Below, piece after piece: positions 1-64,000 of a stretch of 64,000 nt of DNA; the first letter of the stretch is position 1, and each line of letters starts with the position of its first letter. This DNA is from Halanaerobium saccharolyticum (GTDB lineage: Bacteria > Bacillota > Halanaerobiia > Halanaerobiales > Halanaerobiaceae). The translations under genes were made by a program, and so were the position numbers. Under the pieces are notes generated by a model. The model saw only the letters and a list, made by a program, of their open reading frames with translations. It did not search any database and was not told the DNA's origin. The stretch covers positions 1 through 64,000 of the forward strand of contig NZ_QAXS01000006.1 of the NCBI RefSeq assembly GCF_003053565.1, given 5' to 3'.

Positions 1-51
1 ATCATTGCTAAGTATTTAAGAGCAATTCAAAAAATTAAAGAGATAACTTGA
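1..51 (+). CDS. C-terminal end of an unidentified plus-strand gene (partial)
   Basis: An open frame enters from the left edge and stops at TGA 49-51. The visible residues end in KYLRAIQKIKEIT. It converges on the truncated sigma-54 fragment, whose own stop lies 12 bases away. A mobile-element gene that interrupted rpoN would give this arrangement, but 16 residues are too few to name a family, so this is inference only. It could also be a chance open frame. Confidence 0.3.
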   Translation: MIAKYLRAIQKIKEIT

Positions 52-62
52 TTCAAACGGTG

Positions 63-317
63 CTATTTAGATTTCACAACATTTGTCAAAGAGCCATTTA
101 TAGCTTCTTTTTTTATTCCACTGTAGCTAGAATTATTATAGCCAGCCTCTATATTTTCCATTATTTCTAATAAAGGATTTTCTTTTGCCTGTTCATTAAT
201 AAATTCTTCTAATTCTACACTGTTATATTGTAATATTTTAACTGCCATTTGCAGTTTTGGGGTCATTACCAATTCCTGTTTTGCCTTTAAATCAAGATTA
301 ATATCTAACTGCATCAT
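63..317 (-). pseudogene. rpoN: Truncated RNA polymerase sigma-54 factor (region I only)
   Basis: Start chosen at the MMQLDINLDLK methionine, which is preceded by AAGGAG at 4-5 bases. A frame opening further upstream has no ribosome binding site. The protein has 84 residues, whereas sigma-54 is normally about 430-480. The visible part is the activator-interacting region I, with the family's QELVMTPKLQMAVKILQ and ENPLLEI motifs. The core-binding region, the HTH and the RpoN box are absent, and the frame ends in a short tail unlike sigma-54. It cannot act as a sigma factor. At most it could bind activators, and it is most likely debris of an insertion or deletion just beyond the left edge. Confidence 0.8.
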
Positions 318-376
318 TTTTCTCCTTGCAAAACTTAGTTTTTTGAATTTTTTAAATAAAATAAGCAAAAAGAAAA

Positions 377-419
377 ATTAGAGCTCCTAACTAAATTAGC
401 AGCCCTAATTTATCATTGA
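377..419 (-). terminator. Rho-independent terminator after deoD
   Basis: On the minus strand, ATTAG/GCT/CTAA pairs with TTAG/AGC/CTAAT (three stem blocks with single mismatches), followed by a TTTTTC tail, 20 bases past the deoD stop. Confidence 0.6.
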
Positions 420-438
420 TATAGTTATTTAAATTAAT

Positions 439-1140
439 TTATTCAGCTAACTCAAGTGCAATCTCCATCATATCAGTAAAGGTCTTTTCTCTTTCTTCAG
501 AAGTAGTTTCCTCTCCAGTTACTAATGAATCACTAACTGTTAAAATACTTAATGCATCTACTCCATACTTAGCTGCCAGAGTAAATAGCTCAGCTGATTC
601 CATCTCTACACCTAAAACTCCATATTCTTTCCACTTTTTCCAGGCTTCCTTGTCATCATTATAAAAAGCATCTGAACTTAAAATGGTACCTACTTTAACA
701 TCTGTACCTTTTTCTTCAGCTACCTGATAGGCCTTTGATAAAAGTTTGAAGCTGGCTGCTGCTGCAAAATCCTTACCATCAAAACGCATCCTATTTAAGT
801 TGGAATTACTGCAGGCTGCTTTCGCCAGGATTACATCTCTTACTTTGGCTTCTTCATTAAAAGAGCCACAGGAACCAACCCTAATCAGATTTTTCACTCC
901 ATAATCTCTAATTAATTCGTTAACATAAATTGAAAGTGAGGGCATTCCCATACCTGTTCCCTGGGTGGAGACTCTTTTGCCCTTATAAGTTCCTGTAAAT
1001 CCATACATTCCTCTAACATCATTATATTGTTTTACATCTTCTAAATAGTTTTCTGCAATAAATTTAGCTCTCAGTGGATCTCCAGGCAGCAGAATTGTTT
1101 CTGCAATTTCGCCTTTTTTTGCACCAATATGTACACTCAT
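439..1140 (-). CDS. deoD: Purine nucleoside phosphorylase, DeoD type
   Basis: Phosphorolyses purine (deoxy)ribonucleosides to the free base and (deoxy)ribose-1-phosphate in the cytoplasm, for purine salvage. It has 233 residues, the usual length for the hexameric bacterial class. Conserved features line up with the E. coli numbering: His4, the phosphate-binding GDPLR at 20-24, the RVGSCGSF phosphate loop near 87-94, the GVEMES nucleoside site near 177-182, and Asp204 in VSDSL, the proton donor. AGGAGG lies 8 bases before ATG. It has its own sigma-A promoter and terminator, so it is probably monocistronic. Nothing unusual seen. Confidence 0.96.
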
Positions 1141-1177
1141 AAGTATAACCTCCTATATATTTTCAGTTCTACATATT

Positions 1178-1206
1178 ATTATAATATATTTAGCTTAAAA
1201 TGACAA
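1178..1206 (-). promoter_or_regulatory. Sigma-A promoter of deoD
   Basis: TTGTCA (1201-1206), a 17-base spacer and a perfect TATAAT (1178-1183), read on the minus strand, about 40 bases before the deoD start. Confidence 0.75.
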
Positions 1207-1230
1207 AAAACTGCACTACAAAAACGAAAA

Positions 1231-1252
1231 ACCACCCCGGGGAAGGGTGGCT
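1231..1252 (-). terminator. Terminator after the small-peptide gene pair
   Basis: On the minus strand, GCCACCC and GGGTGGT pair around TTCCCCG and are followed by TTTTTCGTTTTT. It lies between deoD and the small genes, so it must end the transcript that carries them. This supports the view that the small genes are transcribed. Confidence 0.8.
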
Positions 1253-1358
1253 TTAATTATCATTATATATTTAAGGGTTATATAATTATTTGCTTATTAG
1301 TTTTAGTTATTGTTATTACTTTAGTTATATTTTAGCCTGATCGGCTCTTATAATTTGC

Positions 1359-1457
1359 TTAGTAGTTACCTAAGTTTTTAAAAGCATTAAGCTTTGCTTG
1401 ATTCTCATTAGATTCAAGTTTAGCCTCTTTCATGAATTTGAACATGCTATTAAACAT
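1359..1457 (-). CDS. Small protein of unknown function, 32 aa (short-leader family, copy 1)
   Basis: A 32-codon gene starting MFNSMFKFMKEAK and ending in NLGNY. It has a strong ribosome binding site in AAGAAAGGATGATT. This is nearly the same leader as the two other copies (AAGAAAGGGTGATT). It lies 89 bases downstream of copy 2 and before a good terminator, so the two are probably co-transcribed. The N-terminus has hydrophobic residues spaced as in an amphipathic helix (M1, F2, M5, F6, F8, M9), followed by a charged, Asn-rich tail. There is no signal peptide and no cysteine. I do not recognise it. It is the most diverged of the three and shares mainly the leader and the F..F start. Confidence 0.6.
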   Translation of the reverse strand: MFNSMFKFMKEAKLESNENQAKLNAFKNLGNY

Positions 1458-1546
1458 ATGCAATCATCCTTTCTTATAAAGTTATATTAGTTATAATCTG
1501 ATTGTCTTATATTTTTAAAAGTTATTTGCTTTTAATGAAACAGTCT

Positions 1547-1675
1547 TTAGTACTGATTTAAGTGAGCACAAGAATCATGTTTGAGCTGTTTTTCTTTAAC
1601 TGAGCGAATATTGCTCTCGATTCTTCTACCCTCACTATTACTTGCTTTAATGAATGTGAATAAAGAATTCAACAT
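1547..1675 (-). CDS. Small protein of unknown function, 42 aa (short-leader family, copy 2)
   Basis: A 42-codon gene starting MLNSLFTFIKAS. It contains SEGRRIESNIRSVKEKQ, which matches SEGQRIENNLREVKEQ of copy 3 at the same offset, so the two are clearly homologous. AAGAAAGGGTGATTTGATA precedes the ATG. A consensus promoter lies about 80 bases upstream. Predicted architecture is a short amphipathic N-terminal helix followed by a charged helix. No signal peptide; one cysteine near the C-terminus. Unknown function: regulatory peptide, membrane-active peptide and toxin are all possible and none is shown. Confidence 0.7.
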   Translation of the reverse strand: MLNSLFTFIKASNSEGRRIESNIRSVKEKQLKHDSCAHLNQY

Positions 1676-1756
1676 TATCAAATCACCCTTTCTTATAGTC
1701 TTATTGTTGTTAATCAATTATAAGTGATTTACTTATATTTTTCTTATCTTAATTAC

Positions 1757-1784
1757 ATTATACAGCTTTTAAATCTCCTGTCAA
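1757..1784 (-). promoter_or_regulatory. Consensus sigma-A promoter of the small-gene pair
   Basis: A perfect TTGACA (1779-1784), a 16-base spacer and a perfect TATAAT (1757-1762) on the minus strand. The same -35, -10 and 16-base spacing recur at the third small gene (4545-4572). It implies a leader of about 75 bases. Confidence 0.85.
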
Positions 1785-1824
1785 GGGTTTTATTAAAGTC
1801 TAAATTTACAGACTTTTACGTTAA

Positions 1825-2943
1825 TTATTGCTTAACTCCAATAATCATTCCACCATGAGATTCGTCGCCATCCCATCCGAAAAGCCCATCATATTTATCT
1901 TCAGCTTCATTTATAGTTCCACCATCTTCTGTAACACCTACTATTAAGATTTCTTTCCCAACTTTTTCAAAGAGCATCATTGTCCATAATTCTTCAGATC
2001 CATTACCACTCATGTCTGTTCTAAAACTCCATAAACCAGGATTAGTATTTTCATCAAAATTAGAAACTGGACCAACTCTTTCTGTTCCTGAATCATCATC
2101 AGTTAAAAAAGTGAGGTCAATAGTGTTATCATTATTAATTGAAATACTTATTTCACCATTATAACCATCGACATCTATAAAATTATAAGTCCCAGCAAAA
2201 TCAGATAATTGCGAATCAAGATTCTGCTTAACTAAAATAGACATCCCATCACCTTCCAGAGAACCACTATCATTTTCTACATAGGAGTCAAATATTCCGA
2301 TATCCCCATCTAAGAAAACACCGTAATGCTTAAATAATCCATTATTGTTTTCTATCATTTCTAAAGCTTTATAATCATCTTTATAACTATAATCAGCAGT
2401 AAATGATTCTTCATCTTCTGAATAAGATCCATTTCCATCTAAATCTATTTTGATTTCCACAATTCCACCTGATTGAAAATCAACAATACCTGGTGCTCCT
2501 TCTAAAGAAGTTATAATATTATATTTTCCACTAATTTGATTAGCTTCATTTGAATCCATTTCTTTTAGGGCTGTGATAATTTCTTCTCCTGTATCTTCAT
2601 CCACAGCTTTATCTGTAGCAATTAAAACTTCATCACCCAACATTAGAAATCGGTCATCATTATCCATTACATAAAAATCAGATCCTGGTTTGGAAAATCC
2701 TATTCTATCTTGTTCCACAATTACTGAAGGGTTAGTAAGAGCTTTTACCTCATAATCCAAATAACCATCTGTGACATTTACTTCAATATTGATAAAGTCC
2801 CCAGGTCCAACACTTCCAGCAAATATGCGCACATCTTTGACATCACTTAATTCTCCACTACTTCCACTCTCACAGCCGCTTAAAATAATCATCAAAGCCA
2901 GCACAACAAAGACAAATCCCCAGATTTTTCTTTTGATCATCAT
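1825..2943 (-). CDS. Lipoprotein of unknown function with an EF-hand-like loop
   Basis: 372 residues. Residues 1-23 form a lipoprotein signal peptide ending LSG-C24, so the mature protein is lipid-anchored. The rest is acidic and predicted beta-rich. A DLDGNGSYSEDE stretch at 167-178 fits the EF-hand/dockerin calcium loop pattern (D1, D3, N5, E12). Two stretches, beginning GKYNIIT (about 139) and GTYNFID (about 250), look like diverged copies of one module, which also appears as a lipocalin-like strand pattern. GGGGGA precedes the start. A TATAAT with an extended -10 TGG lies about 50 bases upstream. I do not recognise the family; surface or outer-membrane attachment is a guess. Confidence 0.75.
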   Translation of the reverse strand: MMIKRKIWGFVFVVLALMIILSGCESGSSGELSDVKDVRIFAGSVGPGDFINIEVNVTDGYLDYEVKALTNPSVIVEQDRIGFSKPGSDFYVMDNDDRFLMLGDEVLIATDKAVDEDTGEEIITALKEMDSNEANQISGKYNIITSLEGAPGIVDFQSGGIVEIKIDLDGNGSYSEDEESFTADYSYKDDYKALEMIENNNGLFKHYGVFLDGDIGIFDSYVENDSGSLEGDGMSILVKQNLDSQLSDFAGTYNFIDVDGYNGEISISINNDNTIDLTFLTDDDSGTERVGPVSNFDENTNPGLWSFRTDMSGNGSEELWTMMLFEKVGKEILIVGVTEDGGTINEAEDKYDGLFGWDGDESHGGMIIGVKQ

Positions 2944-3077
2944 ATGTATTCCCCCTGTTATAAAATATTTAAAATAAAAAATTATAATTTATTATACCAC
3001 TATTTATTAAAAATTTCACTAAAATTGTCAAAAAATATATAAAAATGTCGTATTTTAATTTTAAATAAACAAAAAAA

Positions 3078-3120
3078 GAGCCTCAACAGCACTGAAATCT
3101 ATCAGCTGCTATTGAGACTC
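3078..3120 (-). terminator. Terminator after the aldo/keto reductase gene
   Basis: On the minus strand, GAGTCTCAATAGCAGC pairs with GCTGTTGAGGCTC (one bulge and a few mismatches) and runs into TTTTTTT. Confidence 0.85.
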
Positions 3121-3154
3121 TATTAATTACTCTTTATTTATTTTATCAATTTTT

Positions 3155-4138
3155 TTACCAGAGGTGGTGGACACTATCTCTGATATACTCGTCATAAATT
3201 TCATCTACTCTTTCCATTACTTCATCGGAGAGATCGTCAGCTTCAGAAGCTGCTGCATTATCTTTTACCTGCCATGGCTTTTTACCACCAGGAATTACAC
3301 AGCTAACTGCATCATGCATTAAAATCCACTTGAGAGCAAACTGGGCCATAGTTAAACCTTCTGGTTTAATTTTTCCCAGTTCATCAACAGCCTTTAAGCC
3401 GAGCTCAAAATCTACCCCGGAGAAGGTTTCTCCCTTGTCAAAGGCCTCTCCATCACGGTTAAAGTTGCGGTGATCATTTTCAGCAAAAGTTGAATCCTTA
3501 GAGAATTTACCGGTTAAAAGACCACTTGCAAGCGGTACTCTACAGATAATTCCTACCCCTTTTTCCTTTGCCTTAGCAAAAAATTCATCCGCAGGTTTGT
3601 GTCTGAACATATTAAAGATAATCTGTACTGTGGCAACATTTTCGTATTCTAAAGCTTTCATCGCCTCTTCTACCTTCTCTACGCTGACACCATAATTTTT
3701 AATTTTACCGGCTTCAACCATCTCTTCTAAAGCCTCAAATACCTCTTCCTGATCATAAACTTCAGTTGGTGGACAGTGAAGCTGCAGCAGATCTATAGTC
3801 TCTACATCCAGATTTTTAAGACTGCGGTCCACAAATTTATTTAAGTTTTCCTTATTATAGCCTTCAGCGGTGTGCGGATCTAGTCTTCTACCTGCCTTGG
3901 TAGCTATATGTATCTCCTCATCAGTTTCTTCTCTTAATTTAGCCATTAGACGCTCACTGCGGCCATCTCCGTAAACATCTGCTGTGTCAAAAAAGTTTAT
4001 CCCCTGATCCACAGCCTCTCTTAAAGCGGCCAGTGACTGCTCATCTTCTACATCTCCCCAGGTACCACCGATTGCCCAGCCACCAAAAGAAACTTCCGAA
4101 ACTTCATAACCTGTTTTTCCTAATTTTCTATACTTCAT
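3155..4138 (-). CDS. Aldo/keto reductase
   Basis: 327 residues, the usual length for this TIM-barrel family of NAD(P)H-dependent carbonyl reductases. The catalytic tetrad is visible: Asp51 and Tyr56 in FDTADVYG, Lys81 in ATKAGR and His121 in LLQLHCP. It resembles the bacterial oxidoreductases often annotated as AKR11/12-like; the natural substrate cannot be read from the sequence. GGAGGT lies upstream of the ATG. Its own promoter and terminator make it monocistronic. Likely cytoplasmic. Confidence 0.92.
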   Translation of the reverse strand: MKYRKLGKTGYEVSEVSFGGWAIGGTWGDVEDEQSLAALREAVDQGINFFDTADVYGDGRSERLMAKLREETDEEIHIATKAGRRLDPHTAEGYNKENLNKFVDRSLKNLDVETIDLLQLHCPPTEVYDQEEVFEALEEMVEAGKIKNYGVSVEKVEEAMKALEYENVATVQIIFNMFRHKPADEFFAKAKEKGVGIICRVPLASGLLTGKFSKDSTFAENDHRNFNRDGEAFDKGETFSGVDFELGLKAVDELGKIKPEGLTMAQFALKWILMHDAVSCVIPGGKKPWQVKDNAAASEADDLSDEVMERVDEIYDEYIRDSVHHLW

Positions 4139-4206
4139 TAATACTACCTCCTTGAAATTTAATCTAATTGAAAAAAGTTATTTTAACTTTTAAATTATCT
4201 GAATTT

Positions 4207-4235
4207 ATTATACCATTTATTCCCCTATATTTAAA
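4207..4235 (-). promoter_or_regulatory. Promoter of the aldo/keto reductase gene
   Basis: TTTAAA (4230-4235), a 17-base spacer and TATAAT (4207-4212) with an extended -10 TG, on the minus strand. Confidence 0.6.
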
Positions 4236-4263
4236 GAATTAAATGTACTGAAAAACAAAAAAA

Positions 4264-4293
4264 GAACACCCCTTTATCTAGAAGGAAGTGTTC
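4264..4293 (-). terminator. Terminator after small gene copy 3
   Basis: On the minus strand, GAACACTTCCTT pairs with AAGGGGTGTTC (12 pairs including two G-U) and is followed by TTTTTTTG. It ends the transcript of the 41-codon gene. Confidence 0.85.
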
Positions 4294-4350
4294 CTTAAGT
4301 CTGATTAAAATTATTATATTTAACTGCTTTATTCATTATAAGCTTATTTC

Positions 4351-4476
4351 CTAAAACTGCATATAACTGCTTGTGTTTTCGTTGCGATATTGTTCTTTGA
4401 CCTCTCTGAGGTTATTTTCTATTCTCTGCCCCTCAGAACTTACCTCGTCAAAAAATCTGATTACTCTTTTAAACAT
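4351..4476 (-). CDS. Small protein of unknown function, 41 aa (short-leader family, copy 3)
   Basis: A 41-codon gene starting MFKRVIRFFDEVS and then SEGQRIENNLREVKEQ, homologous to copy 2 (F..F, SEG-RIE-N-R-VKE). AAGAAAGGGTGATTGATA precedes the ATG, almost base for base as in copy 2. It has its own consensus promoter and its own strong terminator, so it is a complete monocistronic unit of about 290 bases. The peptide has a hydrophobic, amphipathic N-terminus and a charged helical middle. No signal peptide. Function unknown. A longer antisense frame over this region has no ribosome binding site and looks like a shadow. Confidence 0.72.
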   Translation of the reverse strand: MFKRVIRFFDEVSSEGQRIENNLREVKEQYRNENTSSYMQF

Positions 4477-4544
4477 TATCAATCACCCTTTCTTATTAGC
4501 TTATTATTAATTATTAGTGATTTTCTTATAATTCTTATAATGTT

Positions 4545-4572
4545 ATTATACAGATATATTTCTGACTGTCAA
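4545..4572 (-). promoter_or_regulatory. Consensus sigma-A promoter of small gene copy 3
   Basis: TTGACA (4567-4572), a 16-base spacer and TATAAT (4545-4550) on the minus strand; both hexamers perfect, same spacing as at 1757-1784. Confidence 0.85.
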
Positions 4573-4620
4573 GAATAATTACTGATTTCCCTTAAATTGT
4601 ATTTTGTTTTACAGGAATAA

Positions 4621-6399
4621 TTAAATTACCCGGTTATATTGAGCCATGTAGAGATCATGGTAGTGGCCTTTTCGGGCCATTAATTCTTCGTGACTGCCTG
4701 TCTCTATAATTTCTCCATCCTCAAGGACCATTATTCGATCAGCATTGCGGATGGTTGAGAGGCGGTGAGCAATTACAAATGATGTTCTTCCTTTTAATAC
4801 TGCCTGAGTTGCCTTTTGAATTAAGATTTCCGTCTGAGTATCGATACTTGAAGTAGCCTCATCCAGAATCAGAATCTTTGGATCTGAGAGAATTGTTCTG
4901 GCAAATGAGATCAGCTGCCGCTGACCAACAGAAAGTCGGGATCCGCGCTCATTGACTTCAGTATCATAGCCATTTTCCATTTCTCTAATAAAACCATCAG
5001 CATATACCATCCTGGCTGCTCCTTCTATATCTTCTCGGGTTGCTTCAAGATTTCCATAACGAATATTATCCGCAATTGAGCCGGAGAAAATAAAGGTGTC
5101 CTGCATCATGACTCCAATCTGTTTTCTTAAAGAAGCTACTTTTACTCCTTGAATATCAATATCATCTATTAAAATACTTCCCTGATCAATGTCATAAAAG
5201 CGGGTCATTAAATTAATGATAGTACTTTTACCGGCTCCAGTTGCTCCCACAAAGGCAATTGTTTCTCCAGGCTGAACCTCAAAATTCATATCTTTTAAAA
5301 CAGTTTCTCCATCTTCTTCATAACTAAAGCTTACATTATTAAATTCAACCTTACCGTCAATTTCCGGCATTTTTTCTGCTCCCGGTAGATCAACTATCTC
5401 CGGATCAGTATCCAGCACATCAAAAATTCTTTCGGCTGCTGAGTTAGCAACTAAAATCTGATTGTAAAAGTTGCTGATATTAATAATCGGCTGCCATAAA
5501 CGCCAGATATACTGGAGCAGCGCTATCAGAGTACCTATTGTAACCAGACCGGCATTTAAATCTCTAATACCAACTAAATACATGATAATAACACTGGTGG
5601 TATTAATTAAAAGTACGACCGGAAAAATTCCGTGGGACATCATAACTGTCTTCATCCAGTTGCTTACATAATCATCCTGGAGGTCTTTAAAAATATTACT
5701 GTTCTTATCTTCTCTCACAAAGGCCTGAGTAATCTGCATTCCAGTCAGGCTCTCATGGATATAGGCATTCATGTTGGAGCGCTTTTTCTGTACCCGGCGC
5801 CAGCCAACTCTAATCTTCTTTTTCAGTAAAAAGATTATAAAAATCAAGAGTGGCATTACAGTGATTGAAATCAGAGTTAAACGCAGATCCAGATTAAGCA
5901 TGATAACTAAAATTGCCAGAAAGCGAAATGTATCAGTAATGATGTTAATTAAACCATTTTCCAGTAGATTCTGCAGTGAATTGACATTATTCATTACCCG
6001 CACAATAATTTTACCGGCCGGGATAGAATCAAAATAACTGAAAGATAGTTTCTGGATATGCTGAAAGAGATCCTGCCTGATATTGCGGACAACCTTATGT
6101 CCAACCTTACTCATAATTAAAACACGAAACCTAACAGCAAAGCCGTTTACTGCCAGCAGCCCCATAAAAAGCAGACTGATCATTGTCAGCCCCCGAAAAT
6201 CACCGGCAGTAATGTAATTATCAATTGCAACTTTAGTTAAATAAGGTCCTAAAAGATCTGCAAAGGCGGCCATGGCCATTAAAAATAGTGAGAATGCAAC
6301 CTTATATTTATATGGTTTTAAATAAGCAAGGACTCTTTTTATATTATTGGGATCAAGATTTTCCATTTCCTCATCTTCAAAATAACGATTATAGGCCAT
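4621..6399 (-). CDS. Heterodimeric ABC exporter subunit with canonical ATPase site (LmrD/YheH type)
   Basis: 592 residues: an N-terminal six-helix exporter domain (about 35-330) and a C-terminal nucleotide-binding domain. Walker A is GATGAGKST, the signature LSVGQRQ, and Walker B ILILDEATSSID with the catalytic Glu intact, followed by the H-loop IAHRLST. The signature has V for G. The ATG follows the stop of the upstream partner gene directly (TAAATG), with AGGTGGGTG as ribosome binding site, so the pair is translationally coupled. It pumps an unknown substrate out of the cytoplasm; multidrug or lipid export is typical of the family. Confidence 0.93.
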   Translation of the reverse strand: MAYNRYFEDEEMENLDPNNIKRVLAYLKPYKYKVAFSLFLMAMAAFADLLGPYLTKVAIDNYITAGDFRGLTMISLLFMGLLAVNGFAVRFRVLIMSKVGHKVVRNIRQDLFQHIQKLSFSYFDSIPAGKIIVRVMNNVNSLQNLLENGLINIITDTFRFLAILVIMLNLDLRLTLISITVMPLLIFIIFLLKKKIRVGWRRVQKKRSNMNAYIHESLTGMQITQAFVREDKNSNIFKDLQDDYVSNWMKTVMMSHGIFPVVLLINTTSVIIMYLVGIRDLNAGLVTIGTLIALLQYIWRLWQPIINISNFYNQILVANSAAERIFDVLDTDPEIVDLPGAEKMPEIDGKVEFNNVSFSYEEDGETVLKDMNFEVQPGETIAFVGATGAGKSTIINLMTRFYDIDQGSILIDDIDIQGVKVASLRKQIGVMMQDTFIFSGSIADNIRYGNLEATREDIEGAARMVYADGFIREMENGYDTEVNERGSRLSVGQRQLISFARTILSDPKILILDEATSSIDTQTEILIQKATQAVLKGRTSFVIAHRLSTIRNADRIMVLEDGEIIETGSHEELMARKGHYHDLYMAQYNRVI

Positions 6400-8157
6400 T
6401 TAATTCACCCACCTTTCTTCAATTTCTTCTTCGCCAATTACTTCTTTGTACTGCTCCTTAAACATTGTATAATAGTGACCTTTATTATTAATTAATTCTT
6501 CGTGAGTCCCTCGTTCTATAATTTCTCCATGATCTAAAATTAAAATCTGATCTGCATTTCTAACTGAAGAGATTCGGTGAGCAATTAAAAATAAGGTGCT
6601 TCGCTGCTCCATCCCCTCCAGTGCCTGCTGAATCTGATGTTCAGTCTCCATGTCGACTGCAGAAGTTGCATCATCTAGAATTAAGATTGGACTTTCTTCC
6701 ACAATTGCTCTGGCCATTGAAACTCTCTGCTTCTGACCACCTGAAAGTCCCATTCCTCTTTCTCCAATAACTTCCTCAAATCCACCTTCCATTTCTTCAA
6801 TAAATTCTCTGGCACTGCTGATTGAGGCAGCCCTTTTAATTTTTTCCAGATCAAGACCCGGCTGTCCGTAGGAGATGTTATTGGCGATTGACTCCGAAAA
6901 TAAAAATACATCCTGCATTACGATAGAAACCTGTGATCTCAAATTCTGCAGATCATAATCCCTGTTATCAACTCCATCAATTAAAACTTCTCCCTCTGTT
7001 GCTTCATAATAGCGGGGAATTAAGTTAATCAGAGATGATTTTCCACTTCCGGTTGCTCCCATAATTGCAACAGTTTCGCCAGGGGAAGCGTGAAAAGAAA
7101 TATTTTTTAAGATATCTTCTTCATCATAGCTTAAGGATACATTTCTAAATTCAACCTCTCCCTGCAGCCGCTCAACAGTAATTGCATTCTCTTTATTCTT
7201 GATTTCTGGCTCAGTTTCTAAAACATTAAAAATTCTCTCAGCAGATGCACTGGTCCGGGAAAACATATTAACAATATGTCCGATCATCCGCATCGGCATA
7301 ATTAACATCCAGAGGTAGGAGTTAAACTGCATCCAGATTCCAAGAGTGATTTCTCCCTGAATTACCAGGCGGCCACCATAAAATAAAAGCAGAACTGTAC
7401 TCATTCCGCCCAAAAATTCCATTATTGGAAAATATTTTGACCAGATTTTGGCGGCATTATAATTTTTAGTAAAATAATCATTATTTTCTTCATCAAATTT
7501 TTCCATCTCATAACACTGCTGATGAAAGGCTTTAACAATTCTAATCCCCGATATATTTTCCTGGACAGTTGAGTTCAAATCAGAGTACTGGCGCCTAACC
7601 TGTCTGAAAACTGGCTTGATCCTTACTCCCAGACGGTAAGCAAAAAATCCAATCAAAGGACTTAAAGCCAGTGAAACAAGAGATAGTTTTAGACTTTCGG
7701 GAATCAAAACAGCCATTACAAAAACTATATAAAAAATAGATCTGACAAAATGAAACATTCCCTCTGCAAATAGCATTCTAACTGCTTCCATATCACCTGT
7801 CATCCGGGACATTAATTCTCCAGTTCGGTTATGATTGAAAAAATTAAATGAAAGTTTCTGCAGATGATCATAAAGATCCTGTTTTAAATCTCGCAGTATA
7901 TTTTGAGAAAGACTTTCCGTGTAATAGCGGTGGACCATAATCACTGTCGCTCTCAGTAAATTGGCGATGATATAAGCAACTAAAAAGCCAAAAAGAAGTT
8001 CCATTTTTCCAGCGGTAATTACATCATCGATTATTCTTCTGTTTAGATAACCTGGAATCATTGAAAGCAGCACATTAAAAATTATAAATATTAAGCCGAC
8101 AATAAGGTACAATTTATAATTGCGCACATAATTCCAGAGTTTTTTTAATTCAGCCAT
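6400..8157 (-). CDS. Heterodimeric ABC exporter subunit with degenerate ATPase site (LmrC/YheI type)
   Basis: 585 residues with the same layout as its neighbour. Walker A is GATGSGKSS, the signature LSGGQKQR, and Walker B ILILDDATSAVD. Here the catalytic Glu is replaced by Asp, the mark of the degenerate site in heterodimeric exporters such as TM287/288 and LmrCD. With the adjacent gene it should make one transporter with one active and one impaired site. It lies 37 bases downstream of the esterase gene with no terminator between, so the three may be co-transcribed. Confidence 0.93.
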   Translation of the reverse strand: MAELKKLWNYVRNYKLYLIVGLIFIIFNVLLSMIPGYLNRRIIDDVITAGKMELLFGFLVAYIIANLLRATVIMVHRYYTESLSQNILRDLKQDLYDHLQKLSFNFFNHNRTGELMSRMTGDMEAVRMLFAEGMFHFVRSIFYIVFVMAVLIPESLKLSLVSLALSPLIGFFAYRLGVRIKPVFRQVRRQYSDLNSTVQENISGIRIVKAFHQQCYEMEKFDEENNDYFTKNYNAAKIWSKYFPIMEFLGGMSTVLLLFYGGRLVIQGEITLGIWMQFNSYLWMLIMPMRMIGHIVNMFSRTSASAERIFNVLETEPEIKNKENAITVERLQGEVEFRNVSLSYDEEDILKNISFHASPGETVAIMGATGSGKSSLINLIPRYYEATEGEVLIDGVDNRDYDLQNLRSQVSIVMQDVFLFSESIANNISYGQPGLDLEKIKRAASISSAREFIEEMEGGFEEVIGERGMGLSGGQKQRVSMARAIVEESPILILDDATSAVDMETEHQIQQALEGMEQRSTLFLIAHRISSVRNADQILILDHGEIIERGTHEELINNKGHYYTMFKEQYKEVIGEEEIEERWVN

Positions 8158-8194
8158 TCTTTATCTCTCCTAACAGATTAAAGCTTGTTTTTAT

Positions 8195-9154
8195 TTATAA
8201 GTCATTAAAAAATCTGTAGTGTCTGTCTCTTAAACCCGGCAGATCTTCATGTCCATAATCAGGATAAATTAGCATCTCTTTTTTAGATGTTATTTTATTA
8301 TAAACAGCAAATTGAGTTGAAGGTGGACAGACTGGATCTGCAACTGCAGTAGTCATTAAAACTTCAGCCTTTATCCTATCTGCGAGATTTTGAATATCTA
8401 TATAAGATAATTTTCTATAAATCTCCTTTTCTTTAATATGTAGGGGATCATATTTTCTAAAAAAATCTTTGATTTCAGCATAGGCGCTGGCATCAATATC
8501 AAGCTGGCTTACCCGCCTGTAATCACTTAAAAATGGATAAACTGGAGCCGCTTTTTTGATTCGTGGTTCTAAAGCTGCACAGGCAACTGTTAGAGCTCCT
8601 CCCTGAGAATAACCAAAGACTCCGACCCTCTTTTGATCAATATTATCCATTTCCATCACAATTCCAGCCAGCTGTGCAGCATCTAAAAAGACATTGCGAT
8701 AATAAAGTTTTTCAGCATCATCTGCAAGCCCTCTAATAATATGACCATTGCGGGTATTTCCCTTAACTCCCCCGCGGTCTTCAGAATAACCTGCATTCTG
8801 ACCCCGACAGTCCATTCCAAAGTAAGAATAACCGCGAGCAGCAAACTGCAGCTTATCTGACCAGTCTTCAATTTTACAGCCATAACCGTGAAATTCGATT
8901 ACTGCTGGCTGTTTTGTTTTAATATTTTTTGGTTTTATGTATTTAACATGGATCCGGGCATCATCAACCCCGGTAAAGTATAGATCATAACACTCAGCAA
9001 ATTCAGTCTGAAAAGCTGAAGCATTAATTTCAATTTCTGGATCAACTGACTTCATTTCCGCCAGAGCCCTGTCCCAGTACTGATCAAAATCATCAGCTTT
9101 TGGACTGGAACCTTTATATTCCTTCATTTCTTTTAATGACATTTCGAAAAGCAT
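8195..9154 (-). CDS. Carbohydrate acetyl esterase, family CE7 (AXE1/cephalosporin-C deacetylase)
   Basis: About 319 residues, normal for CE7. The family motifs are all present: RGQ in DCRGQNAG, the nucleophile in GYSQGG, and the C-terminal His-Glu in YGHEDLPG; the Asp of the triad lies in AVADPVCPP. No signal peptide, so it acts in the cytoplasm on acetylated oligosaccharides after uptake. The third-codon ATG was preferred as start because AAGGAG sits 8 bases before it but touches the first ATG. Next to a mannan region, deacetylation of acetyl-mannooligosaccharides is the likely role; xylo-oligosaccharides remain possible. Confidence 0.9.
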   Translation of the reverse strand: MLFEMSLKEMKEYKGSSPKADDFDQYWDRALAEMKSVDPEIEINASAFQTEFAECYDLYFTGVDDARIHVKYIKPKNIKTKQPAVIEFHGYGCKIEDWSDKLQFAARGYSYFGMDCRGQNAGYSEDRGGVKGNTRNGHIIRGLADDAEKLYYRNVFLDAAQLAGIVMEMDNIDQKRVGVFGYSQGGALTVACAALEPRIKKAAPVYPFLSDYRRVSQLDIDASAYAEIKDFFRKYDPLHIKEKEIYRKLSYIDIQNLADRIKAEVLMTTAVADPVCPPSTQFAVYNKITSKKEMLIYPDYGHEDLPGLRDRHYRFFNDL

Positions 9155-9269
9155 CTGCATCTCTCCTTTTTAACAATTGTTAAAATGATTTAATAACTAC
9201 TAAATATTTCTTCAAAATTTTTATTTACTTTATTTAATTATTAAATTAATTCTTATCTCTTAAGTTATC

Positions 9270-9285
9270 ACTTTAAAATTAAAGT
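9270..9285. promoter_or_regulatory. Palindrome upstream of the esterase operon
   Basis: ACTTTAA and TTAAAGT form a perfect 7-base inverted repeat around two bases, next to a TTGCAA hexamer on the minus strand. It may be an operator, but AT-rich palindromes also arise by chance. Confidence 0.3.
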
Positions 9286-9328
9286 TGCAAGTCTATTTTA
9301 AAATTAATTTAATTTTTTTAAAAACAAT

Positions 9329-9359
9329 AAATAACAGGTCCAAGATTGACCTGTTATTT
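9329..9359 (-). terminator. Terminator of the lpl-yes operon
   Basis: A perfect 12-base stem of AAATAACAGGTC and GACCTGTTATTT with a 7-base loop, 8 bases past the YesL-like stop, followed by TATTGTTTTT on the minus strand. Confidence 0.85.
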
Positions 9360-9367
9360 ACTAGAAT

Positions 9368-9961
9368 TTATCTATTATGATATCGATTAAATATATCTTT
9401 TAAAAGAAAGTTAATCCAAAACACATAAATTCCCATTATAAAAAACAAGAAAATTGGCTTCCAGTATATTAAATAATATAAAGCCGGTAAAACACCAAGA
9501 CATAAAATTGTTGTAACTAAATGCCTATTTGCAATAAAAAAAGCCATTTTAAAGCTTCTTAGAATACTTAGATGATATCTCGCTAAAAGCGGGTAAATAA
9601 TAATACTTCCAGCCATAAGTTCAAATAAAATAAAATATTGCACTGGAAGTAAAAATCTATTTAATGAAAGCATATTTACACTTCTAATATTTACTAAAAT
9701 CAAATAAAAAGCTAACGCAAATACAGAGAAAATAATAATTCCCTGCTTAAAATTCATTTTAAAACTTTTCCAAAAATCACTGACTAATTTATAGCTCTCT
9801 CCCCTTATTATTTTTCCGCTTACAAAAAACAAGGCTATAGTTGCAGGCCCTATTGTTATTATTGCAATTGAAAAAACAAACCAAAAAATATTTAAAACTA
9901 ATAAATTATAGATAATTTTTGATATTTTATAAATTGGACCATTAATATTAAATATGCCCAT
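9368..9961 (-). CDS. YesL-family (DUF624) membrane protein
   Basis: 197 residues, nearly all in hydrophobic segments: about five membrane helices (near 17-45, 68-92, 108-128, 145-165 and 168-190). The N-terminal NINGPIYKISKIIYNL and the FFVSGKIIRGE stretch fit the DUF624/YesL family, found beside YesM/YesN and Lpl-type sugar transporters in Firmicutes. It is the last gene of the operon starting at lplA. Molecular role unknown; an accessory of the transporter or the sensor is suggested only by its constant neighbourhood. Strongly AT-rich codon use. Confidence 0.85.
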   Translation of the reverse strand: MGIFNINGPIYKISKIIYNLLVLNIFWFVFSIAIITIGPATIALFFVSGKIIRGESYKLVSDFWKSFKMNFKQGIIIFSVFALAFYLILVNIRSVNMLSLNRFLLPVQYFILFELMAGSIIIYPLLARYHLSILRSFKMAFFIANRHLVTTILCLGVLPALYYLIYWKPIFLFFIMGIYVFWINFLLKDIFNRYHNR

Positions 9962-10014
9962 TTTCTCTCACCTCTATAAATTCATTTTATCTCTTTAATG
10001 CTTTTTTTAGATCT

Positions 10015-11730
10015 TTATTTCTCTACAGGAATAATAATTTCTACTTCTGTTCCTTGATCAATTTTACTATCTAATTTTAAACCATATTCTTCTCCATAAT
10101 TAAGTTTTATTCTTTTATTAATATTTAAAATTCCAATCCCATGTTTTTTAAAGTCTTCAATTTCAATTTTTAAAACTCTATTTAAACTATCATTTAATAA
10201 ATTTAATTTTTCTTCCTTAATACCTTTACCATTGTCTGAAATTAAGAATATAATATTTTTATCTTTAATTTCTGCTTTAATCACAATTTTACCACCATCA
10301 GTTTTAGATTCAAGCCCGTGATAAAAAGCATTTTCGACAATTGGTTGTAATAACATTTTTATTATTTTCTTATTTTTTATCTGTTTTTTGATATCTATTT
10401 CGTAGTCAATTCTTTCAGGAAATCTGAGCTTCATTATTCTTAAATAACTTTCTATAATTTCAATTTCTTCTTTTACTTTGACAAATCTATTTGATTTAAT
10501 ACTGTATCTAAAAATATCAGCCATAGCAGTTGAAATATTCATTATTTCTTGACTTTCATAAACCGCACCTATACTACGCATGCATTCTAAAGTGTTATAT
10601 AAAAAATGGGGGTTAATCTGACTTTGCAGAGCAGATAATTCAGCTTTATGCCTAGAAATTTTTGTTTCATAAATTTGTGTTTGCATTTCAATTTCATGTT
10701 TTTTTAAGTTTTCAATTTTTTTTAGCATATTATTAGCATCTTCTACAATAATTCCTAATTCTCCATTGATATCTAAATTTATTCTTTGATTAGCTTTATT
10801 TTCTCCAATTAGATCCATACTTTTAGCAATTTTAATAACGGGTTTAGTTATATTTTGGTTAAGGATAAAACCAATCCCTAGAAGTAAAATAACAAAGGTT
10901 AGACTACTAAAAATAATCATCAATGGAAATTGCTTTAAATCTTCCGCAACTTTATTACGAGAAGTAAAGCCATAGATTCTCCAGTTAGCAAATTTTATTC
11001 TTTCATTTTGAACAATATATTCTGAATTCCGATTATAGTTTTCAAAAGCTTTACTATTATCAATTAAATTACTTTTTAAACTGGAAGTAATAAATCTATC
11101 ATTTTCATCTGCAATAAAAAAAGTCGTATATTGATTAGCAGAAATATCTCTAATGCTTTTTTTAATATTATTAGAGTCAATTCTAATAACAGCAGTTCCC
11201 AGTTTATTATTTTCATTTGAACTGCTATGTAAATCAAAAATTGGGTATAAATAAAAATGAATAATTTCCCCTTTATGTTCTATAATCTCAAACTGGCCTC
11301 TTGTCAAATTATTAAATTTCTCCCCTAAATCATTGACAACTTTTTGGTAAATAAAATAATCTAAATCTCCATAAAAATTTCTCCAGTTATTTTCTTTTAC
11401 TAAAGCAGCAGCTCTAAATTCGGTATTGTTTTCCAAAAGATTATTTATAACATTTTCTACATATGGATGAACCTTAATTTTTTCTTCAATAGTGTCTGCT
11501 TTTAAAAAATCAATTAGATAAGTATTATAAGCAAATTTTTGTGTTCTATTTTCCACTTTATCTAAAGTCTGTTCGACAGCTGTTTTAGTTTGAAAGATTG
11601 TGGATTGAGAATAATCTTTGGCTCTATTTTCTATCACATTTTGGATACTCAAATAACTTACTGTTTGAAAAGATATGATGAAGAAAACAGCTACAGCAAT
11701 CAAGCTAAATATTTTTCTCTTTAAAGTCAT
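10015..11730 (-). CDS. yesM: YesM-type sensor histidine kinase
   Basis: Membrane sensor of a two-component pair with the YesN-like regulator two genes upstream. It has a membrane helix near the N-terminus, a roughly 240-residue extracytoplasmic sensor region, a second helix (SLTFVILLLGIGFIL), then HAMP. The His-kinase core has the phosphorylated His in QSQINPHFLYNTLE, then an ATP-binding domain with NAFYHG and ISDNGKGI. The start is unclear: the only upstream frame opening is a TTG inside the ribosome binding site AAGGAGG. I give the first in-frame ATG, although it is 20 bases from AAGGAGG; a rare ATT about 8 bases away is possible. Likely senses mannooligosaccharides, by context. Confidence 0.92.
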   Translation of the reverse strand: MTLKRKIFSLIAVAVFFIISFQTVSYLSIQNVIENRAKDYSQSTIFQTKTAVEQTLDKVENRTQKFAYNTYLIDFLKADTIEEKIKVHPYVENVINNLLENNTEFRAAALVKENNWRNFYGDLDYFIYQKVVNDLGEKFNNLTRGQFEIIEHKGEIIHFYLYPIFDLHSSSNENNKLGTAVIRIDSNNIKKSIRDISANQYTTFFIADENDRFITSSLKSNLIDNSKAFENYNRNSEYIVQNERIKFANWRIYGFTSRNKVAEDLKQFPLMIIFSSLTFVILLLGIGFILNQNITKPVIKIAKSMDLIGENKANQRINLDINGELGIIVEDANNMLKKIENLKKHEIEMQTQIYETKISRHKAELSALQSQINPHFLYNTLECMRSIGAVYESQEIMNISTAMADIFRYSIKSNRFVKVKEEIEIIESYLRIMKLRFPERIDYEIDIKKQIKNKKIIKMLLQPIVENAFYHGLESKTDGGKIVIKAEIKDKNIIFLISDNGKGIKEEKLNLLNDSLNRVLKIEIEDFKKHGIGILNINKRIKLNYGEEYGLKLDSKIDQGTEVEIIIPVEK

Positions 11731-11772
11731 TTGTTTTATAATATTTTTCACCTCCTTTCTCAATCAATTTTA

Positions 11773-13998
11773 CTATTTAATTTTTTTTAACTCCCATATT
11801 TTTGACTGAAAATCTCCTTTAAAAACTGTCCCATCAGGTTGAGCACCATTAAACTGTTTTGGTAGATCTATACCGATATACATTAATTCATCTCCACCAT
11901 ACAATTTACCATTGTTATTTATCTGATAGATCGCATTAGAATCTAAACCCTTAAGTTTTAAACGTCTAAAGGGGGCATTTGGTTCTGCCAGTACTTTGTA
12001 ATAACCAACTAAAGCCTGATCTTTATTTTCAGAAATAACCATCCAGGCTGTATCTCCACTATTTGAAAATGGACTCAGCAAACGATAAAATTCACCCTGC
12101 TGAATTAAGTCTCTCTTATTTTTATAAAATTTAACCTGTTCTTTGACCTGTTTCTTTTCTTTTTTAGATAAATCACTGAGATCAAGTTCATAACCAAAAT
12201 TACCAAAAAAAGCAGTTTCAGCCCTTGTTTTCAAAGGTGTAACTCTAGCAAGTTGATGATTTGGTACTGCAGATACATGAGCTCCAATTGACGACAATGG
12301 GTAAATGAAACTGGTGCCATATTGAATTTTTAATCTTTCTACAGCATCTGTATTATCACTTGTCCAGGTCTGAGGCATATAATAAAGCATTCCTGGGTCA
12401 AAACGGCCTCCACCACTGGCACAGCTTTCAAATAAAATTTCTGGAAATCTATTTCTAAGTTCTTCTAGAATTTCATATAGTCCTAAAATATAACGATGAG
12501 CCAGTTCTTGCTGGCGTTCTGAGTCTAATTTAGCTGATCCAATTTCAGTCATATTTCTATTCATATCCCATTTTACATAAGCAATATTGGCACTACTTAA
12601 GATATTTGTTAACATTTCTAAAATTTTTTCTCTCACTTCTTTTCGACTCAAATCTAAAACAAGCTGAGTTCTGGCTAAAGTTCTAGTTCTACTTTCTACA
12701 TGAATACACCAATCAGGATATTCTTGATAAAGTTTACTTGCAGGAGATATCATTTCTGGTTCAAACCAGAGGCCAAATTTTAAACCTAAATTATTAATTT
12801 TTTCAGCTAAGGGTGCAAGTCCATTAGGTAACTTTGCCTGATCAACAAACCAGTCACCAAGTGAAGTTGTATCATCATTTCTATTTCCAAACCAACCATC
12901 ATCCAGTACAAATAATTCAAGATCTAAATCAGCAGCAGTTTTAGCAATTTCAAGAATTTTATCTTCATTAAAATCAAAGTAAGTAGCTTCCCAATTATTT
13001 ATTAAAACTGGTCTTTCTTTATCTCGAAACTTCCCTCTAACCAATCTTTCTCGATATAACTTATGATAAATCTGTGATAAATCATTTAAACCAGAATCAC
13101 TATAACTCATTACTACTTCTGGAGTTTGGAAACTTTCTTCACTTTTTAAAAGCCAGTTGAAATCAAAATGATTTATTCCCATTAAGGCCCTGGCTTTATC
13201 AAAAGTATTAACCTGAACTCCAGCAAAAAAGTTACCACTGTAAACAAAAGAAAATCCATAAACCTCTCCCTGATTTTCATCAGTATTTTTTCGGGCCAGC
13301 ATCATAAATGGGTTATGCTGTGCACTACTGGCACCTCTTGTACTTTCTACCGACTGCATTCCAGATATTAAAGATCTTCTCTTAATATGATTTTCTCTAC
13401 TCCAACTTCCGGAAGTTGTAATTAAATCAAAATTAGAGTCTGCAAAATCTACAGACATACTAAATGCTCTTTTTAGTTCAATCTTCTTATCTGACTGGTT
13501 AATAAATTTAGCCGAACGTGTTATAGCATTATATTCATTATAAATACTATAGACTAACTCAACCTTTAATTCTGCCACCTCATCAAAAAGATTAATAATT
13601 AAACTATCTGCTTCTTTATCAGCTTCTACATATGTTGCCGGTAATCCCTTTAATTGATCTTTACCAGTTTTTATTTGATGTCCATTATATTTTAAATTAC
13701 TAACTCTACTTCCATCTGCCAGCTCAACCTGATAGGCAGGCTGTCTAAAGTCGGAATGTCCATAGGCAGGATATTCCTGGGGTATATTATCGAGTAAAAA
13801 TTCATTCTCTGCTTCCCCTTTTAAGTTTTCATCTCTTGTTTCTTTTCTTAATAAATGCGTATAATCAAGATCAGGATTAACTTTTTTACCCCAGTATAAG
13901 TGCAGCAGATGTCCGGTTTTTGCTACCTGAATAATATATGAGAATTTATCGTTATATAAATGAAAAATTTTATTCTGTTGATCAAATTTAATTGGCAT
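11773..13998 (-). CDS. Alpha-galactosidase, GH36
   Basis: Removes alpha-1,6-galactosyl side chains from galactomannan oligosaccharides or raffinose sugars. It has 741 residues, typical of GH36: an N-terminal beta-sandwich (to about 330), a TIM barrel and a small C-terminal beta domain. The barrel motifs are FVLDDGWFGNRNDD, YVKWDMNR (Asp nucleophile), and ESCASGGGRFD followed by TSDNTDA, which carries the acid/base Asp. No signal peptide, so cytoplasmic, acting after import. AAGGAGAG precedes the ATG. It is placed between the regulator and the kinase genes of the same operon, which is unusual order but clear co-direction with 20- and 9-base gaps. Confidence 0.95.
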   Translation of the reverse strand: MPIKFDQQNKIFHLYNDKFSYIIQVAKTGHLLHLYWGKKVNPDLDYTHLLRKETRDENLKGEAENEFLLDNIPQEYPAYGHSDFRQPAYQVELADGSRVSNLKYNGHQIKTGKDQLKGLPATYVEADKEADSLIINLFDEVAELKVELVYSIYNEYNAITRSAKFINQSDKKIELKRAFSMSVDFADSNFDLITTSGSWSRENHIKRRSLISGMQSVESTRGASSAQHNPFMMLARKNTDENQGEVYGFSFVYSGNFFAGVQVNTFDKARALMGINHFDFNWLLKSEESFQTPEVVMSYSDSGLNDLSQIYHKLYRERLVRGKFRDKERPVLINNWEATYFDFNEDKILEIAKTAADLDLELFVLDDGWFGNRNDDTTSLGDWFVDQAKLPNGLAPLAEKINNLGLKFGLWFEPEMISPASKLYQEYPDWCIHVESRTRTLARTQLVLDLSRKEVREKILEMLTNILSSANIAYVKWDMNRNMTEIGSAKLDSERQQELAHRYILGLYEILEELRNRFPEILFESCASGGGRFDPGMLYYMPQTWTSDNTDAVERLKIQYGTSFIYPLSSIGAHVSAVPNHQLARVTPLKTRAETAFFGNFGYELDLSDLSKKEKKQVKEQVKFYKNKRDLIQQGEFYRLLSPFSNSGDTAWMVISENKDQALVGYYKVLAEPNAPFRRLKLKGLDSNAIYQINNNGKLYGGDELMYIGIDLPKQFNGAQPDGTVFKGDFQSKIWELKKIK

Positions 13999-14018
13999 TT
14001 TATTCTCTCCTTATTTTG

Positions 14019-14762
14019 TTATTTTAATTTTTTTCTAAACTCAGAAGCTGTTAAATCATGACATTTTTTAAAAACCTTATTAAAATAATAATAATCATTA
14101 TATCCACTTCGAGCAGCTATTTCTTTTATACTCAATTTTTCTTTTTTTAATAATTCTTCCGCTTTTTCCATTCGTAAATCTGTTAAATATTCTGAAAAAC
14201 TTTTGTCTAAGTATTTATTAAACAAATGACAAACATAATTTGAGTTAAAACCAAATTTTTGTGATAAGTTTTTCAAATAAAGTGTTTCTTTGAAATTTTT
14301 ATTAATATATCTCAACATTTTTTTAAATTCTGGATTATCAATTTTTTTAAATTCAATATTTTCTTTTTTGGATGTTTTATTATTTCTTTTATTTAATTTA
14401 TTATTAAGTGAATTTAATATAGAATCAGCTTTTTCTTGTTTAATTGGTTTGAGACAGTAATCAAATGCACCTTCTCTAATTGCTTCCTGGGCATAAGAAA
14501 ATTCTGCATAGCCACTAATTATTACAAATTCACAACGGCAGTCTATTTTTCTGCTTTCTTTTATTAAATCAATGCCAGAATACTCTGGCATTTTAATATC
14601 AGTAAAAACTGCATCAACTTTATTGTTTTTTAAATATCTTAACACTTCTTTGGGATCAGTACTTGACATAGATACATTAAACCCCATTTGCTTGAAATTA
14701 AAAGTTTTTAATATTCCCTGTAATATCCACCATTCGTCATCAACAACTACAACCTGATACAT
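14019..14762 (-). CDS. yesN: YesN-type response regulator (receiver plus AraC HTH)
   Basis: 247 residues, shorter than many YesN proteins (about 370-540) because the linker domain is missing. The receiver has Asp9/Asp10 in VVVDDEWW, the phosphorylated Asp55 in VFTDIKMPEYSG, and Lys in CLKPIK. The C-terminal 100 residues form the double helix-turn-helix of AraC proteins (IKEIAARSGYNDYYYFNKVFK). Such regulators bind tandem direct repeats; a matching pair lies before lplA at 18378-18419. It is phosphorylated by the nearby YesM-like kinase and probably activates the mannan operons. Very AT-rich. Confidence 0.93.
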   Translation of the reverse strand: MYQVVVVDDEWWILQGILKTFNFKQMGFNVSMSSTDPKEVLRYLKNNKVDAVFTDIKMPEYSGIDLIKESRKIDCRCEFVIISGYAEFSYAQEAIREGAFDYCLKPIKQEKADSILNSLNNKLNKRNNKTSKKENIEFKKIDNPEFKKMLRYINKNFKETLYLKNLSQKFGFNSNYVCHLFNKYLDKSFSEYLTDLRMEKAEELLKKEKLSIKEIAARSGYNDYYYFNKVFKKCHDLTASEFRKKLK

Positions 14763-14799
14763 TTTTACCCCCTTTTTCGATTAAATAAGCAGGAAAAAT

Positions 14800-14826
14800 G
14801 GATACAAATAATAAATATCTGCATCC
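14800..14826 (-). terminator. Intra-operon hairpin between lplC and the regulator gene
   Basis: On the minus strand, GGATGCA pairs with TGTATCC (one G-U) and is followed by ATTTTTCC. It may partly end transcription, so that regulator and kinase are made at lower level than the transporter. Confidence 0.5.
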
Positions 14827-14851
14827 ATCATTAAAATTATATATGATATAA

Positions 14852-15721
14852 CTAGCTTTTTACAGCCCCTAAAGTTAAACCTGATAAAAAATAACGCTGC
14901 AGAAATGGATAAAGCATCATTATCGGAAACATTGTAGTTACAACACTGGCCATTTGTATTCCTTCTGAGAAAGTTTCAACATTTGCCATTGCAGCTGTAT
15001 TTCCCTGAAGAAATTTACTCGCATCTTGAACAATATTCCTTAAAACAAGCTGTAAAGGCATTATATCTGGACTAGTAATAAATAACATACCATGATACCA
15101 TTCATTCCAGCGATTTACTCCATAATATAAAGATAATGTTGCAAGAATTGGTAAAGAAAGAGGTAAAATTATTTTAAACAAAATTATAAAATCATTTGCT
15201 CCATCAATTTTTGCTGATTCTTCTAAAGCATCTGGTATATCATTAAAGAAACTCCGTAATACAATCATATACATAATATTAAAACCCATTGGTAATACCA
15301 TTACTAAAATATTATTTATTAGACCCAAATTTTTAATTAATAAATAATATGGTATTAAACCTCCTGAAAAAAACATTGTAAACAAAATTAGATAATTAAT
15401 AAACTTACGTCCAGGTATATCTTTTGTTAAAGCATATGAAGTTAAAATTGTTATTAACATATTATATACCGTTCCAAGAAATGTTACTATTACTGTTGTT
15501 TTCATACCATTAATAAGCGTCTGATCATTAAAAACCTGTTTATATGCATCCAATGTAATTTCATCTGGCCAGAGCATAAAAGGACTTTCAGCATATACAT
15601 GTTGAGGAACTAAAGAAACTAAAATAGCATTATAAAATGGATATAAAACAGCAAGCCCAAAAATCGTCAATAATATCAATATTATTATATCTACCACTGT
15701 AAATTTTCTCTTAGTCATCAT
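14852..15721 (-). CDS. Sugar ABC transporter permease, LplC/YtcP type
   Basis: 289 residues with six predicted membrane helices. It has the EAA-type cytoplasmic loop that contacts the ATPase: DALEESAKIDGANDFIILFKIILPLSLP, of which EESAKIDGA is the core. It begins MMTKRKFTVVDIII, typical of CUT1-family LplC/YtcP permeases. It pairs with the LplB-like permease 8 bases upstream. No ATPase is encoded in the operon; CUT1 systems of this type use a shared MsmX-like ATPase from elsewhere in the genome. Likely imports mannooligosaccharides or galactosyl-mannosides, judging from the neighbours. Confidence 0.93.
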   Translation of the reverse strand: MMTKRKFTVVDIIILILLTIFGLAVLYPFYNAILVSLVPQHVYAESPFMLWPDEITLDAYKQVFNDQTLINGMKTTVIVTFLGTVYNMLITILTSYALTKDIPGRKFINYLILFTMFFSGGLIPYYLLIKNLGLINNILVMVLPMGFNIMYMIVLRSFFNDIPDALEESAKIDGANDFIILFKIILPLSLPILATLSLYYGVNRWNEWYHGMLFITSPDIMPLQLVLRNIVQDASKFLQGNTAAMANVETFSEGIQMASVVTTMFPIMMLYPFLQRYFLSGLTLGAVKS

Positions 15722-15729
15722 ATCAACTC

Positions 15730-16647
15730 CTATATAATACCTGATTTACCAAACTTTTTAGCTACAGTATTAGCAATCATTAAAAGCATAAAGTTTACTA
15801 CACCATTAAATAATCCGACTGCTGTACTTACACCATAGTCTGGTGCCTGCTGAAAAGATATCCGATAAACATATGTAGAAATAATATCTCCTACATCATA
15901 GACTACTTCATTATAAAGATTAAATACCTGATTAAAACCCGCCACCATAATACTACCGACTGTCATGATGAACATTATCACAACTATATTCTGGATTCCC
16001 GGCCAGGTAATATATTTAATTTTATGCCAGCGATTTGCTCCATCAACAGTCGCTGCTTCATATAAAGTAGGATCAATACCTGCAATCGCAGCTAAATATA
16101 AAATTGTACTCCAGCCAGCTTCCTTCCATACCTCTGAATAAACCAGTAAATATCTAAAAATTCCTTTATTCATTAAAAAATTAATCTGTCCTAAACCTAA
16201 ATTTTCTAAAAGACTATTTAAAGCACCAGTATTACCCAGAAAGTTAAATATTATACCAGATACAATTACCCAGGATAGAAAATGGGGAAAAGTATAAATA
16301 GTCTGCAAGAATCTTCTATATTTTTTCATCTTCAGTTCATTAATTAATAAAGCCAAAATTATACCTATAGGAAATCCTAAACCTAATTTCATTAAAGAAA
16401 TGACAATGGTATTTTTAAAAGCTCGCCAAAATGCTGGCTCACTCCAAATATACAGAAAATTTTCTAAACCAATCCAGGGACTGCCTGTTATCCCCTCATT
16501 TAACATATACCTTTTAAATGCAAGTTGTATTCCATACATCGGAAAATATTTGAATACTAATAAAAAAGCTAAACCTGGAACTAACATTAGATAAATATAT
16601 TTATGTTCAAAAATACTACTAAGTAAATTATTAATTTTAGCTTTCAT
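15730..16647 (-). CDS. Sugar ABC transporter permease, LplB/YteP type
   Basis: 305 residues with six membrane helices. The N-terminal YIYLMLVPGLAFLLVFKYFPMYG is characteristic of LplB/YteP (PMYG core). The EAA loop is LYEAATVDGANRWHKIKYIT. It forms the translocation channel with LplC. It follows the binding-protein gene after a 69-base gap containing a perfect GC-rich palindrome, a frequent device for making more binding protein than permease. Confidence 0.93.
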   Translation of the reverse strand: MKAKINNLLSSIFEHKYIYLMLVPGLAFLLVFKYFPMYGIQLAFKRYMLNEGITGSPWIGLENFLYIWSEPAFWRAFKNTIVISLMKLGLGFPIGIILALLINELKMKKYRRFLQTIYTFPHFLSWVIVSGIIFNFLGNTGALNSLLENLGLGQINFLMNKGIFRYLLVYSEVWKEAGWSTILYLAAIAGIDPTLYEAATVDGANRWHKIKYITWPGIQNIVVIMFIMTVGSIMVAGFNQVFNLYNEVVYDVGDIISTYVYRISFQQAPDYGVSTAVGLFNGVVNFMLLMIANTVAKKFGKSGII

Positions 16648-16681
16648 AAAAATTTCACCCTCAATATTAGTTAATGATTTG

Positions 16682-16709
16682 TAGTCCAGGAGTTATAACT
16701 CCTGGACTA
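16682..16709 (-). terminator. Perfect 14-bp palindrome between lplA and lplB
   Basis: TAGTCCAGGAGTTA followed by its exact complement, 7 bases after the lplA stop. There is no T tract, so an mRNA-stabilising or attenuating hairpin is likelier than a full terminator. Comparable hairpins lie at the other three binding-protein/permease junctions in this window. Confidence 0.6.
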
Positions 16710-16716
16710 AAGAATC

Positions 16717-18270
16717 TTATTCTTTTAATAATTCTTGATTTAATTCTTCTAAAATTATATCAACAGTGTCTCTTTTAGAATCAATATATTCTTGCCATTT
16801 ATTTTCTAATTCTTCCATGCTATTTGTTGATACAATTACATCACTAACTTCAGCCATCGTGTCTCCTAATCTAGAATTATATCTGGTATAATCATCTCCA
16901 GCAAACCAGGTTACTTCATATGGTTGAGGTTTCACATAAACATCATCTTCTAATTTTCTTCTTAATATACTTTTTACATCATTTTTAATTTTATCAGCTA
17001 AATTAGGATTATTTAAGTCAAATTCATCATGCATTGTGGTTAATTGAAAAAATCTTACTCCTGTATCATAGGGATTAATTAAATTTCCGTCTTCATCTTT
17101 TTCCCAGAGTATTTCAACTTCACCGTTTTCGTCTATTTGATAATCTTTACCTTCAATACCTAAAGTAGAAAGTCGCTGTCCTTTTTTTCCAGCCATATAA
17201 TTTTCAATTTCTAACCATCTAGCAAGTTTAGCATCAGACATCTCAGGATTATATATTGTTGCACTCCAGTGATCTAAAATTTCCTCTGCAAAATAATTGC
17301 CTTTTGGACTCGTAACAAACATAGGGGAAACGTCGGCAAGTTCTACATTTTTATCGGCTGCAGTAATAGAATTCATTATTCCAGAATAATCTCCAACACT
17401 AATGTTATCAAAATATATTCCTAATTCTCCAGCAATGAATTTATTCTTAGCAGCATCATTGTTAGCAATCGGCTGATCTTCCCAAATTATTCCTTGATCA
17501 TATAACTTTTTTGTTTCTTTTATTCCAGCAAGAAATTCTGGTTGAGCAGGCGCCCATACATACTCTCCATCTTTAACAGTATAAGTATTCATTTGATGAG
17601 TTTGTCTTAAACCTGCAAACCAGGGCCAAGCCCAACCAATACCACCTATACCAATAGTTTTTCTGTTTTCACCAGGGTTTTTTTCTATAAAAGCTTCAGC
17701 CATCTCTACCATTTCATCCCAGCTATACTCGTGATCTTTGTTAAAAAGACCAACCTCTTTAGCCCAATCAACTCGATAGATAAAGTTAAAAGTATCTACC
17801 AAAGGATCTCTCCAATCTACCGTTCCCATTGGTACTGGCATTGCATATAATTCTCCATTTATCTCCCAATAATCGTCTGATTTTAATTTATCTCTGATTG
17901 CCTGTAAATTAGGATATTTATCACCAAATTTTGGAATAGGTTTATATGCTCCCTGACTTGCCCAATTGACATACTCAGTAAATTTATTCTGTAAATCAGT
18001 CCACATAACATCTGGCATATCACCAGAAGCAGTCCAAATTCTAACCTTTTCATCCCAATTTCCCCAGTTTACTGGTCTAAATTCAAAATCAACATTAAAC
18101 TTTTCTTTAATTAAATCCAAACGAGGGTCTTCAAGTAGAGAATCTACATTCATTGTATTAATTACATAAGTATACTCTTTTTCATAATTCTCGTCCTGAG
18201 CCATCACAGCAGTTGACATAAAAGACACTAATAATAGTGAAACTAATAATAAAACAATTTTTTTCTTCAC
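16717..18270 (-). CDS. Extracellular solute-binding protein, LplA/YtcQ type
   Basis: 517 residues. The signal peptide is MKKKIVLLLVSLLL...STAVMAQD, with a type I cleavage site after AMAQ-like residues near 24-25. There is no lipobox cysteine, so the protein is free in a periplasm. The mature part is the large two-lobed CUT1 binding protein (family 1) used with LplB/LplC-type permeases. Conserved aromatic residues (WAWPWF near 210) suit sugar stacking. First gene of the lplABC-yesN-GH36-yesM-yesL operon, with TCCTCC-complement ribosome binding site. Ligand inferred from context: mannooligosaccharides, possibly galactosylated. Confidence 0.92.
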   Translation of the reverse strand: MKKKIVLLLVSLLLVSFMSTAVMAQDENYEKEYTYVINTMNVDSLLEDPRLDLIKEKFNVDFEFRPVNWGNWDEKVRIWTASGDMPDVMWTDLQNKFTEYVNWASQGAYKPIPKFGDKYPNLQAIRDKLKSDDYWEINGELYAMPVPMGTVDWRDPLVDTFNFIYRVDWAKEVGLFNKDHEYSWDEMVEMAEAFIEKNPGENRKTIGIGGIGWAWPWFAGLRQTHQMNTYTVKDGEYVWAPAQPEFLAGIKETKKLYDQGIIWEDQPIANNDAAKNKFIAGELGIYFDNISVGDYSGIMNSITAADKNVELADVSPMFVTSPKGNYFAEEILDHWSATIYNPEMSDAKLARWLEIENYMAGKKGQRLSTLGIEGKDYQIDENGEVEILWEKDEDGNLINPYDTGVRFFQLTTMHDEFDLNNPNLADKIKNDVKSILRRKLEDDVYVKPQPYEVTWFAGDDYTRYNSRLGDTMAEVSDVIVSTNSMEELENKWQEYIDSKRDTVDIILEELNQELLKE

Positions 18271-18361
18271 TTTTTTTCCTCCTGAGTTTAGTTTAGCTAC
18301 CGGTAAGCTATTTATGATTACTTATAAACTTATAATCTTGCCTGTTATTTAACTTAATATA

Positions 18362-18419
18362 ATTATATATCAGAAAATTTCAAATAAAAATGTAATAATC
18401 TCAAATGATTTTGTAATAA
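18362..18419 (-). promoter_or_regulatory. Promoter and tandem 21-bp operator of the lpl operon
   Basis: On the minus strand two adjacent 21-base direct repeats, 18399-18419 and 18378-18398, share TTATTACA-N6-TTTGA and are identical at 16 of 21 positions. A TATAAT (18362-18367) follows, and the proximal repeat covers the expected -35 position. This is the geometry of AraC/YesN activator sites (two helical turns apart, overlapping -35). The operon carries its own YesN regulator, so autoregulation is likely. No good -35 hexamer is seen, as expected for an activated promoter. Confidence 0.7.
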
Positions 18420-18435
18420 ACTCAGATTTTTTCTA

Positions 18436-18463
18436 AAAAAAGCAGAGCTATTACACTCTGCCA
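18436..18463 (-). terminator. Terminator after the GH26 mannanase gene
   Basis: On the minus strand, GGCAGAG and CTCTGC pair around TGTAATAG and run into TTTTTTT. Confidence 0.8.
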
Positions 18464-18473
18464 TTTAGTATTC

Positions 18474-20165
18474 TTAATTTTCTACCCGTTTTAAACTAAC
18501 ATTATCAATATAAACATTTGGTTTTTCTAATCCAACATTAAATTCAATACGAGCATCAGGATCATCTGCTTCCTCCATAGTAAAAGTTCTTTTAATTGTC
18601 TTTTTATTATGGCTAATCTCAATTGAATCATCACCAAAATACATTAAATAATCTCCACCCTGCTCTCCAACTTTCACAAATAATTTTCGCTCAGAATCTG
18701 AATAAATGTCAAAAGTTAGGTTATACTTAATACCCTTTTCTAATTTTATATTAGAATGAATTAATTGAACATGATACTTTTCTTTACCAGGATTTTGAAT
18801 ATTAATTTTAGCTTTTCCCTTATCTGTTTTCAGTTCAGCTTTTGCTCCCTCATTTTCAAAAATATAGCTACTCCAACCAGTTAAGCCATCAGAAAAATCT
18901 CCATTACTTAGCAGATTGGTATTTGCAGCCGCTTTAAAGTGAGCAATTATTTTAATATCATCATTTGCATTTATTTTAATGGGATTCTGTTGACCACTAA
19001 TATTTCCTGACCATTTAGTAAATTCAAAACCTTTATTTGCAACTGCCTCAAAGCAGACTTCAGTTCTTTTATCTACTGTTGTATTATTAGTACTACTCTT
19101 AATTTTACCATTTCCTTTTGCCATTGTATAAATTTTAGCAATTTTTGTTTCTACCTTTTCAGTAATATAATAATCCATAATATTTGGTAGTTCAGATAAG
19201 GTTATTACATATTCACTATTATATACTTTTTTTAGATGTTCTATTGAATTATTATCTATAAGCCAATCAGAATGCCAGGTCATAAACCAAATCCAATCAA
19301 TATTATCTTTTTTTGACAATTCTGGATCAGGCATTACTCCACATTCATGATAAGCTACCGGCTCTCCTAATCCTACTACATCTCGAACGGAGTTATACAT
19401 TTTTTTCTGTGGTTTAGAATCAACATTGTAAGTGTCAGCACCACTTAGATCTACATATTTATCTCCAGGATACCAATCTTTATCAGCATTACCTGCAAAA
19501 CCTAAAAACCAGATAAGATTATTTAAGCCTTTTTCTTCAGTAAAATAATTATACATAAATCTCCATAGTTTATTAAACTTCTCTGGTCCTCCTTTACTCC
19601 ACCAGAACCAACTACCATTATGCTCATGCATTGGGCGCCAGATTATAGGAACATTAGCATTTTTTAATTGTTTTAAATAATTAGCAATTCTATCTAAATC
19701 TGAAATCATTGCTTTATATTCTTTTGTTCCTTCTGTTAAAACTTGATCAATGTTAATTTCTTTTTTGCTATTTTCATAACCTTCTCCAATCGTTGGTGCT
19801 CCCCAGTGCCACATAATTGTCGGGATTCCACCTTTTTGCCACCACTCAATTGCTCTATTAACAACATTTTGATTATCTTTTTCATGAATAAAATCTAGGC
19901 CTCTAATAGCTGGCTGCTTACCTGTGTGTTTATTAATATATTCCAGTTCATAATTAGGTCCATCCACCCAAGTAGACTCCATTTGTCCTGAGAGCATTTT
20001 ATCTCCATTAATAGTATGAAGATAATTAAGTACTGCACGAACTTCTTTACTCGCTTCCGAATTGATAGGTTCAGTTCTAATAATTTTTGTTGGCTCAACT
20101 GCAATAACTGACGTACTAAAAAACATAATCAATAAGATAAGAGAAATAATAGTTAATTTATCCAT
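18474..20165 (-). CDS. Secreted endo-beta-1,4-mannanase, GH26, with carbohydrate-binding module
   Basis: 563 residues. The signal peptide (about 1-22) has no lipobox. The GH26 catalytic domain (about 30-330) has the acid/base Glu in WRPMHEHNGSWFWW and the nucleophile Glu in VAYHECGVM. A small repeat domain follows (about 345-410; GFEFTKWSG...IIAHFKA, of the InlB/Flg_new type). The C-terminal jelly roll (about 412-563, NLLSNGDFSDGLTGWSS) resembles CBM4/9-type carbohydrate-binding modules. It is the only clearly secreted hydrolase of the region and should open mannan outside the inner membrane. It follows the 328-residue GH130 gene by 61 bases and is probably co-transcribed with it. Confidence 0.93.
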   Translation of the reverse strand: MDKLTIISLILLIMFFSTSVIAVEPTKIIRTEPINSEASKEVRAVLNYLHTINGDKMLSGQMESTWVDGPNYELEYINKHTGKQPAIRGLDFIHEKDNQNVVNRAIEWWQKGGIPTIMWHWGAPTIGEGYENSKKEINIDQVLTEGTKEYKAMISDLDRIANYLKQLKNANVPIIWRPMHEHNGSWFWWSKGGPEKFNKLWRFMYNYFTEEKGLNNLIWFLGFAGNADKDWYPGDKYVDLSGADTYNVDSKPQKKMYNSVRDVVGLGEPVAYHECGVMPDPELSKKDNIDWIWFMTWHSDWLIDNNSIEHLKKVYNSEYVITLSELPNIMDYYITEKVETKIAKIYTMAKGNGKIKSSTNNTTVDKRTEVCFEAVANKGFEFTKWSGNISGQQNPIKINANDDIKIIAHFKAAANTNLLSNGDFSDGLTGWSSYIFENEGAKAELKTDKGKAKINIQNPGKEKYHVQLIHSNIKLEKGIKYNLTFDIYSDSERKLFVKVGEQGGDYLMYFGDDSIEISHNKKTIKRTFTMEEADDPDARIEFNVGLEKPNVYIDNVSLKRVEN

Positions 20166-20226
20166 TAGCTATTCCTTTCTTATGTTTGAGATTTTTATAA
20201 TCTTGAACACTAAATATCATATTATT

Positions 20227-21213
20227 CTAAAGTGAATTATTCTTAATAAATTCTACCAGTTCATCTATTTTAGTATAAGCAAGAGCAACTACTGTGTCTG
20301 CTCCACCATAATAAATTGCCATTCTACCAGTATCAGGATCATGTAAAGTTGCACAAGGGAAAGCAACATTAGGTACATCTCCAACACATTCATAATCTTC
20401 TTGTGGGGAAAGTAAATAAGGTTCAGTTCTATATTTTACCTGCCATGGTTTTTCTAAATCTAATAAGGCAGCACCCATGCTGTAGACAAAACCATTACAA
20501 GAATTTAAAACACCATGATAAATTAAAAGCCATCCTTCTGATGTTTCGATTGGAGCTGGCCCTGGTCCTATTTTTGTACTCTGCCAACCACCTTTGCTTC
20601 CCATTACATATCTATGTTCTCCCCAGTGCACTAAATTATTACTCTGGCTTAAAAAGATATCACCAAAAGGTGTATGGCCATTATCACTGGGACGGCTTAG
20701 CATAACATATTTATCATTTATTTTTCTCGGAAACAAAACCCCATTTCTATTGAAAGGTAAAAAAGAATTCTCCATCTGAGTAAAGTTCTTGAAATCTTCA
20801 GTGTATCCCAGTCCAATTGTTGGGCCATGATAACCATTACACCACATTACATAATATTTCCCATCCATTGCTACCACTCTTGGATCATATTTATATTCTG
20901 ACTTACCAATTTCGTCTTTATCATAGTCAAATTCTATCGGTTCTGGCTCAATGTCCCAATTAATTCCATCTTTACTTTTGCCAGCATGAATATTCATATT
21001 TCTTGCCTTATCATCAACTCTAAAGACACCAGCAAAACCCTCTTTGTATGGAACAACAGCACTATTAAAAATACTATTAGAATTTGGAGTCGCATCACGC
21101 GGAATTATTGGGTTTTTCTTTGAACGCCAAACTACATTGTCACAATTCGCAGGTTTTTCCTCCCAGGGAATATTTGGCAGGCTTTCTCCATAAATTTTGA
21201 TTTCTTCACTCAT
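20227..21213 (-). CDS. GH130 beta-1,4-mannooligosaccharide phosphorylase (GH130_2-like)
   Basis: 328 residues, five-bladed beta-propeller. GH130 enzymes cleave beta-mannosides with inorganic phosphate to give alpha-mannose-1-phosphate. The probable catalytic Asp lies in [21 protein letters not shown]. Phosphate-binding residues of the family would be Arg/His such as those in YHGVLN. The short length and the C-terminal [28 protein letters not shown] suit the mannooligosaccharide phosphorylase subgroup rather than the mannosylglucose subgroup, but subgroup assignment needs a tree. No signal peptide: it acts on imported oligosaccharides. First gene of a unit with the mannanase. Confidence 0.88.
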
Positions 21214-21258
21214 AAATTAACACTCCTTCAATTTGTTTTAATTCTGTAAATTAATAAT

Positions 21259-21311
21259 ATTATAAAACTATCAATTTGAACATGAATATAATTCAGATTT
21301 TTTTGTAATTT
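21259..21311 (-). promoter_or_regulatory. Promoter and YesN-like box of the GH130-GH26 unit
   Basis: On the minus strand AAATTACA-N6-TCTGA (in 21291-21311) matches the distal lplA repeat at about 15 of 21 positions. A weaker, slightly shifted second copy lies at about 21269-21290. A TATAAT follows at 21259-21264. The site suggests that the same YesN-like regulator controls the extracellular mannanase and the phosphorylase. Confidence 0.45.
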
Positions 21312-21335
21312 ACTCAGTTATATCTCAAAAAACTA

Positions 21336-21354
21336 ACAGGCCAAAAAGACCTGT
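21336..21354 (-). terminator. Terminator after the 400-residue GH130 gene
   Basis: On the minus strand, ACAGG and CCTGT pair around TCTTTTTGG and are followed by TAGTTTTTTG. Confidence 0.7.
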
Positions 21355-21367
21355 AAGCTTAAACTTC

Positions 21368-22570
21368 TTAGCTATTCATTATTTTTAGATTTTTTTCAAT
21401 TAATTCTTTTCTTGTCTTAACAGAAGCTGCAGAGCGAAGTTTGTCTTCCGGGGTGTTTTTTGCATAATCAAGCAGACGATTTACAGAAGTCTCTGCCACA
21501 TGGATTCGGGTATCAGAGGAAGCATAGTAAATTAAAACTCTACCATTATCTTCTCTGATTACTCCATTAACAAAAACTACATTTGAGACATCTCCAACCC
21601 TTTCTTCTCCATGGGGAGCAATTAAATAACCACCAGGATTATAAATCACCTTAGTAGGATCATCTAAATCTGTCATAAAAGCGTAAATTACATAACGCAG
21701 TCCGGCAGCTGTATTACGAACACCATGGGCAATATGCAGCCAACCTTCATCAGTTTTTATTGGAGCATCACCCTGGCCATTTTTTGCTTCTTTTATAGTA
21801 TGATAAAATCTTTGATCAATAATTTCTTCTTTATTAATTACTGGATTTTCAATATCATCAGCCAGCCCCCAACCAATTCCACCGCCGGAGCCAGTACTGA
21901 TAAATCCGTCCTGAGGACGAGTATAAAATGCATATTTACCATCTACAAATTCTGGATGTAAAACAACATTTCTCTGCTGAGCTGAGGGAGTTTTTAAGTC
22001 AGGCAGTCTTTCCCATTCCTTTAAATCTTTTGTTCTGACTATACCAGCTTGAGCTTCTGCAGCAGTGGTATTTCCAGCATCTGCTTCAGGATCTTTTCGC
22101 TCAGTACAGAAAATACCATAAATCCAGCCATCTTCGTGTTTAACCAACCTCATATCATAAACATTAATATCTGGTCTTTTGGTTTCTGGAATCTCAACCG
22201 GATAATCCCAAAACTCAAAATTATCAATTCCATTATCACTTTCTACTATCGAAAAAAATGATTTGCGGTCATTTCCCTCAGTTCTGACCATTAAATAATA
22301 TTTGCCATTTAATTTAATGGCACCAGGATTAAATGTTGCGTTAATCCCCTGTCTTTCCATTAAATAGGGATTGCTTTCATAATCTAAATCATAACGCCAG
22401 TAAATCGGAGTATGCTCTGCAGTTAAGACTGGATATTTATAACGATAAAAAATACCATTTCCTGGCTCAATCCTTTCATTTTCTTTTTCAACTATATTTC
22501 TTCTCTCTCTTTCCAATAAACGCAGTCTTGTCTGAAATTCATCTTTAGTTAATTTTTTCATTAATTCCAT
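21368..22570 (-). CDS. GH130 4-O-beta-mannosyl-glucose phosphorylase (GH130_1-like)
   Basis: 400 residues with start at the ATG that follows GAGGTGGGAAAA; a GTG three codons earlier lies inside that site. It fits the longer GH130_1 group, which splits 4-O-beta-mannosyl-glucose into mannose-1-phosphate and glucose. The N-terminal helix ([13 protein letters not shown]), [20 protein letters not shown] and [18 protein letters not shown], with the probable catalytic Asp, are as expected. It lies 46 bases downstream of the epimerase gene, whose product is exactly its substrate. This gene pair is the known signature of the epimerase/phosphorylase mannan route. Cytoplasmic. Confidence 0.9.
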
Positions 22571-22616
22571 TTTTCCCACCTCAATTTTTATTATATTAGT
22601 GATTTAACAAAATTAG

Positions 22617-23816
22617 TTATTTTCTAATTGTTTTAATTCTATTAATAGCTTCATAACAGGCACGGCTATTATGGTAAGGTGATTTCCAAGGGTTAATTTT
22701 GGCTTTATCTGAAGCCACTCCCTGATGATCAACCAACCAATACCAGCCTCCTTTTTGGTGATCGATAAGATTGTTTAATATATAGTCCCAATTTTTTAAG
22801 GCTGCTTCCAGATATTTTTCAGAACCACTTAATTGATAAGCATTGATGAATCCTACTACCGCTTCAGCCTGGGGCCACCAGTGTCGATCACTGTCAATTT
22901 TTTGAGCTTCTTTTTCATAAATAACACTTCCATCTTGATTTATTCCTTCTTTTAAAACCACAGCAGCCATTTTTTTAGCATAAACACCAGTTTTATCGAT
23001 TAGAGCTTTATTTCCAAGCACTTCTGCTGCCTCAAAAATCAACCAGCTGCCCTCTATATCATGACCATATGAGATTATATCAGACTTAGAACTCCAGTCT
23101 TGATCAAAAAAAAGTTTGAATTGGTAATTATTTGAATCAACAATTTTATTAATCATTACTTTAATTAATTCTTCCAATCTAGCCTCTAATTTTTTATCAG
23201 GCCAGACTCGATAGAGGTTGGTATAAGCTTCTAAAATATGAAGATGAGTGTTCATTGATTTAGCAACATTCATATCTTTTTCACTTAGGCTCATATCATT
23301 TACTGGTGACCAGTCTTTGCTATAAGCTTCAAAATAACCACCATATTCTGAATCATAGCTTTTATCTTCAATTAAAGAAAAAATCTCAATTGCTTTATTA
23401 ATTGCTGCCTCTTTTTTGAAAGCGCGAAAATATTCGCTAAAAGCATAGATACAAAAAGCCTGTCCATATATTTGCTTCTTTGTTTGAAGAGCTTGACCAT
23501 TTTGATCAAGCAACCAATAAAAACCACCTCTTTTTTTATCTTCAAAATTATCTAGCAGATAATTATAGGCTCTGTCTGCCATTTTTTTGTATTTAATATT
23601 TTTATCTTCCCGATAAGCATTGCTAAAACTCCAAAGAATACGGCTGTTTAAAATAAGAGCTTTATTAGCTGCAGGTACCGGTTGATTATTAACTTTTAAC
23701 TCTCCATAAAAACCTCCATTTTTCTGATCAATCGAGTTTTCAAGCCAGAAATTTAATAATTTTTCTTTTTCTTTAATTAATGAATCGAGAAATTTTAATT
23801 GAAGCTTTTTTTGCAT
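22617..23816 (-). CDS. Cellobiose 2-epimerase (AGE superfamily)
   Basis: 399 residues in an (alpha/alpha)6 barrel. It epimerises the reducing-end sugar of beta-1,4-disaccharides; on mannobiose it yields mannosyl-glucose. The conserved histidines are visible in SMNTHLHILEAY, SYGHDIEGSWL and RHWWPQAEAVVGF, and the C-terminal PYHNSRACYE is typical. The ATG after GAAGGGATGATAATT was chosen because an earlier ATG lies inside the ribosome binding site. A hairpin with a T tail sits immediately before that site. Co-transcribed with the GH130_1 gene. Confidence 0.93.
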   Translation of the reverse strand: MQKKLQLKFLDSLIKEKEKLLNFWLENSIDQKNGGFYGELKVNNQPVPAANKALILNSRILWSFSNAYREDKNIKYKKMADRAYNYLLDNFEDKKRGGFYWLLDQNGQALQTKKQIYGQAFCIYAFSEYFRAFKKEAAINKAIEIFSLIEDKSYDSEYGGYFEAYSKDWSPVNDMSLSEKDMNVAKSMNTHLHILEAYTNLYRVWPDKKLEARLEELIKVMINKIVDSNNYQFKLFFDQDWSSKSDIISYGHDIEGSWLIFEAAEVLGNKALIDKTGVYAKKMAAVVLKEGINQDGSVIYEKEAQKIDSDRHWWPQAEAVVGFINAYQLSGSEKYLEAALKNWDYILNNLIDHQKGGWYWLVDHQGVASDKAKINPWKSPYHNSRACYEAINRIKTIRK

Positions 23817-23840
23817 AATTATCATCCCTTCTTAAAAATA

Positions 23841-23883
23841 AAAGGGTGTACTATTAAAAATTAGCTTTTAATAATCCACCCCT
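23841..23883 (-). terminator. Terminator-like hairpin directly before the epimerase start
   Basis: On the minus strand, AGGGGTG and ATTAAAA pair with TTTTAAT and CACCCTTTT across a GCTAAT loop, and the tail is TTTTATTTTT. The tail ends 10-15 bases before the epimerase ribosome binding site, leaving no room for a promoter after it. It is either the terminator of the beta-mannosidase unit with read-through, or a leader attenuator. Confidence 0.65.
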
Positions 23884-23920
23884 ATTAGTGTGCCTATTAT
23901 TTAATTTTAATTAAGATAAA

Positions 23921-23956
23921 ACTAAGTTGACTACCAAAATATCAGCTTAACTTAGT
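23921..23956 (-). terminator. Hairpin after the beta-mannosidase gene
   Basis: ACTAAGTT and AACTTAGT pair around 20 bases; on the minus strand the 3' arm runs into TTTTATC. A second small stem (ACTAAAT/ATTTAGT) lies at about 23964-23983. Probably the end of the chemoreceptor/mannosidase transcript. Confidence 0.5.
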
Positions 23957-23980
23957 CTCAAATGACTAAATCTAAAAAAT

Positions 23981-26464
23981 TTAGTATGTGTCAACAAGTG
24001 ATTTTATCATTAATTTTTCTTCTACTTCTTCTACTGTCATTTCTTTTTCCGGCTTAATCTCAATTATTATCTCTCTCCCAGGGTAAATATGGAAGAAATT
24101 ATCACTTAATTGAGCATCAATCTCACTAAGCTCAAGCCAGGTCCAGAGAGCAGTATTTTGAGCATTAAGATTTAATTTAAATTTATTTTCTTCTAAAGCT
24201 TCAATATTAGTTTCAAATCCAGGCTCTTTAAGCTGCATATGTTTTGGTTTAGCAAAAGAAACAAAATTATCTGCGACAATTTCTCCTTCTACTTTTAATT
24301 CCACCCAAAGCATTAAATCTCTGTTTCCAAATTCAGAAACTTCTTCTTTAAAGTTAAGTTTGAGCACTTTTTGATTGCTCTGCCCTTCAATTTCCACTGC
24401 AAAATTATTAGACTTAATTAATTTACCAGCTACATCGCGAAGCTGCCAGTTTAACTCGCCCTGCTGCTTCTCCATTAAATCACTGGTAATATGAATTTCT
24501 ACTGTTGAATCTTCTGGATTTTCAATTCCAGAAACTAGTAGAGGTGCATAGAATTTTTTAGCCATATAGTGTAAGGCCTTCCAGCGGCCGTGATAATCTA
24601 GGGAAGACCAGCTCGCTACCGGCCAGTTATCATTTAACTGCCAGTAAAGTGTTCCCATTCCTCTTGGCATATTACGACGCCAGTTTTCGACAGCATATTT
24701 AATACCGAGGCCCTGCAGAATTTGACTGGTCCAGATAGTATTTTCAAAACCAACAGGTAAACGGAACCACTGGAGCATGTAATGCATAATTACTGAATTA
24801 CCAATTCCACTCCGTTGATGGTGTTCCATTACATATGAAGTTATGTTGCGGTCTTCTTTTTCAGTATATCCATAACTAGTTTTAGGTTCAGGAAATGATT
24901 GAAAACCAAATTCACTATTAAAGCGATGTTCACAACTACGATACCATTCAAATGGTTTTAAACCATGCCAGACATCCCAGAGATGAGCATCTCCTGAGTC
25001 AGGGTTATTATAATCATTACGATCACCCTGAGGAGTGTGAGGACTACCTGGCCAGTAATCAGTCTGTGGATTATGATCTGCTACAATTTCGGGCAGTAGT
25101 TCATCAAAAAGCTTTTTATAATCATCCCAGGGCATTGTTATTTTTTCACTGTCCCACTCTTCAGCTGCAATTCCCTGTTCAATCTCATTATTACCACACC
25201 ATAGTGCCAGAGAAGCATGATGGCGTATTCTTTTTACATTATCTTCTGCTTCAACTTTAACATTTTCCATAAAATCATCATCAAAACTCGGATAGGTTCC
25301 ACAGGCAAATACGAAATCCTGCCAGACAGTCAATCCAAGTTGATCACAGATTTCATAAAAGTCATCAGTCTCATATAGTCCACCACCCCAGACTCTGAGC
25401 ATATTCATGTTAGCAGCGGCTGCAGATTCTAAAAGCTCTCTATAATCTTCTCTTTTAACTCGAGAGACAAAAGCATCAGCTGGAATCCAGTTAGCTCCTT
25501 TGGCAAAAAAGTCCTCTCCATTTGCCCTGAATTTAAAAGATTCTCCCCATTCATCTGCTTCAGTAATTAATTCAAGAGTTCTTAAACCTATTTTTTTCTG
25601 ATTCTTGTCTAAATACTGGCCATTACTATCATAAATGGTAATCTCTAAGTTATAGAGAGGCTGCTCTCCCATTCCATTAGGCCACCAGATTTCTGGATTT
25701 TCTACTTCAAAGTCAATTTTTGCTTTTTCACCTTCAATTTCAAATTTATTGTGGTATTCCTTTTTTCCTGCCAGTGAAAAGTCTATTTCTACAGTAAGAT
25801 TTTCAGCAGCAATTTTTTCACATTCGAGATCAATACTTAAATCAACATCACCATTTTCTAAATGATTTTGCTCTATCTGAACTGCTTCTATACGTGCTTT
25901 ATCAAGTGCGATTAGTTCAATATCTTTCCAGATTCCCATTGTAACAAGCATCGGACCCCAATCCCAACCAAAATTACTTGGCTGTTTTCGCAGCCAGCCA
26001 CCTCCATGCAGACGGTGGTCACCAACACTCCAAGCTGGAATATGGAATTCCTCATCTTTTTGCTTTAGATATGGCAGAGGAGAATTAAAATGAATTTTTA
26101 TTTCGTTTTCTCCTTCTTTCAGATATTCTTTGACATCAAACTCCCACTCCCGATACATATTATTAGTAGAAGCTATTTTTTGCTCATTTAAATAAATTTC
26201 AGCCAGAGTGTCCAAACCTTTTGCACTTAAAAGAATTTTTTTAGCTGCTAAAAAGTCAGCATCAAGATTAAAAGTACGACTGTAATCCCAATCACTCTCA
26301 CCAATCCACATAACTTTCTCTTCATTATCTCTATAAAATGGATCATCAATTAGACCAGCATTTATTAAATCAGTATGAACACAACCAGGAACTTCTGCTG
26401 TGATAACATCATTCTCTCCACTCTGATTTAACTGCCACTTACCATTTAGACTAAGATTATTCAT
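23981..26464 (-). CDS. Beta-mannosidase, GH2
   Basis: 827 residues, normal for GH2 beta-mannosidases. An N-terminal sugar-binding sandwich includes SNFGWDWGPMLVTMG, typical of mannosidases rather than galactosidases. An immunoglobulin-like domain and the TIM barrel follow, with the acid/base Glu in WCGNNEIEQG and the nucleophile Glu in RFNSEFGFQSFPE. No signal peptide; it releases mannose from the non-reducing end of imported mannooligosaccharides. It starts 24 bases after the chemoreceptor gene, so the two should be one transcript. Confidence 0.95.
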   Translation of the reverse strand: MNNLSLNGKWQLNQSGENDVITAEVPGCVHTDLINAGLIDDPFYRDNEEKVMWIGESDWDYSRTFNLDADFLAAKKILLSAKGLDTLAEIYLNEQKIASTNNMYREWEFDVKEYLKEGENEIKIHFNSPLPYLKQKDEEFHIPAWSVGDHRLHGGGWLRKQPSNFGWDWGPMLVTMGIWKDIELIALDKARIEAVQIEQNHLENGDVDLSIDLECEKIAAENLTVEIDFSLAGKKEYHNKFEIEGEKAKIDFEVENPEIWWPNGMGEQPLYNLEITIYDSNGQYLDKNQKKIGLRTLELITEADEWGESFKFRANGEDFFAKGANWIPADAFVSRVKREDYRELLESAAAANMNMLRVWGGGLYETDDFYEICDQLGLTVWQDFVFACGTYPSFDDDFMENVKVEAEDNVKRIRHHASLALWCGNNEIEQGIAAEEWDSEKITMPWDDYKKLFDELLPEIVADHNPQTDYWPGSPHTPQGDRNDYNNPDSGDAHLWDVWHGLKPFEWYRSCEHRFNSEFGFQSFPEPKTSYGYTEKEDRNITSYVMEHHQRSGIGNSVIMHYMLQWFRLPVGFENTIWTSQILQGLGIKYAVENWRRNMPRGMGTLYWQLNDNWPVASWSSLDYHGRWKALHYMAKKFYAPLLVSGIENPEDSTVEIHITSDLMEKQQGELNWQLRDVAGKLIKSNNFAVEIEGQSNQKVLKLNFKEEVSEFGNRDLMLWVELKVEGEIVADNFVSFAKPKHMQLKEPGFETNIEALEENKFKLNLNAQNTALWTWLELSEIDAQLSDNFFHIYPGREIIIEIKPEKEMTVEEVEEKLMIKSLVDTY

Positions 26465-26488
26465 CTGATCACCTCTATATTTTATTAG

Positions 26489-28579
26489 TTATTCTACCTG
26501 AAAATCATTGATATTATTAATTAATTCTTCAGACATAGTTTTAAGCTCAACAGCTGTATCTAAAATCTCATCTGTTGAAGCAGACTGTTCTTCTGTTGAA
26601 GCCGAAATCTGTTCTGAACTGGAAGCAAAATCACGGGTTACTTTTGCAATATCATTAATAGCATTTTCAACATTTTCGCTTTCTTCTCGCATTGATGCAA
26701 TTCTCTTAACTACATTATTAATTGAATTCCCTAAATCATTTGATACATTTCTAATTTCTTTAAAGATGTCATTTGTCTCTTCAATACTGCCCACACTGGC
26801 ATCTACAAGTTCCTCATTTTCATCCATAGAATTAACTGCCTGATTAACTCCAGACTGAATTTTTTCTATTAGCTTAGATATTTGTTCTGTTGCATCTGCT
26901 GATTCTTCTGCAAGAGAACGAATCTCGTCTGCTACTACAGAAAAACCTCGCCCTGCTTCTCCAGCTCTTGCAGCTTCTATTGCCGCATTAAGAGCTAATA
27001 AATTAGTCTGATTAGAAATATCATTAATTAAAACTACAATATCTCCAATTTCTTCTGACATTGTCCCTAAATTTTGAATTAGCTTTGCGACTTCCGATGT
27101 CTCCTGACTCAGATCATTAATATTTTTAATAGAACTATCAACAGTCTGATTCCCTTTTTCGATACTGCTTAAAACTTCTTGAGCACCTTTTGAAATTTCT
27201 TCCGCATTACTATCAACTTCTTTAATCTCATTATTTAAACGCTGAACATTATTATTACTTTCTTCTATCTGAGCAAGCTGTTCTTCTGAACCAGCTGATA
27301 AATTTTCTACTGCCAGACCAACTTCTTCTGCTCCTTTACTAACCTCACGACTATTATTATCCATTTTTTCTGCTGACTGATTTAAATTTCTTGCTTGTTG
27401 ATCAATATCAATTACCAGACCTTTAAGTTCATCTAGCATCTCATTAAAAATACCAGCCATAATTCCAATTTCATCTTTTCTTTTTAAATTCTTGCCTTCC
27501 ATCTTGACCTGATCTCTTAAATCACCATTTTTCATATTCCTAAATGCTTCCATAAAGGCTGAAAGTGGTTTAAGCTGCCAGCTAATAAATAAGACTGTAA
27601 TAATTAAAGCTAAAAACAATGAAATTATTGATACTGTTAAAATATTCTGGCCTAAACTATTTACAGGTGCCAGCATTTCAGAATTTGGTATTTCTACTGC
27701 CAGAGCTAAGTTTTCAGTAATTTGTTCTTTTAGTAAATAATTATTATCTATCTCAGTAGTTATTATATTTTCTCCCTCTACCTGATTATCTATAAACCAC
27801 TGATTATCAATTGTCTGGGCAAATAAATCTCTATTTTGAGCTCTAATTATTTGTCCATTCGCGTTAATAAGCCTATAATTATCTGCATTATCAACAGCAA
27901 GACTCTGGAGCTCAGAGTAAACAATTTCTGGGTTTAGGGCAAGAACAATATAAGCAGTTATAGTCTCCCCATCATCTCCATATAGTGGAGAATTATATAA
28001 TAAGTAGTTGTTTTCTCCCTCACTATGGATAGTACCAAAATTAATATCTTTATATAAATCTTGACTCAGATGTTCTCTTAAGTAATTCTCATTATCTTCT
28101 ACAGCCTGAGCTGAATAAGCACGAGAATCGGCAATAACAGTTCCATCTGCCATAGCAAGATATGCATATTCAATACTTTCTATGTTTTTGGAAACTGAAC
28201 CCAGGGCTGAAGCAGTAGAATATTCCATACTTAAAAAGGAATCAATATTTGCTAAAAATTCTTCTCTCTGTTCAGCAGTTACTTCTCCTCCGGGATAAAG
28301 TCCTTCCATTAGAGTATAATAACCATTAAAACTACTATCAGAGCTAATTGAGTCTATTTGCCGATTAAGTGTTTTTAACATTGCATCAACATTGCTTTGA
28401 TAAGAAGCAGCAATTAAATTAATATTTTCATCAATCTGTTCTCTCACAATCTCAGATGCTGAATTAAAAGTTATGTAACTGATCGTTCCTAAAACTAATA
28501 ATAAAATTAAAACTATAATGGCAGAAATCTTCCATTTGAGTGAGTGAAAAAATCCGAGTTTTCCTTTTTGGGAAGCCAT
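26489..28579 (-). CDS. Methyl-accepting chemotaxis protein with periplasmic sensor
   Basis: 696 residues. A cytoplasmic start is followed by helix 1 (about 14-35), a roughly 270-residue periplasmic region of dCache type, helix 2 ([18 protein letters not shown]), HAMP and a long coiled-coil signalling domain. The hairpin tip [20 protein letters not shown] is the invariant part that binds CheA/CheW. Glu/Gln/Ser-rich heptads give methylation sites. It stands upstream of, and 24 bases from, the beta-mannosidase, inside the mannan region. A sugar ligand or a sugar-loaded binding protein is therefore a reasonable guess. No other motility gene is in the window. Confidence 0.95.
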
Positions 28580-28678
28580 TTTATTTCCTCCTGCTTAATT
28601 TTTTGGATCAAATTAATAAAATTAAAAATTTTTAAAATGAGTATAACTAAATTAACATTAATTGTCTTGAAAGTCAAT

Positions 28679-28753
28679 AAAGCTTAAAGTGGTTAAGGGA
28701 TATTAAGCTGGTATAGGGGAACCTGCTCTATAATTAAACCACTCTAAGCTTTT
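28679..28753 (-). repeat. 75-base structured inverted repeat after the GH1 gene
   Basis: Outer arms AAAGCTTAAAGTGGTT and AACCACTCTAAGCTTT pair over about 16 bases with one mismatch; an inner TATAG/CTATA stem lies between them. It lies 20 bases past the GH1 stop and just before the chemoreceptor promoter. A terminator is possible (minus-strand tail ATTGACTTT is weak), but the length and branching are unusual. A small MITE-like insertion or a structured RNA are alternatives. Confidence 0.45.
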
Positions 28754-28772
28754 ATTGCCTTAGAACAAATAT

Positions 28773-30125
28773 TTATTTATCTAAACCGTTTTTAGCAATA
28801 ACTTCCTGCAGTAGCTTAGCACTATCTTTTAAAATTCTTGTCTGCTCATTTTCATAATCAATGAATATAATTCCAAAGCGTTTATCATAACCATATGCCC
28901 ATTCGAAATTATCCATTAATGACCAGATGTAATAACCAGCAAGATTAACTCCAGCTTCAATCGCCTGCTTGGCTGCTTTAAAATGTTCTTCCAAATATTC
29001 AACTCGTTTCTTATCATGAACCTGCCCATCTTCTGCTATTTGATCATCATAGGCAGCTCCATTTTCGGTAATAAAGATTGGAGCTTTAGTATATTCTTTG
29101 TTTAATCTTAATAATAAATCAGTTAAGCCCTCTGGATATACCTCCCAATCCATTTCGGTGTATTCTACACCATCTGGTTTTACTGTTTTAAAATTAAGTT
29201 TTTCAGACTCATCATATTCAACCACTGCTCTTGAATAATAGTTGATACCTAAAAAATCAATATCTCTGCTTATTATTTCTAAGTCTCCCTTTTCCATTTC
29301 AAAAGGATTATCATATTCATTCTGATATAAAGACATTAATTTTTCCGGATACTTAGCTTTAAAAACTGGATCTAAAAACCAGCGATTATTAAAAGCATCA
29401 CAATAATCTTTAGCCAACTGATCTTCTGTGCTATTAGTTTTTGGATAAACATGGTTTAGGTTTAGAGTAATACCAACTTGACCATCGATACCACTTTCTC
29501 TAAAGCTCTTAACTGCCATTCCATGTGAAAGTAATAGATTATGTGCCACCTGTAATGCTTTTTGAGGATCGGTAAAACCAGGAGCATGCTCCCCCCATAG
29601 ATTACCAACCATCGAAACTACCATTGGCTCATTATGTGTTATCCAGCGGGGAACCAGGTCCCCCAGCTCCCTATACATTATCTGAGCATACTCATTGAAG
29701 TACTTGGCTGTATCTCTATTTTCCCAGCCTCCATTATCCTGCAGTTTCTGGGGTAAATCCCAGTGATAAAGGGTTGCAGCAGGTTTAATCCCAGCCTCTA
29801 ATAACTTATTAACAAGATTTTTATAAAAATCAATTCCTTTTTGATTAATTTTCCCTTTTCCTGCTGGTAAGATTCTGGGCCAGGCTATAGAAAATCGGTA
29901 GGTATCCAGCCCGATTTCCTGCATTAATTTAACATCTTGCTGATAGCGATGGTAGTGATCACAGGCCACATCTCCGTTATCATTATTTGCTATATTACCT
30001 TTTTGGTGGGTAAATCTATCCCAGATAGACTCCCCTTTTCCATCTTCATTATATGCCCCTTCAATTTGATAAGATGCAGTAGCAGCACCCCATTCAAATT
30101 TTTCGGGGAACTTAATCATTGTCAT
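28773..30125 (-). CDS. GH1 beta-glycosidase (beta-glucosidase/beta-mannosidase)
   Basis: 450 residues, the usual bacterial GH1 length. N-terminal FEWGAATASYQIEGA, the acid/base Glu in THNEPMV and the nucleophile Glu in ITENGAAYDD are all present, as is the QIEGA/NYYSR sugar-binding set. No phospho-site signature is evident and the transporter is ABC type, so unphosphorylated beta-glucosides, mannosyl-glucose or mannosides are likely substrates. GGGAGG lies 7 bases before the ATG. It is the last gene of the Opp-type transporter operon. Confidence 0.94.
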   Translation of the reverse strand: MTMIKFPEKFEWGAATASYQIEGAYNEDGKGESIWDRFTHQKGNIANNDNGDVACDHYHRYQQDVKLMQEIGLDTYRFSIAWPRILPAGKGKINQKGIDFYKNLVNKLLEAGIKPAATLYHWDLPQKLQDNGGWENRDTAKYFNEYAQIMYRELGDLVPRWITHNEPMVVSMVGNLWGEHAPGFTDPQKALQVAHNLLLSHGMAVKSFRESGIDGQVGITLNLNHVYPKTNSTEDQLAKDYCDAFNNRWFLDPVFKAKYPEKLMSLYQNEYDNPFEMEKGDLEIISRDIDFLGINYYSRAVVEYDESEKLNFKTVKPDGVEYTEMDWEVYPEGLTDLLLRLNKEYTKAPIFITENGAAYDDQIAEDGQVHDKKRVEYLEEHFKAAKQAIEAGVNLAGYYIWSLMDNFEWAYGYDKRFGIIFIDYENEQTRILKDSAKLLQEVIAKNGLDK

Positions 30126-30211
30126 TAAAATGCCTCCCTGCTAAATATACTCTTCCGAACAGCTCAACACTTTCTTTTATCTAAGCTTAACGGAAAAATA
30201 ATAATTAACTT

Positions 30212-31135
30212 CTATTGATCACTGAATAAGACACTGTGGTCTTCTTCTATCTCTACAAAACCCTTACCCTTATTATTTTGGTAAAAGTCATTTACATCAT
30301 CTACAACTTGTTCTGGCAAGAATTCTTCGTCTGGATCCCAGCGCTCACCAATCTCAGGTACTGCTTCAAATAACATCTGAGTATAAGGATGAGTCGCGTT
30401 TTCGTATATCTTTTTGGTGTCTCCTCTTTCAACCAGGCGTCCTTTGTACATAATAAGTGATTTATCACTGATGTAATAACCAAGGTTCAAATCATGAGTT
30501 ATAAATATAACTGACATACCATGTTTTTTACAGGATTCCACCAATAAGTTTAAAACTCCAATTCTAGTTGAGGCATCTAACATACTGATTAACTCATCTG
30601 CAATTAGAACATCTACATCCATCAGCAGAGCTCTGGCTATCAACAATCTCTGCAGCTGGCCTCCACTTAATTGATGGGGAAATTTACCCAGAGTTCGATC
30701 TGGATTTAAGTTCACATCATAAAGAGCATCTCTAATTGCCTTATCTTTATCTTCATAATCTAAATCAAAGGAATCGAAAATCAGATCAAAAACTCTATCC
30801 ACTCTGTATAAAGGGTTAAATGTTGCAAATGGATCCTGAAATATTCCCTGAACTCGTCGATAATAATTCTGAGTTTCAGATTTATCATTTATTTCAGCAA
30901 TATCTTTGCCTTTATATATTATCTTTCCTTCACTGGGATTAATTAGTTTCAATATCAATTTACCAACAGTAGTTTTCCCACTACCACTTTCTCCGATCAA
31001 AGAAATTATTTTTCCTTTTTCAATATGAAAAGATACATCTTTAGCCGCTACAGTATATTCTGGATTTAAAATTCCACTTTTAAAAACTTTAGTTAAACCC
31101 TGAACAGACATTACTATATCTTTATTTTTGGCCAC
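30212..31135 (-). CDS. Opp/Dpp-type ABC transporter ATPase (OppF-like), oligosaccharide importer
   Basis: 307 residues. Walker A is GESGSGKTT, the signature LSGGQLQR, and Walker B VLIADELISMLD, where the usual PTS after Glu is LIS. It lacks the C-terminal cysteine cluster of its partner and ends in an acidic tail. The start overlaps the end of the upstream ATPase gene by 14 bases, so translation is coupled. With the partner, two permeases and a periplasmic binding protein it forms one importer. The sugar genes around it, and Opp-type sugar importers known in Thermotoga, suggest oligosaccharides rather than peptides. Confidence 0.92.
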   Translation of the reverse strand: MAKNKDIVMSVQGLTKVFKSGILNPEYTVAAKDVSFHIEKGKIISLIGESGSGKTTVGKLILKLINPSEGKIIYKGKDIAEINDKSETQNYYRRVQGIFQDPFATFNPLYRVDRVFDLIFDSFDLDYEDKDKAIRDALYDVNLNPDRTLGKFPHQLSGGQLQRLLIARALLMDVDVLIADELISMLDASTRIGVLNLLVESCKKHGMSVIFITHDLNLGYYISDKSLIMYKGRLVERGDTKKIYENATHPYTQMLFEAVPEIGERWDPDEEFLPEQVVDDVNDFYQNNKGKGFVEIEEDHSVLFSDQ

Positions 31136-32114
31136 TTAAATCACTTCCTAACTCTTTCCATCTCCAGCAGGATACATAATGATCTTCTGCTACCTGCTCC
31201 CGCTGAGGTGTTTCTTCACATTTGTCTATTGCATAAGGACAGCGGTGTCTAAAGCGACATCCTTCACCAATGTTTAATAAATGAGGTGGTGTTCCATCAA
31301 TCCCGGACAATCTTTTATCTTTATACTGAATTCCTACTTTTGGTAAAGAATCAATTAAAGCTCTAGTATAAGGATGACGAGGATTATCTACAATCTCATC
31401 TGTCGGTCCAATTTCAGCAAAATTACCAGCATACATAATCATTATTCTGTCAGCTATCTGATATAGAATTGATAAATCATGGGTAATAAAAATTGAAGAC
31501 TTAATAATGCCTAAATCTCTTAAATTAGCAAGCATTGTTGCCACAAAGCGCTGTGAACTCACATCTAAAGCAGATGTAATCTCATCAGCTATTAAAAACT
31601 CTGGATCTAAGATTGTCGAAATTACCATAATTACTCTCTGTTTCATACCACCAGATAATTCTATTGAATAACGATTTAAAACTGACTCATCCAGATTAAC
31701 TAAATCAAGTCTTTCTTTAACTTTATTAAAAAACTTTTTATCAGTTTTGATTCCGTGCTGTCTGGCCAAATCTGCTATATATGTTTTGATTTTTTTAGTT
31801 GGGCTAAAAGCATCAAGGGCATACTGAGGAATTAAAGAAATAGTACTTAAACGCAATTTTTTAAATTCTTTTTCGCTCATTTCCATAATTTTGTTCCCTA
31901 CAAGATCAACCTCACCTGATATGTATTTGAGAGGCTTTTTACGAGAAATAAATGAACTGGCAAGTGTACTTTTACCACAGCCTGACTCTCCAGCCAAACC
32001 CAAAATTTCGCCTTTTTTAAGATTGAAAGTTACATCATCTACTGCCTTAACTTGTCCTTTTAAAATATCATAGTATGCTTTGAGATTTTTGACTTCTAGT
32101 ATATTTTCACTCAT
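31122..32114 (-). CDS. Opp/Dpp-type ABC transporter ATPase (OppD-like), oligosaccharide importer
   Basis: 330 residues. Walker A is GESGCGKST, the signature LSGGMKQR, and Walker B FLIADEITSALD. The C-terminal oligopeptide-transporter domain has a cysteine-rich CRFRHRCPYAIDKC segment, which in some Dpp/Opp ATPases binds an iron-sulfur cluster. It follows the permease gene by 3 bases and overlaps the next ATPase gene. Works as a heterodimer with that subunit on the cytoplasmic face. Confidence 0.93.
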   Translation of the reverse strand: MSENILEVKNLKAYYDILKGQVKAVDDVTFNLKKGEILGLAGESGCGKSTLASSFISRKKPLKYISGEVDLVGNKIMEMSEKEFKKLRLSTISLIPQYALDAFSPTKKIKTYIADLARQHGIKTDKKFFNKVKERLDLVNLDESVLNRYSIELSGGMKQRVIMVISTILDPEFLIADEITSALDVSSQRFVATMLANLRDLGIIKSSIFITHDLSILYQIADRIMIMYAGNFAEIGPTDEIVDNPRHPYTRALIDSLPKVGIQYKDKRLSGIDGTPPHLLNIGEGCRFRHRCPYAIDKCEETPQREQVAEDHYVSCWRWKELGSDLSGQK

Positions 32115-32117
32115 ATC

Positions 32118-32981
32118 TTACATCTCCCTTAAACGTGGGTTAAAGGCTGCATCTAATCCTGTATTAACAAAGTATAAAGCTGTGATTAAAATTGTTAAAA
32201 TCAGACCAGGAATTATTGCCCACCACCACATGCCAAGTTGGATACCATTCCAGTTAACAGCATTCTGCATTACAAGACCAAGAGAAATACCCTTAGTTGG
32301 ACCAAGTCCTAAAAACTCTAACTGAACTGTTGCCAGCATTGTTCCATTAAATTGCTGGATAAAAACCATAAATACATAGGAGAACATATTTGAAGCAATA
32401 TCTTCTCTTAAAATTCTACTAACACTAATTGAAGAAATTCTGGATAAAGATACATACTCCTGATTTTTTAAAGAAAGAGTCTGTGATCTAACAGCTCTTG
32501 CTGTCCAGGGCCAGGCTGTTGAAGCAACGATTACTGCCATAACAAATGTACCTCTAACTTCTAAAAATGCTGCAATTACAATTAAAAGTGCAAGCTGAGG
32601 CATAACTACAAAGATATTTGTTAACATCATTAATAACTCATCGAAAATTGTACCTCCATAATAACCGGCAACGAAACCGATAATACAACCAATTAATGTT
32701 GCAATTGTACCAGCAACAGCTCCAACCAAAAGAGTAGAACGTAGACCGTGAACTGTCCGGGTAAATACATCCTTACCATCGATAGTTGTACCGAAAAAAT
32801 GATCTGAGGAAGGTGGTAAATACCCCTGTCCTGCATATTCATCATATTCATATTGTGCAATTAAAGGTCCAAATGCTGCCAGCAAAAAGACAATAGCTAC
32901 AATTGTCAAACCAAAAATAACTTTTTTATTTGTAAGGGCATAATATAAATTTTCATGTTTTGCCCAAAAATCTTTTGCCAT
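32118..32981 (-). CDS. Opp-type ABC transporter permease (OppC-like), oligosaccharide importer
   Basis: 287 residues with six membrane helices. It begins with the OppC_N-type segment, then FFGTTIDGKDVFTR (start of the permease domain) and the EAA loop around LKNQEYVSLSRISSISVSRILRED. Gaps of 3 bases on both sides show it is mid-operon. Forms the channel with the OppB-like subunit upstream. Confidence 0.92.
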   Translation of the reverse strand: MAKDFWAKHENLYYALTNKKVIFGLTIVAIVFLLAAFGPLIAQYEYDEYAGQGYLPPSSDHFFGTTIDGKDVFTRTVHGLRSTLLVGAVAGTIATLIGCIIGFVAGYYGGTIFDELLMMLTNIFVVMPQLALLIVIAAFLEVRGTFVMAVIVASTAWPWTARAVRSQTLSLKNQEYVSLSRISSISVSRILREDIASNMFSYVFMVFIQQFNGTMLATVQLEFLGLGPTKGISLGLVMQNAVNWNGIQLGMWWWAIIPGLILTILITALYFVNTGLDAAFNPRLREM

Positions 32982-32984
32982 AAC

Positions 32985-33974
32985 CTACACCTCCTCAGTG
33001 AATGAAAGTCTTACTCTAGGATCAATAAACATGTAAACAATATCTACTAAAAAGTTTGCTGCTAAAACCATAGTTACTATTGTTAAAAATACTCCCTGCA
33101 TTAAAAAATAATCCTGATTTTGTACTGCGTCTAACATCATTCTACCGAGGCCAGGATAGTTAAATACTACCTGAACAGTGATTGCTCCACCAACAATCCT
33201 TCCAATTCTTAAAGCAAGACCGGTAACCTGAGGTAAAACACCATTACGAAAACCATAATTACGAATTAATTTTTTTGAGGCTCCGAGTGTTTCCATATAC
33301 TTTGAATAATTAGAACTCTTCTCATACATAATCATATTCCGCATACCGATTGCCCAACCACCGAGCTGAACTAAAAACATAGTAAAGAATGGTAAAAACC
33401 AGTGGTGTAAAAAATCAGCTATAAAATTCCAGGTAAAAGCTGGGGAAGTTGTCGAACCATAAGCTCCACTGATTGGGAACCAACCAATCACCACTCCAAA
33501 GAAAAACACCACAATACCTGCCATCCAAAAATATGGTGAGGAAGCTAAAAAATAAAAGAACGGCATTGAAGCATTATCTACCTTTTTATCTGTTCCAGAA
33601 TAAGCACCTAGTTTATTACCAACAATCCAGCTTAATATAATTGCGGGAAACAGAACGGCAAGATCATAAACTACAGCTCTTTTTATAATATCAAAAACTG
33701 GTGTTGGAAACTGAATAATTGAAATTCCAAAATCAAATGTAAAAACTGATTTCCAAAAGTTTAAATACTGCTCCCAGATCGGCTGATCTAAGTTAAAGAG
33801 TAAGGTTAATTGTTCTTCTAAAATTTCACGTCCACCCTCCATACCAGAAAAACGTGATAAAAGTGATTGAATTGGATCTCCGGGCATCATTCTGGGGATA
33901 GCAAAGTTAATAGTTACTGCTATTATAAAAGTAATAATATAAATGATTAATTTTTTTCGTAAATATTTACCCAT
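32985..33974 (-). CDS. Opp-type ABC transporter permease (OppB-like), oligosaccharide importer
   Basis: 329 residues, six membrane helices. It has the OppB N-terminus (INFAIPRMMPGDP) and the C-terminal FNYPGLGRMMLDAVQNQDY signature of this subfamily. The MPGDP motif is shared with the OppB at 58197. It follows the binding-protein gene after a hairpin. Substrate by context: beta-linked oligosaccharides, possibly mannosides or cellodextrins. Confidence 0.93.
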   Translation of the reverse strand: MGKYLRKKLIIYIITFIIAVTINFAIPRMMPGDPIQSLLSRFSGMEGGREILEEQLTLLFNLDQPIWEQYLNFWKSVFTFDFGISIIQFPTPVFDIIKRAVVYDLAVLFPAIILSWIVGNKLGAYSGTDKKVDNASMPFFYFLASSPYFWMAGIVVFFFGVVIGWFPISGAYGSTTSPAFTWNFIADFLHHWFLPFFTMFLVQLGGWAIGMRNMIMYEKSSNYSKYMETLGASKKLIRNYGFRNGVLPQVTGLALRIGRIVGGAITVQVVFNYPGLGRMMLDAVQNQDYFLMQGVFLTIVTMVLAANFLVDIVYMFIDPRVRLSFTEEV

Positions 33975-33994
33975 ATTTTGCTCCTTTCTAAATA

Positions 33995-34023
33995 ACAGGC
34001 CCGATAGTAACTATCGGACCTGT
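33995..34023 (-). terminator. Hairpin between the binding-protein and permease genes
   Basis: ACAGGCCCGATAG and CTATCGGACCTGT pair (one mismatch) around TAA; the minus-strand tail is TATTTAG. Probable partial terminator or mRNA stabiliser. Confidence 0.65.
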
Positions 34024-34052
34024 ATTAATGACTAAATTCAGTTTTGTGATCT

Positions 34053-35732
34053 TTACTGAGCAGGTTCCAATCCGATTAAGGTATGGATCATACCTAACTG
34101 ATAGGCATTACCCCAACTAACTGGTACACCATATGGATCATCTTCGCTTGGCCAGTTAGTCCAATTATTTGTTGTCTGCTGTGCCCAAAGACCATTGTGC
34201 CATAGTGGAACTGTTGGCATATCTTCTAATAAAATTCTCTGAATATCGGAAGCCAAATCTTGCTTAACTTCTTCATCTTTAGTCATATTGAAAGTATCAA
34301 TTTTTCTGAATAATGTTGGATTATCATAAGCACCCCAGTTACCATTACTAATTGTCTCTCCATGAATACTCTCATTTGCTACACCATTCCAGTAATCAAA
34401 TGGATTAGAGGAAAGAGTAGTGTTAAAGTTACCAATCAGCATATCAAAGTCTTTATTGAAACGCTTATTATCAAATAGTGAGGAATCTGGGAAGTTAGGT
34501 GTAATATTTACCCCAATTTCTTCAGCATTTTGAGAAATAACTCTAACAGCTGACATCCAGTCTGTCCAGCCACTAGGAACAATAATACTTAGTTCTAATG
34601 GATCTCCATTAGGCATATCTCTCCAACCATCACCATCTGCATCTACATAACCTGCATCATTTAATAATGCTTTGGCTTTAGTAGTATTATATTCAAAACC
34701 ATAATCTTCTACTACTTCTTCATCTAAATATTCTAACCAACCTTCTCCAAATAAACCAGTAGGATTAGCAGCCTGTACTAAACCACCATATACACGATCA
34801 ACAATTGCCTGCTGATCTACCATAAAGGCCATTGCTCTTCTAAATTTAACATCGTCCATTGGCTTTCTGGTTGTGTTCATGTACATATTAGCTGTGTTCC
34901 AGGAAAGCATATATGGTTCTTCTTCGTACCAAGTTTCTAAACCAAATTGGTCTTTAACTTTTTGGATTCCAGGTAGGAAGTTATTACTTAAATCAACCTC
35001 ACCCTTCATCAGCATACCCATAACAACATTGTTACTCTGGTTTACTAAGTCAACAATGTATTTTGGTGTAGGCTGACCAAAAACATCATTACCCCACCAG
35101 TCTTCATTTCTTTCCCAGACCATTCTATCCTGACCAGCTTCTCTGGCAGTATATGGTCCAGTTCCAACTGGATCCTGCATTGTTTTAGTGATTAACTCAT
35201 CAGAAGGAACTTCACTCCAGATGTGTTCTGGGATAATATAACGTCCGTATAATTCAGCATCCCATTCGGCATAATGTGGTTCACTGAATGTAAATCTTAC
35301 TGTATAGTCTCCTTCTGCTTCTACAGATTCCATCCAGTCCCAGATTGGAGAATACATAATTGAGTTATCTTTAGCTACTTCATAAGTAAAGACAACATCT
35401 TCTGAAGTTAATGCTTCTCCGTCTTCCCAACTAATACCTTCTCTTAACTCAACAACATATTCGTTGTCAGAAACCCATTCTCCACTTTCAGCAAGCCATG
35501 GCTCATACTTGTTTTCAAGTGGGTTGTAAGAGAACATTGTTTCATAAACTAATCCACCTGTACCAGGTGTAGGGTTAGGAATTAAAATATTCCAAGTTGA
35601 TGGAGGTCCCCACATAGCTCCAGAAACGACTAATGTCTCTTCTCTAGGAAGATCCTGAGCTAAAGACATTCCTCCAACTAAAAATAGAAAAGCTAGAGTC
35701 AAAATTAAAACCTTCTTACCAACATTCATCAT
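34053..35732 (-). CDS. Family 5 (Opp-type) solute-binding protein, oligosaccharide importer
   Basis: 559 residues. The signal peptide is about 1-25 (KKVLILTLAFLFLVGGMSLAQ), with cleavage near SLA-QD and no cysteine, so it is periplasmic. The mature protein is a family-5 (DppA/OppA-like) binder, with WEDGEALTSEDVVFTYE and the PVGTGPYTAREA motif. Close relatives in Thermotoga-like bacteria bind oligosaccharides; the operon's GH1 enzyme and LacI regulator argue for that here. It is the first gene after two palindromic promoters. Confidence 0.92.
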   Translation of the reverse strand: MMNVGKKVLILTLAFLFLVGGMSLAQDLPREETLVVSGAMWGPPSTWNILIPNPTPGTGGLVYETMFSYNPLENKYEPWLAESGEWVSDNEYVVELREGISWEDGEALTSEDVVFTYEVAKDNSIMYSPIWDWMESVEAEGDYTVRFTFSEPHYAEWDAELYGRYIIPEHIWSEVPSDELITKTMQDPVGTGPYTAREAGQDRMVWERNEDWWGNDVFGQPTPKYIVDLVNQSNNVVMGMLMKGEVDLSNNFLPGIQKVKDQFGLETWYEEEPYMLSWNTANMYMNTTRKPMDDVKFRRAMAFMVDQQAIVDRVYGGLVQAANPTGLFGEGWLEYLDEEVVEDYGFEYNTTKAKALLNDAGYVDADGDGWRDMPNGDPLELSIIVPSGWTDWMSAVRVISQNAEEIGVNITPNFPDSSLFDNKRFNKDFDMLIGNFNTTLSSNPFDYWNGVANESIHGETISNGNWGAYDNPTLFRKIDTFNMTKDEEVKQDLASDIQRILLEDMPTVPLWHNGLWAQQTTNNWTNWPSEDDPYGVPVSWGNAYQLGMIHTLIGLEPAQ

Positions 35733-35843
35733 TAATAAACACCCCTTTAAATTATTTTGTGATGCAAAATGTCACTCTCTTTTGTCTTAAGGGATTATTA
35801 ACTTATAAAAAGTAAGAGTGAGCAAATTTTTAGCAATTCCACT

Positions 35844-35892
35844 AATCTTCATTAAATTATTTAATTTAATGCTTAAAACTTTGACGAAGATT
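35844..35892 (-). promoter_or_regulatory. Palindromes in the leader of the Opp-type operon
   Basis: A perfect CATTAAATTA/TAATTTAATG palindrome (35850-35871) lies inside a larger AATCTTC...GAAGATT inverted repeat (35844-35850, 35886-35892). They fall between the downstream promoter and the binding-protein start, so they would be transcribed as leader RNA. Role unknown. Confidence 0.45.
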
Positions 35893-35900
35893 TAAAAGAA

Positions 35901-35966
35901 TTTGCGCTAAAAATTACTAAAACGATTTCTTAGTTTAATTATAGCGCAAATTTGTAGACAATTCAA
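35901..35966 (-). promoter_or_regulatory. Promoter P1 of the Opp-type operon with overlapping 9-bp inverted repeat
   Basis: On the minus strand TTGAAT (35961-35966), a 17-base spacer and TATAAT (35938-35943). The -10 overlaps one arm of TTTGCGCTA (35901-35909)/TAGCGCAAA (35942-35950). Between the arms lies ACTAA-AACGATTTC-TTAGT, which resembles the CG-centred operators of LacI/CcpA proteins. The layout suits repression of the operon by the divergent LacI-family protein or catabolite control. Confidence 0.65.
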
Positions 35967-36004
35967 GCTAATTTTTTAATTTTTTTATTTAATTTTCAAT
36001 GTAC

Positions 36005-36091
36005 GAAAGTTATTAGTCGCCACCTAGGTTGATTTTCGTGATTAACGAAATAACTTTCTTTTATTATAGCATTGTTTTTTCGTTTTTTCAA
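36005..36091 (-). promoter_or_regulatory. Promoter P2 of the Opp-type operon with 10-bp inverted repeat and TTTCGT operator
   Basis: On the minus strand TTGAAA (36086-36091), a 17-base spacer and TATAAT (36063-36068). Just downstream, GAAAGTTATT (36005-36014) pairs with AATAACTTTC (36049-36058). Nested within this, TTTCGT-GATTA-ACGAAA (36034-36050) has the size of a LacI-family operator. Confidence 0.6.
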
Positions 36092-36137
36092 ACTATTTTA
36101 AAAAATAATTTGATTTTATTTATTTTTGAACATATGT

Positions 36138-36172
36138 TATACTAAAAGAAATAAGTTTCGCTGATTTTGAAA
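36138..36172 (+). promoter_or_regulatory. Promoter and possible operator of the LacI-family gene
   Basis: An extended -10 (TGTTATACT, TATACT at 36138-36143) reads toward the regulator gene. TTTCG-N8-GAAA (36156-36172) follows; it has the same 17-base length and the same TTTCG/GAAA ends as the site at 36034-36050, which suggests autoregulation. Confidence 0.4.
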
Positions 36173-36234
36173 GAAAAAAACAATTTATTAAGAATTAATT
36201 TCGTAATCATTTTTTTAAGAAAGGAAGAATTATT

Positions 36235-37245
36235 ATGAGTGTTACAATTAAAGATATTGCTGAAAAAGCAGAAGTATCAATCTCAACAGTTTCTAAATCA
36301 CTGAATGATAAAGGTGGTGTCTCTCCTGTTACCAGACAGAAAGTCTTAAATATTGCTAAAGAAATGGGCTATTTTTCTTTCCATTCTCAGGCAAATTTAA
36401 AAACTCATAATATTGCTTTTCTCATGAGTCGAAATCATATTCCTATTTTTAATAATCCCTTTTATACCAGGGTTATTGCAGGAGTGGAAATAGAAGTTGA
36501 AAATTTTGATTATAATCTTTTGTTTTCTACAATTATACTTGATGCCCTGGATAATAAAGAAGTTCCTGCTATTATCAGTCAGAATAAAGTTGATGGTTTA
36601 ATTCTGGCTGGAGCTGATATCAATCAAAAAATGATTAGAGCCATTGAAAAACTTAAGTTTCCAACAGTTTTAGTTGATAATTATTTAAGCTCTCCGATTA
36701 TGGATTCCATTGTTTCTGATAATTTTTCGGGAGCAATGAAAGCAGTTAATTATTTAATTAGTATGGGCCACAAAAATATTGGTTATGCAGGAGGACCTCT
36801 GAGCCATCCCAGTTTTGAAGAAAGATACAAGGCTTTTAAATTAGAAATGATGGAAAATGATTTAGAAATTAATAGTCATTTCGTAAAAATTAAAAGTGAA
36901 TTTGGCCAGGATATGGACCAAAAACTGGCAAAAGAATTCCTAAAGGAAGAAAAACTTCCTACTGCTATTTTTGCGGCCAATGATGCAACTGCGATTGGGC
37001 TATTGCAGACCTTTAATAAATATGGAGTTAAGGTTCCTCAGGATATTTCAATTATTGGCTTTGATAATATTGAACTCACTGCTTTTACTTCGCCGTCAAT
37101 TAGCACTATTTCTGTCGATAAAGAAGGAATGGGCCAGGAAGCTGCACGAAAATTATTTGAGCGCATCCAAAATCCTGAAAAGAAATCAACTAAATCAGTT
37201 ATCCCCACAGAATTGATTGAAAGGGAATCAGTGAGAGAAATTTAA
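36235..37245 (+). CDS. LacI-family transcriptional regulator
   Basis: 336 residues. The N-terminal LacI helix-turn-helix (TIKDIAEKAEVSISTVSKSL) and hinge are followed by a periplasmic-binding-protein-like sugar domain (about 60-336), with FAANDATAIGLL and DISIIGFDNIEL typical of the family. AAGGAAG precedes the ATG. Divergent from the Opp-type oligosaccharide operon, from which it is separated by about 500 bases of palindromic DNA. It is most likely the repressor of that operon; the inducer should be a beta-oligosaccharide. No terminator with a T tract was found after it; a small AGAATCA/TGATTCT stem is at about 37270. Confidence 0.93.
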   Translation: MSVTIKDIAEKAEVSISTVSKSLNDKGGVSPVTRQKVLNIAKEMGYFSFHSQANLKTHNIAFLMSRNHIPIFNNPFYTRVIAGVEIEVENFDYNLLFSTIILDALDNKEVPAIISQNKVDGLILAGADINQKMIRAIEKLKFPTVLVDNYLSSPIMDSIVSDNFSGAMKAVNYLISMGHKNIGYAGGPLSHPSFEERYKAFKLEMMENDLEINSHFVKIKSEFGQDMDQKLAKEFLKEEKLPTAIFAANDATAIGLLQTFNKYGVKVPQDISIIGFDNIELTAFTSPSISTISVDKEGMGQEAARKLFERIQNPEKKSTKSVIPTELIERESVREI

Positions 37246-37356
37246 ATTTTCTACTTTAAGCTTTATTTCAGAATCATTAATTTCTGATTCTAAATCATTA
37301 TTTAATTGATTTAGTTTAATTGTTGCATTTATGCTCTGTTTTTCATTTTCTTTAAG

Positions 37357-38694
37357 AGTATTGTATAATAAGTTGTGTAAATTAAATTTAACGATTTTTT
37401 TAAAATAAAAAAGAGGAATCCTTCTTTAAGTGGTTGAATTATTTATTAGCGAAATAAAAACCAAACCACTAGGAGGACTCCTCATGAAAAGTATAACTGA
37501 TAACCCCAATAATGGTCAAGTGAATTTTGACGATATGATTAATGATTTGATCAAAAATTTTATCGAAAAAATGCTTAAAGGTGAATTAACTGAATTTCTT
37601 AATTACGATAAATATGAATCTGCTGGTAAGAACTCTGGCAATAGCCGCAATGGCAACTATTCTCGTAATTTCCAAACTAAATATGGTGTCATTGAAAAAC
37701 TAGAAGTCCCAAGAGACAGAAATAATGACTTTCAGACTGCTCTATTTGAGCCATATAAACGCCGTGATGACTGGCTGGAGCAGACTGTTATCCAAATGTA
37801 TGCCAGAGGTCTATCCACTCGAGATATAGCCAATTTGATTGAGCAAATGTATGGTCAAAAATACAGTGCTACCAGTGTCAGCAATCTAACAGATATAGCA
37901 GTAAAAGAAATTGAGCAATGGAAAAACAGACCCTTAGAAAAACGCTATAGCGTGCTCTTCATTGATGCTCTAAGCATCAAGATTCGCCGAGAGCATGTTG
38001 GTAATGAATCAGCATATATCATTATTGGAATCAATGAAGAAGGTTATAGAGAGATTCTAGACTTCTACATTGGCGTAACAGAGTCAGCTACACTCTGGGA
38101 AGAAGTACTGATGAACCTTAAATCCAGAGGCGTAGAACAGGTGCTTTTAGGCGTTATGGATGGCCTACCAGGTTTAACTGACGCATTTCTTAAAGTATAT
38201 CCAAAAGCTGATGTTCAACGCTGTGTAGTTCACAAAGTCCGTAATACACTTCATAAAGTTAAGAAGAAACATACAGATGAAATTGTTACTGATCTTAAGA
38301 AAATTTACAAAGCCCCCAGCAGAGAGTATGCAGAGCAGGCCTTAAATGATTTCAGTTCAAAGTGGGATAAACTCTATCCTCACCTGGCTCAAAGCTGGTT
38401 TGAAGATAAAGATGAATTATTTGCTTTCTACAAATATCCAGATAGTATTCAGAAGTCAATTTATACAACAAACTGGATTGAAAGAGCCAATAAAGAAATT
38501 AGAAAAAGACTTAAAACAATGAACAGTTTACCAAATGAAAAAGCAGCAGAAAAAATCTTATATCTTAAGATCATAGACTACAATTCTAAATGGTCAGAAC
38601 GAAGATTAAAAGGATTTTTAGCTACTAGAGATAAGCTAATTCAACTATTTGAAGAAAGATATTAATTTATTTACACAAAATACTTGACGTTACC
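37357..38694 (+). mobile_element. IS256-family insertion sequence
   Basis: About 1.34 kb with one transposase gene. The ends share TTGTGTAAAT exactly (37373-37382, complement at 38669-38678) within 26-base imperfect inverted repeats (about 18 of 26). The right end, read outward-in, begins GGTAACGTCAAG and resembles the terminal repeat I remember for IS256. The left boundary is less certain. I see no 8-base target duplication, so one flank may have been lost or the element may have recombined. Confidence 0.8.
37484..38665 (+). CDS. IS256-family transposase
   Basis: 393 residues from the ATG after AGGAGG; the frame is open for 18 more codons upstream without a binding site. It catalyses cut-out-paste-in transposition through a circular intermediate, as known for the family. 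The DDE residues are visible in LFIDALSIKIR, LGVMDGLPGL and TTNWIERANKEIRKR; CVVHKVRNTL is the family C/H region. Full length, no frameshift, so probably active. Mutator-type (transposase_mut) fold. Confidence 0.96.
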   Translation: MKSITDNPNNGQVNFDDMINDLIKNFIEKMLKGELTEFLNYDKYESAGKNSGNSRNGNYSRNFQTKYGVIEKLEVPRDRNNDFQTALFEPYKRRDDWLEQTVIQMYARGLSTRDIANLIEQMYGQKYSATSVSNLTDIAVKEIEQWKNRPLEKRYSVLFIDALSIKIRREHVGNESAYIIIGINEEGYREILDFYIGVTESATLWEEVLMNLKSRGVEQVLLGVMDGLPGLTDAFLKVYPKADVQRCVVHKVRNTLHKVKKKHTDEIVTDLKKIYKAPSREYAEQALNDFSSKWDKLYPHLAQSWFEDKDELFAFYKYPDSIQKSIYTTNWIERANKEIRKRLKTMNSLPNEKAAEKILYLKIIDYNSKWSERRLKGFLATRDKLIQLFEERY

Positions 38695-40477
38695 TAAAAA
38701 AAGCATCTTCTCTCCTGTTACAGCTTTTAAAAATTTAGTAAAGAAACCGGAAACAGTTCGCTATCCGGCAGAGTCAAATGATGCTGCTAAAAGATACAGG
38801 GGTTTTCATATTAATGATTTAGAAGAATGTATCGGCTGTTCTACCTGCCAGGAAGTCTGTGTTAATGATGCCATTTCGATGGTGGAAATGCTGGATGTAC
38901 CGGCTGAGGAAGGACAGCGAAATGAAAGACCCCAGATTGATTACGGCCGCTGCTGGTGTGGACTCTGTGTTGATGTCTGTACCACCGGTTCTCTGGAAAT
39001 GAGCCGGGACTACAGCTATATTGACCTGGACCCTGATACATTTATAGTTACTCCGGATCAGCATGATATAAATAAAGTTGAACATCCACTCGGATATTTA
39101 AGAGATGAAAATTCTGATCTCTTAGATTTAAAAAGAATTGACATGGAAATGCTGGAGCCGGAAAAAAGAGTCGATTCCTTTATAGAAATTGTAGAAGGTT
39201 TTTCTAAAGAACAGGCGGAAAAGGAAGCTTCTCGCTGTGTGGAGTGTGAAATCTGTACTGAAACCTGTCCTGCCAATATGAATATTCCCCAGTATATCAG
39301 AGGAATTTTTGATGAAGACTTAGAAGAATCTCTGCAGCAGATTTATGAGGATAATCCACTACCTGAGGTCTGCGGCCGAGTCTGCACCCATAAATGTGAG
39401 GGAGTCTGTGCAATCTCCCACCGGGGTGAAGCAGTCTCTATCCGCTGGCTGAAGCGCTATGCAGTCGACAATGTTGATTCTGCCGACTACAAGAAAATTT
39501 TAGGAACAGAAAAAATTGAACAGAATAATAAAAAGGTTGCTGTTGTTGGAGCCGGTCCTGCCGGACTTTCTGCTGCCCACTATTTAAGTGTAATGGGTTA
39601 TCAGATAACAGTTTATGAAAGTAAAGAAAATGCCGGCGGGATGATGCGCTATGGAATCCCTGAATACCGCCTTCCCTATGATGCCCTGGATAAAGACATT
39701 AATTATATTAAGAGTCTCGGGGTAGACTTTGTTTTTAATACCAGGGTTGGCGGGGATATTACTTTAGATGAGCTGCACGAGCAGTATGATGCAGTCTTTG
39801 CAGCCACCGGACTTCACAACGGCCGCAGCACCAGAGTACCGGGAACTGACAACAATAATGTCTATCAGGCTGTTAACCTGCTGGCAGACATTGCCCGCGG
39901 TAAAGAAGTTCCGGTCACCAAAAACTTAGTAGTTATTGGTGGGGGTAATGTAGCGATGGATATTGCCCGCTCCATGGCCAGACTGCAGATGGATAAGTAT
40001 GGTGAGGTAAATATTACTGTTACTTCTTTAGAAACTGAAGATATTATGCCTGCTGACCAGGAAGAAATTGAAGAAGCCCGGGAAGAAGGAGTAGTCTTTA
40101 AACCCGGTCGCGGTCCTAAAGAAATCGAAGTTAATGAAGACGGCTCACTGGCTAATTTATGTACCAACTGCTGTGTTTCTGTCTTTGATGAGGAAATGAA
40201 TTTCAACCCTACTTTTGATGACAGTGATATTGAAAATTACGAATGTGATATGGTAATCGAAGCTATTGGTCAGGGTGGAGATAATTCCTATATTGACGAC
40301 CAGTTTGAAATTGAATATGCTGGCCCCAGAATTAAGATTAATGACTACAGCCAGACTTCAGTTGACTGGCTCTTTGCCGGTGGTGACATTGCCCGTGGTC
40401 CAGATGTAATCAATGCTATCAGAACTGGACATGATGCAGCTGTCGGTATCGATAAGTATTTAAATGATGAATTATAA
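38684..40477 (+). CDS. GltD/NfnB-like NAD(P)H flavoprotein with N-terminal 4Fe-4S ferredoxin domain
   Basis: 597 residues as the frame stands, from TTG. An N-terminal ferredoxin domain has CIGCSTCQEVC and CWCGLCVDVC (about 47-97). A GltD-type Fe-S region follows (CVECEICTETCPAN, CGRVCTHKCEGVC), then FAD- and NAD(P)-binding folds (VAVVGAGPAGLSAAHYL, LVVIGGGNVAMDIA). It would move electrons between NAD(P)H and ferredoxin or a partner. The first four codons belong to the end of the insertion sequence, which ends at about 38694. Native sequence seems to begin at KKSIFSPVTAFKN, and no good ribosome binding site precedes TTG. Expression may be lost or driven from the element. Confidence 0.85.
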   Translation: MTLPKKSIFSPVTAFKNLVKKPETVRYPAESNDAAKRYRGFHINDLEECIGCSTCQEVCVNDAISMVEMLDVPAEEGQRNERPQIDYGRCWCGLCVDVCTTGSLEMSRDYSYIDLDPDTFIVTPDQHDINKVEHPLGYLRDENSDLLDLKRIDMEMLEPEKRVDSFIEIVEGFSKEQAEKEASRCVECEICTETCPANMNIPQYIRGIFDEDLEESLQQIYEDNPLPEVCGRVCTHKCEGVCAISHRGEAVSIRWLKRYAVDNVDSADYKKILGTEKIEQNNKKVAVVGAGPAGLSAAHYLSVMGYQITVYESKENAGGMMRYGIPEYRLPYDALDKDINYIKSLGVDFVFNTRVGGDITLDELHEQYDAVFAATGLHNGRSTRVPGTDNNNVYQAVNLLADIARGKEVPVTKNLVVIGGGNVAMDIARSMARLQMDKYGEVNITVTSLETEDIMPADQEEIEEAREEGVVFKPGRGPKEIEVNEDGSLANLCTNCCVSVFDEEMNFNPTFDDSDIENYECDMVIEAIGQGGDNSYIDDQFEIEYAGPRIKINDYSQTSVDWLFAGGDIARGPDVINAIRTGHDAAVGIDKYLNDEL

Positions 40478-40521
40478 ATAATAGCAGCTAATATCTGCTG
40501 CCTAAGAACTAGAAAAAGCTT

Positions 40522-40552
40522 GAGCCCTTCTATTTTAAGTTTAGAAGGGCTC
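40522..40552. terminator. Bidirectional terminator between convergent genes
   Basis: GAGCCCTTCTA and TAGAAGGGCTC form a perfect 11-base stem with a TTTT tail on plus and AAGCTTTTT on minus. It serves the flavoprotein gene and metA. Confidence 0.9.
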
Positions 40553-40598
40553 TTTTGCATTATAGTTGTCAGTCTAACCATAAAATGCTTTATCTATT

Positions 40599-41516
40599 TT
40601 ATTTAAGTTTGCTCAAATCAAATGGTGTTTCCTGGTAGACATAATAGTTCAGCCAGTTGACAAATAAGAGATTGGCGTGACTGCGCCAGCGCATAATTAT
40701 TTCTTTTTCCGGATCATCATCCCGGTAATAGTTTTTAGGAGGATCCATTTTCATTCCTTTATTAATATCCCGCAGATATTCGTCCTGCAGGCTCTCCCTG
40801 TCATATTCTGAATGTCCGGTAGCAAAAACCTGTCTTCCATTTTTACTGGCTACCAGGTAAATCCCAGACTCCTCTGATTCAGATAAAATCTCCAGCTCAT
40901 CTACTTTTTCAATATCTTCTTTCCTGACCTCAGTATGCCGGGAATGGGGAACAAAAAATAAATCATCAAAGCCGCGCATTAACTTAACATGTTTTTTGTT
41001 TTTATAATGAGGAAAAACTCCAAACATTTTTTCCTCCAGAGGATATTTAGGTACTCCATAGTGGTGATAAAGCCCTGCCTGACTTCCCCAGCAGATATGA
41101 AAAGTGGAAAAAACATGGTGTAAACTCCAGTCCATAATTTTCTGCAGTTCCTCCCAGTAATCAACTTCTTCAAATTCGAGTGTCTCAACTGGAGCTCCGG
41201 TAATAATCATCCCATCATATTTATTATCTTTAATTTCTTCAAAGGTATTGTAAAATTTAATTAGGTGCTCTTCAGATGTATTTTTAGAATTATGGCTGGC
41301 CGGATGCATCAGGTCAATGTCAACCTGCAGGGGTGAATTTCCGATCAGGCGTAAAATCTGGGTTTCTGTTTTGATTTTAGTCGGCATTAAATTTAAAATT
41401 AATATTTTAAGTGAGCGGATATCCTGATGGGTTGCCCGCGATTCTTTCATCACAAATATATTTTCATTTTCAAGGGTTTCTACTGCTGGTAATTCATCCT
41501 GAATCTTAATTGGCAT
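40599..41516 (-). CDS. metA: Homoserine O-acetyltransferase, MetA type
   Basis: 305 residues. It activates homoserine for methionine synthesis. The catalytic Cys142 (HICWGSQAG), His235 and Glu237 (TGHSEYD) align with E. coli MetA without gaps up to residue 142. Position 111 is Glu ([10 protein letters not shown]), whereas E. coli has Gly. From the Bacillus cereus work on this position, Glu111 goes with acetyl-CoA and Gly111 with succinyl-CoA, so O-acetylhomoserine is the likely product. That fits the neighbouring O-acetylhomoserine sulfhydrylase gene. Cytoplasmic. Confidence 0.93.
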
Positions 41517-41569
41517 TTCTTCTCACTCCTAGCTTCTTAACTTTTAAAAGTTTAAATTCTATAATTTCA

Positions 41570-41609
41570 GGAAAAAGCTTCTCAGTTTTGAATCAGAGAA
41601 ACTTTTTCC
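41570..41609 (-). terminator. Hairpin between metY and metA
   Basis: GGAAAAAG and TTCTC pair with GAGAA and CTTTTTCC across a 12-base loop, 23 bases past the metY stop. The tail is weak (CTGAAATT), so some read-through into metA is likely; no clear metA promoter is seen after it. Confidence 0.6.
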
Positions 41610-41632
41610 ATTAAATATTATGCAATGATTAT

Positions 41633-43000
<1,368 letters not shown>

Positions 43001-43029
43001 TTATAATAAGTTTAATAGATACAAAAAAT

Positions 43030-43055
43030 CCCACTACCTAAAAAATAGGAGTGGG
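43030..43055 (-). terminator. Riboswitch-controlled terminator of metY
   Basis: CCCACT-CCTA and TAGG-T-AGTGGG pair on the minus strand, followed by ATTTTTTG. It lies between the SAM-I aptamer and the metY start, as the expression platform. Confidence 0.85.
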
Positions 43056-43069
43056 TAATTTACTTACTC

Positions 43070-43170
43070 CTTATCTCTCAGGAATCTTCCTGCTGGAATT
43101 AGCACCGGGCAGTAGCTAACTGCTGGTTGCCGGGTTTCAAAGGGCCAGTCCCTCCACCTCTCGCGATAAG
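43070..43170 (-). promoter_or_regulatory. SAM-I riboswitch (S-box) upstream of metY
   Basis: On the minus strand the P1 arms CTTATC and GATAAG enclose AGAGGTGGAGGGACTGGCCC, then TTTGAAACCCGGCAACC, GGTGCTAATTCC and the 3' GAAGATTCCTGAGAGATAAG. These are the conserved cores of the S-box aptamer. High SAM should stabilise the aptamer and allow the downstream terminator to form, switching off metY and perhaps metA. Confidence 0.96.
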
Positions 43171-43187
43171 TTTTATTGTTTTTTATA

Positions 43188-43216
43188 ACTTTAACATAGA
43201 TAAGTAATTCTGTCAA
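43188..43216 (-). promoter_or_regulatory. Promoter of the SAM riboswitch-metY transcript
   Basis: TTGACA (43211-43216), a 17-base spacer and TAAAGT (43188-43193) on the minus strand, about 18 bases before the aptamer. Confidence 0.6.
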
Positions 43217-43283
43217 GAAAAGATTTTTGAAAATTCGCCTTTAAAAATTTGATTATCAAATCAGATCAAATCACAAGACAGGT

Positions 43284-44462
43284 CTACCAGTTCAAATAAT
43301 CATAAAAATCATTACCCGGCACTAGATCACCGAGCACAACTTTTCTTTTTGCACCAGTAGCAGCCGGCAGATTATTACTTCTCCCCTTCATGGTCTGATA
43401 GCCGAGCACTGCAAAGGCGATTGCTTCTTTTGCTTCACTGCTCTGCCCCAGATCTTCCAGAGTTATAACTTTAACTGCTGCAGATATTTCTCTAACAGCA
43501 TATTCTCTAATTTTCTGCATCAGATAATTATTGTAGCTGCCGCCACCGGAGATAATTATTTCATCAATTTCGGAATTTAAAAATCTCTGGTAAGAATCAA
43601 CAATTGCTCTGGCTGTAAATTCAGTAATCGTGGCAAGAATATCATTATCACTCAGCTCAGACTTTTTCGCTCGAGCAATTACTTTTTTAGTATATTCTTC
43701 CCCAAAATCTATTCGGCCTGAGCTTTTGGGAACTTCTTTTTTGATAAAAGGATGCCCCATTAAATAATCTAATAATTTTTGACTGCACTGGCCCCGAGCT
43801 GCCATTTCCCCGTCCTGATCAAAATCTTTTTGATAATCAGTCAGAATTTTAACAGTATAATCAATCATCATATTTCCCGGTCCATTATCACTACCCCGCA
43901 CTTCACTTACAGCTGCCCCGGCAGGAAGATAGGTATAATTAGAAATCCCACCAATGTTCTGCAGCACTCTATTTTTATTCTGATCCTGATAGAGCAGATA
44001 ATCCACATAGGGCACCAGAGGAGCTCCTTCCCCACCTGCAGCCAGATCCCTCATTCTAAAATTGTAGACTGTGGTGATTCCACTTCCTTCTGCAATAAAA
44101 GGAGCAGCTCCAATCTGCAGGGTAACCGGCCTCTCTTCAAGATTATGATAAATTGTCTGGCCGTGGGATGCAATCAGGTCAATATCTACTGCAGAATAAC
44201 CCGATTTCTCAATCAATTTAAAAACTGTTTTGAGAGACTTCTCTCCAATCTCAATATTTAATTCTGCAATTTCTTTAACCCTGCTTTTTTTATAATCTGC
44301 AGCCTTTAAAATCTTATTTTTAAACTCGCGCTCATAGGGCAGAGAAATAAAATCAAGCAGCTCAACTTCTAAATTGTTTTCTGCTTCTGAAATATCTACT
44401 AAAGCAGCATCAATTCCATCAACTGAGGTTCCTGACATTAACGCAATTACTTTTTTACTCAT
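43284..44462 (-). CDS. anmK: Anhydro-N-acetylmuramic acid kinase
   Basis: 392 residues from the ATG of MSKKVIALMSGTSVDGIDAAL; a GTG 19 codons earlier overlaps a GAGG ribosome binding site and cannot be excluded. It hydrolyses and phosphorylates 1,6-anhydroMurNAc to MurNAc-6-phosphate. N-terminal MSGTSVDGID, EVRGSDNGPGNMMIDY and IISGGGSYNNYLM are diagnostic. Substrate comes from lytic transglycosylases, an enzyme type typical of diderms. Last gene of the murein operon; the MurQ enzyme of the same operon takes the product. A weak ATTTGAT/ATCAAAT stem with T tail follows at about 43250. Confidence 0.95.
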   Translation of the reverse strand: MSKKVIALMSGTSVDGIDAALVDISEAENNLEVELLDFISLPYEREFKNKILKAADYKKSRVKEIAELNIEIGEKSLKTVFKLIEKSGYSAVDIDLIASHGQTIYHNLEERPVTLQIGAAPFIAEGSGITTVYNFRMRDLAAGGEGAPLVPYVDYLLYQDQNKNRVLQNIGGISNYTYLPAGAAVSEVRGSDNGPGNMMIDYTVKILTDYQKDFDQDGEMAARGQCSQKLLDYLMGHPFIKKEVPKSSGRIDFGEEYTKKVIARAKKSELSDNDILATITEFTARAIVDSYQRFLNSEIDEIIISGGGSYNNYLMQKIREYAVREISAAVKVITLEDLGQSSEAKEAIAFAVLGYQTMKGRSNNLPAATGAKRKVVLGDLVPGNDFYDYLNW

Positions 44463-44525
44463 CCTGATATTAATAAAAGTTTCTAAAATAATCAGCAGAA
44501 AACTTTTATTAAATCTCACCTCTTT

Positions 44526-46229
44526 CTATTTAATACTTACCGGCAGTTTCCCCTGAGCTTCAATTTTTCCTCTGACTAAATCAGCAGCAGCTTTCTGGCT
44601 GGCCGGGCTGTAATCATAAGTTGTGATAAATGCCTGAACCTGATCCAGATATTTAAAATCATAGGGATTGCGGAGTGCTAAAACTAAAACATTATAGTCT
44701 GCAGCCAGTTTTTCTGCAATATCTGCCTGGCTTCTGTTTACTGCCGCATTATAGGTACAGACAACAACTAAATCACTGCCGTTTAATTTTTGCTCAGCAG
44801 CAGCACTCAACTGATTAGCTTCTAAACTAAGATGTTCGACTCGATTTAGGTCAGTTTTTAAATAATCTAGAAATAAATTGCTTTTTTCTCCTACATCCTC
44901 AGCCAGTGAAACCCTGCCCATTTTAAAATCAATTACACTGATCTTTTTTTCTTTAATATTTTTAAGGGGTAAAACACCCTCATTTTTAACCATCGTCACT
45001 GATTTTTCGGCAATTTCTCTGGCAACTTTCTGGTGAGCAGTAAAATTAATTTTATTTTCATCCGCCTCTTTCAGCTCAGCCAGCCTGATTCTTTTACCTT
45101 TGAGGCTTAAAATTCTTTTTACAGACTGATCTATCCGTTCTTCACTAATCCGGCCGCTTTTAACCGCTTTCAGCACAGCTTCAATTGCATTTTTCTGCTT
45201 TTGATAGCTGTGAGAAACTAAAACGGTGTCACTGCCAGCTTCTATAGTTCTAACAGCTCCCTCTACAGTCCCAAAAGTATTAACTATTGCATTCATTTCC
45301 ATACAGTCAGTAATAATCAGGCCCTCAAAGCCCAGCTCTTTTCTTAATAAATCAGTTAAAACTGCTTTAGAAAGTGTTGCCGGGATCCCCTCTTCCTTTT
45401 CAATTGTTGGAAAATATATATGGGCTGTCATAATACTGTCTACTCCAGCTTCAATTGCCTTTTTAAATGGATATAATTCAACCTGATCCAGGCGGCTGCG
45501 GGAATGCCTGATCACAGGTAAATCCAGATGAGAATCTACTGCTGTATCCCCGTGACCGGGAAAGTGTTTTGCTGTGGCAGTAACTCCCTGTGACTGCAGA
45601 CCTTCAATATAAGCAGTTCCCAATTCAGCAACCAATTCTGGATCCTCACCAAATGAGCGGACACCAATTACCGGATTATCCGGGTTATTATTTACATCCA
45701 GATCAGGTGCCAGGTTAACATTGATCCCTAAATTCTTTAGTTCATCACCTACTGCTTCTCCTGCCTGATAGGCAAGTTTCTGATCAGCAGCAGCCCCCAG
45801 AGCCATATTACCGGGAAAATGAGTTGCTCCTTTTAACCTGGTTACTGTACCACCCTCCTGATCTGCCGAAATAAAAAGCGGCAGCTTTGCTCCAGAGTTT
45901 AGGGCCAGGTCCTGCAGCTTATTTGAAAGCTCTGCCGTCTGAGCCGGGTTAACAATATTTCTGCTGAAATAGATCACTCCTCCAACATGGTAATTCTCAA
46001 TCATATCCTTAATCTCAGCATCTACTTTAGGACCCGAAAATCCAATCTGAAAAAGCTGTCCTACCTTTTCTGCCAGAGACATCTCTGCAATTTTATGCTC
46101 CATTAGTAAATCTCCTCCTCTATTTAAAAAATTAATAATTTTGTTTTCTGAGCTTTCTGCTCTCACTGTCGGAATCAAAAAGAAAATAAGTAAAAGAAAA
46201 ATTGAGCTGAAAATTAGCTGTTTTTTCAT
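44526..46229 (-). CDS. nagZ: Beta-N-acetylhexosaminidase, GH3 (NagZ)
   Basis: 567 residues from the first ATG. It removes GlcNAc from muropeptides. The family motif KHFPGHGDTAVDSHLDLP with the catalytic His, and the nucleophile Asp in IITDCMEMNAI, are present; a C-terminal alpha/beta domain extends to 567 as in Bacillus NagZ. Residues 1-24 form a clear signal peptide (FSSIFLLLIFFLIPTVRA). A second ATG at codon 43 (MEHKIAEMSLAEKVGQ) has a strong AGGAGGAG 9 bases before it, while the first ATG has only a weak site but is coupled to the upstream stop. Both a periplasmic and a cytoplasmic form are possible. Confidence 0.95.
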   Translation of the reverse strand: MKKQLIFSSIFLLLIFFLIPTVRAESSENKIINFLNRGGDLLMEHKIAEMSLAEKVGQLFQIGFSGPKVDAEIKDMIENYHVGGVIYFSRNIVNPAQTAELSNKLQDLALNSGAKLPLFISADQEGGTVTRLKGATHFPGNMALGAAADQKLAYQAGEAVGDELKNLGINVNLAPDLDVNNNPDNPVIGVRSFGEDPELVAELGTAYIEGLQSQGVTATAKHFPGHGDTAVDSHLDLPVIRHSRSRLDQVELYPFKKAIEAGVDSIMTAHIYFPTIEKEEGIPATLSKAVLTDLLRKELGFEGLIITDCMEMNAIVNTFGTVEGAVRTIEAGSDTVLVSHSYQKQKNAIEAVLKAVKSGRISEERIDQSVKRILSLKGKRIRLAELKEADENKINFTAHQKVAREIAEKSVTMVKNEGVLPLKNIKEKKISVIDFKMGRVSLAEDVGEKSNLFLDYLKTDLNRVEHLSLEANQLSAAAEQKLNGSDLVVVCTYNAAVNRSQADIAEKLAADYNVLVLALRNPYDFKYLDQVQAFITTYDYSPASQKAAADLVRGKIEAQGKLPVSIK

Positions 46230-46230
46230 T

Positions 46231-47139
46231 TTAATTTTCTAATTCCCGTAAAGCCATAAAAACAGCACCATAAGCTGCAGATTTTTTTGCCTTATAAATT
46301 TCCAGCTCATAATTTTCCCTTAATTTTTCTTTTAATAACTGATAAAAATAACTGCTTTTGATTAAACCACCAGCAGCAGCTATTTTATCTTCCTGATAAT
46401 CAAGTTTTAAGAGCGCTGAATGGGCAAGGATTGCCAGCTCAGCTGCTGCCTCCTGACAAATTTCCAGTGCAGCCGCATCTCCATTTTGAGCTAAATCAAA
46501 AACTGCCGGTGCTAAAGCAGCTATTTTTTTCCGGGGCAGCTGCTGCTGATAAATAAAGGGAATTAGTTCTTCTAACTTGCTGAAATTAAAATGCTCTAAA
46601 ATTAGATTTTTCAGCTCTGTCTTTTCAGCTCTCATCTCTTCTGCTCTCACAGCCTTTTTTGCTGCCTCAAGTCCTATCCAAAAACCGCTTCCTTCATCAC
46701 CGATAATTGGTCCCCAACCACCACTTCTAATCTTAGCTCCATTTTTCTTTAAACCGTAGGCGATTGACCCTGTTCCTGCGATTAAAACAGCTCCCGTGCT
46801 GCCCCCAGTAGCTCCCAGCAGAGCAATATGAGCATCACTGCAAAAAAAGAAGTTTCTAGAATTCATTATTTTTCCCATTTCTCTTTCAATTTTCACCAAG
46901 TCTTCTCTGCGGCCGGCTCCAGCAAGACCAATCCCTACTGCCTTTAAGCGGCTGATACCTGCTCTTTTTTTGGCCTGCTCTAAAGCCAATTTTATTTCTC
47001 TGCAGGCGGCCTCTAAGCCAACAACCTGATAATTTGCAGCTCCAGTTTGGGCTCGAGTAATTATTTTATCTTTTTCAGTGTCCACAATTATACACTCTGT
47101 TTTACTACCTCCGGCATCAATTCCGGCTATTAACATCAT
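46231..47139 (-). CDS. Murein amino-sugar kinase, BadF/BadG ATPase family (MurK-like)
   Basis: 302 residues with the actin-like ATPase fold: phosphate-1 AGIDAGGSKTE, phosphate-2 GAVLIAGTGSIAYG, GDEGSGFWIG, and the C-terminal KSAAYGAVFMAL. Relatives phosphorylate GlcNAc; MurK of Clostridium acetobutylicum phosphorylates both GlcNAc and MurNAc. Between amiE and nagZ and with murQ in the operon, it is likely a MurNAc/GlcNAc kinase replacing the phosphotransferase step of Bacillus. Stop and next start are one base apart. Confidence 0.88.
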   Translation of the reverse strand: MMLIAGIDAGGSKTECIIVDTEKDKIITRAQTGAANYQVVGLEAACREIKLALEQAKKRAGISRLKAVGIGLAGAGRREDLVKIEREMGKIMNSRNFFFCSDAHIALLGATGGSTGAVLIAGTGSIAYGLKKNGAKIRSGGWGPIIGDEGSGFWIGLEAAKKAVRAEEMRAEKTELKNLILEHFNFSKLEELIPFIYQQQLPRKKIAALAPAVFDLAQNGDAAALEICQEAAAELAILAHSALLKLDYQEDKIAAAGGLIKSSYFYQLLKEKLRENYELEIYKAKKSAAYGAVFMALRELEN

Positions 47140-47157
47140 ATCACCTCAAAATTATAT

Positions 47158-48234
47158 TTACTTTAAAACCGCTGCAATTAAATTGTGCAGTCTTGGTCTG
47201 AGAGAAATAATATCCACATTATCTCGGGTGGGGTGAACTCGGTTGGTTAGAAAAACCACTCCCAGCTCCAGCACCGGGTCAATCCAGATTGAAGTACCGG
47301 TAAAACCAGTATGACCATATGCCTGATCTGAAAATAGAATCCCACCAGAAGAGCGAAAGTTATTTCTGAGGTCCCAGCCTAAAGCTCTATTTTGATTTAA
47401 GTCTGCTGTCCAGTTCTGCCGCATGCTCACAATAGTTAAAGGACTAAATACTGTCTGATCCTGATAACTCCCATTATTTAAGAGCATCATTACAAATTTA
47501 GATAAATCCTTATTATTTGAAAAAAGTCCGGCATGACCGCTGATCTCTCCCAGAGAATAAGCATTTTCATCATGAACTTCCCCGACAATCATCTTATTTC
47601 TCCAGCTGCAGTATTCTGCAGCAGCGATATCATCTGCAGCAGCCTCAAGATTCGTCAGCGGTTTATAGGAAGTATTATCCATTCCCAGAGGCGAAAAAAA
47701 GTACTGCTGACTGAACTCCTGCAGGGACATCCCACTCACCCGCTGAACCAGTTCTCCCAGCAAAATAAAATTAGGGTCACTGTAATTAACAAGCTCTCCT
47801 ACCTCATTCTCTAAGGGCAGATCCAGGATATACTTTATTTTCTGCTGATAATTCATCCCCTGATCCCAGAGCTTTACAATCGCCTGGTAGCCAGAGCTGT
47901 GGGTTAAAAGATGAAAAATTGTTATTTCATCTTTATCAGCAGGCAGTTCCGGAAAATATTCCTTAATGTAATCATATATATTTATCCGACCCATTTCAAC
48001 TAATTTCATAATTGAAGAAGTTGTAACAATTACTTTGGTTAAAGATGCCAGACCAAATATAGTGTCTGACTTCATTTTTCTCTGCTCAGGCTGCAGCTGG
48101 GCAGAGCCCAGATGAGTCCTGTATAAAACTTCGTTTTTAGAAACAACAGAAAGTGCTGCTCCCGGAAAAGATCCTTTTTCTAACTCAGATTCTAAAAGTT
48201 CTCTAACTGCTGAAAAATCAAGCTTATTATCCAT
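47158..48234 (-). CDS. amiE: AmiE-like serine beta-lactamase-fold protein (MurNAc-L-Ala amidase)
   Basis: 358 residues. Class C beta-lactamase/esterase fold with the nucleophile in LASLTKVI (SxxK), YSDPNF as the Tyr motif and AYGHTGFTG for the KTG-like motif. On sequence alone it would be a beta-lactamase-related protein. Its place between namZ and nagZ matches ybbE/amiE in the Bacillus subtilis murQRP-amiE-nagZ-namZ operon, where AmiE removes the peptide from MurNAc. No signal peptide is evident, so it may act in the cytoplasm after import. Confidence 0.82.
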   Translation of the reverse strand: MDNKLDFSAVRELLESELEKGSFPGAALSVVSKNEVLYRTHLGSAQLQPEQRKMKSDTIFGLASLTKVIVTTSSIMKLVEMGRINIYDYIKEYFPELPADKDEITIFHLLTHSSGYQAIVKLWDQGMNYQQKIKYILDLPLENEVGELVNYSDPNFILLGELVQRVSGMSLQEFSQQYFFSPLGMDNTSYKPLTNLEAAADDIAAAEYCSWRNKMIVGEVHDENAYSLGEISGHAGLFSNNKDLSKFVMMLLNNGSYQDQTVFSPLTIVSMRQNWTADLNQNRALGWDLRNNFRSSGGILFSDQAYGHTGFTGTSIWIDPVLELGVVFLTNRVHPTRDNVDIISLRPRLHNLIAAVLK

Positions 48235-48272
48235 TTATTCTGCTCCTAATTAATATTTTATCCAGAAAGATT

Positions 48273-49442
48273 TCAATAAAGCAAATATTCTTTTCGGCTT
48301 TCTTTAAATTGATCCAGCTCCCGCTTCCAGTCTGCTAAAATATCTCTAACAGCATAATCCTGATCAATCTTTTTTCTGACCTGATCTGTCCCCATCAACA
48401 AATCAAAGAAATACTTCTGACTGTCTTTTGGCGGCTGCAGCCACTCTGTCTCTTCAGGATAAAGTTTGAAAAGAGTTTTAATAATAGTTAAAGCTGAAAG
48501 ATATGAACCAACTTTTTCTTCCTCACTAACTAAAATTTGAACTCCACCACATTCTTGGCCCTGATGCTTGGAAGCTGCAGGAATAAAATAGACCGGTCTG
48601 AAGCGTAAACCCGGCAGCTTTTTATTTTCCAGCTCTCTGCTTAAGAGCTCCGGCTCAATCCAGGGAGCTCCAAAATATTCAAAGGGGTTGGCTGTTCCTC
48701 TGCCTTCAGAAATATTTGTTCCCTCCAGCATACAGCTGATTGGATAAACCTGAGCTGTCTTGAAATGGGGAACTGCAGGTGAAGGTGGAATCCAGAACAA
48801 ATCATCTTCACTCTCGGGTTCTGCAAATGTCTCTCCCTGCCAGCCTGAGCATTTAATTACTTCCAGCTCAGCATTTAAGTTAAACTCCTGATTTGCCCAC
48901 TGCGCCAGCTCACCAAAGGTCATACCGTGCCGGTGGGGAAGTGGATAAAGACCGATAAAGGATCTGAATTCAGGCTGAACAATATTACCCTCAAGCTTTC
49001 TCCCCAGAGGGTTGAGACGATCCAGAATATATAATTTGAGATCATTTTCTCCACAGCTTTCTATAGTATAGAGCAGGGTTGATAAATAGGTGTAAAATCT
49101 GAGGCCCAGATCCTGAATATCAAAAACTAAAGCATCAAGATCTCTGAGCATTTCTGCTGAAGCCTTTTTATTGTCTCCATAGAGACTGATCATTTTTAGC
49201 CCGGTTTTAGAGTCAAGCTGATCTTCCACTTTGTCTCCTGCAGCAGCATTACCTCTAACCCCATGTTCGGGACCAAATAATTTGACTAAATTAATCTCCG
49301 GCTCTTTGGATAAAATATCGATAGTACTTTCTAAATTAGAGCTTAAACCGGTATGATTTGTTACTAATCCCAGCCGCTGGTCTTTTAATTGATCCATTTT
49401 TCCAGCAATAAGATTATCAAGACCACTTCTGTATTTACTCAT
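48273..49442 (-). CDS. namZ: Exo-beta-N-acetylmuramidase, GH171 (NamZ, DUF1343)
   Basis: 389 residues of the DUF1343/YbbC family, now known as NamZ, which removes MurNAc from the non-reducing end of muropeptide glycans. Visible family marks are GLVTNHTGLSSNLE, KLFGPEHGVRG, LVFDIQDLGLRFYTYLST, ILDRLNPLGRKLEG, PLPHRHGMTFGELA and LEGTNISEGRGTANPFEYFGAPW. No signal peptide, unlike many secreted NamZ proteins, so it probably works on imported fragments. AmiE follows 38 bases downstream. Confidence 0.92.
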   Translation of the reverse strand: MSKYRSGLDNLIAGKMDQLKDQRLGLVTNHTGLSSNLESTIDILSKEPEINLVKLFGPEHGVRGNAAAGDKVEDQLDSKTGLKMISLYGDNKKASAEMLRDLDALVFDIQDLGLRFYTYLSTLLYTIESCGENDLKLYILDRLNPLGRKLEGNIVQPEFRSFIGLYPLPHRHGMTFGELAQWANQEFNLNAELEVIKCSGWQGETFAEPESEDDLFWIPPSPAVPHFKTAQVYPISCMLEGTNISEGRGTANPFEYFGAPWIEPELLSRELENKKLPGLRFRPVYFIPAASKHQGQECGGVQILVSEEEKVGSYLSALTIIKTLFKLYPEETEWLQPPKDSQKYFFDLLMGTDQVRKKIDQDYAVRDILADWKRELDQFKESRKEYLLY

Positions 49443-49516
49443 TTAAGATCACCATTACTTTTTAGTTTTTAAAAACTTATGAAAATAATTTACCTGGTGC
49501 ATTTAAACAGAAAAAT

Positions 49517-50650
49517 TTAATCAACTGCAAAGGGATCGATTGCATCCCGCATTGCATCACCAACAAAGTTAAAGGCAAGAACTGTCACAATAATAAAAAT
49601 TCCGGGAGCTAAAATCCAGGGACTGCTTTTTAAAACTGACATCTGCTGGGCCTGTTTTAAAAGTAATCCCCAGCTGGTCATTGGTTCTTTGATACCGAGC
49701 CCTAAAAAACTCATTGAGCTTTCAGCAAGTATCATCCCCGGAAAAGAAAGAGTTGCCGCCACAATTAAATAACTCATTGTGTTGGGTAAAATATGTCTGA
49801 ACATTATAGAGCGGTCACTTGCCCCCAGGGCTCTGGCAGCATCAACAAAATCCTTATCTCTGTAGCTTAAAAACTGACCTCTGACAACCCGGGCAATTCC
49901 CGTCCAGCCGATAAAGGAAAGTACAGTTACTATTCCAAAATAAATTTTTACTGAAGACCATTCAGGTGGCAGAATCATACTTAAAGCAAGCCAGATCGGG
50001 ATTCTTGGAAAAGAGCGGAGGAGTTCGATAAACCGCTGGATTAAATTATCAATCCAGCCGCCATAATAACCGGAGATCCCACCCATAATTATTCCAATCA
50101 AGAAACTTAATAAAATACCAAAAAGACCGACACTTAAAGATACCCGGCCGCCGATTAAGGTCCTGGCAAATAGATCTCTGCCAAAACGGTCAGTTCCCAT
50201 TAAAAATAGTTTTGAATCTGCTCCTTCTTCTAAACCAAATAGATGTAAATCTGTTTCAAAAAGACCCAAAAGCTTATATTTTTCTCCCCGAACTAAAAAG
50301 TGGATAGGATATTTGACCTCTCTGTTAACCTGATATTCAACTGCAAAAGTTACCGGGTCTCTACCCTTTTCCAGCTTGTAAACAAAGGGGCGGAGGCTGA
50401 AGTTACCCTCCTGATCGATAAAATGAATTTTAGTTGGAGGAGCATATGTATATTCTTCATTTTTCTGCAGCATATTGTAGGGAGCAATAAATCCACCAAA
50501 AATTGCTGAGAGATAAATAATGATTAAAATTACCGCTCCAAACATTCCAATCTTATGTCTTAAAAATCTGCGAACTATTTTTGCCTTATAGCTCACACTT
50601 TTATCTAATTTATTAGTTTCTGTCTCTATTTTTTCATTCTGCTTATCCAT
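49517..50650 (-). CDS. Opp/Dpp-type ABC permease (OppC-like) with extended periplasmic loop
   Basis: 377 residues, about 90 more than the two other OppC-type permeases of the window. The extra residues lie between helix 1 (MFGAVILIIIYLSAIFGGFIA) and FLMGTDRFGRDLFART and should face the periplasm. The EAA loop is FVDAARALGASDRSIMFRHILP. It belongs to the murR-murQ transport unit, which has a binding protein and two permeases but no ATPase gene. Probable cargo: muropeptides or MurNAc-containing sugars. Confidence 0.92.
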   Translation of the reverse strand: MDKQNEKIETETNKLDKSVSYKAKIVRRFLRHKIGMFGAVILIIIYLSAIFGGFIAPYNMLQKNEEYTYAPPTKIHFIDQEGNFSLRPFVYKLEKGRDPVTFAVEYQVNREVKYPIHFLVRGEKYKLLGLFETDLHLFGLEEGADSKLFLMGTDRFGRDLFARTLIGGRVSLSVGLFGILLSFLIGIIMGGISGYYGGWIDNLIQRFIELLRSFPRIPIWLALSMILPPEWSSVKIYFGIVTVLSFIGWTGIARVVRGQFLSYRDKDFVDAARALGASDRSIMFRHILPNTMSYLIVAATLSFPGMILAESSMSFLGLGIKEPMTSWGLLLKQAQQMSVLKSSPWILAPGIFIIVTVLAFNFVGDAMRDAIDPFAVD

Positions 50651-50663
50651 CTATAAATCCTCC

Positions 50664-51635
50664 TCAATCAAGTCGAATCCTGGGATCAACCAGTGCCAGC
50701 AGTAAATCAGCTATTAAATTACCGATTAACATCATAAATGCTGAAAACATCAAAAAGGTCATAACCAGATACTGGTCCTGGTTGATCAGGGCATCATAAA
50801 AGAAAGGCCCCATTGTCGGCAGGTTTAAAACAATCGCTGAAATAATTGTACCACTGATTAGTTTTGGCAGCTGCATCCCAAACATTGAAATCAGGGGATT
50901 AATCGCATTACGAACCGCATGCTTATAAATAACCACATTCTCATTCAGCCCTTTTGCTCTGGCGGTCTGTACATACTGCTCCCCCAAAATATCAAGTAGG
51001 TTTCCCCGCATCTGTCTTAAAATACCTGCCATTCCAGCTGTTCCAATTGCAATTAAAGGAATCCAGATATGTTTTAAGAGGTCAATCACCTTGGCAATGC
51101 TCCAGGGGGCACCGATATACTGCTGGGAAAACAAGCCGCCGACCTCTGTTCCTCCCATAGATAATACTAAATACATTAATAATAAGGCCATAAAAAAGTT
51201 GGGAACAGAAATACCAATAAAGCCGATAAAAGTAAAAACATAATCAAAAATAGAATACTTGTGGGTTGCCGAAAAAATTCCAATCGGAATTGCAAGGACC
51301 CAGGTAAATAAGATAGTGCTGCCTGCAACAACTACAGTCCAGCCCATTCTTTCCCAGATTAGTTCTGCTACCGGGCGCTTATAGGCAAATGAATAACCAA
51401 AATCACCTTCGGTAACTATTCCTTTAACCCAGGTTAAATACTGCATATATGTAGGTTGATCAAGCCCCAGTCTTGCTCTAAGATTTTCAACAGTCTCCGG
51501 TGAAACTCTTGGATTACTAAAATACTGACTTCCAAATTCCCCTGGCTGCAGCTTAATAACTGTAAAAGATAAAATTGAAATTAAAATCATCAGGGGAATC
51601 ATATACAAAAAGCGCCTGAGTATATAATTCATCAT
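50664..51635 (-). CDS. Opp/Dpp-type ABC permease (OppB-like), murein operon
   Basis: 323 residues with six membrane helices, N-terminal YILRRFLYMIPLMI and the EAA loop around YVQTARAKGLNENVVIYKHAVRNA. The FTVIKLQPGEFGSQY segment (about 24-38) is the PGEF variant of this subfamily instead of PGDP. It ends 13 bases before the OppC-like partner. Function: inner-membrane channel for murein fragments, inferred from the operon. Confidence 0.92.
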   Translation of the reverse strand: MMNYILRRFLYMIPLMILISILSFTVIKLQPGEFGSQYFSNPRVSPETVENLRARLGLDQPTYMQYLTWVKGIVTEGDFGYSFAYKRPVAELIWERMGWTVVVAGSTILFTWVLAIPIGIFSATHKYSIFDYVFTFIGFIGISVPNFFMALLLMYLVLSMGGTEVGGLFSQQYIGAPWSIAKVIDLLKHIWIPLIAIGTAGMAGILRQMRGNLLDILGEQYVQTARAKGLNENVVIYKHAVRNAINPLISMFGMQLPKLISGTIISAIVLNLPTMGPFFYDALINQDQYLVMTFLMFSAFMMLIGNLIADLLLALVDPRIRLD

Positions 51636-51668
51636 CTTAATCTACTCCTATATAAATATTATTAAGAA

Positions 51669-51694
51669 TCCGGGCAGGGCTGAGCCCCCCCGGA
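51669..51694 (-). terminator. GC-rich hairpin between binding-protein and permease genes
   Basis: TCCGGG and GGGCT pair with AGCCC and CCCGGA in a window otherwise AT-rich; no T tract follows. Probable mRNA stabiliser or partial terminator. Confidence 0.6.
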
Positions 51695-51719
51695 AGTTTT
51701 AATTATTATAGTTTTTAAA

Positions 51720-53483
51720 CTATTTTTTATAAACTGTGTAATTTACTCCAACTATGATGCCGTTATCATTTACATAATAGTTGCCAACATTATCCTGGAC
51801 TGCAGAAAGATCCATTCCTTTAGTAATAAAGATTACAGGTAGTTTCTGAGCATTAATCAGCTGCCATCTATCATAATATTCTCTTCTGGCCGAATGCTCC
51901 ATTGTAACCTGACCTTTTTCGAACATCTCAAAGATCTCTTTTTCCCAGTCAAACATGTTTTCCATTACTGGCTGGTCATTTTCGCCCATTGTAGATAGAT
52001 GCCAGTAATATAATGCTCTACCTGGCTGCCAGATAGCTTTTCTAAACTGAGGATCAGGCTGATTACCAAAAGCCATAACCATTGATTCGAATTCACCGGC
52101 AAGAGCCTTATCGAATACTAAACTACCCTTAATCAGATTTAAGTTAACCTTAATTCCAACTTCCTCCAGATTATCTTTGAGTAAAGAAGCAATATCTACT
52201 CTATCCTGAGAATCAACAGCAGTAGTTAAAGTAAATTCAAAATCCTCACCATCTGCAAGTTCTCTAATTCCATCACCATCAGTATCTTCATAACCTAAGT
52301 CATCTAAAATAGTTCTGGCTTTTTCGAGATTAAAATCGCGTCTGAGCTCTTCAATTTCTGGATTATAAAACGCCTTATTTGTTGGAACTACGGGCATCCC
52401 AGATTCTATTGCCAGTGTATTATATACATCATCAATAATTCGCTGTCTGTCAATTAAATGAGCCATTGCCTCTCTAAACTCAAGGGTTCTAAAGGCTTCT
52501 CTCAGCTCTTTATCAGCGATATCGAAGTTAAAAGAAAGGTGAGTTGGACTTGGAGTTGGGTTAACAGGCTTACCTGTTAATACTTTAAAATCTGCTCCAT
52601 CAACTTCCTGCTGTTTTAACATCGGAAAATCTTTTCCACTAATTGTCAGCTGATCAATTTCGCCAGCCTGGAACTGGGCCAGCTGTACTTCACTATTTTG
52701 AACAAAAACATAAACTAGTTGATCTACATATGGAAGCTGGTTGCCCTCACTATCATAGCGCCAGCTATTTGGATTTCTTTTAAGTACCAGTTTTTGATCT
52801 ACAGAATACTGATCAATAGTGAACGGTCCTGTACCAACAATCTCAGATAGCTCTGTTCCTGTTGACCAGGCTTCATTAATTGCTCCAGGATTTTCTGGAT
52901 CTAAATGTTTGGCCAATTTATGCTCAGGTGCGATTGGTGCCTGAGATAAAATCTTCATAAAAGGACCATATGGTGCAGGTAAATTAACTTCAACTGTATA
53001 TTCATCAACCTTTGTAAACTCTACCATTTCTCCTTCAATTTCATAGCGGCTTACTTCATTCGCCTCTGCGTTAGGGTTTAAAGTAAGGTTATTGAAAGTA
53101 AAAATTACATCATCAGCATTAAACGGCTCATCATCAGACCATTTAACACCTTTACGTAAATTTAAAGTTACAGTAGTTCCATCATCACTATATTCCCAGC
53201 TTTTTGCCAGACCAGGTTCAATTTCTTTAGTAACTGGATTTGCCTCAACTAAAGAATCTAAAACATTGGTCATAATAGAAAAAGTTGACCAGTCAATAGC
53301 TCCATAATAGTTAAAAGTCTGTGGGGCTGAGGTAAGAGAAATAACATATTCTCCACCATATTCGCCAATTTCTCCAATCAGACTGTCACTTACTACTTTT
53401 CTTTCCAGTTCCTGAGCGCCAACTGTAAAGGAAAGCCCTAATACTAAAACTAAGATCAATGAAAGACTAAAAAATTTCTTCAC
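51720..53483 (-). CDS. Family 5 solute-binding protein, murein operon
   Basis: 587 residues. Signal peptide about 1-23 (KKFFSLSLILVLVLGLSFTVGAQ), with no lipobox, so periplasmic. DppA/OppA fold; KGVKWSDDEPFNADDVIFTF and VGTGPFTIDQYS are family marks. Between murQ and the permeases, so it should bind a murein fragment (muropeptide, MurNAc-peptide or disaccharide). Peptide specificity cannot be excluded. Confidence 0.92.
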   Translation of the reverse strand: MKKFFSLSLILVLVLGLSFTVGAQELERKVVSDSLIGEIGEYGGEYVISLTSAPQTFNYYGAIDWSTFSIMTNVLDSLVEANPVTKEIEPGLAKSWEYSDDGTTVTLNLRKGVKWSDDEPFNADDVIFTFNNLTLNPNAEANEVSRYEIEGEMVEFTKVDEYTVEVNLPAPYGPFMKILSQAPIAPEHKLAKHLDPENPGAINEAWSTGTELSEIVGTGPFTIDQYSVDQKLVLKRNPNSWRYDSEGNQLPYVDQLVYVFVQNSEVQLAQFQAGEIDQLTISGKDFPMLKQQEVDGADFKVLTGKPVNPTPSPTHLSFNFDIADKELREAFRTLEFREAMAHLIDRQRIIDDVYNTLAIESGMPVVPTNKAFYNPEIEELRRDFNLEKARTILDDLGYEDTDGDGIRELADGEDFEFTLTTAVDSQDRVDIASLLKDNLEEVGIKVNLNLIKGSLVFDKALAGEFESMVMAFGNQPDPQFRKAIWQPGRALYYWHLSTMGENDQPVMENMFDWEKEIFEMFEKGQVTMEHSARREYYDRWQLINAQKLPVIFITKGMDLSAVQDNVGNYYVNDNGIIVGVNYTVYKK

Positions 53484-53504
53484 GTCAAAATCCCCCTTAA
53501 TATT

Positions 53505-54401
53505 TTAGTTAATCACTTTTTTTAAAACACCATCATTTTCAGCCAGTAATTTCTGGGCCTCTTTTAGATCCACCCCCTTTTCATACATAATTACTGCTTC
53601 TTTCAATTCATAATTTGCTCTTTTTAAATATTCTGCTGCAATCTGATTTTCAGCAGCAGTAATAATCTTAAAGATATTTTGAGCCCGACTGCGGAGTTTA
53701 TCATTTGTTGGCTGTAAATCAACCATTAAGTTAGAATAAACCTTTCCCTGTTTGATCATTACAGTTGTTGAAATCATGTTTAAAATCATCTTTTGAGCTG
53801 TACCAGCTTTCATTCTGGTTGAACCGGTTACAACCTCTGGCCCCACAATGACCGCCATCTCCATTTCTGCTGCTGCAGCCAGAGCTGAATCCTGATTGCA
53901 GACTAAAGCAGCTGTAAAGGCTCCCTCTTTTCTTGCTGCCTCTACGGCGCCAATAACAAAAGGAGTTTTGCCGCTAGCAGCAATTCCTACCACACTATCA
54001 TTCGGACTGATTTCATAACTTCTAATTTTTTCTGCTCCCAGTGCAGCATTATCTTCAATATCTTCCTGAGACCGAAACATTGCCTTTTCTCCTCCAGCTA
54101 AAATACCAATCACTCTTTCTGGGCTGACACTAAAAGTAGGTTTACACTCTACTGCATCCAGAATCCCAAGCCTGCCGCTGGTTCCAGCTCCGACATAAAA
54201 AAGTCTACCTCCTTTTTGCATCCGGGGAGCAATCCGGTCAATAACCTGCTGAATTTCAGGAATTATTTTATTTACCGCTGCTGCCACTTTTTTGTCTTCC
54301 TGATTAATTATTTTTAAAACATCAGCAGTCGGTAATTCATCAATTTGATAAGTATTTGGATTTCGCTGTTCAGTTATCCTCTTTTCCATATTTTCTGCCA
54401 T
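53505..54401 (-). CDS. murQ: N-acetylmuramic acid 6-phosphate etherase
   Basis: 298 residues, exact family length. It cleaves the lactyl ether of MurNAc-6-phosphate to GlcNAc-6-phosphate and D-lactate. SIS domain with FYVGAGTSGRLGILDAVE and GIAASGKTPFV; EKAMFRSQEDIEDN holds the conserved catalytic Glu region. C-terminal helical part with VVTGSTRMKAGTAQKMILN. It follows murR by 16 bases and precedes the binding protein by 21. Confidence 0.97.
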   Translation of the reverse strand: MAENMEKRITEQRNPNTYQIDELPTADVLKIINQEDKKVAAAVNKIIPEIQQVIDRIAPRMQKGGRLFYVGAGTSGRLGILDAVECKPTFSVSPERVIGILAGGEKAMFRSQEDIEDNAALGAEKIRSYEISPNDSVVGIAASGKTPFVIGAVEAARKEGAFTAALVCNQDSALAAAAEMEMAVIVGPEVVTGSTRMKAGTAQKMILNMISTTVMIKQGKVYSNLMVDLQPTNDKLRSRAQNIFKIITAAENQIAAEYLKRANYELKEAVIMYEKGVDLKEAQKLLAENDGVLKKVIN

Positions 54402-54417
54402 ATTCTTACCCCCAAAA

Positions 54418-55287
54418 TTATTTAATTCGACTGTCCTGCATCACTACTCTGGTTTTATCTAAAGCTTCTAAAGTTTGATCATACTTATCAGCTGCAGCTC
54501 CTAAAAACAGCACATCTATTACAGCCAGCTGAGCCATTCTGGAAGCCAGAGCACTGCCCCGAAAAGGAGTTTCTTTAGAAGAAGTTAATAAAATAGTATC
54601 AGCAATCTCAGTTACAGGTGAACCCATATTCGAAGTAATGGCCATTATTTTGGCACCGGCATTCCTGGCAATATTTAGTGATTCCATTAACTCTCTTGTT
54701 CTACCGGAATCAGAGATAGCCACAACCAGGTCTTCTGCTGATAAAAGGGAAGCCATCGTCTTCTGACGGTGATTGTCAATTAAGGCTTCAGCATTGTAAT
54801 TTATTCTTTTAAATTTTAGTTCACTATCTTCGGCTACAATTCCTGAGGCGCCAAAACCAAAGAAAAATATTCTTCTGGCATTGATTAATAAATCAATAGC
54901 TTCTTTTATGTTTGACTGTTTTAAAAGCTTTTTTGTATTCTGAAATGAATGATCATAAATTTGAAAAATCTTATCTATAATCTCTTCTATCTCATCATCA
55001 GCTTCTATTTCTCCATAAATTCGCTCCTGTTCCCCACTCTGCTCTACCTGGGCCAGCATAATCTTCAATTCCTGATAACCGGAATAGCCAATATGCTGAC
55101 AGAATTTAACTACTGTTGCCTCACTTACATCTGCAGCCCGGGCCAGCTTAGTGATCGATAGATGTATAACCTCCTCGTAATTATCCAGGATATACTGAGC
55201 TACTCTCTTTTCCGCCGGTTTTAACTGTTCTAAATAACTGTTAATCCTCAAAATACCATGAGGAAATTTTCTTTTTGCATTCATCAA
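54418..55287 (-). CDS. murR: RpiR-family regulator of murein sugar use (MurR-like)
   Basis: 289 residues. The N-terminal RpiR helix-turn-helix (LSITKLARAADVSEATVVKFCQHIGY) is followed by a SIS sugar-phosphate domain with FGFGASGIVAEDSELKF and AISDSGRTRELME. MurR proteins repress murein-sugar genes and are relieved by MurNAc-6-phosphate. First gene of the operon that runs to anmK, so probably autoregulated. The 100 bases upstream hold no obvious palindrome. Confidence 0.93.
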   Translation of the reverse strand: MMNAKRKFPHGILRINSYLEQLKPAEKRVAQYILDNYEEVIHLSITKLARAADVSEATVVKFCQHIGYSGYQELKIMLAQVEQSGEQERIYGEIEADDEIEEIIDKIFQIYDHSFQNTKKLLKQSNIKEAIDLLINARRIFFFGFGASGIVAEDSELKFKRINYNAEALIDNHRQKTMASLLSAEDLVVAISDSGRTRELMESLNIARNAGAKIMAITSNMGSPVTEIADTILLTSSKETPFRGSALASRMAQLAVIDVLFLGAAADKYDQTLEALDKTRVVMQDSRIK

Positions 55288-55389
55288 ATCACATCCTAAT
55301 AATTCATTAAAATTTTCTCACTATTTACTATATTCAAGACATTAATAAAAAATCCTTCTTAATTTTATTAAATTAGTAAAATAATTTTA

Positions 55390-56373
55390 TTATTGTCTGT
55401 AAAGCAGACATCTAACCCGGTGCTTTTCATTGATCTGATACATCTCCGGCAGCTTTTTTGAACATTCCGGCATGGCTTTAGGACAGCGGGGGTGGAACCT
55501 GCAGCCTGAAGGTGGATTAACCAGACTCGGTATTTCTCCCTGAGTTGTCAGCTTATTTTCCTTAAAGTCTTTTTCCGGCTGTGGGGCAGCAGATCTGAGC
55601 AGCTGAGTGTAGGGATGATAGGCATTTTGAATAATCTCATCAGCCGGTCCCAGCTCCATCAGCATTCCGGCATACATAACTCCAATTCGATCTGCGATAT
55701 AACGAGCACCTGCCAGATTATGAGTTATATATAGGTAGGAGATATTATCCCGGTCTCTGAACTTTTTAATCATATTCATAATAATAATTCTAATTGAAAC
55801 ATCTAACATTGAGGTCGGCTCATCTGCTAAAAGTAAAACCGGCTCTACCGAAATTGCTCTGGCAATATTAATCCGCTGCAGCTGACCACCTGAGAGCTCA
55901 TGGGGGAATTTATCAATAAACTGCTCTGGCGGCTCCAGACCTACCTGAACTAAGACTTCTTTAATCTTGGCCTCCAGCTCACTTCTCTCTGCCAGCCCGT
56001 GGATCACGAAGGGCCTCTCTAAAATTCCCCTGATTGTATGAGTTGGATTTAAAGCGCCAAAGGGGTCCTGAAAAATCATCTGCACATTTTTGCGGTATTC
56101 TAAATTATTTTTCCTAACTTCCTGACCATAAATTTCCTGACCGTTGAAATAAATTTCACCTGAAGTAGGGCGGTGCAATTTTGCAACCACATTGGCAGTT
56201 GTTGTCTTTCCACTACCCGACTCTCCTACAATTGCCAGAATCTCTCCCTGATATAAAGAAAAGGAGATATCATCCATGGCGTGAACATATTCTTCTTTTC
56301 TGCCAAATTTTTTGACTGGAAAATGCATCGAGACCCTGTCCAGTTTTAGTATTTCCTTATTCAAGATTATCAC
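55390..56373 (-). CDS. Opp/Dpp-type ATPase (OppF-like), murein peptide importer
   Basis: 327 residues: Walker A GESGSGKTT, signature LSGGQLQR, Walker B LLLADEPTSMLD, and a C-terminal CRFHPRCPKAMPEC cysteine cluster. It overlaps the end of the OppD-like gene by 17 bases. Last gene of the importer unit. It lies just upstream of murR and may also power the murR-operon permeases, which lack an ATPase. Confidence 0.93.
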   Translation of the reverse strand: MIILNKEILKLDRVSMHFPVKKFGRKEEYVHAMDDISFSLYQGEILAIVGESGSGKTTTANVVAKLHRPTSGEIYFNGQEIYGQEVRKNNLEYRKNVQMIFQDPFGALNPTHTIRGILERPFVIHGLAERSELEAKIKEVLVQVGLEPPEQFIDKFPHELSGGQLQRINIARAISVEPVLLLADEPTSMLDVSIRIIIMNMIKKFRDRDNISYLYITHNLAGARYIADRIGVMYAGMLMELGPADEIIQNAYHPYTQLLRSAAPQPEKDFKENKLTTQGEIPSLVNPPSGCRFHPRCPKAMPECSKKLPEMYQINEKHRVRCLLYRQ

Positions 56374-57337
56374 TTCCCTGATATAAATAGCATTTCACCT
56401 GATGCTCATTTTCTAGTTCTTTAAACTCCGGCATCTCAGTTTTACAGATTTCCATTCTTTTTTCACAGCGCGGATAAAATGGACAGCCGGCCGGAGGATT
56501 TAGAAGATCAGGCGGCTTGCCCTCAATTCCACTCATTTCTTCAATCTCCCCGGTCAAAGGAGGAAAAGAATTCATTAAACCTTTGGTGTAGGGATGAAGT
56601 GGATTGGAATATATTTTAGCTGCCGGTCCAATCTCTAAAATTTTACCGGCATACATAATCGCCAGTTTATCTGATATTTCAACCAGCAGTGAGAGATCAT
56701 GGGTAATAAAGATAATTGAAAAATTAAATTCACTGCGCAGATCCTCAATTTTTTCGATAATATTTCGCTGCACAACTACATCCAGGGCAGTTGTCGGCTC
56801 GTCCATAATTACCAGATCCGGATTTAAAATCATGGCCATTGCAATCATTACCCGCTGTTTCATTCCTCCAGAAAGCTGATGAGGGTAGGCATCCAATCTG
56901 TCTTTTTGAATATCAACCAGCTCCAGCATTTCCTCTGCTCTTTTCCGGGCCTCTTTTTCTGAAATTCCTTTTTGATGGGCTTTTAAGGCATCAATTAACT
57001 GCTCACTGATCTTCATCACCGGATTTAAGGCATTCATTGCCGACTGAAAAACCATCGACATCTTCTGCCAGCGAAACTGCTTAATTTCCTTAGCAGAGAA
57101 GTCAACCAGATTGTCGCCTGAAAAGTTAATCTCACCGGAAAATATGGCCCCATTATCCTCTAATAAATTCATAATTGAATAAGCAAGAGTTGATTTGCCG
57201 CAGCCTGATTCGCCTGCAATTCCAATCAGCTCTCCTTTTTTAAGCTCAAAGGAGACATCATTTACGGCTAAAACTCTGCCCATTTTGGTTTGATAACCTG
57301 CTATTAAGTTCTGGACTTCTAATAATTTATCTGACAT
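56357..57337 (-). CDS. Opp/Dpp-type ATPase (OppD-like), murein peptide importer
   Basis: 326 residues: Walker A GESGCGKST, signature LSGGMKQR, Walker B LVIMDEPTTALD, then CPFYPRCEKRMEIC. It forms the ATPase heterodimer with the overlapping OppF-like protein, 5 bases after the permease gene. Drives uptake of short peptides; murein peptides by context. Confidence 0.93.
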   Translation of the reverse strand: MSDKLLEVQNLIAGYQTKMGRVLAVNDVSFELKKGELIGIAGESGCGKSTLAYSIMNLLEDNGAIFSGEINFSGDNLVDFSAKEIKQFRWQKMSMVFQSAMNALNPVMKISEQLIDALKAHQKGISEKEARKRAEEMLELVDIQKDRLDAYPHQLSGGMKQRVMIAMAMILNPDLVIMDEPTTALDVVVQRNIIEKIEDLRSEFNFSIIFITHDLSLLVEISDKLAIMYAGKILEIGPAAKIYSNPLHPYTKGLMNSFPPLTGEIEEMSGIEGKPPDLLNPPAGCPFYPRCEKRMEICKTEMPEFKELENEHQVKCYLYQGSDNLE

Positions 57338-57342
57338 TATAT

Positions 57343-58200
57343 CTACCTCTTTCTAATTTTCGGGTTTGATATCTCATCGATGGCAAAATTCATTAGGGCA
57401 AAGGAAGTTCCCAGTAAACCTATAAATAATCCGGGAGGTAAAAACCACCACCAGGCATTATAGAGTAAAGCTGCATTGTTCTGGGCCCAGTAGAGCATAG
57501 TTCCCCAGGTAACTGCTGAGATATTTCCGAGACCGATAAATTCTAATGTTGCCTCACCAATGACTGCTGCGATAGTTGAAGTAAAAAAGGTTGCCATAAC
57601 TAGAGAAATAATATTGGGTAAGATTTCTCTAAAAACAATTACCAGCGGTTTTTCGCCCAGGACCTCAGCCACTTTGACAAATTCTCTTTCTCTGACGGTT
57701 AAAACCTGAGAGCGAATTACTCTGGTTCCCCAGGCCCAGCCAGTAAAGGAAAGTACAAAGATAATTGGCCAGACACCTCGAATTGTAATATAGGAGGCAA
57801 TTACTATAATCAGCGGCAGACTGGGTATAACCAGAAAAATATTATTGATAAAGGAAATAATGTCATCGATAACTCCACCGTAGTAACCTCCCAGCAGACC
57901 AAGTGTCAGGGCAATAAAGGTTGTGATCACCCCGGTTACAATTCCCACCATTAATGAAAGTCTGGTCCCATAAATTAAGCGAGAAAATATATCATAACCC
58001 GCATGACTGGTTCCCAGAAGATGTTTGGAAGATGGTGCAGCTCTAAGCTGAAATTTACCTTCCTGATCACTGCTCTGTTTGGGATGATAGGGTGCAATTA
58101 AAGGAGCAAAAACCGCTATGAAAATAAAAATGGAAAGAATGATTACTCCCAGCAGAGCTTTGCGGTTTGTTATAAATAATTTTAGCATGTCTTTTATCAT
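57343..58200 (-). CDS. Opp/Dpp-type permease (OppC-like), murein peptide importer
   Basis: 285 residues, six helices. LLGTSHAGYDIFSR opens the permease domain; the EAA loop is around REFVKVAEVLGEKPLVIVFREILP. It overlaps the upstream permease gene by 4 bases (ATGA-type junction). Confidence 0.93.
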   Translation of the reverse strand: MIKDMLKLFITNRKALLGVIILSIFIFIAVFAPLIAPYHPKQSSDQEGKFQLRAAPSSKHLLGTSHAGYDIFSRLIYGTRLSLMVGIVTGVITTFIALTLGLLGGYYGGVIDDIISFINNIFLVIPSLPLIIVIASYITIRGVWPIIFVLSFTGWAWGTRVIRSQVLTVREREFVKVAEVLGEKPLVIVFREILPNIISLVMATFFTSTIAAVIGEATLEFIGLGNISAVTWGTMLYWAQNNAALLYNAWWWFLPPGLFIGLLGTSFALMNFAIDEISNPKIRKR

Positions 58201-59198
58201 TTTTTAGCACCATCCCTTACTCTTGGATCTAAGATCATAATTACTATATCGGCTATAAAGTTGGAAAATAAAACTCCGAGAATGATAAATAAAAATATCG
58301 CCTGTAAGAGGGGATAATCCTGCTGCTGTACTGCTTGATAGAGCATAAAACCTACTCCAGGATAGGAAAATACCATTTCAGTTAATAAACTGCCTCCGAT
58401 TACAAAACCTAAAGCCATGGCAAAACCTGAAACTGAAGGCAGGATGGCATTTTTGGCTGCATACAAATTTTTAATTCTGCTCATTGATAAGCCCTTTGCT
58501 TTAGCAACTGTTATATAGTCTTCTGCCAGAACATTGATCATATTATTGCGGATGGTTAAAATCCAGTAGCCCATGGAAGTAATAGTAATTGTCATTCCCG
58601 GTAAAATACCGTGATAGAGAATAGACTTTATGTACTCCCAGCCATCTGCAGGCATTAAACCTACTTTTGTAGCTCCACCCAGCGGAAAAATAGGGTTATT
58701 AAAGGCTAAAAAATAAACTAAAATCAAACCAAACCAGAAATAGGGAAATGATCGAATAAACAGAAATAAGCCGAGCACTGCATCGGAAATTCTGCTCTTC
58801 CGCTTCCAGGCCAGAGTAATTCCAATTAAAGTTCCAAAAAGAAAACTTAAAACTGTAGAAATTCCCATTAAACCAATGGTCCAGGGCAGTGCTTTCCTTA
58901 AGACATTCCAGACCGGAGTAGGATAATGGCTGATTGAAATTCCCAGATCACCGTGTAGTAAATCGATCAAATAGTCTTTATACTGAATAATTATATTCTT
59001 ATCAGTTTCCAAACCAAAGGCATTGCGCACTGCATTAATTGCTGCAGGTTCAAGACCTTCCAGCCTCTGAATTAGAATTGTTGCTGGATCTCCTGGCATC
59101 AAACGCGGCAGCATAAAATTTATTGTTAGAGCAATAAAAATTGCAAATACAAGCCAGAGTATCCGCCGCAGAAAATATTTCATCTTCTTCCTCCTCAT
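58197..59198 (-). CDS. Opp/Dpp-type permease (OppB-like), murein peptide importer
   Basis: 333 residues, six helices. Two in-frame ATGs (codons 1 and 6) compete; either is near GGAGGAAG. MPGDPATILIQR and FSYPGVGFMLYQAVQQQDYPLL are subfamily marks shared with the OppB-like protein at 32985. Follows the binding-protein gene after a hairpin. Confidence 0.93.
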   Translation of the reverse strand: MRRKKMKYFLRRILWLVFAIFIALTINFMLPRLMPGDPATILIQRLEGLEPAAINAVRNAFGLETDKNIIIQYKDYLIDLLHGDLGISISHYPTPVWNVLRKALPWTIGLMGISTVLSFLFGTLIGITLAWKRKSRISDAVLGLFLFIRSFPYFWFGLILVYFLAFNNPIFPLGGATKVGLMPADGWEYIKSILYHGILPGMTITITSMGYWILTIRNNMINVLAEDYITVAKAKGLSMSRIKNLYAAKNAILPSVSGFAMALGFVIGGSLLTEMVFSYPGVGFMLYQAVQQQDYPLLQAIFLFIILGVLFSNFIADIVIMILDPRVRDGAKK

Positions 59199-59267
59199 TT
59201 TAAAAAATAATTTAATTTTTTGCTGTTTTAAAATTATTTTTGCTAATATCTCGCACCATTAATCTGA

Positions 59268-59297
59268 ACAAACCCCCGACTTCAATCGAGGGTTTGT
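59268..59297 (-). terminator. Hairpin between binding-protein and permease genes
   Basis: ACAAACCCTCGA and the GGGGGTTTGT arm pair around TTGAAGTC on the minus strand; the tail is only TTCAGATT. Partial terminator or stabiliser. Confidence 0.6.
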
Positions 59298-59354
59298 CAG
59301 AAACTTAACTAATCTTTTTTATTTTAGCTTTATCTTAAAAAGCTTTATTTCTAT

Positions 59355-61016
59355 TTATTCAACAGGCTGTAAGTTTAAGAATACAGGCATCTTAGCCATT
59401 CCTGCTGTAGAAGGTGCAGTATATGGATCTTCTTCACTTGGCCAGCCGACAAAGTTTCTGGTAGAATATTCAAACCAGACAGGATTGAAAAAGAGTGGTA
59501 CCATTGGTGTATCATCCAGAAATTCTGAAACAATAACATTTAATAGTTCAATCTGTTCAGCCTTATCTGCTGTTTTACTGTATTCTGCTATTGCCTGGTC
59601 AACCTCTTCATTTCTGTATCTAACCTGCGAATGACCTGTTGCTGCTTCCCCAATTGGTGCATAGTGGCGGGAAGGCAGAATATTATTGAACTGATAATAA
59701 GGTGAAAAACCAGAATTGGTATAGTCAATCGACAGCTTATAATCTCCATTAATTATATTATCATTAAATGGTGAAGGCCAGGACACCTGTCTTACCTGGG
59801 CATCAATACCAATTTCATTCAGCTGAGTACTAACTGTTTCTACTGCTGTAATCCAGTCTGTCCAGCCAGTAGGTACATAAAGCTCAAATGAAAGTTCTTC
59901 TCCATCTCTAGCCATAATACCATCATCATTTTTGCTGTAACCTTCTTCATTCAACACTGCTTCTGCTGCTGCAGGATCAAATCCCCAGTTATTAGCAAGG
60001 GTCACATCAGTTAACCAGTCCATATAGCCCATCTTGACACCACTGTGGTGAGCTGGAACTGCTCCTGAATTCATAATTGTAGTAATTTCTTCCTGATCGA
60101 TGGCCATCGCTAAAGCTCTGCGGACATTTCTGTTAGAAAACGGCTCTTTACCATTATTTAAATTAAGATATACAATATTACCCTCCGGCAGCCAGTAATG
60201 ATTGTGTTCTGGATCTCTCTGAACAAAGGTCTGCTCAATATTAGAAATGAAGTAGGTACCCCAGTCAACTTCACCGGAGATAATCTTCATTGCAGCCTGA
60301 GAGTTTCCAGTTGCACTAACATACTGAACTCCATCTACATAAGGAAGTGGCTCCCCATCTTCACCCAGCTGCCAGTAGTCAGGGTTACTTTTCAATCTAT
60401 ATGACTGCTCGGCAAAGGTGCCTTCTTCAAACATAAAGGGTCCTGTTCCTACAGGATTTTCATTTCCACTCCACTTCGAAGGATCTTCTACATCCTTCCA
60501 GATATGTTCAGGTACAATATAGATACTTCCGACCTGAGGAATAACTGTAGTATTAACTCCATCAAAAACAAATTCTACTGTATAATCATCAAGCTTATTA
60601 ACTTCTTCTAATCCCTGGCCCCAGATTCCAGCAAGGTCAAGTGCCTGATCTTCTTCAGCCAGTTTGAGAGTAAAAATAACATCATCAGCATTAAACTCTT
60701 CTCCATCATTCCATTTTACATTTTCTCTTAAATTAAATCTTAGAGTTTTAAGGTCTTCTGACCACTGATAGCTTTCTGCCAGCCAGGGCTCAATTTCTCC
60801 CTTATAGGAGTTGGCAAAAACTAAAGTTTCATAAAATCCACCAAAGGTTGAGTGAAGAGCATTTGGAGAAAACGGATTAAAGTTCTTTACTAAAACCCCC
60901 TGCTTACTTGCTGTAACATTAACAATTCCACCTCTATTTACTTCCTGCGCCATTACTCCTGCTGTCACTGTTAAAAGTAAAAATGTAATCATTAAAAAAA
61001 TTAATTTTTTCTGCAC
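59355..61016 (-). CDS. Family 5 solute-binding protein, murein peptide importer
   Basis: 553 residues. GTG start 8 bases after AGGAGG. Signal peptide about 1-23 (LIFLMITFLLLTVTAGVMAQ), no lipobox, so periplasmic. DppA/OppA fold with VKWNDGEEFNADDVIFTLK and NPVGTGPFMFEEG. Directly downstream of ykfB and ykfC, the genes for murein-peptide breakdown, so L-Ala-gamma-D-Glu-type peptides are likely ligands. Sequence resembles the binding protein at 34053 more than that at 51720, judging by the shared LEPA/LQPVE-like C-termini and VPLWHNGLW/VPLFFNPVW motifs. Confidence 0.92.
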   Translation of the reverse strand: MQKKLIFLMITFLLLTVTAGVMAQEVNRGGIVNVTASKQGVLVKNFNPFSPNALHSTFGGFYETLVFANSYKGEIEPWLAESYQWSEDLKTLRFNLRENVKWNDGEEFNADDVIFTLKLAEEDQALDLAGIWGQGLEEVNKLDDYTVEFVFDGVNTTVIPQVGSIYIVPEHIWKDVEDPSKWSGNENPVGTGPFMFEEGTFAEQSYRLKSNPDYWQLGEDGEPLPYVDGVQYVSATGNSQAAMKIISGEVDWGTYFISNIEQTFVQRDPEHNHYWLPEGNIVYLNLNNGKEPFSNRNVRRALAMAIDQEEITTIMNSGAVPAHHSGVKMGYMDWLTDVTLANNWGFDPAAAEAVLNEEGYSKNDDGIMARDGEELSFELYVPTGWTDWITAVETVSTQLNEIGIDAQVRQVSWPSPFNDNIINGDYKLSIDYTNSGFSPYYQFNNILPSRHYAPIGEAATGHSQVRYRNEEVDQAIAEYSKTADKAEQIELLNVIVSEFLDDTPMVPLFFNPVWFEYSTRNFVGWPSEEDPYTAPSTAGMAKMPVFLNLQPVE

Positions 61017-61203
61017 TAAAATTACCTCCTGTTTAAGTTCTAAAGAATAATTAAATTAAAAATTTTTAAAAAACTGAAATCTCACCCCCGGCATTTTGTC
61101 CTCTCTATTTACTTATATTCAACAGAATAATAAAATTTCCTTTATTTTTTTGAAAATTGTTAAAATAATTTTACTGTGATGATAAAAAAATGAACCTGCT
61201 GCT

Positions 61204-62295
61204 TTATACCACCTCGATCAGATTATATATATCTTCAATTCCCAGGCCATTTTTAGCAGGGAAACTAATCTCAGGTCCATTGATGATCATCCCACCAACA
61301 ACAGGATCTTCTGCCAGATATAGGGGAGCATCCAGATCAAGTCTGGTGATATTCTTTTTAGCTGCTGCCAAATGAGCTGCTGCAGTTACAGAAACTTTTG
61401 CCTCCAGCATACTACCGAGCATTACTTCTATTCCATAGGCTTCTGCAATGGCATTAATTTTTAAAGCATTGTAAATCCCACCGGCTTTCATCAATTTGAT
61501 GTTTATCAGATCACAGGCCTGCATTTTTAGTAAACGGAGACAGTCCTGAGCACTAAAGAGACTTTCATCTGCCATCACTGGAGTCAGTACATTGTCTCTG
61601 ACAAATTTAAGGCCCTCATAGTCTGCTGCCTTAACCGGCTGTTCAATTAATTCTGGATTCAGATTTTCAGCTTCCATAGTTTTGATAATCGATACAGCTT
61701 TTTTTGGCTGCCAGCCCTGATTTGCATCAAGTCTAATTTTAATCTGATCTCCAACTGCTTTTCGGACTGCTCTAAATCTTTCCAGATCTTTTTGATAACC
61801 CTTACCAACCTTTAATTTTAAAACCTGATAACCATCTTTAACTGCCTGCAGTGCGTCTTCTTTCATTTCAGCAGGAGAATTGACACTGATTGAGAGATCA
61901 GAGACGAGCTTATTTTGATAGCCTCCAAGAATTTTATAGAGCGGCACCCCTAATTTTTGGGCAAAAAGATCATAAACTGCCATTTCTACTGCCGCTTTGG
62001 CACTGTTATTATTGACTGCAGACTCTTCAATTAAAAAATGTATTTTTTCTATATTTTCAATCTCTTCATCAATTAACAAAGGCTTAATTTTATTTTTAAT
62101 AATTCCCCTGATGCTCTGGTTAGTATCTCCAGTAATTACAGCTGTCGGCGGCGCCTCTCCAAAACCCACCTGGCCCGTATCGGTTTCAATTTTGATTATT
62201 GTCTCTGCTGCAGTTTTGACAGTTCTTAAGGAAGTTTTAAATTCTTTTTTAAGTGGTACATTTAATGAAAAAATTTTAATGTCTTTGATTTTCAT
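61204..62295 (-). CDS. ykfB: L-Ala-D/L-Glu epimerase (dipeptide epimerase, enolase superfamily)
   Basis: 363 residues, family length. Converts L-Ala-D-Glu from murein into L-Ala-L-Glu, which ordinary peptidases can split. Enolase-superfamily capping domain (1-120) and barrel. Base pair lysines in LKLKVGKG (KxK) and INIKLMKAGG; Mg ligands in RLDANQGW, ELIEQP and MADESLF. It ends 16 bases after ykfC starts downstream in gene order. Cytoplasmic. Confidence 0.95.
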   Translation of the reverse strand: MKIKDIKIFSLNVPLKKEFKTSLRTVKTAAETIIKIETDTGQVGFGEAPPTAVITGDTNQSIRGIIKNKIKPLLIDEEIENIEKIHFLIEESAVNNNSAKAAVEMAVYDLFAQKLGVPLYKILGGYQNKLVSDLSISVNSPAEMKEDALQAVKDGYQVLKLKVGKGYQKDLERFRAVRKAVGDQIKIRLDANQGWQPKKAVSIIKTMEAENLNPELIEQPVKAADYEGLKFVRDNVLTPVMADESLFSAQDCLRLLKMQACDLINIKLMKAGGIYNALKINAIAEAYGIEVMLGSMLEAKVSVTAAAHLAAAKKNITRLDLDAPLYLAEDPVVGGMIINGPEISFPAKNGLGIEDIYNLIEVV

Positions 62296-62311
62296 TCTAA
62301 TCTCTCCTTTT

Positions 62312-63655
62312 TTAGCTGGTGATTTTTGTAGCCGTAGAAAATTTTTCTAAATAACTGAGCTGTTCACTTTTTAAAAATTGTTCTAGATCCATTATAAAAA
62401 CACTCCTGATTGACTTTGCCTGCAGTTTTCCTCTTTGATCGAGCTCCCCATAACCGGAAGCTGCATGAATCAAATAATTCTTCCCTGCTGACTCTCCCAG
62501 ATAAAGCATAATATGGCCCGGCATATGTAAAATGTCACCCGGCTTTAATTTTTCTAAAATAATTTTTCTTGCTTTTAAATCTCCCCTAAAGATTTGCTTT
62601 GCAAACGGGATCAATTTTTCCTGTAGATCAGCATTGCGGGGAAACTCAAAACCAAAAGTTCTGAAGATATCCATAATAAAGCGGGAACAGTCTCTTCTTT
62701 TAACTGCACCACCCCAGTCATATCTTTCTCCCAGCATTTTAAAAGCCTGTTTGATAATATTTTGCTGATTAAATTTAAGAAATCCCAGGTTGAGATCTCT
62801 GGCTGAGGCCACTATTCCCTGTTTTAGTTCTAAATAACCTCTGTCATCCTTTGTCGGCAGCCAGACTAAATAGTTATTTAAATTAGACTGAGCATGGGGG
62901 TGGGCGGCTGGAATTTCGCTTATGCCTGAATCCTTAACCAGCGGTATTTTATCCCCCATCTGAAAAAATAGATTGGCTGTCTCCGGGGCAAAGGGATTTG
63001 GCTCAGTTTCAAGATAGCTTTCTCTGACTACTAAAAACTGATCAGTATTTAAATAATCTCTGGCAGTTTTTAGATCCTCAGTTAGGGCAATATTTTCTTT
63101 TTTAACCCAGCCGGTCATCAATTTTGCTTTGATATAAAAATATTTTCGGTCACTGCTTTCATATAAAATCAGCAGGGGAGTACCAGGCGAAAGAGCTGTC
63201 AGCTGCAGCAGATCCTGATCACCGCTGAATTTTTCAGAGGCAAAAACTTCTTCTGTCGGCAGGGCTCTAACAGCTGATCTCCTGATCAAAATTCCGCTCT
63301 CAACCTGATTGCCCTCTTTAACTGAATTAAGATTACAGTTAGCTATAATCTTTTCTTTTGTTTTTTGAGCCAGCAGCTCTCCTCTTAAATTAAAATAATC
63401 TCTTTTAGGATCAATTTTTCTACTGAAAGTATTTCTAATCATTTCTTTCAGCTCAGATTTTTGATAACTCTCTGGGACAGATTCCAGATTAAAATAATAA
63501 TCAGTAAAATTATTTTCCTCGGCTTTAAGAGCAGTTTTATTATTAATCTCTTCAACTTCTTGATAGTTTAAAATGCTCTCAGCTGCTGAATCATTAAGCC
63601 AGAATTCAGCTTTTAACATTTCTTTTTTGACACTGGGGGCTAAATTAATTTTCAC
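62312..63655 (-). CDS. ykfC: NlpC/P60 gamma-D-glutamyl-L-diamino acid endopeptidase (YkfC-like)
   Basis: 447 residues from a GTG that has AAGGAG 9 bases before it; an ATG 16 codons earlier has no such site. It splits L-Ala-gamma-D-Glu from diaminopimelate. N-terminal stabilising region, two SH3-type domains (about 115-190 and 200-280), then NlpC/P60: catalytic Cys in VKRRDCSRF, His in MPGHIMLYLG, third residue His in LIHAASGYGE. No signal peptide, as in other cytoplasmic YkfC-type enzymes. It stands directly upstream of ykfB, whose substrate it makes. Confidence 0.9.
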   Translation of the reverse strand: MKINLAPSVKKEMLKAEFWLNDSAAESILNYQEVEEINNKTALKAEENNFTDYYFNLESVPESYQKSELKEMIRNTFSRKIDPKRDYFNLRGELLAQKTKEKIIANCNLNSVKEGNQVESGILIRRSAVRALPTEEVFASEKFSGDQDLLQLTALSPGTPLLILYESSDRKYFYIKAKLMTGWVKKENIALTEDLKTARDYLNTDQFLVVRESYLETEPNPFAPETANLFFQMGDKIPLVKDSGISEIPAAHPHAQSNLNNYLVWLPTKDDRGYLELKQGIVASARDLNLGFLKFNQQNIIKQAFKMLGERYDWGGAVKRRDCSRFIMDIFRTFGFEFPRNADLQEKLIPFAKQIFRGDLKARKIILEKLKPGDILHMPGHIMLYLGESAGKNYLIHAASGYGELDQRGKLQAKSIRSVFIMDLEQFLKSEQLSYLEKFSTATKITS

Positions 63656-63728
63656 AGATAAAAACTCCTTTAAAATTATTTTCTGATGTTTAAAGATAAT
63701 CACTATTCTGATATTTCATTCCAAAAAT

Positions 63729-63758
63729 TTTCTCTCTGCTGCTGAATAACAGAGAGAA
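63729..63758 (-). terminator. Leader hairpin (possible attenuator) before ykfC
   Basis: TTCTCTCTG and CAGAGAGAA pair around an 11-12 base loop, followed by AATTTTTGG on the minus strand. It begins about 10 bases after the -10 box, so it lies in the very start of the ykfC leader. Confidence 0.6.
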
Positions 63759-63767
63759 GTTTTAATA

Positions 63768-63796
63768 ATTATATCTAATAACAAATTAAATAACAA
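63768..63796 (-). promoter_or_regulatory. Promoter of the ykfC-ykfB-opp unit
   Basis: TTGTTA (63791-63796), a 17-base spacer and TATAAT (63768-63773) on the minus strand. Confidence 0.65.
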
Positions 63797-63833
63797 TTGT
63801 TTTAGCCAATTTTTATCTATTAAATAGAAAAAT

Positions 63834-63870
63834 CCTAAAAAGGACAGTTTAAACTGCTGCCCCTTTTAGG
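63834..63870 (-). terminator. Terminator of the gene at the right edge
   Basis: CCTAAAAGGGGCAG and CTGTCCTTTTTAGG pair (one mismatch) across an AGTTTAAA-like loop, followed by ATTTTTC on the minus strand. Confidence 0.8.
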
Positions 63871-63923
63871 AATTAAATCCAGATATTATTTAATTGTTAA
63901 AATGATTATTTATTACTTAACTA

Positions 63924-64000
63924 TTATGCTTTAATTAAAATATCCACACCATAAGCTGCTAAACCTATCTCACTTAACTTTTTACCACTAATCAGACTTT
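63924..64000 (-). CDS. C-terminal end of an unidentified minus-strand gene (partial)
   Basis: An open frame enters from the right edge and ends at TAA 63924-63926, followed after about 50 bases by a good terminator, which supports a real gene. The last residues are KLSEIGLAAYGVDILIKA. I cannot name a family from 24 residues. Confidence 0.6.
   Translation of the reverse strand, partial: SLISGKKLSEIGLAAYGVDILIKA

Follow-up and report, generated by a model that had tools for sequence, protein, structure and literature searches.

A Tandem TGAG-N4-TTACA Site as the Predicted Operator of a YesN-Type Response Regulator in an Apparent Mannan Utilisation Cluster of Halanaerobium saccharolyticum

Introduction

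YesN-type response regulators are common in Firmicutes, and few of them have a defined DNA site in the literature on comparable systems. A tandem repeat lies in front of an lpl-type uptake operon within the 64,000-nucleotide stretch of Halanaerobium saccharolyticum DNA that was analysed here (the window). It raises the question of which bases form the operator and which protein reads them. An earlier note on the same DNA had proposed two adjacent 21-base copies as the operator of the regulator encoded in this operon. The tandem site most probably serves as operator for the YesN-type response regulator that the operon itself encodes, predicted from sequence comparison to be a class-II-like activator of a galactomannan-oligosaccharide regulon (probability of roughly 0.85). 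The coordinates of the features are collected in Table 1.

Table 1. Genes and regulatory elements of the locus, with the basis of each assignment
Feature	Position	Strand	Basis or conservation
YesM-type histidine kinase, proposed sensor	10015..11763	-	PF06580, PF02518
GH36 alpha-galactosidase	11773..13998	-	PF02065
YesN-type response regulator, proposed binder	14019..14762	-	PF00072, PF12833
ABC permease	14852..15721	-	PF00528, just under cut-off
ABC permease	15730..16647	-	PF00528
lpl-type solute-binding protein, first gene of the operon	16717..18270	-	position before two permeases
Conserved leader element TAGCTTACCGGTAGCTA, possible second operator	18294..18310	-	sequence conservation
-10 box TATAAT, promoter 1	18362..18367	-	kept in both relatives at equal distance
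-35 position (TTTTTA, poor match); 17-base spacer to the -10 box	18385..18390	-	inferred from sequence
Proximal half-site TGAGATTATTACA	18391..18403	-	10/13 in H. salsuginis; TGAGTTTTTTGCA in L098
Distal half-site TGAGTTTATTACA	18412..18424	-	identical in H. salsuginis; TGAGTTATGTACA in L098
Intrinsic terminator of upstream genes, just before the operator	18441..18462	-	terminator-like hairpin also in H. salsuginis
GH26 mannanase, behind the GH130 gene	18474..20165	-	PF02156
GH130 phosphorylase, first gene behind the second operator	20227..21213	-	PF04041
-10-like TATTAT, promoter 2	21254..21259	-	spacing equal to promoter 1
Second operator, proximal half-site TGAATTATATTCA	21283..21295	-	N8 after TGAGTAAATTACA
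Second operator, distal half-site TGAGTAAATTACA	21304..21316	-	pair second in the window by the other-genome matrix
Intrinsic terminator before the second operator	21336..21354	-	sequence

Results and Discussion

Genes of the Operon and the Surrounding Cluster

The solute-binding protein encoded by the first gene of the operon gave no Pfam match, and no relatives were detected in a peptide-pattern scan of the GTDB genomes. The operon had been said to carry an AraC-type regulator, and it does: in the product of the regulator gene a receiver domain is followed by two AraC-type helix-turn-helix motifs (PF00072, PF12833/PF00165), and the receiver residues D8, D9, D55, S83, and K105 are present. 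The partner kinase is encoded nearby, parted from the regulator by the GH36 gene. The operon also encodes a DUF624 protein and an acetyl xylan esterase-like protein. Genes for the GH26 mannanase, two GH130 phosphorylases, a GlcNAc_2-epim family protein (cellobiose-epimerase-like), and a GH2 mannosidase-like protein are found upstream on the same strand. The gene set looks like a galacto/glucomannan utilisation cluster.

Among 12 genomes of the genus, close orthologs are found only in H. salsuginis, where the binding protein is 59% and the regulator 67% identical to those of the window. The permeases of the two species are 83-86% identical and the kinases 46%; the binding protein and the kinase, the two presumed ligand-sensing proteins, are the most diverged. 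The GH36 gene separates the regulator gene from the kinase gene here; in H. salsuginis these two are neighbours, and the GH36 gene is found downstream of the esterase-like gene. A Clostridiaceae metagenome-assembled genome (L098) encodes a regulator 50% identical to that of the window. Among the genes scanned in the L098 locus, which spans 16.7 kb, no regulator other than the two-component pair was found.

The 21-Base Tandem Repeat

Copy 1, TTATTACAAAATCATTTGAGA (18419-18399, minus strand), and copy 2, TTATTACATTTTTATTTGAAA (18398-18378, minus strand), are directly adjacent and identical at 16 of 21 bases. Ten bases separate the end of the second copy from the TATAAT of promoter 1. The sequence agrees exactly with the earlier description of the copies, their similarity, and their distance of about 10 bases from the -10 box. 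The motif drawn from that description, TTATTACA-N6-TTTGA, was searched genome-wide without mismatch and occurs exactly twice in the 3.2-Mb genome, both times in this repeat; the exact form is confined to this promoter. When the 203-base intergenic region was shuffled with its dinucleotides preserved, 16 or more matches in a 21-base tandem arose in 2 of 1000 cases; with the offset free to vary between 12 and 40, an equally good repeat arose in 16 of 300, so that the repeat alone is modest evidence. Its conservation in other genomes, described below, places it far beyond chance. The best-matching register of the repeat sits further upstream, with 17 of 21 matches at 18391-18432.

Identification of the Half-Site

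The half-site was defined as TGAG-N4-TTACA through comparison with the promoters of H. salsuginis and L098. As read from five promoters in three genomes, the unit is TGAGNNNNTTACA; two of the sites are in the window, two in H. salsuginis, and one in L098, and sites within one cluster are only partly independent of each other. The period between the half-sites is 21 bases in all five. The hexamer at the fixed -10 place is TATAAT or TATTAT in 5/5 sites, against a background of 2.7% of intergenic positions for -10-like hexamers (at least 5/6 matches).

The H. salsuginis promoter contains TGAGTTTATTACA without change, TGAAGATATTACA at 21 bases, and TATAAT at an unchanged distance. Before the transporter genes of L098, TGAGTTATGTACA-N8-TGAGTTTTTTGCA is followed by 23 bases and then TATAAT; the -10 box of promoter 1 likewise begins 23 bases after the proximal half-site. 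The transporter promoters of the window, H. salsuginis, and L098 can be aligned without gaps from TGAG through the -10 box. The repeats, whose fate in relatives the earlier note had made decisive for its proposal, are thus kept in both H. salsuginis and L098.

The tandem arrangement of half-sites two helical turns apart was correctly recognised in the earlier note. The frame TTATTACA-N6-TTTGA has to be replaced: it omits the distal TGAG and includes the unconserved TTTGAAA. The TGAG upstream of the distal copy (18424-18421), which lies outside the span first described, is kept in 5/5 sites. The proximal TTTGAAA (18384-18378) falls in the spacer between the -35 and -10 positions; TTGCA appears at the position of TTTGA in H. 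salsuginis, and the proximal TTTGA is absent from L098 and from the second sites of both the window and H. salsuginis. The half-sites in these two second sites are degenerate.

Architecture of Promoter 1

Read along the minus strand from the GH26 mannanase gene to the solute-binding-protein gene, the intergenic DNA shows a terminator, the tandem repeat, TATAAT, a leader with a conserved element, a Shine-Dalgarno sequence, and a GTG start codon, in that order. The 13-base proximal core ends at 18391 and directly adjoins the -35 position. This contact and the 21-base period agree with the AraC-type layout that had been claimed from two-turn spacing and overlap with the -35 box. The hexamer there, TTTTTA, matches the consensus poorly, as a promoter that depends on an activator would be expected to do. 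A monomer of the AraC family usually spans about 17 bases, and the bound protein would therefore extend into this hexamer. A different -35/-10 pair, TTGAAA-16-TATATT, is present in the window and missing in H. salsuginis, and for this reason TATAAT was preferred as the -10 box.

Further Sites in the Window and in H. salsuginis

A matrix constructed from the H. salsuginis and L098 sites only was used to score the 127,934 positions of the window. Site 1 was obtained at the top (31.7) and the site at 21316-21283 second (22.1), followed by a shifted overlap with site 1 (14.4) and the next match (10.2). The second operator precedes the GH130 gene, which starts at 21213 and is followed by the GH26 gene. 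An alternative TATAAT for promoter 2 appears 5 bases upstream, at 21264-21259. The equivalent gap in H. salsuginis measures only about 31 bases and could not accommodate a promoter of this kind.

When the matrix was constructed from window site 1 alone, the L098 site ranked first, and in the H. salsuginis contig the top two places went to the orthologous promoter and the second site, in that order. This second site is located before a GH36-like gene (stretch L114, 7171-7204). A GH26 ortholog was not found in the H. salsuginis stretches compared. At the H. salsuginis locus the mannanase gene has no counterpart, and the terminator and operator that flank it here are intact.

Specificity of the Motif across Genomes

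The genome scans were made with sequence patterns. With up to 2 mismatches allowed, the double motif matched 10 times in the 12 genus genomes; the two regulator-bearing genomes account for 8 of these matches, and the same motif read backwards as a control gave none. Half of these 8 are the promoters described above. The matches on contig C65 of the H. saccharolyticum genome were rejected since they sit in a CRISPR-like repeat array (L142, L143; repeat GTTTCAATCCTTGTTGTAGTGGACTCAGTCATTAGAC), as was a match on C38, which lies beside a terminator without a downstream gene on its strand; the remaining matches were rejected because they fall within open reading frames or at their margins. Promoter-placed sites are found among the 12 genomes only in the two that have the regulator.

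A stricter motif built from the known sites gave 4 matches in 398 genomes of the phylum, namely 3 known sites and 1 isolated match, and its control gave 0. Three of the four are in the two genomes with the regulator. In the L098 genome, searched by itself, the transporter promoter is the sole match within 2 mismatches. The reduced form TATTACA-N14-TATTACA with one mismatch is no more frequent than its backwards control and is too loose for use alone. A comparison of the DNA in front of genes near other YesN-type and related loci, weak because it pooled many non-target regions, showed no overall enrichment of 21-base repeats, a point against the assignment.

Alternative Assignments of the Site

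The true operator could instead follow the earlier frame, so that the proximal copy (18398-18378) would lie across the -35 box and extend into the spacer. The 16/21 match of the copies and the restriction of the exact motif to this repeat are in its favour, as are the 19/23 bases that H. salsuginis retains from the proximal half-site to the -10 box. The loss of TTTGA in H. salsuginis, in L098, and at the second sites, set against an upstream TGAG that is kept in every site, makes this frame improbable. We consider it still a little less probable that the site is bound by another regulator, such as a different AraC-type protein or the LacI-type protein encoded at 36235-37245. Genomes of this type should encode many AraC-type proteins, and the LacI-type gene also accompanies the H. 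salsuginis cluster (69% identical), but the L098 locus contains no further regulator gene among those scanned, and the distribution of the site in the genus tracks the response regulator. The LacI-type protein in particular is an unlikely binder of the tandem repeat because the repeat is not palindromic, unlike LacI-family sites.

The repeat would be a chance product of AT-rich promoter DNA only with very low probability. The shuffles that matched it at some offset are consistent with such an origin; against it stand the conservation in two other genomes at identical spacing, the recovery of the site at promoters that had not been sought, and the zero matches of the controls. The assignment as the operator of the YesN-type regulator, with the half-site TGAG-N4-TTACA, is preferred.

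Proposed Mechanism

We infer the binding protein, the dependence on phosphorylation, the activation, and the inducer as follows. Mannan or galactomannan oligosaccharides would be sensed by the kinase, which would phosphorylate the regulator. Each 13-base half-site would be read by one AraC-type DNA-binding domain, so that two phosphorylated regulators could pair head to tail, 21 bases or two helical turns from each other and on the same face of the DNA. The proximal regulator would be placed against the poor -35 hexamer and would recruit RNA polymerase at the -35 region in a class-II-like activation. The uptake operon would thereby be expressed, including the regulator and kinase genes; positive feedback is expected because both belong to the controlled operon. 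The second site would place the GH130-GH26 genes under the same regulator. The predicted target genes are compatible with a single pathway. The operator points to galactomannan oligosaccharides as the substrate of the transporter and to the role of the two-component pair. The 34-base operator, the promoter geometry, and the two candidate promoters per species are directly testable.

Comparison with Known Systems

The araI1-araI2 sites of E. coli have a 21-bp, same-face layout, and their half-site sequences are unrelated to those described here. E. coli AraC occupies these adjacent half-sites, and its promoter-proximal binding recruits RNA polymerase (PMC4760080). AraC senses arabinose directly, whereas a membrane kinase is expected to signal in the present system. 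Direct repeats with a 21-bp period are also known for the AraC-family RhaR sites (PMC3870299); the period is shared, but the rhamnose regulators are one-component proteins with a different motif.

CuaR and XydR of Ruminiclostridium cellulolyticum are two-component AraC-type activators that adjoin ABC-transporter and glycosidase genes. The helix-turn-helix domain of XydR binds upstream DNA, and CuaR activates the transporter promoter in an E. coli reporter; no clear operator sequence is settled in the passages of these reports considered here (PMC5663094, PMC3572039), in contrast to the 34-base site predicted here. The mannan-oligosaccharide ABC transporter mosABC of Caldicellulosiruptor bescii is predicted to be activated by the local two-component system MosSQ and co-regulated by the LacI-family protein MosR, and the AraC-type sites described in the same work take the form of tandem repeats that lie upstream of the promoter (PMC8579813). 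The locus described here, in a different lineage, likewise combines a mannan-type uptake operon, a local two-component system, and a LacI-type gene in the cluster. The kind of site is thus already known; the exact sequence, the register, and the second site in front of the mannan-degrading enzyme genes are added here.

The Leader Element and the LacI-Type Gene

Between promoter 1 and the start codon lies TAGCTWACCGGTAGCTA, which is conserved at 16/17 positions (H. salsuginis form TAGCTAACCGGTAGCTA) and which has no other exact match in the genome. Its bases admit two readings, one a palindrome around ACCGGT and the other an 11-base direct repeat of TAGCTWA. Formation of an RNA hairpin was considered and rejected, the stability being not unusual (z values of 0.5 and -0.6). 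The LacI-type regulator gene is found within the cluster in both the window genome and H. salsuginis. By analogy with MosR, it may be conjectured that the leader element is a repressor site through which the LacI-type protein acts at this promoter. A wider scheme is offered tentatively, as possible rather than probable. The response regulator would activate at the tandem site, and a second protein, perhaps the LacI-type one, would block at 18310-18294; the promoter with the site at 21316-21283 would have been gained in this lineage, being absent in H. salsuginis, which has its own site before the GH36-like gene. An inverted repeat, GAAAGTTATT...AATAACTTTC, is present before the LacI-type gene (35733-36234) and is possibly the operator of the LacI-type regulator.
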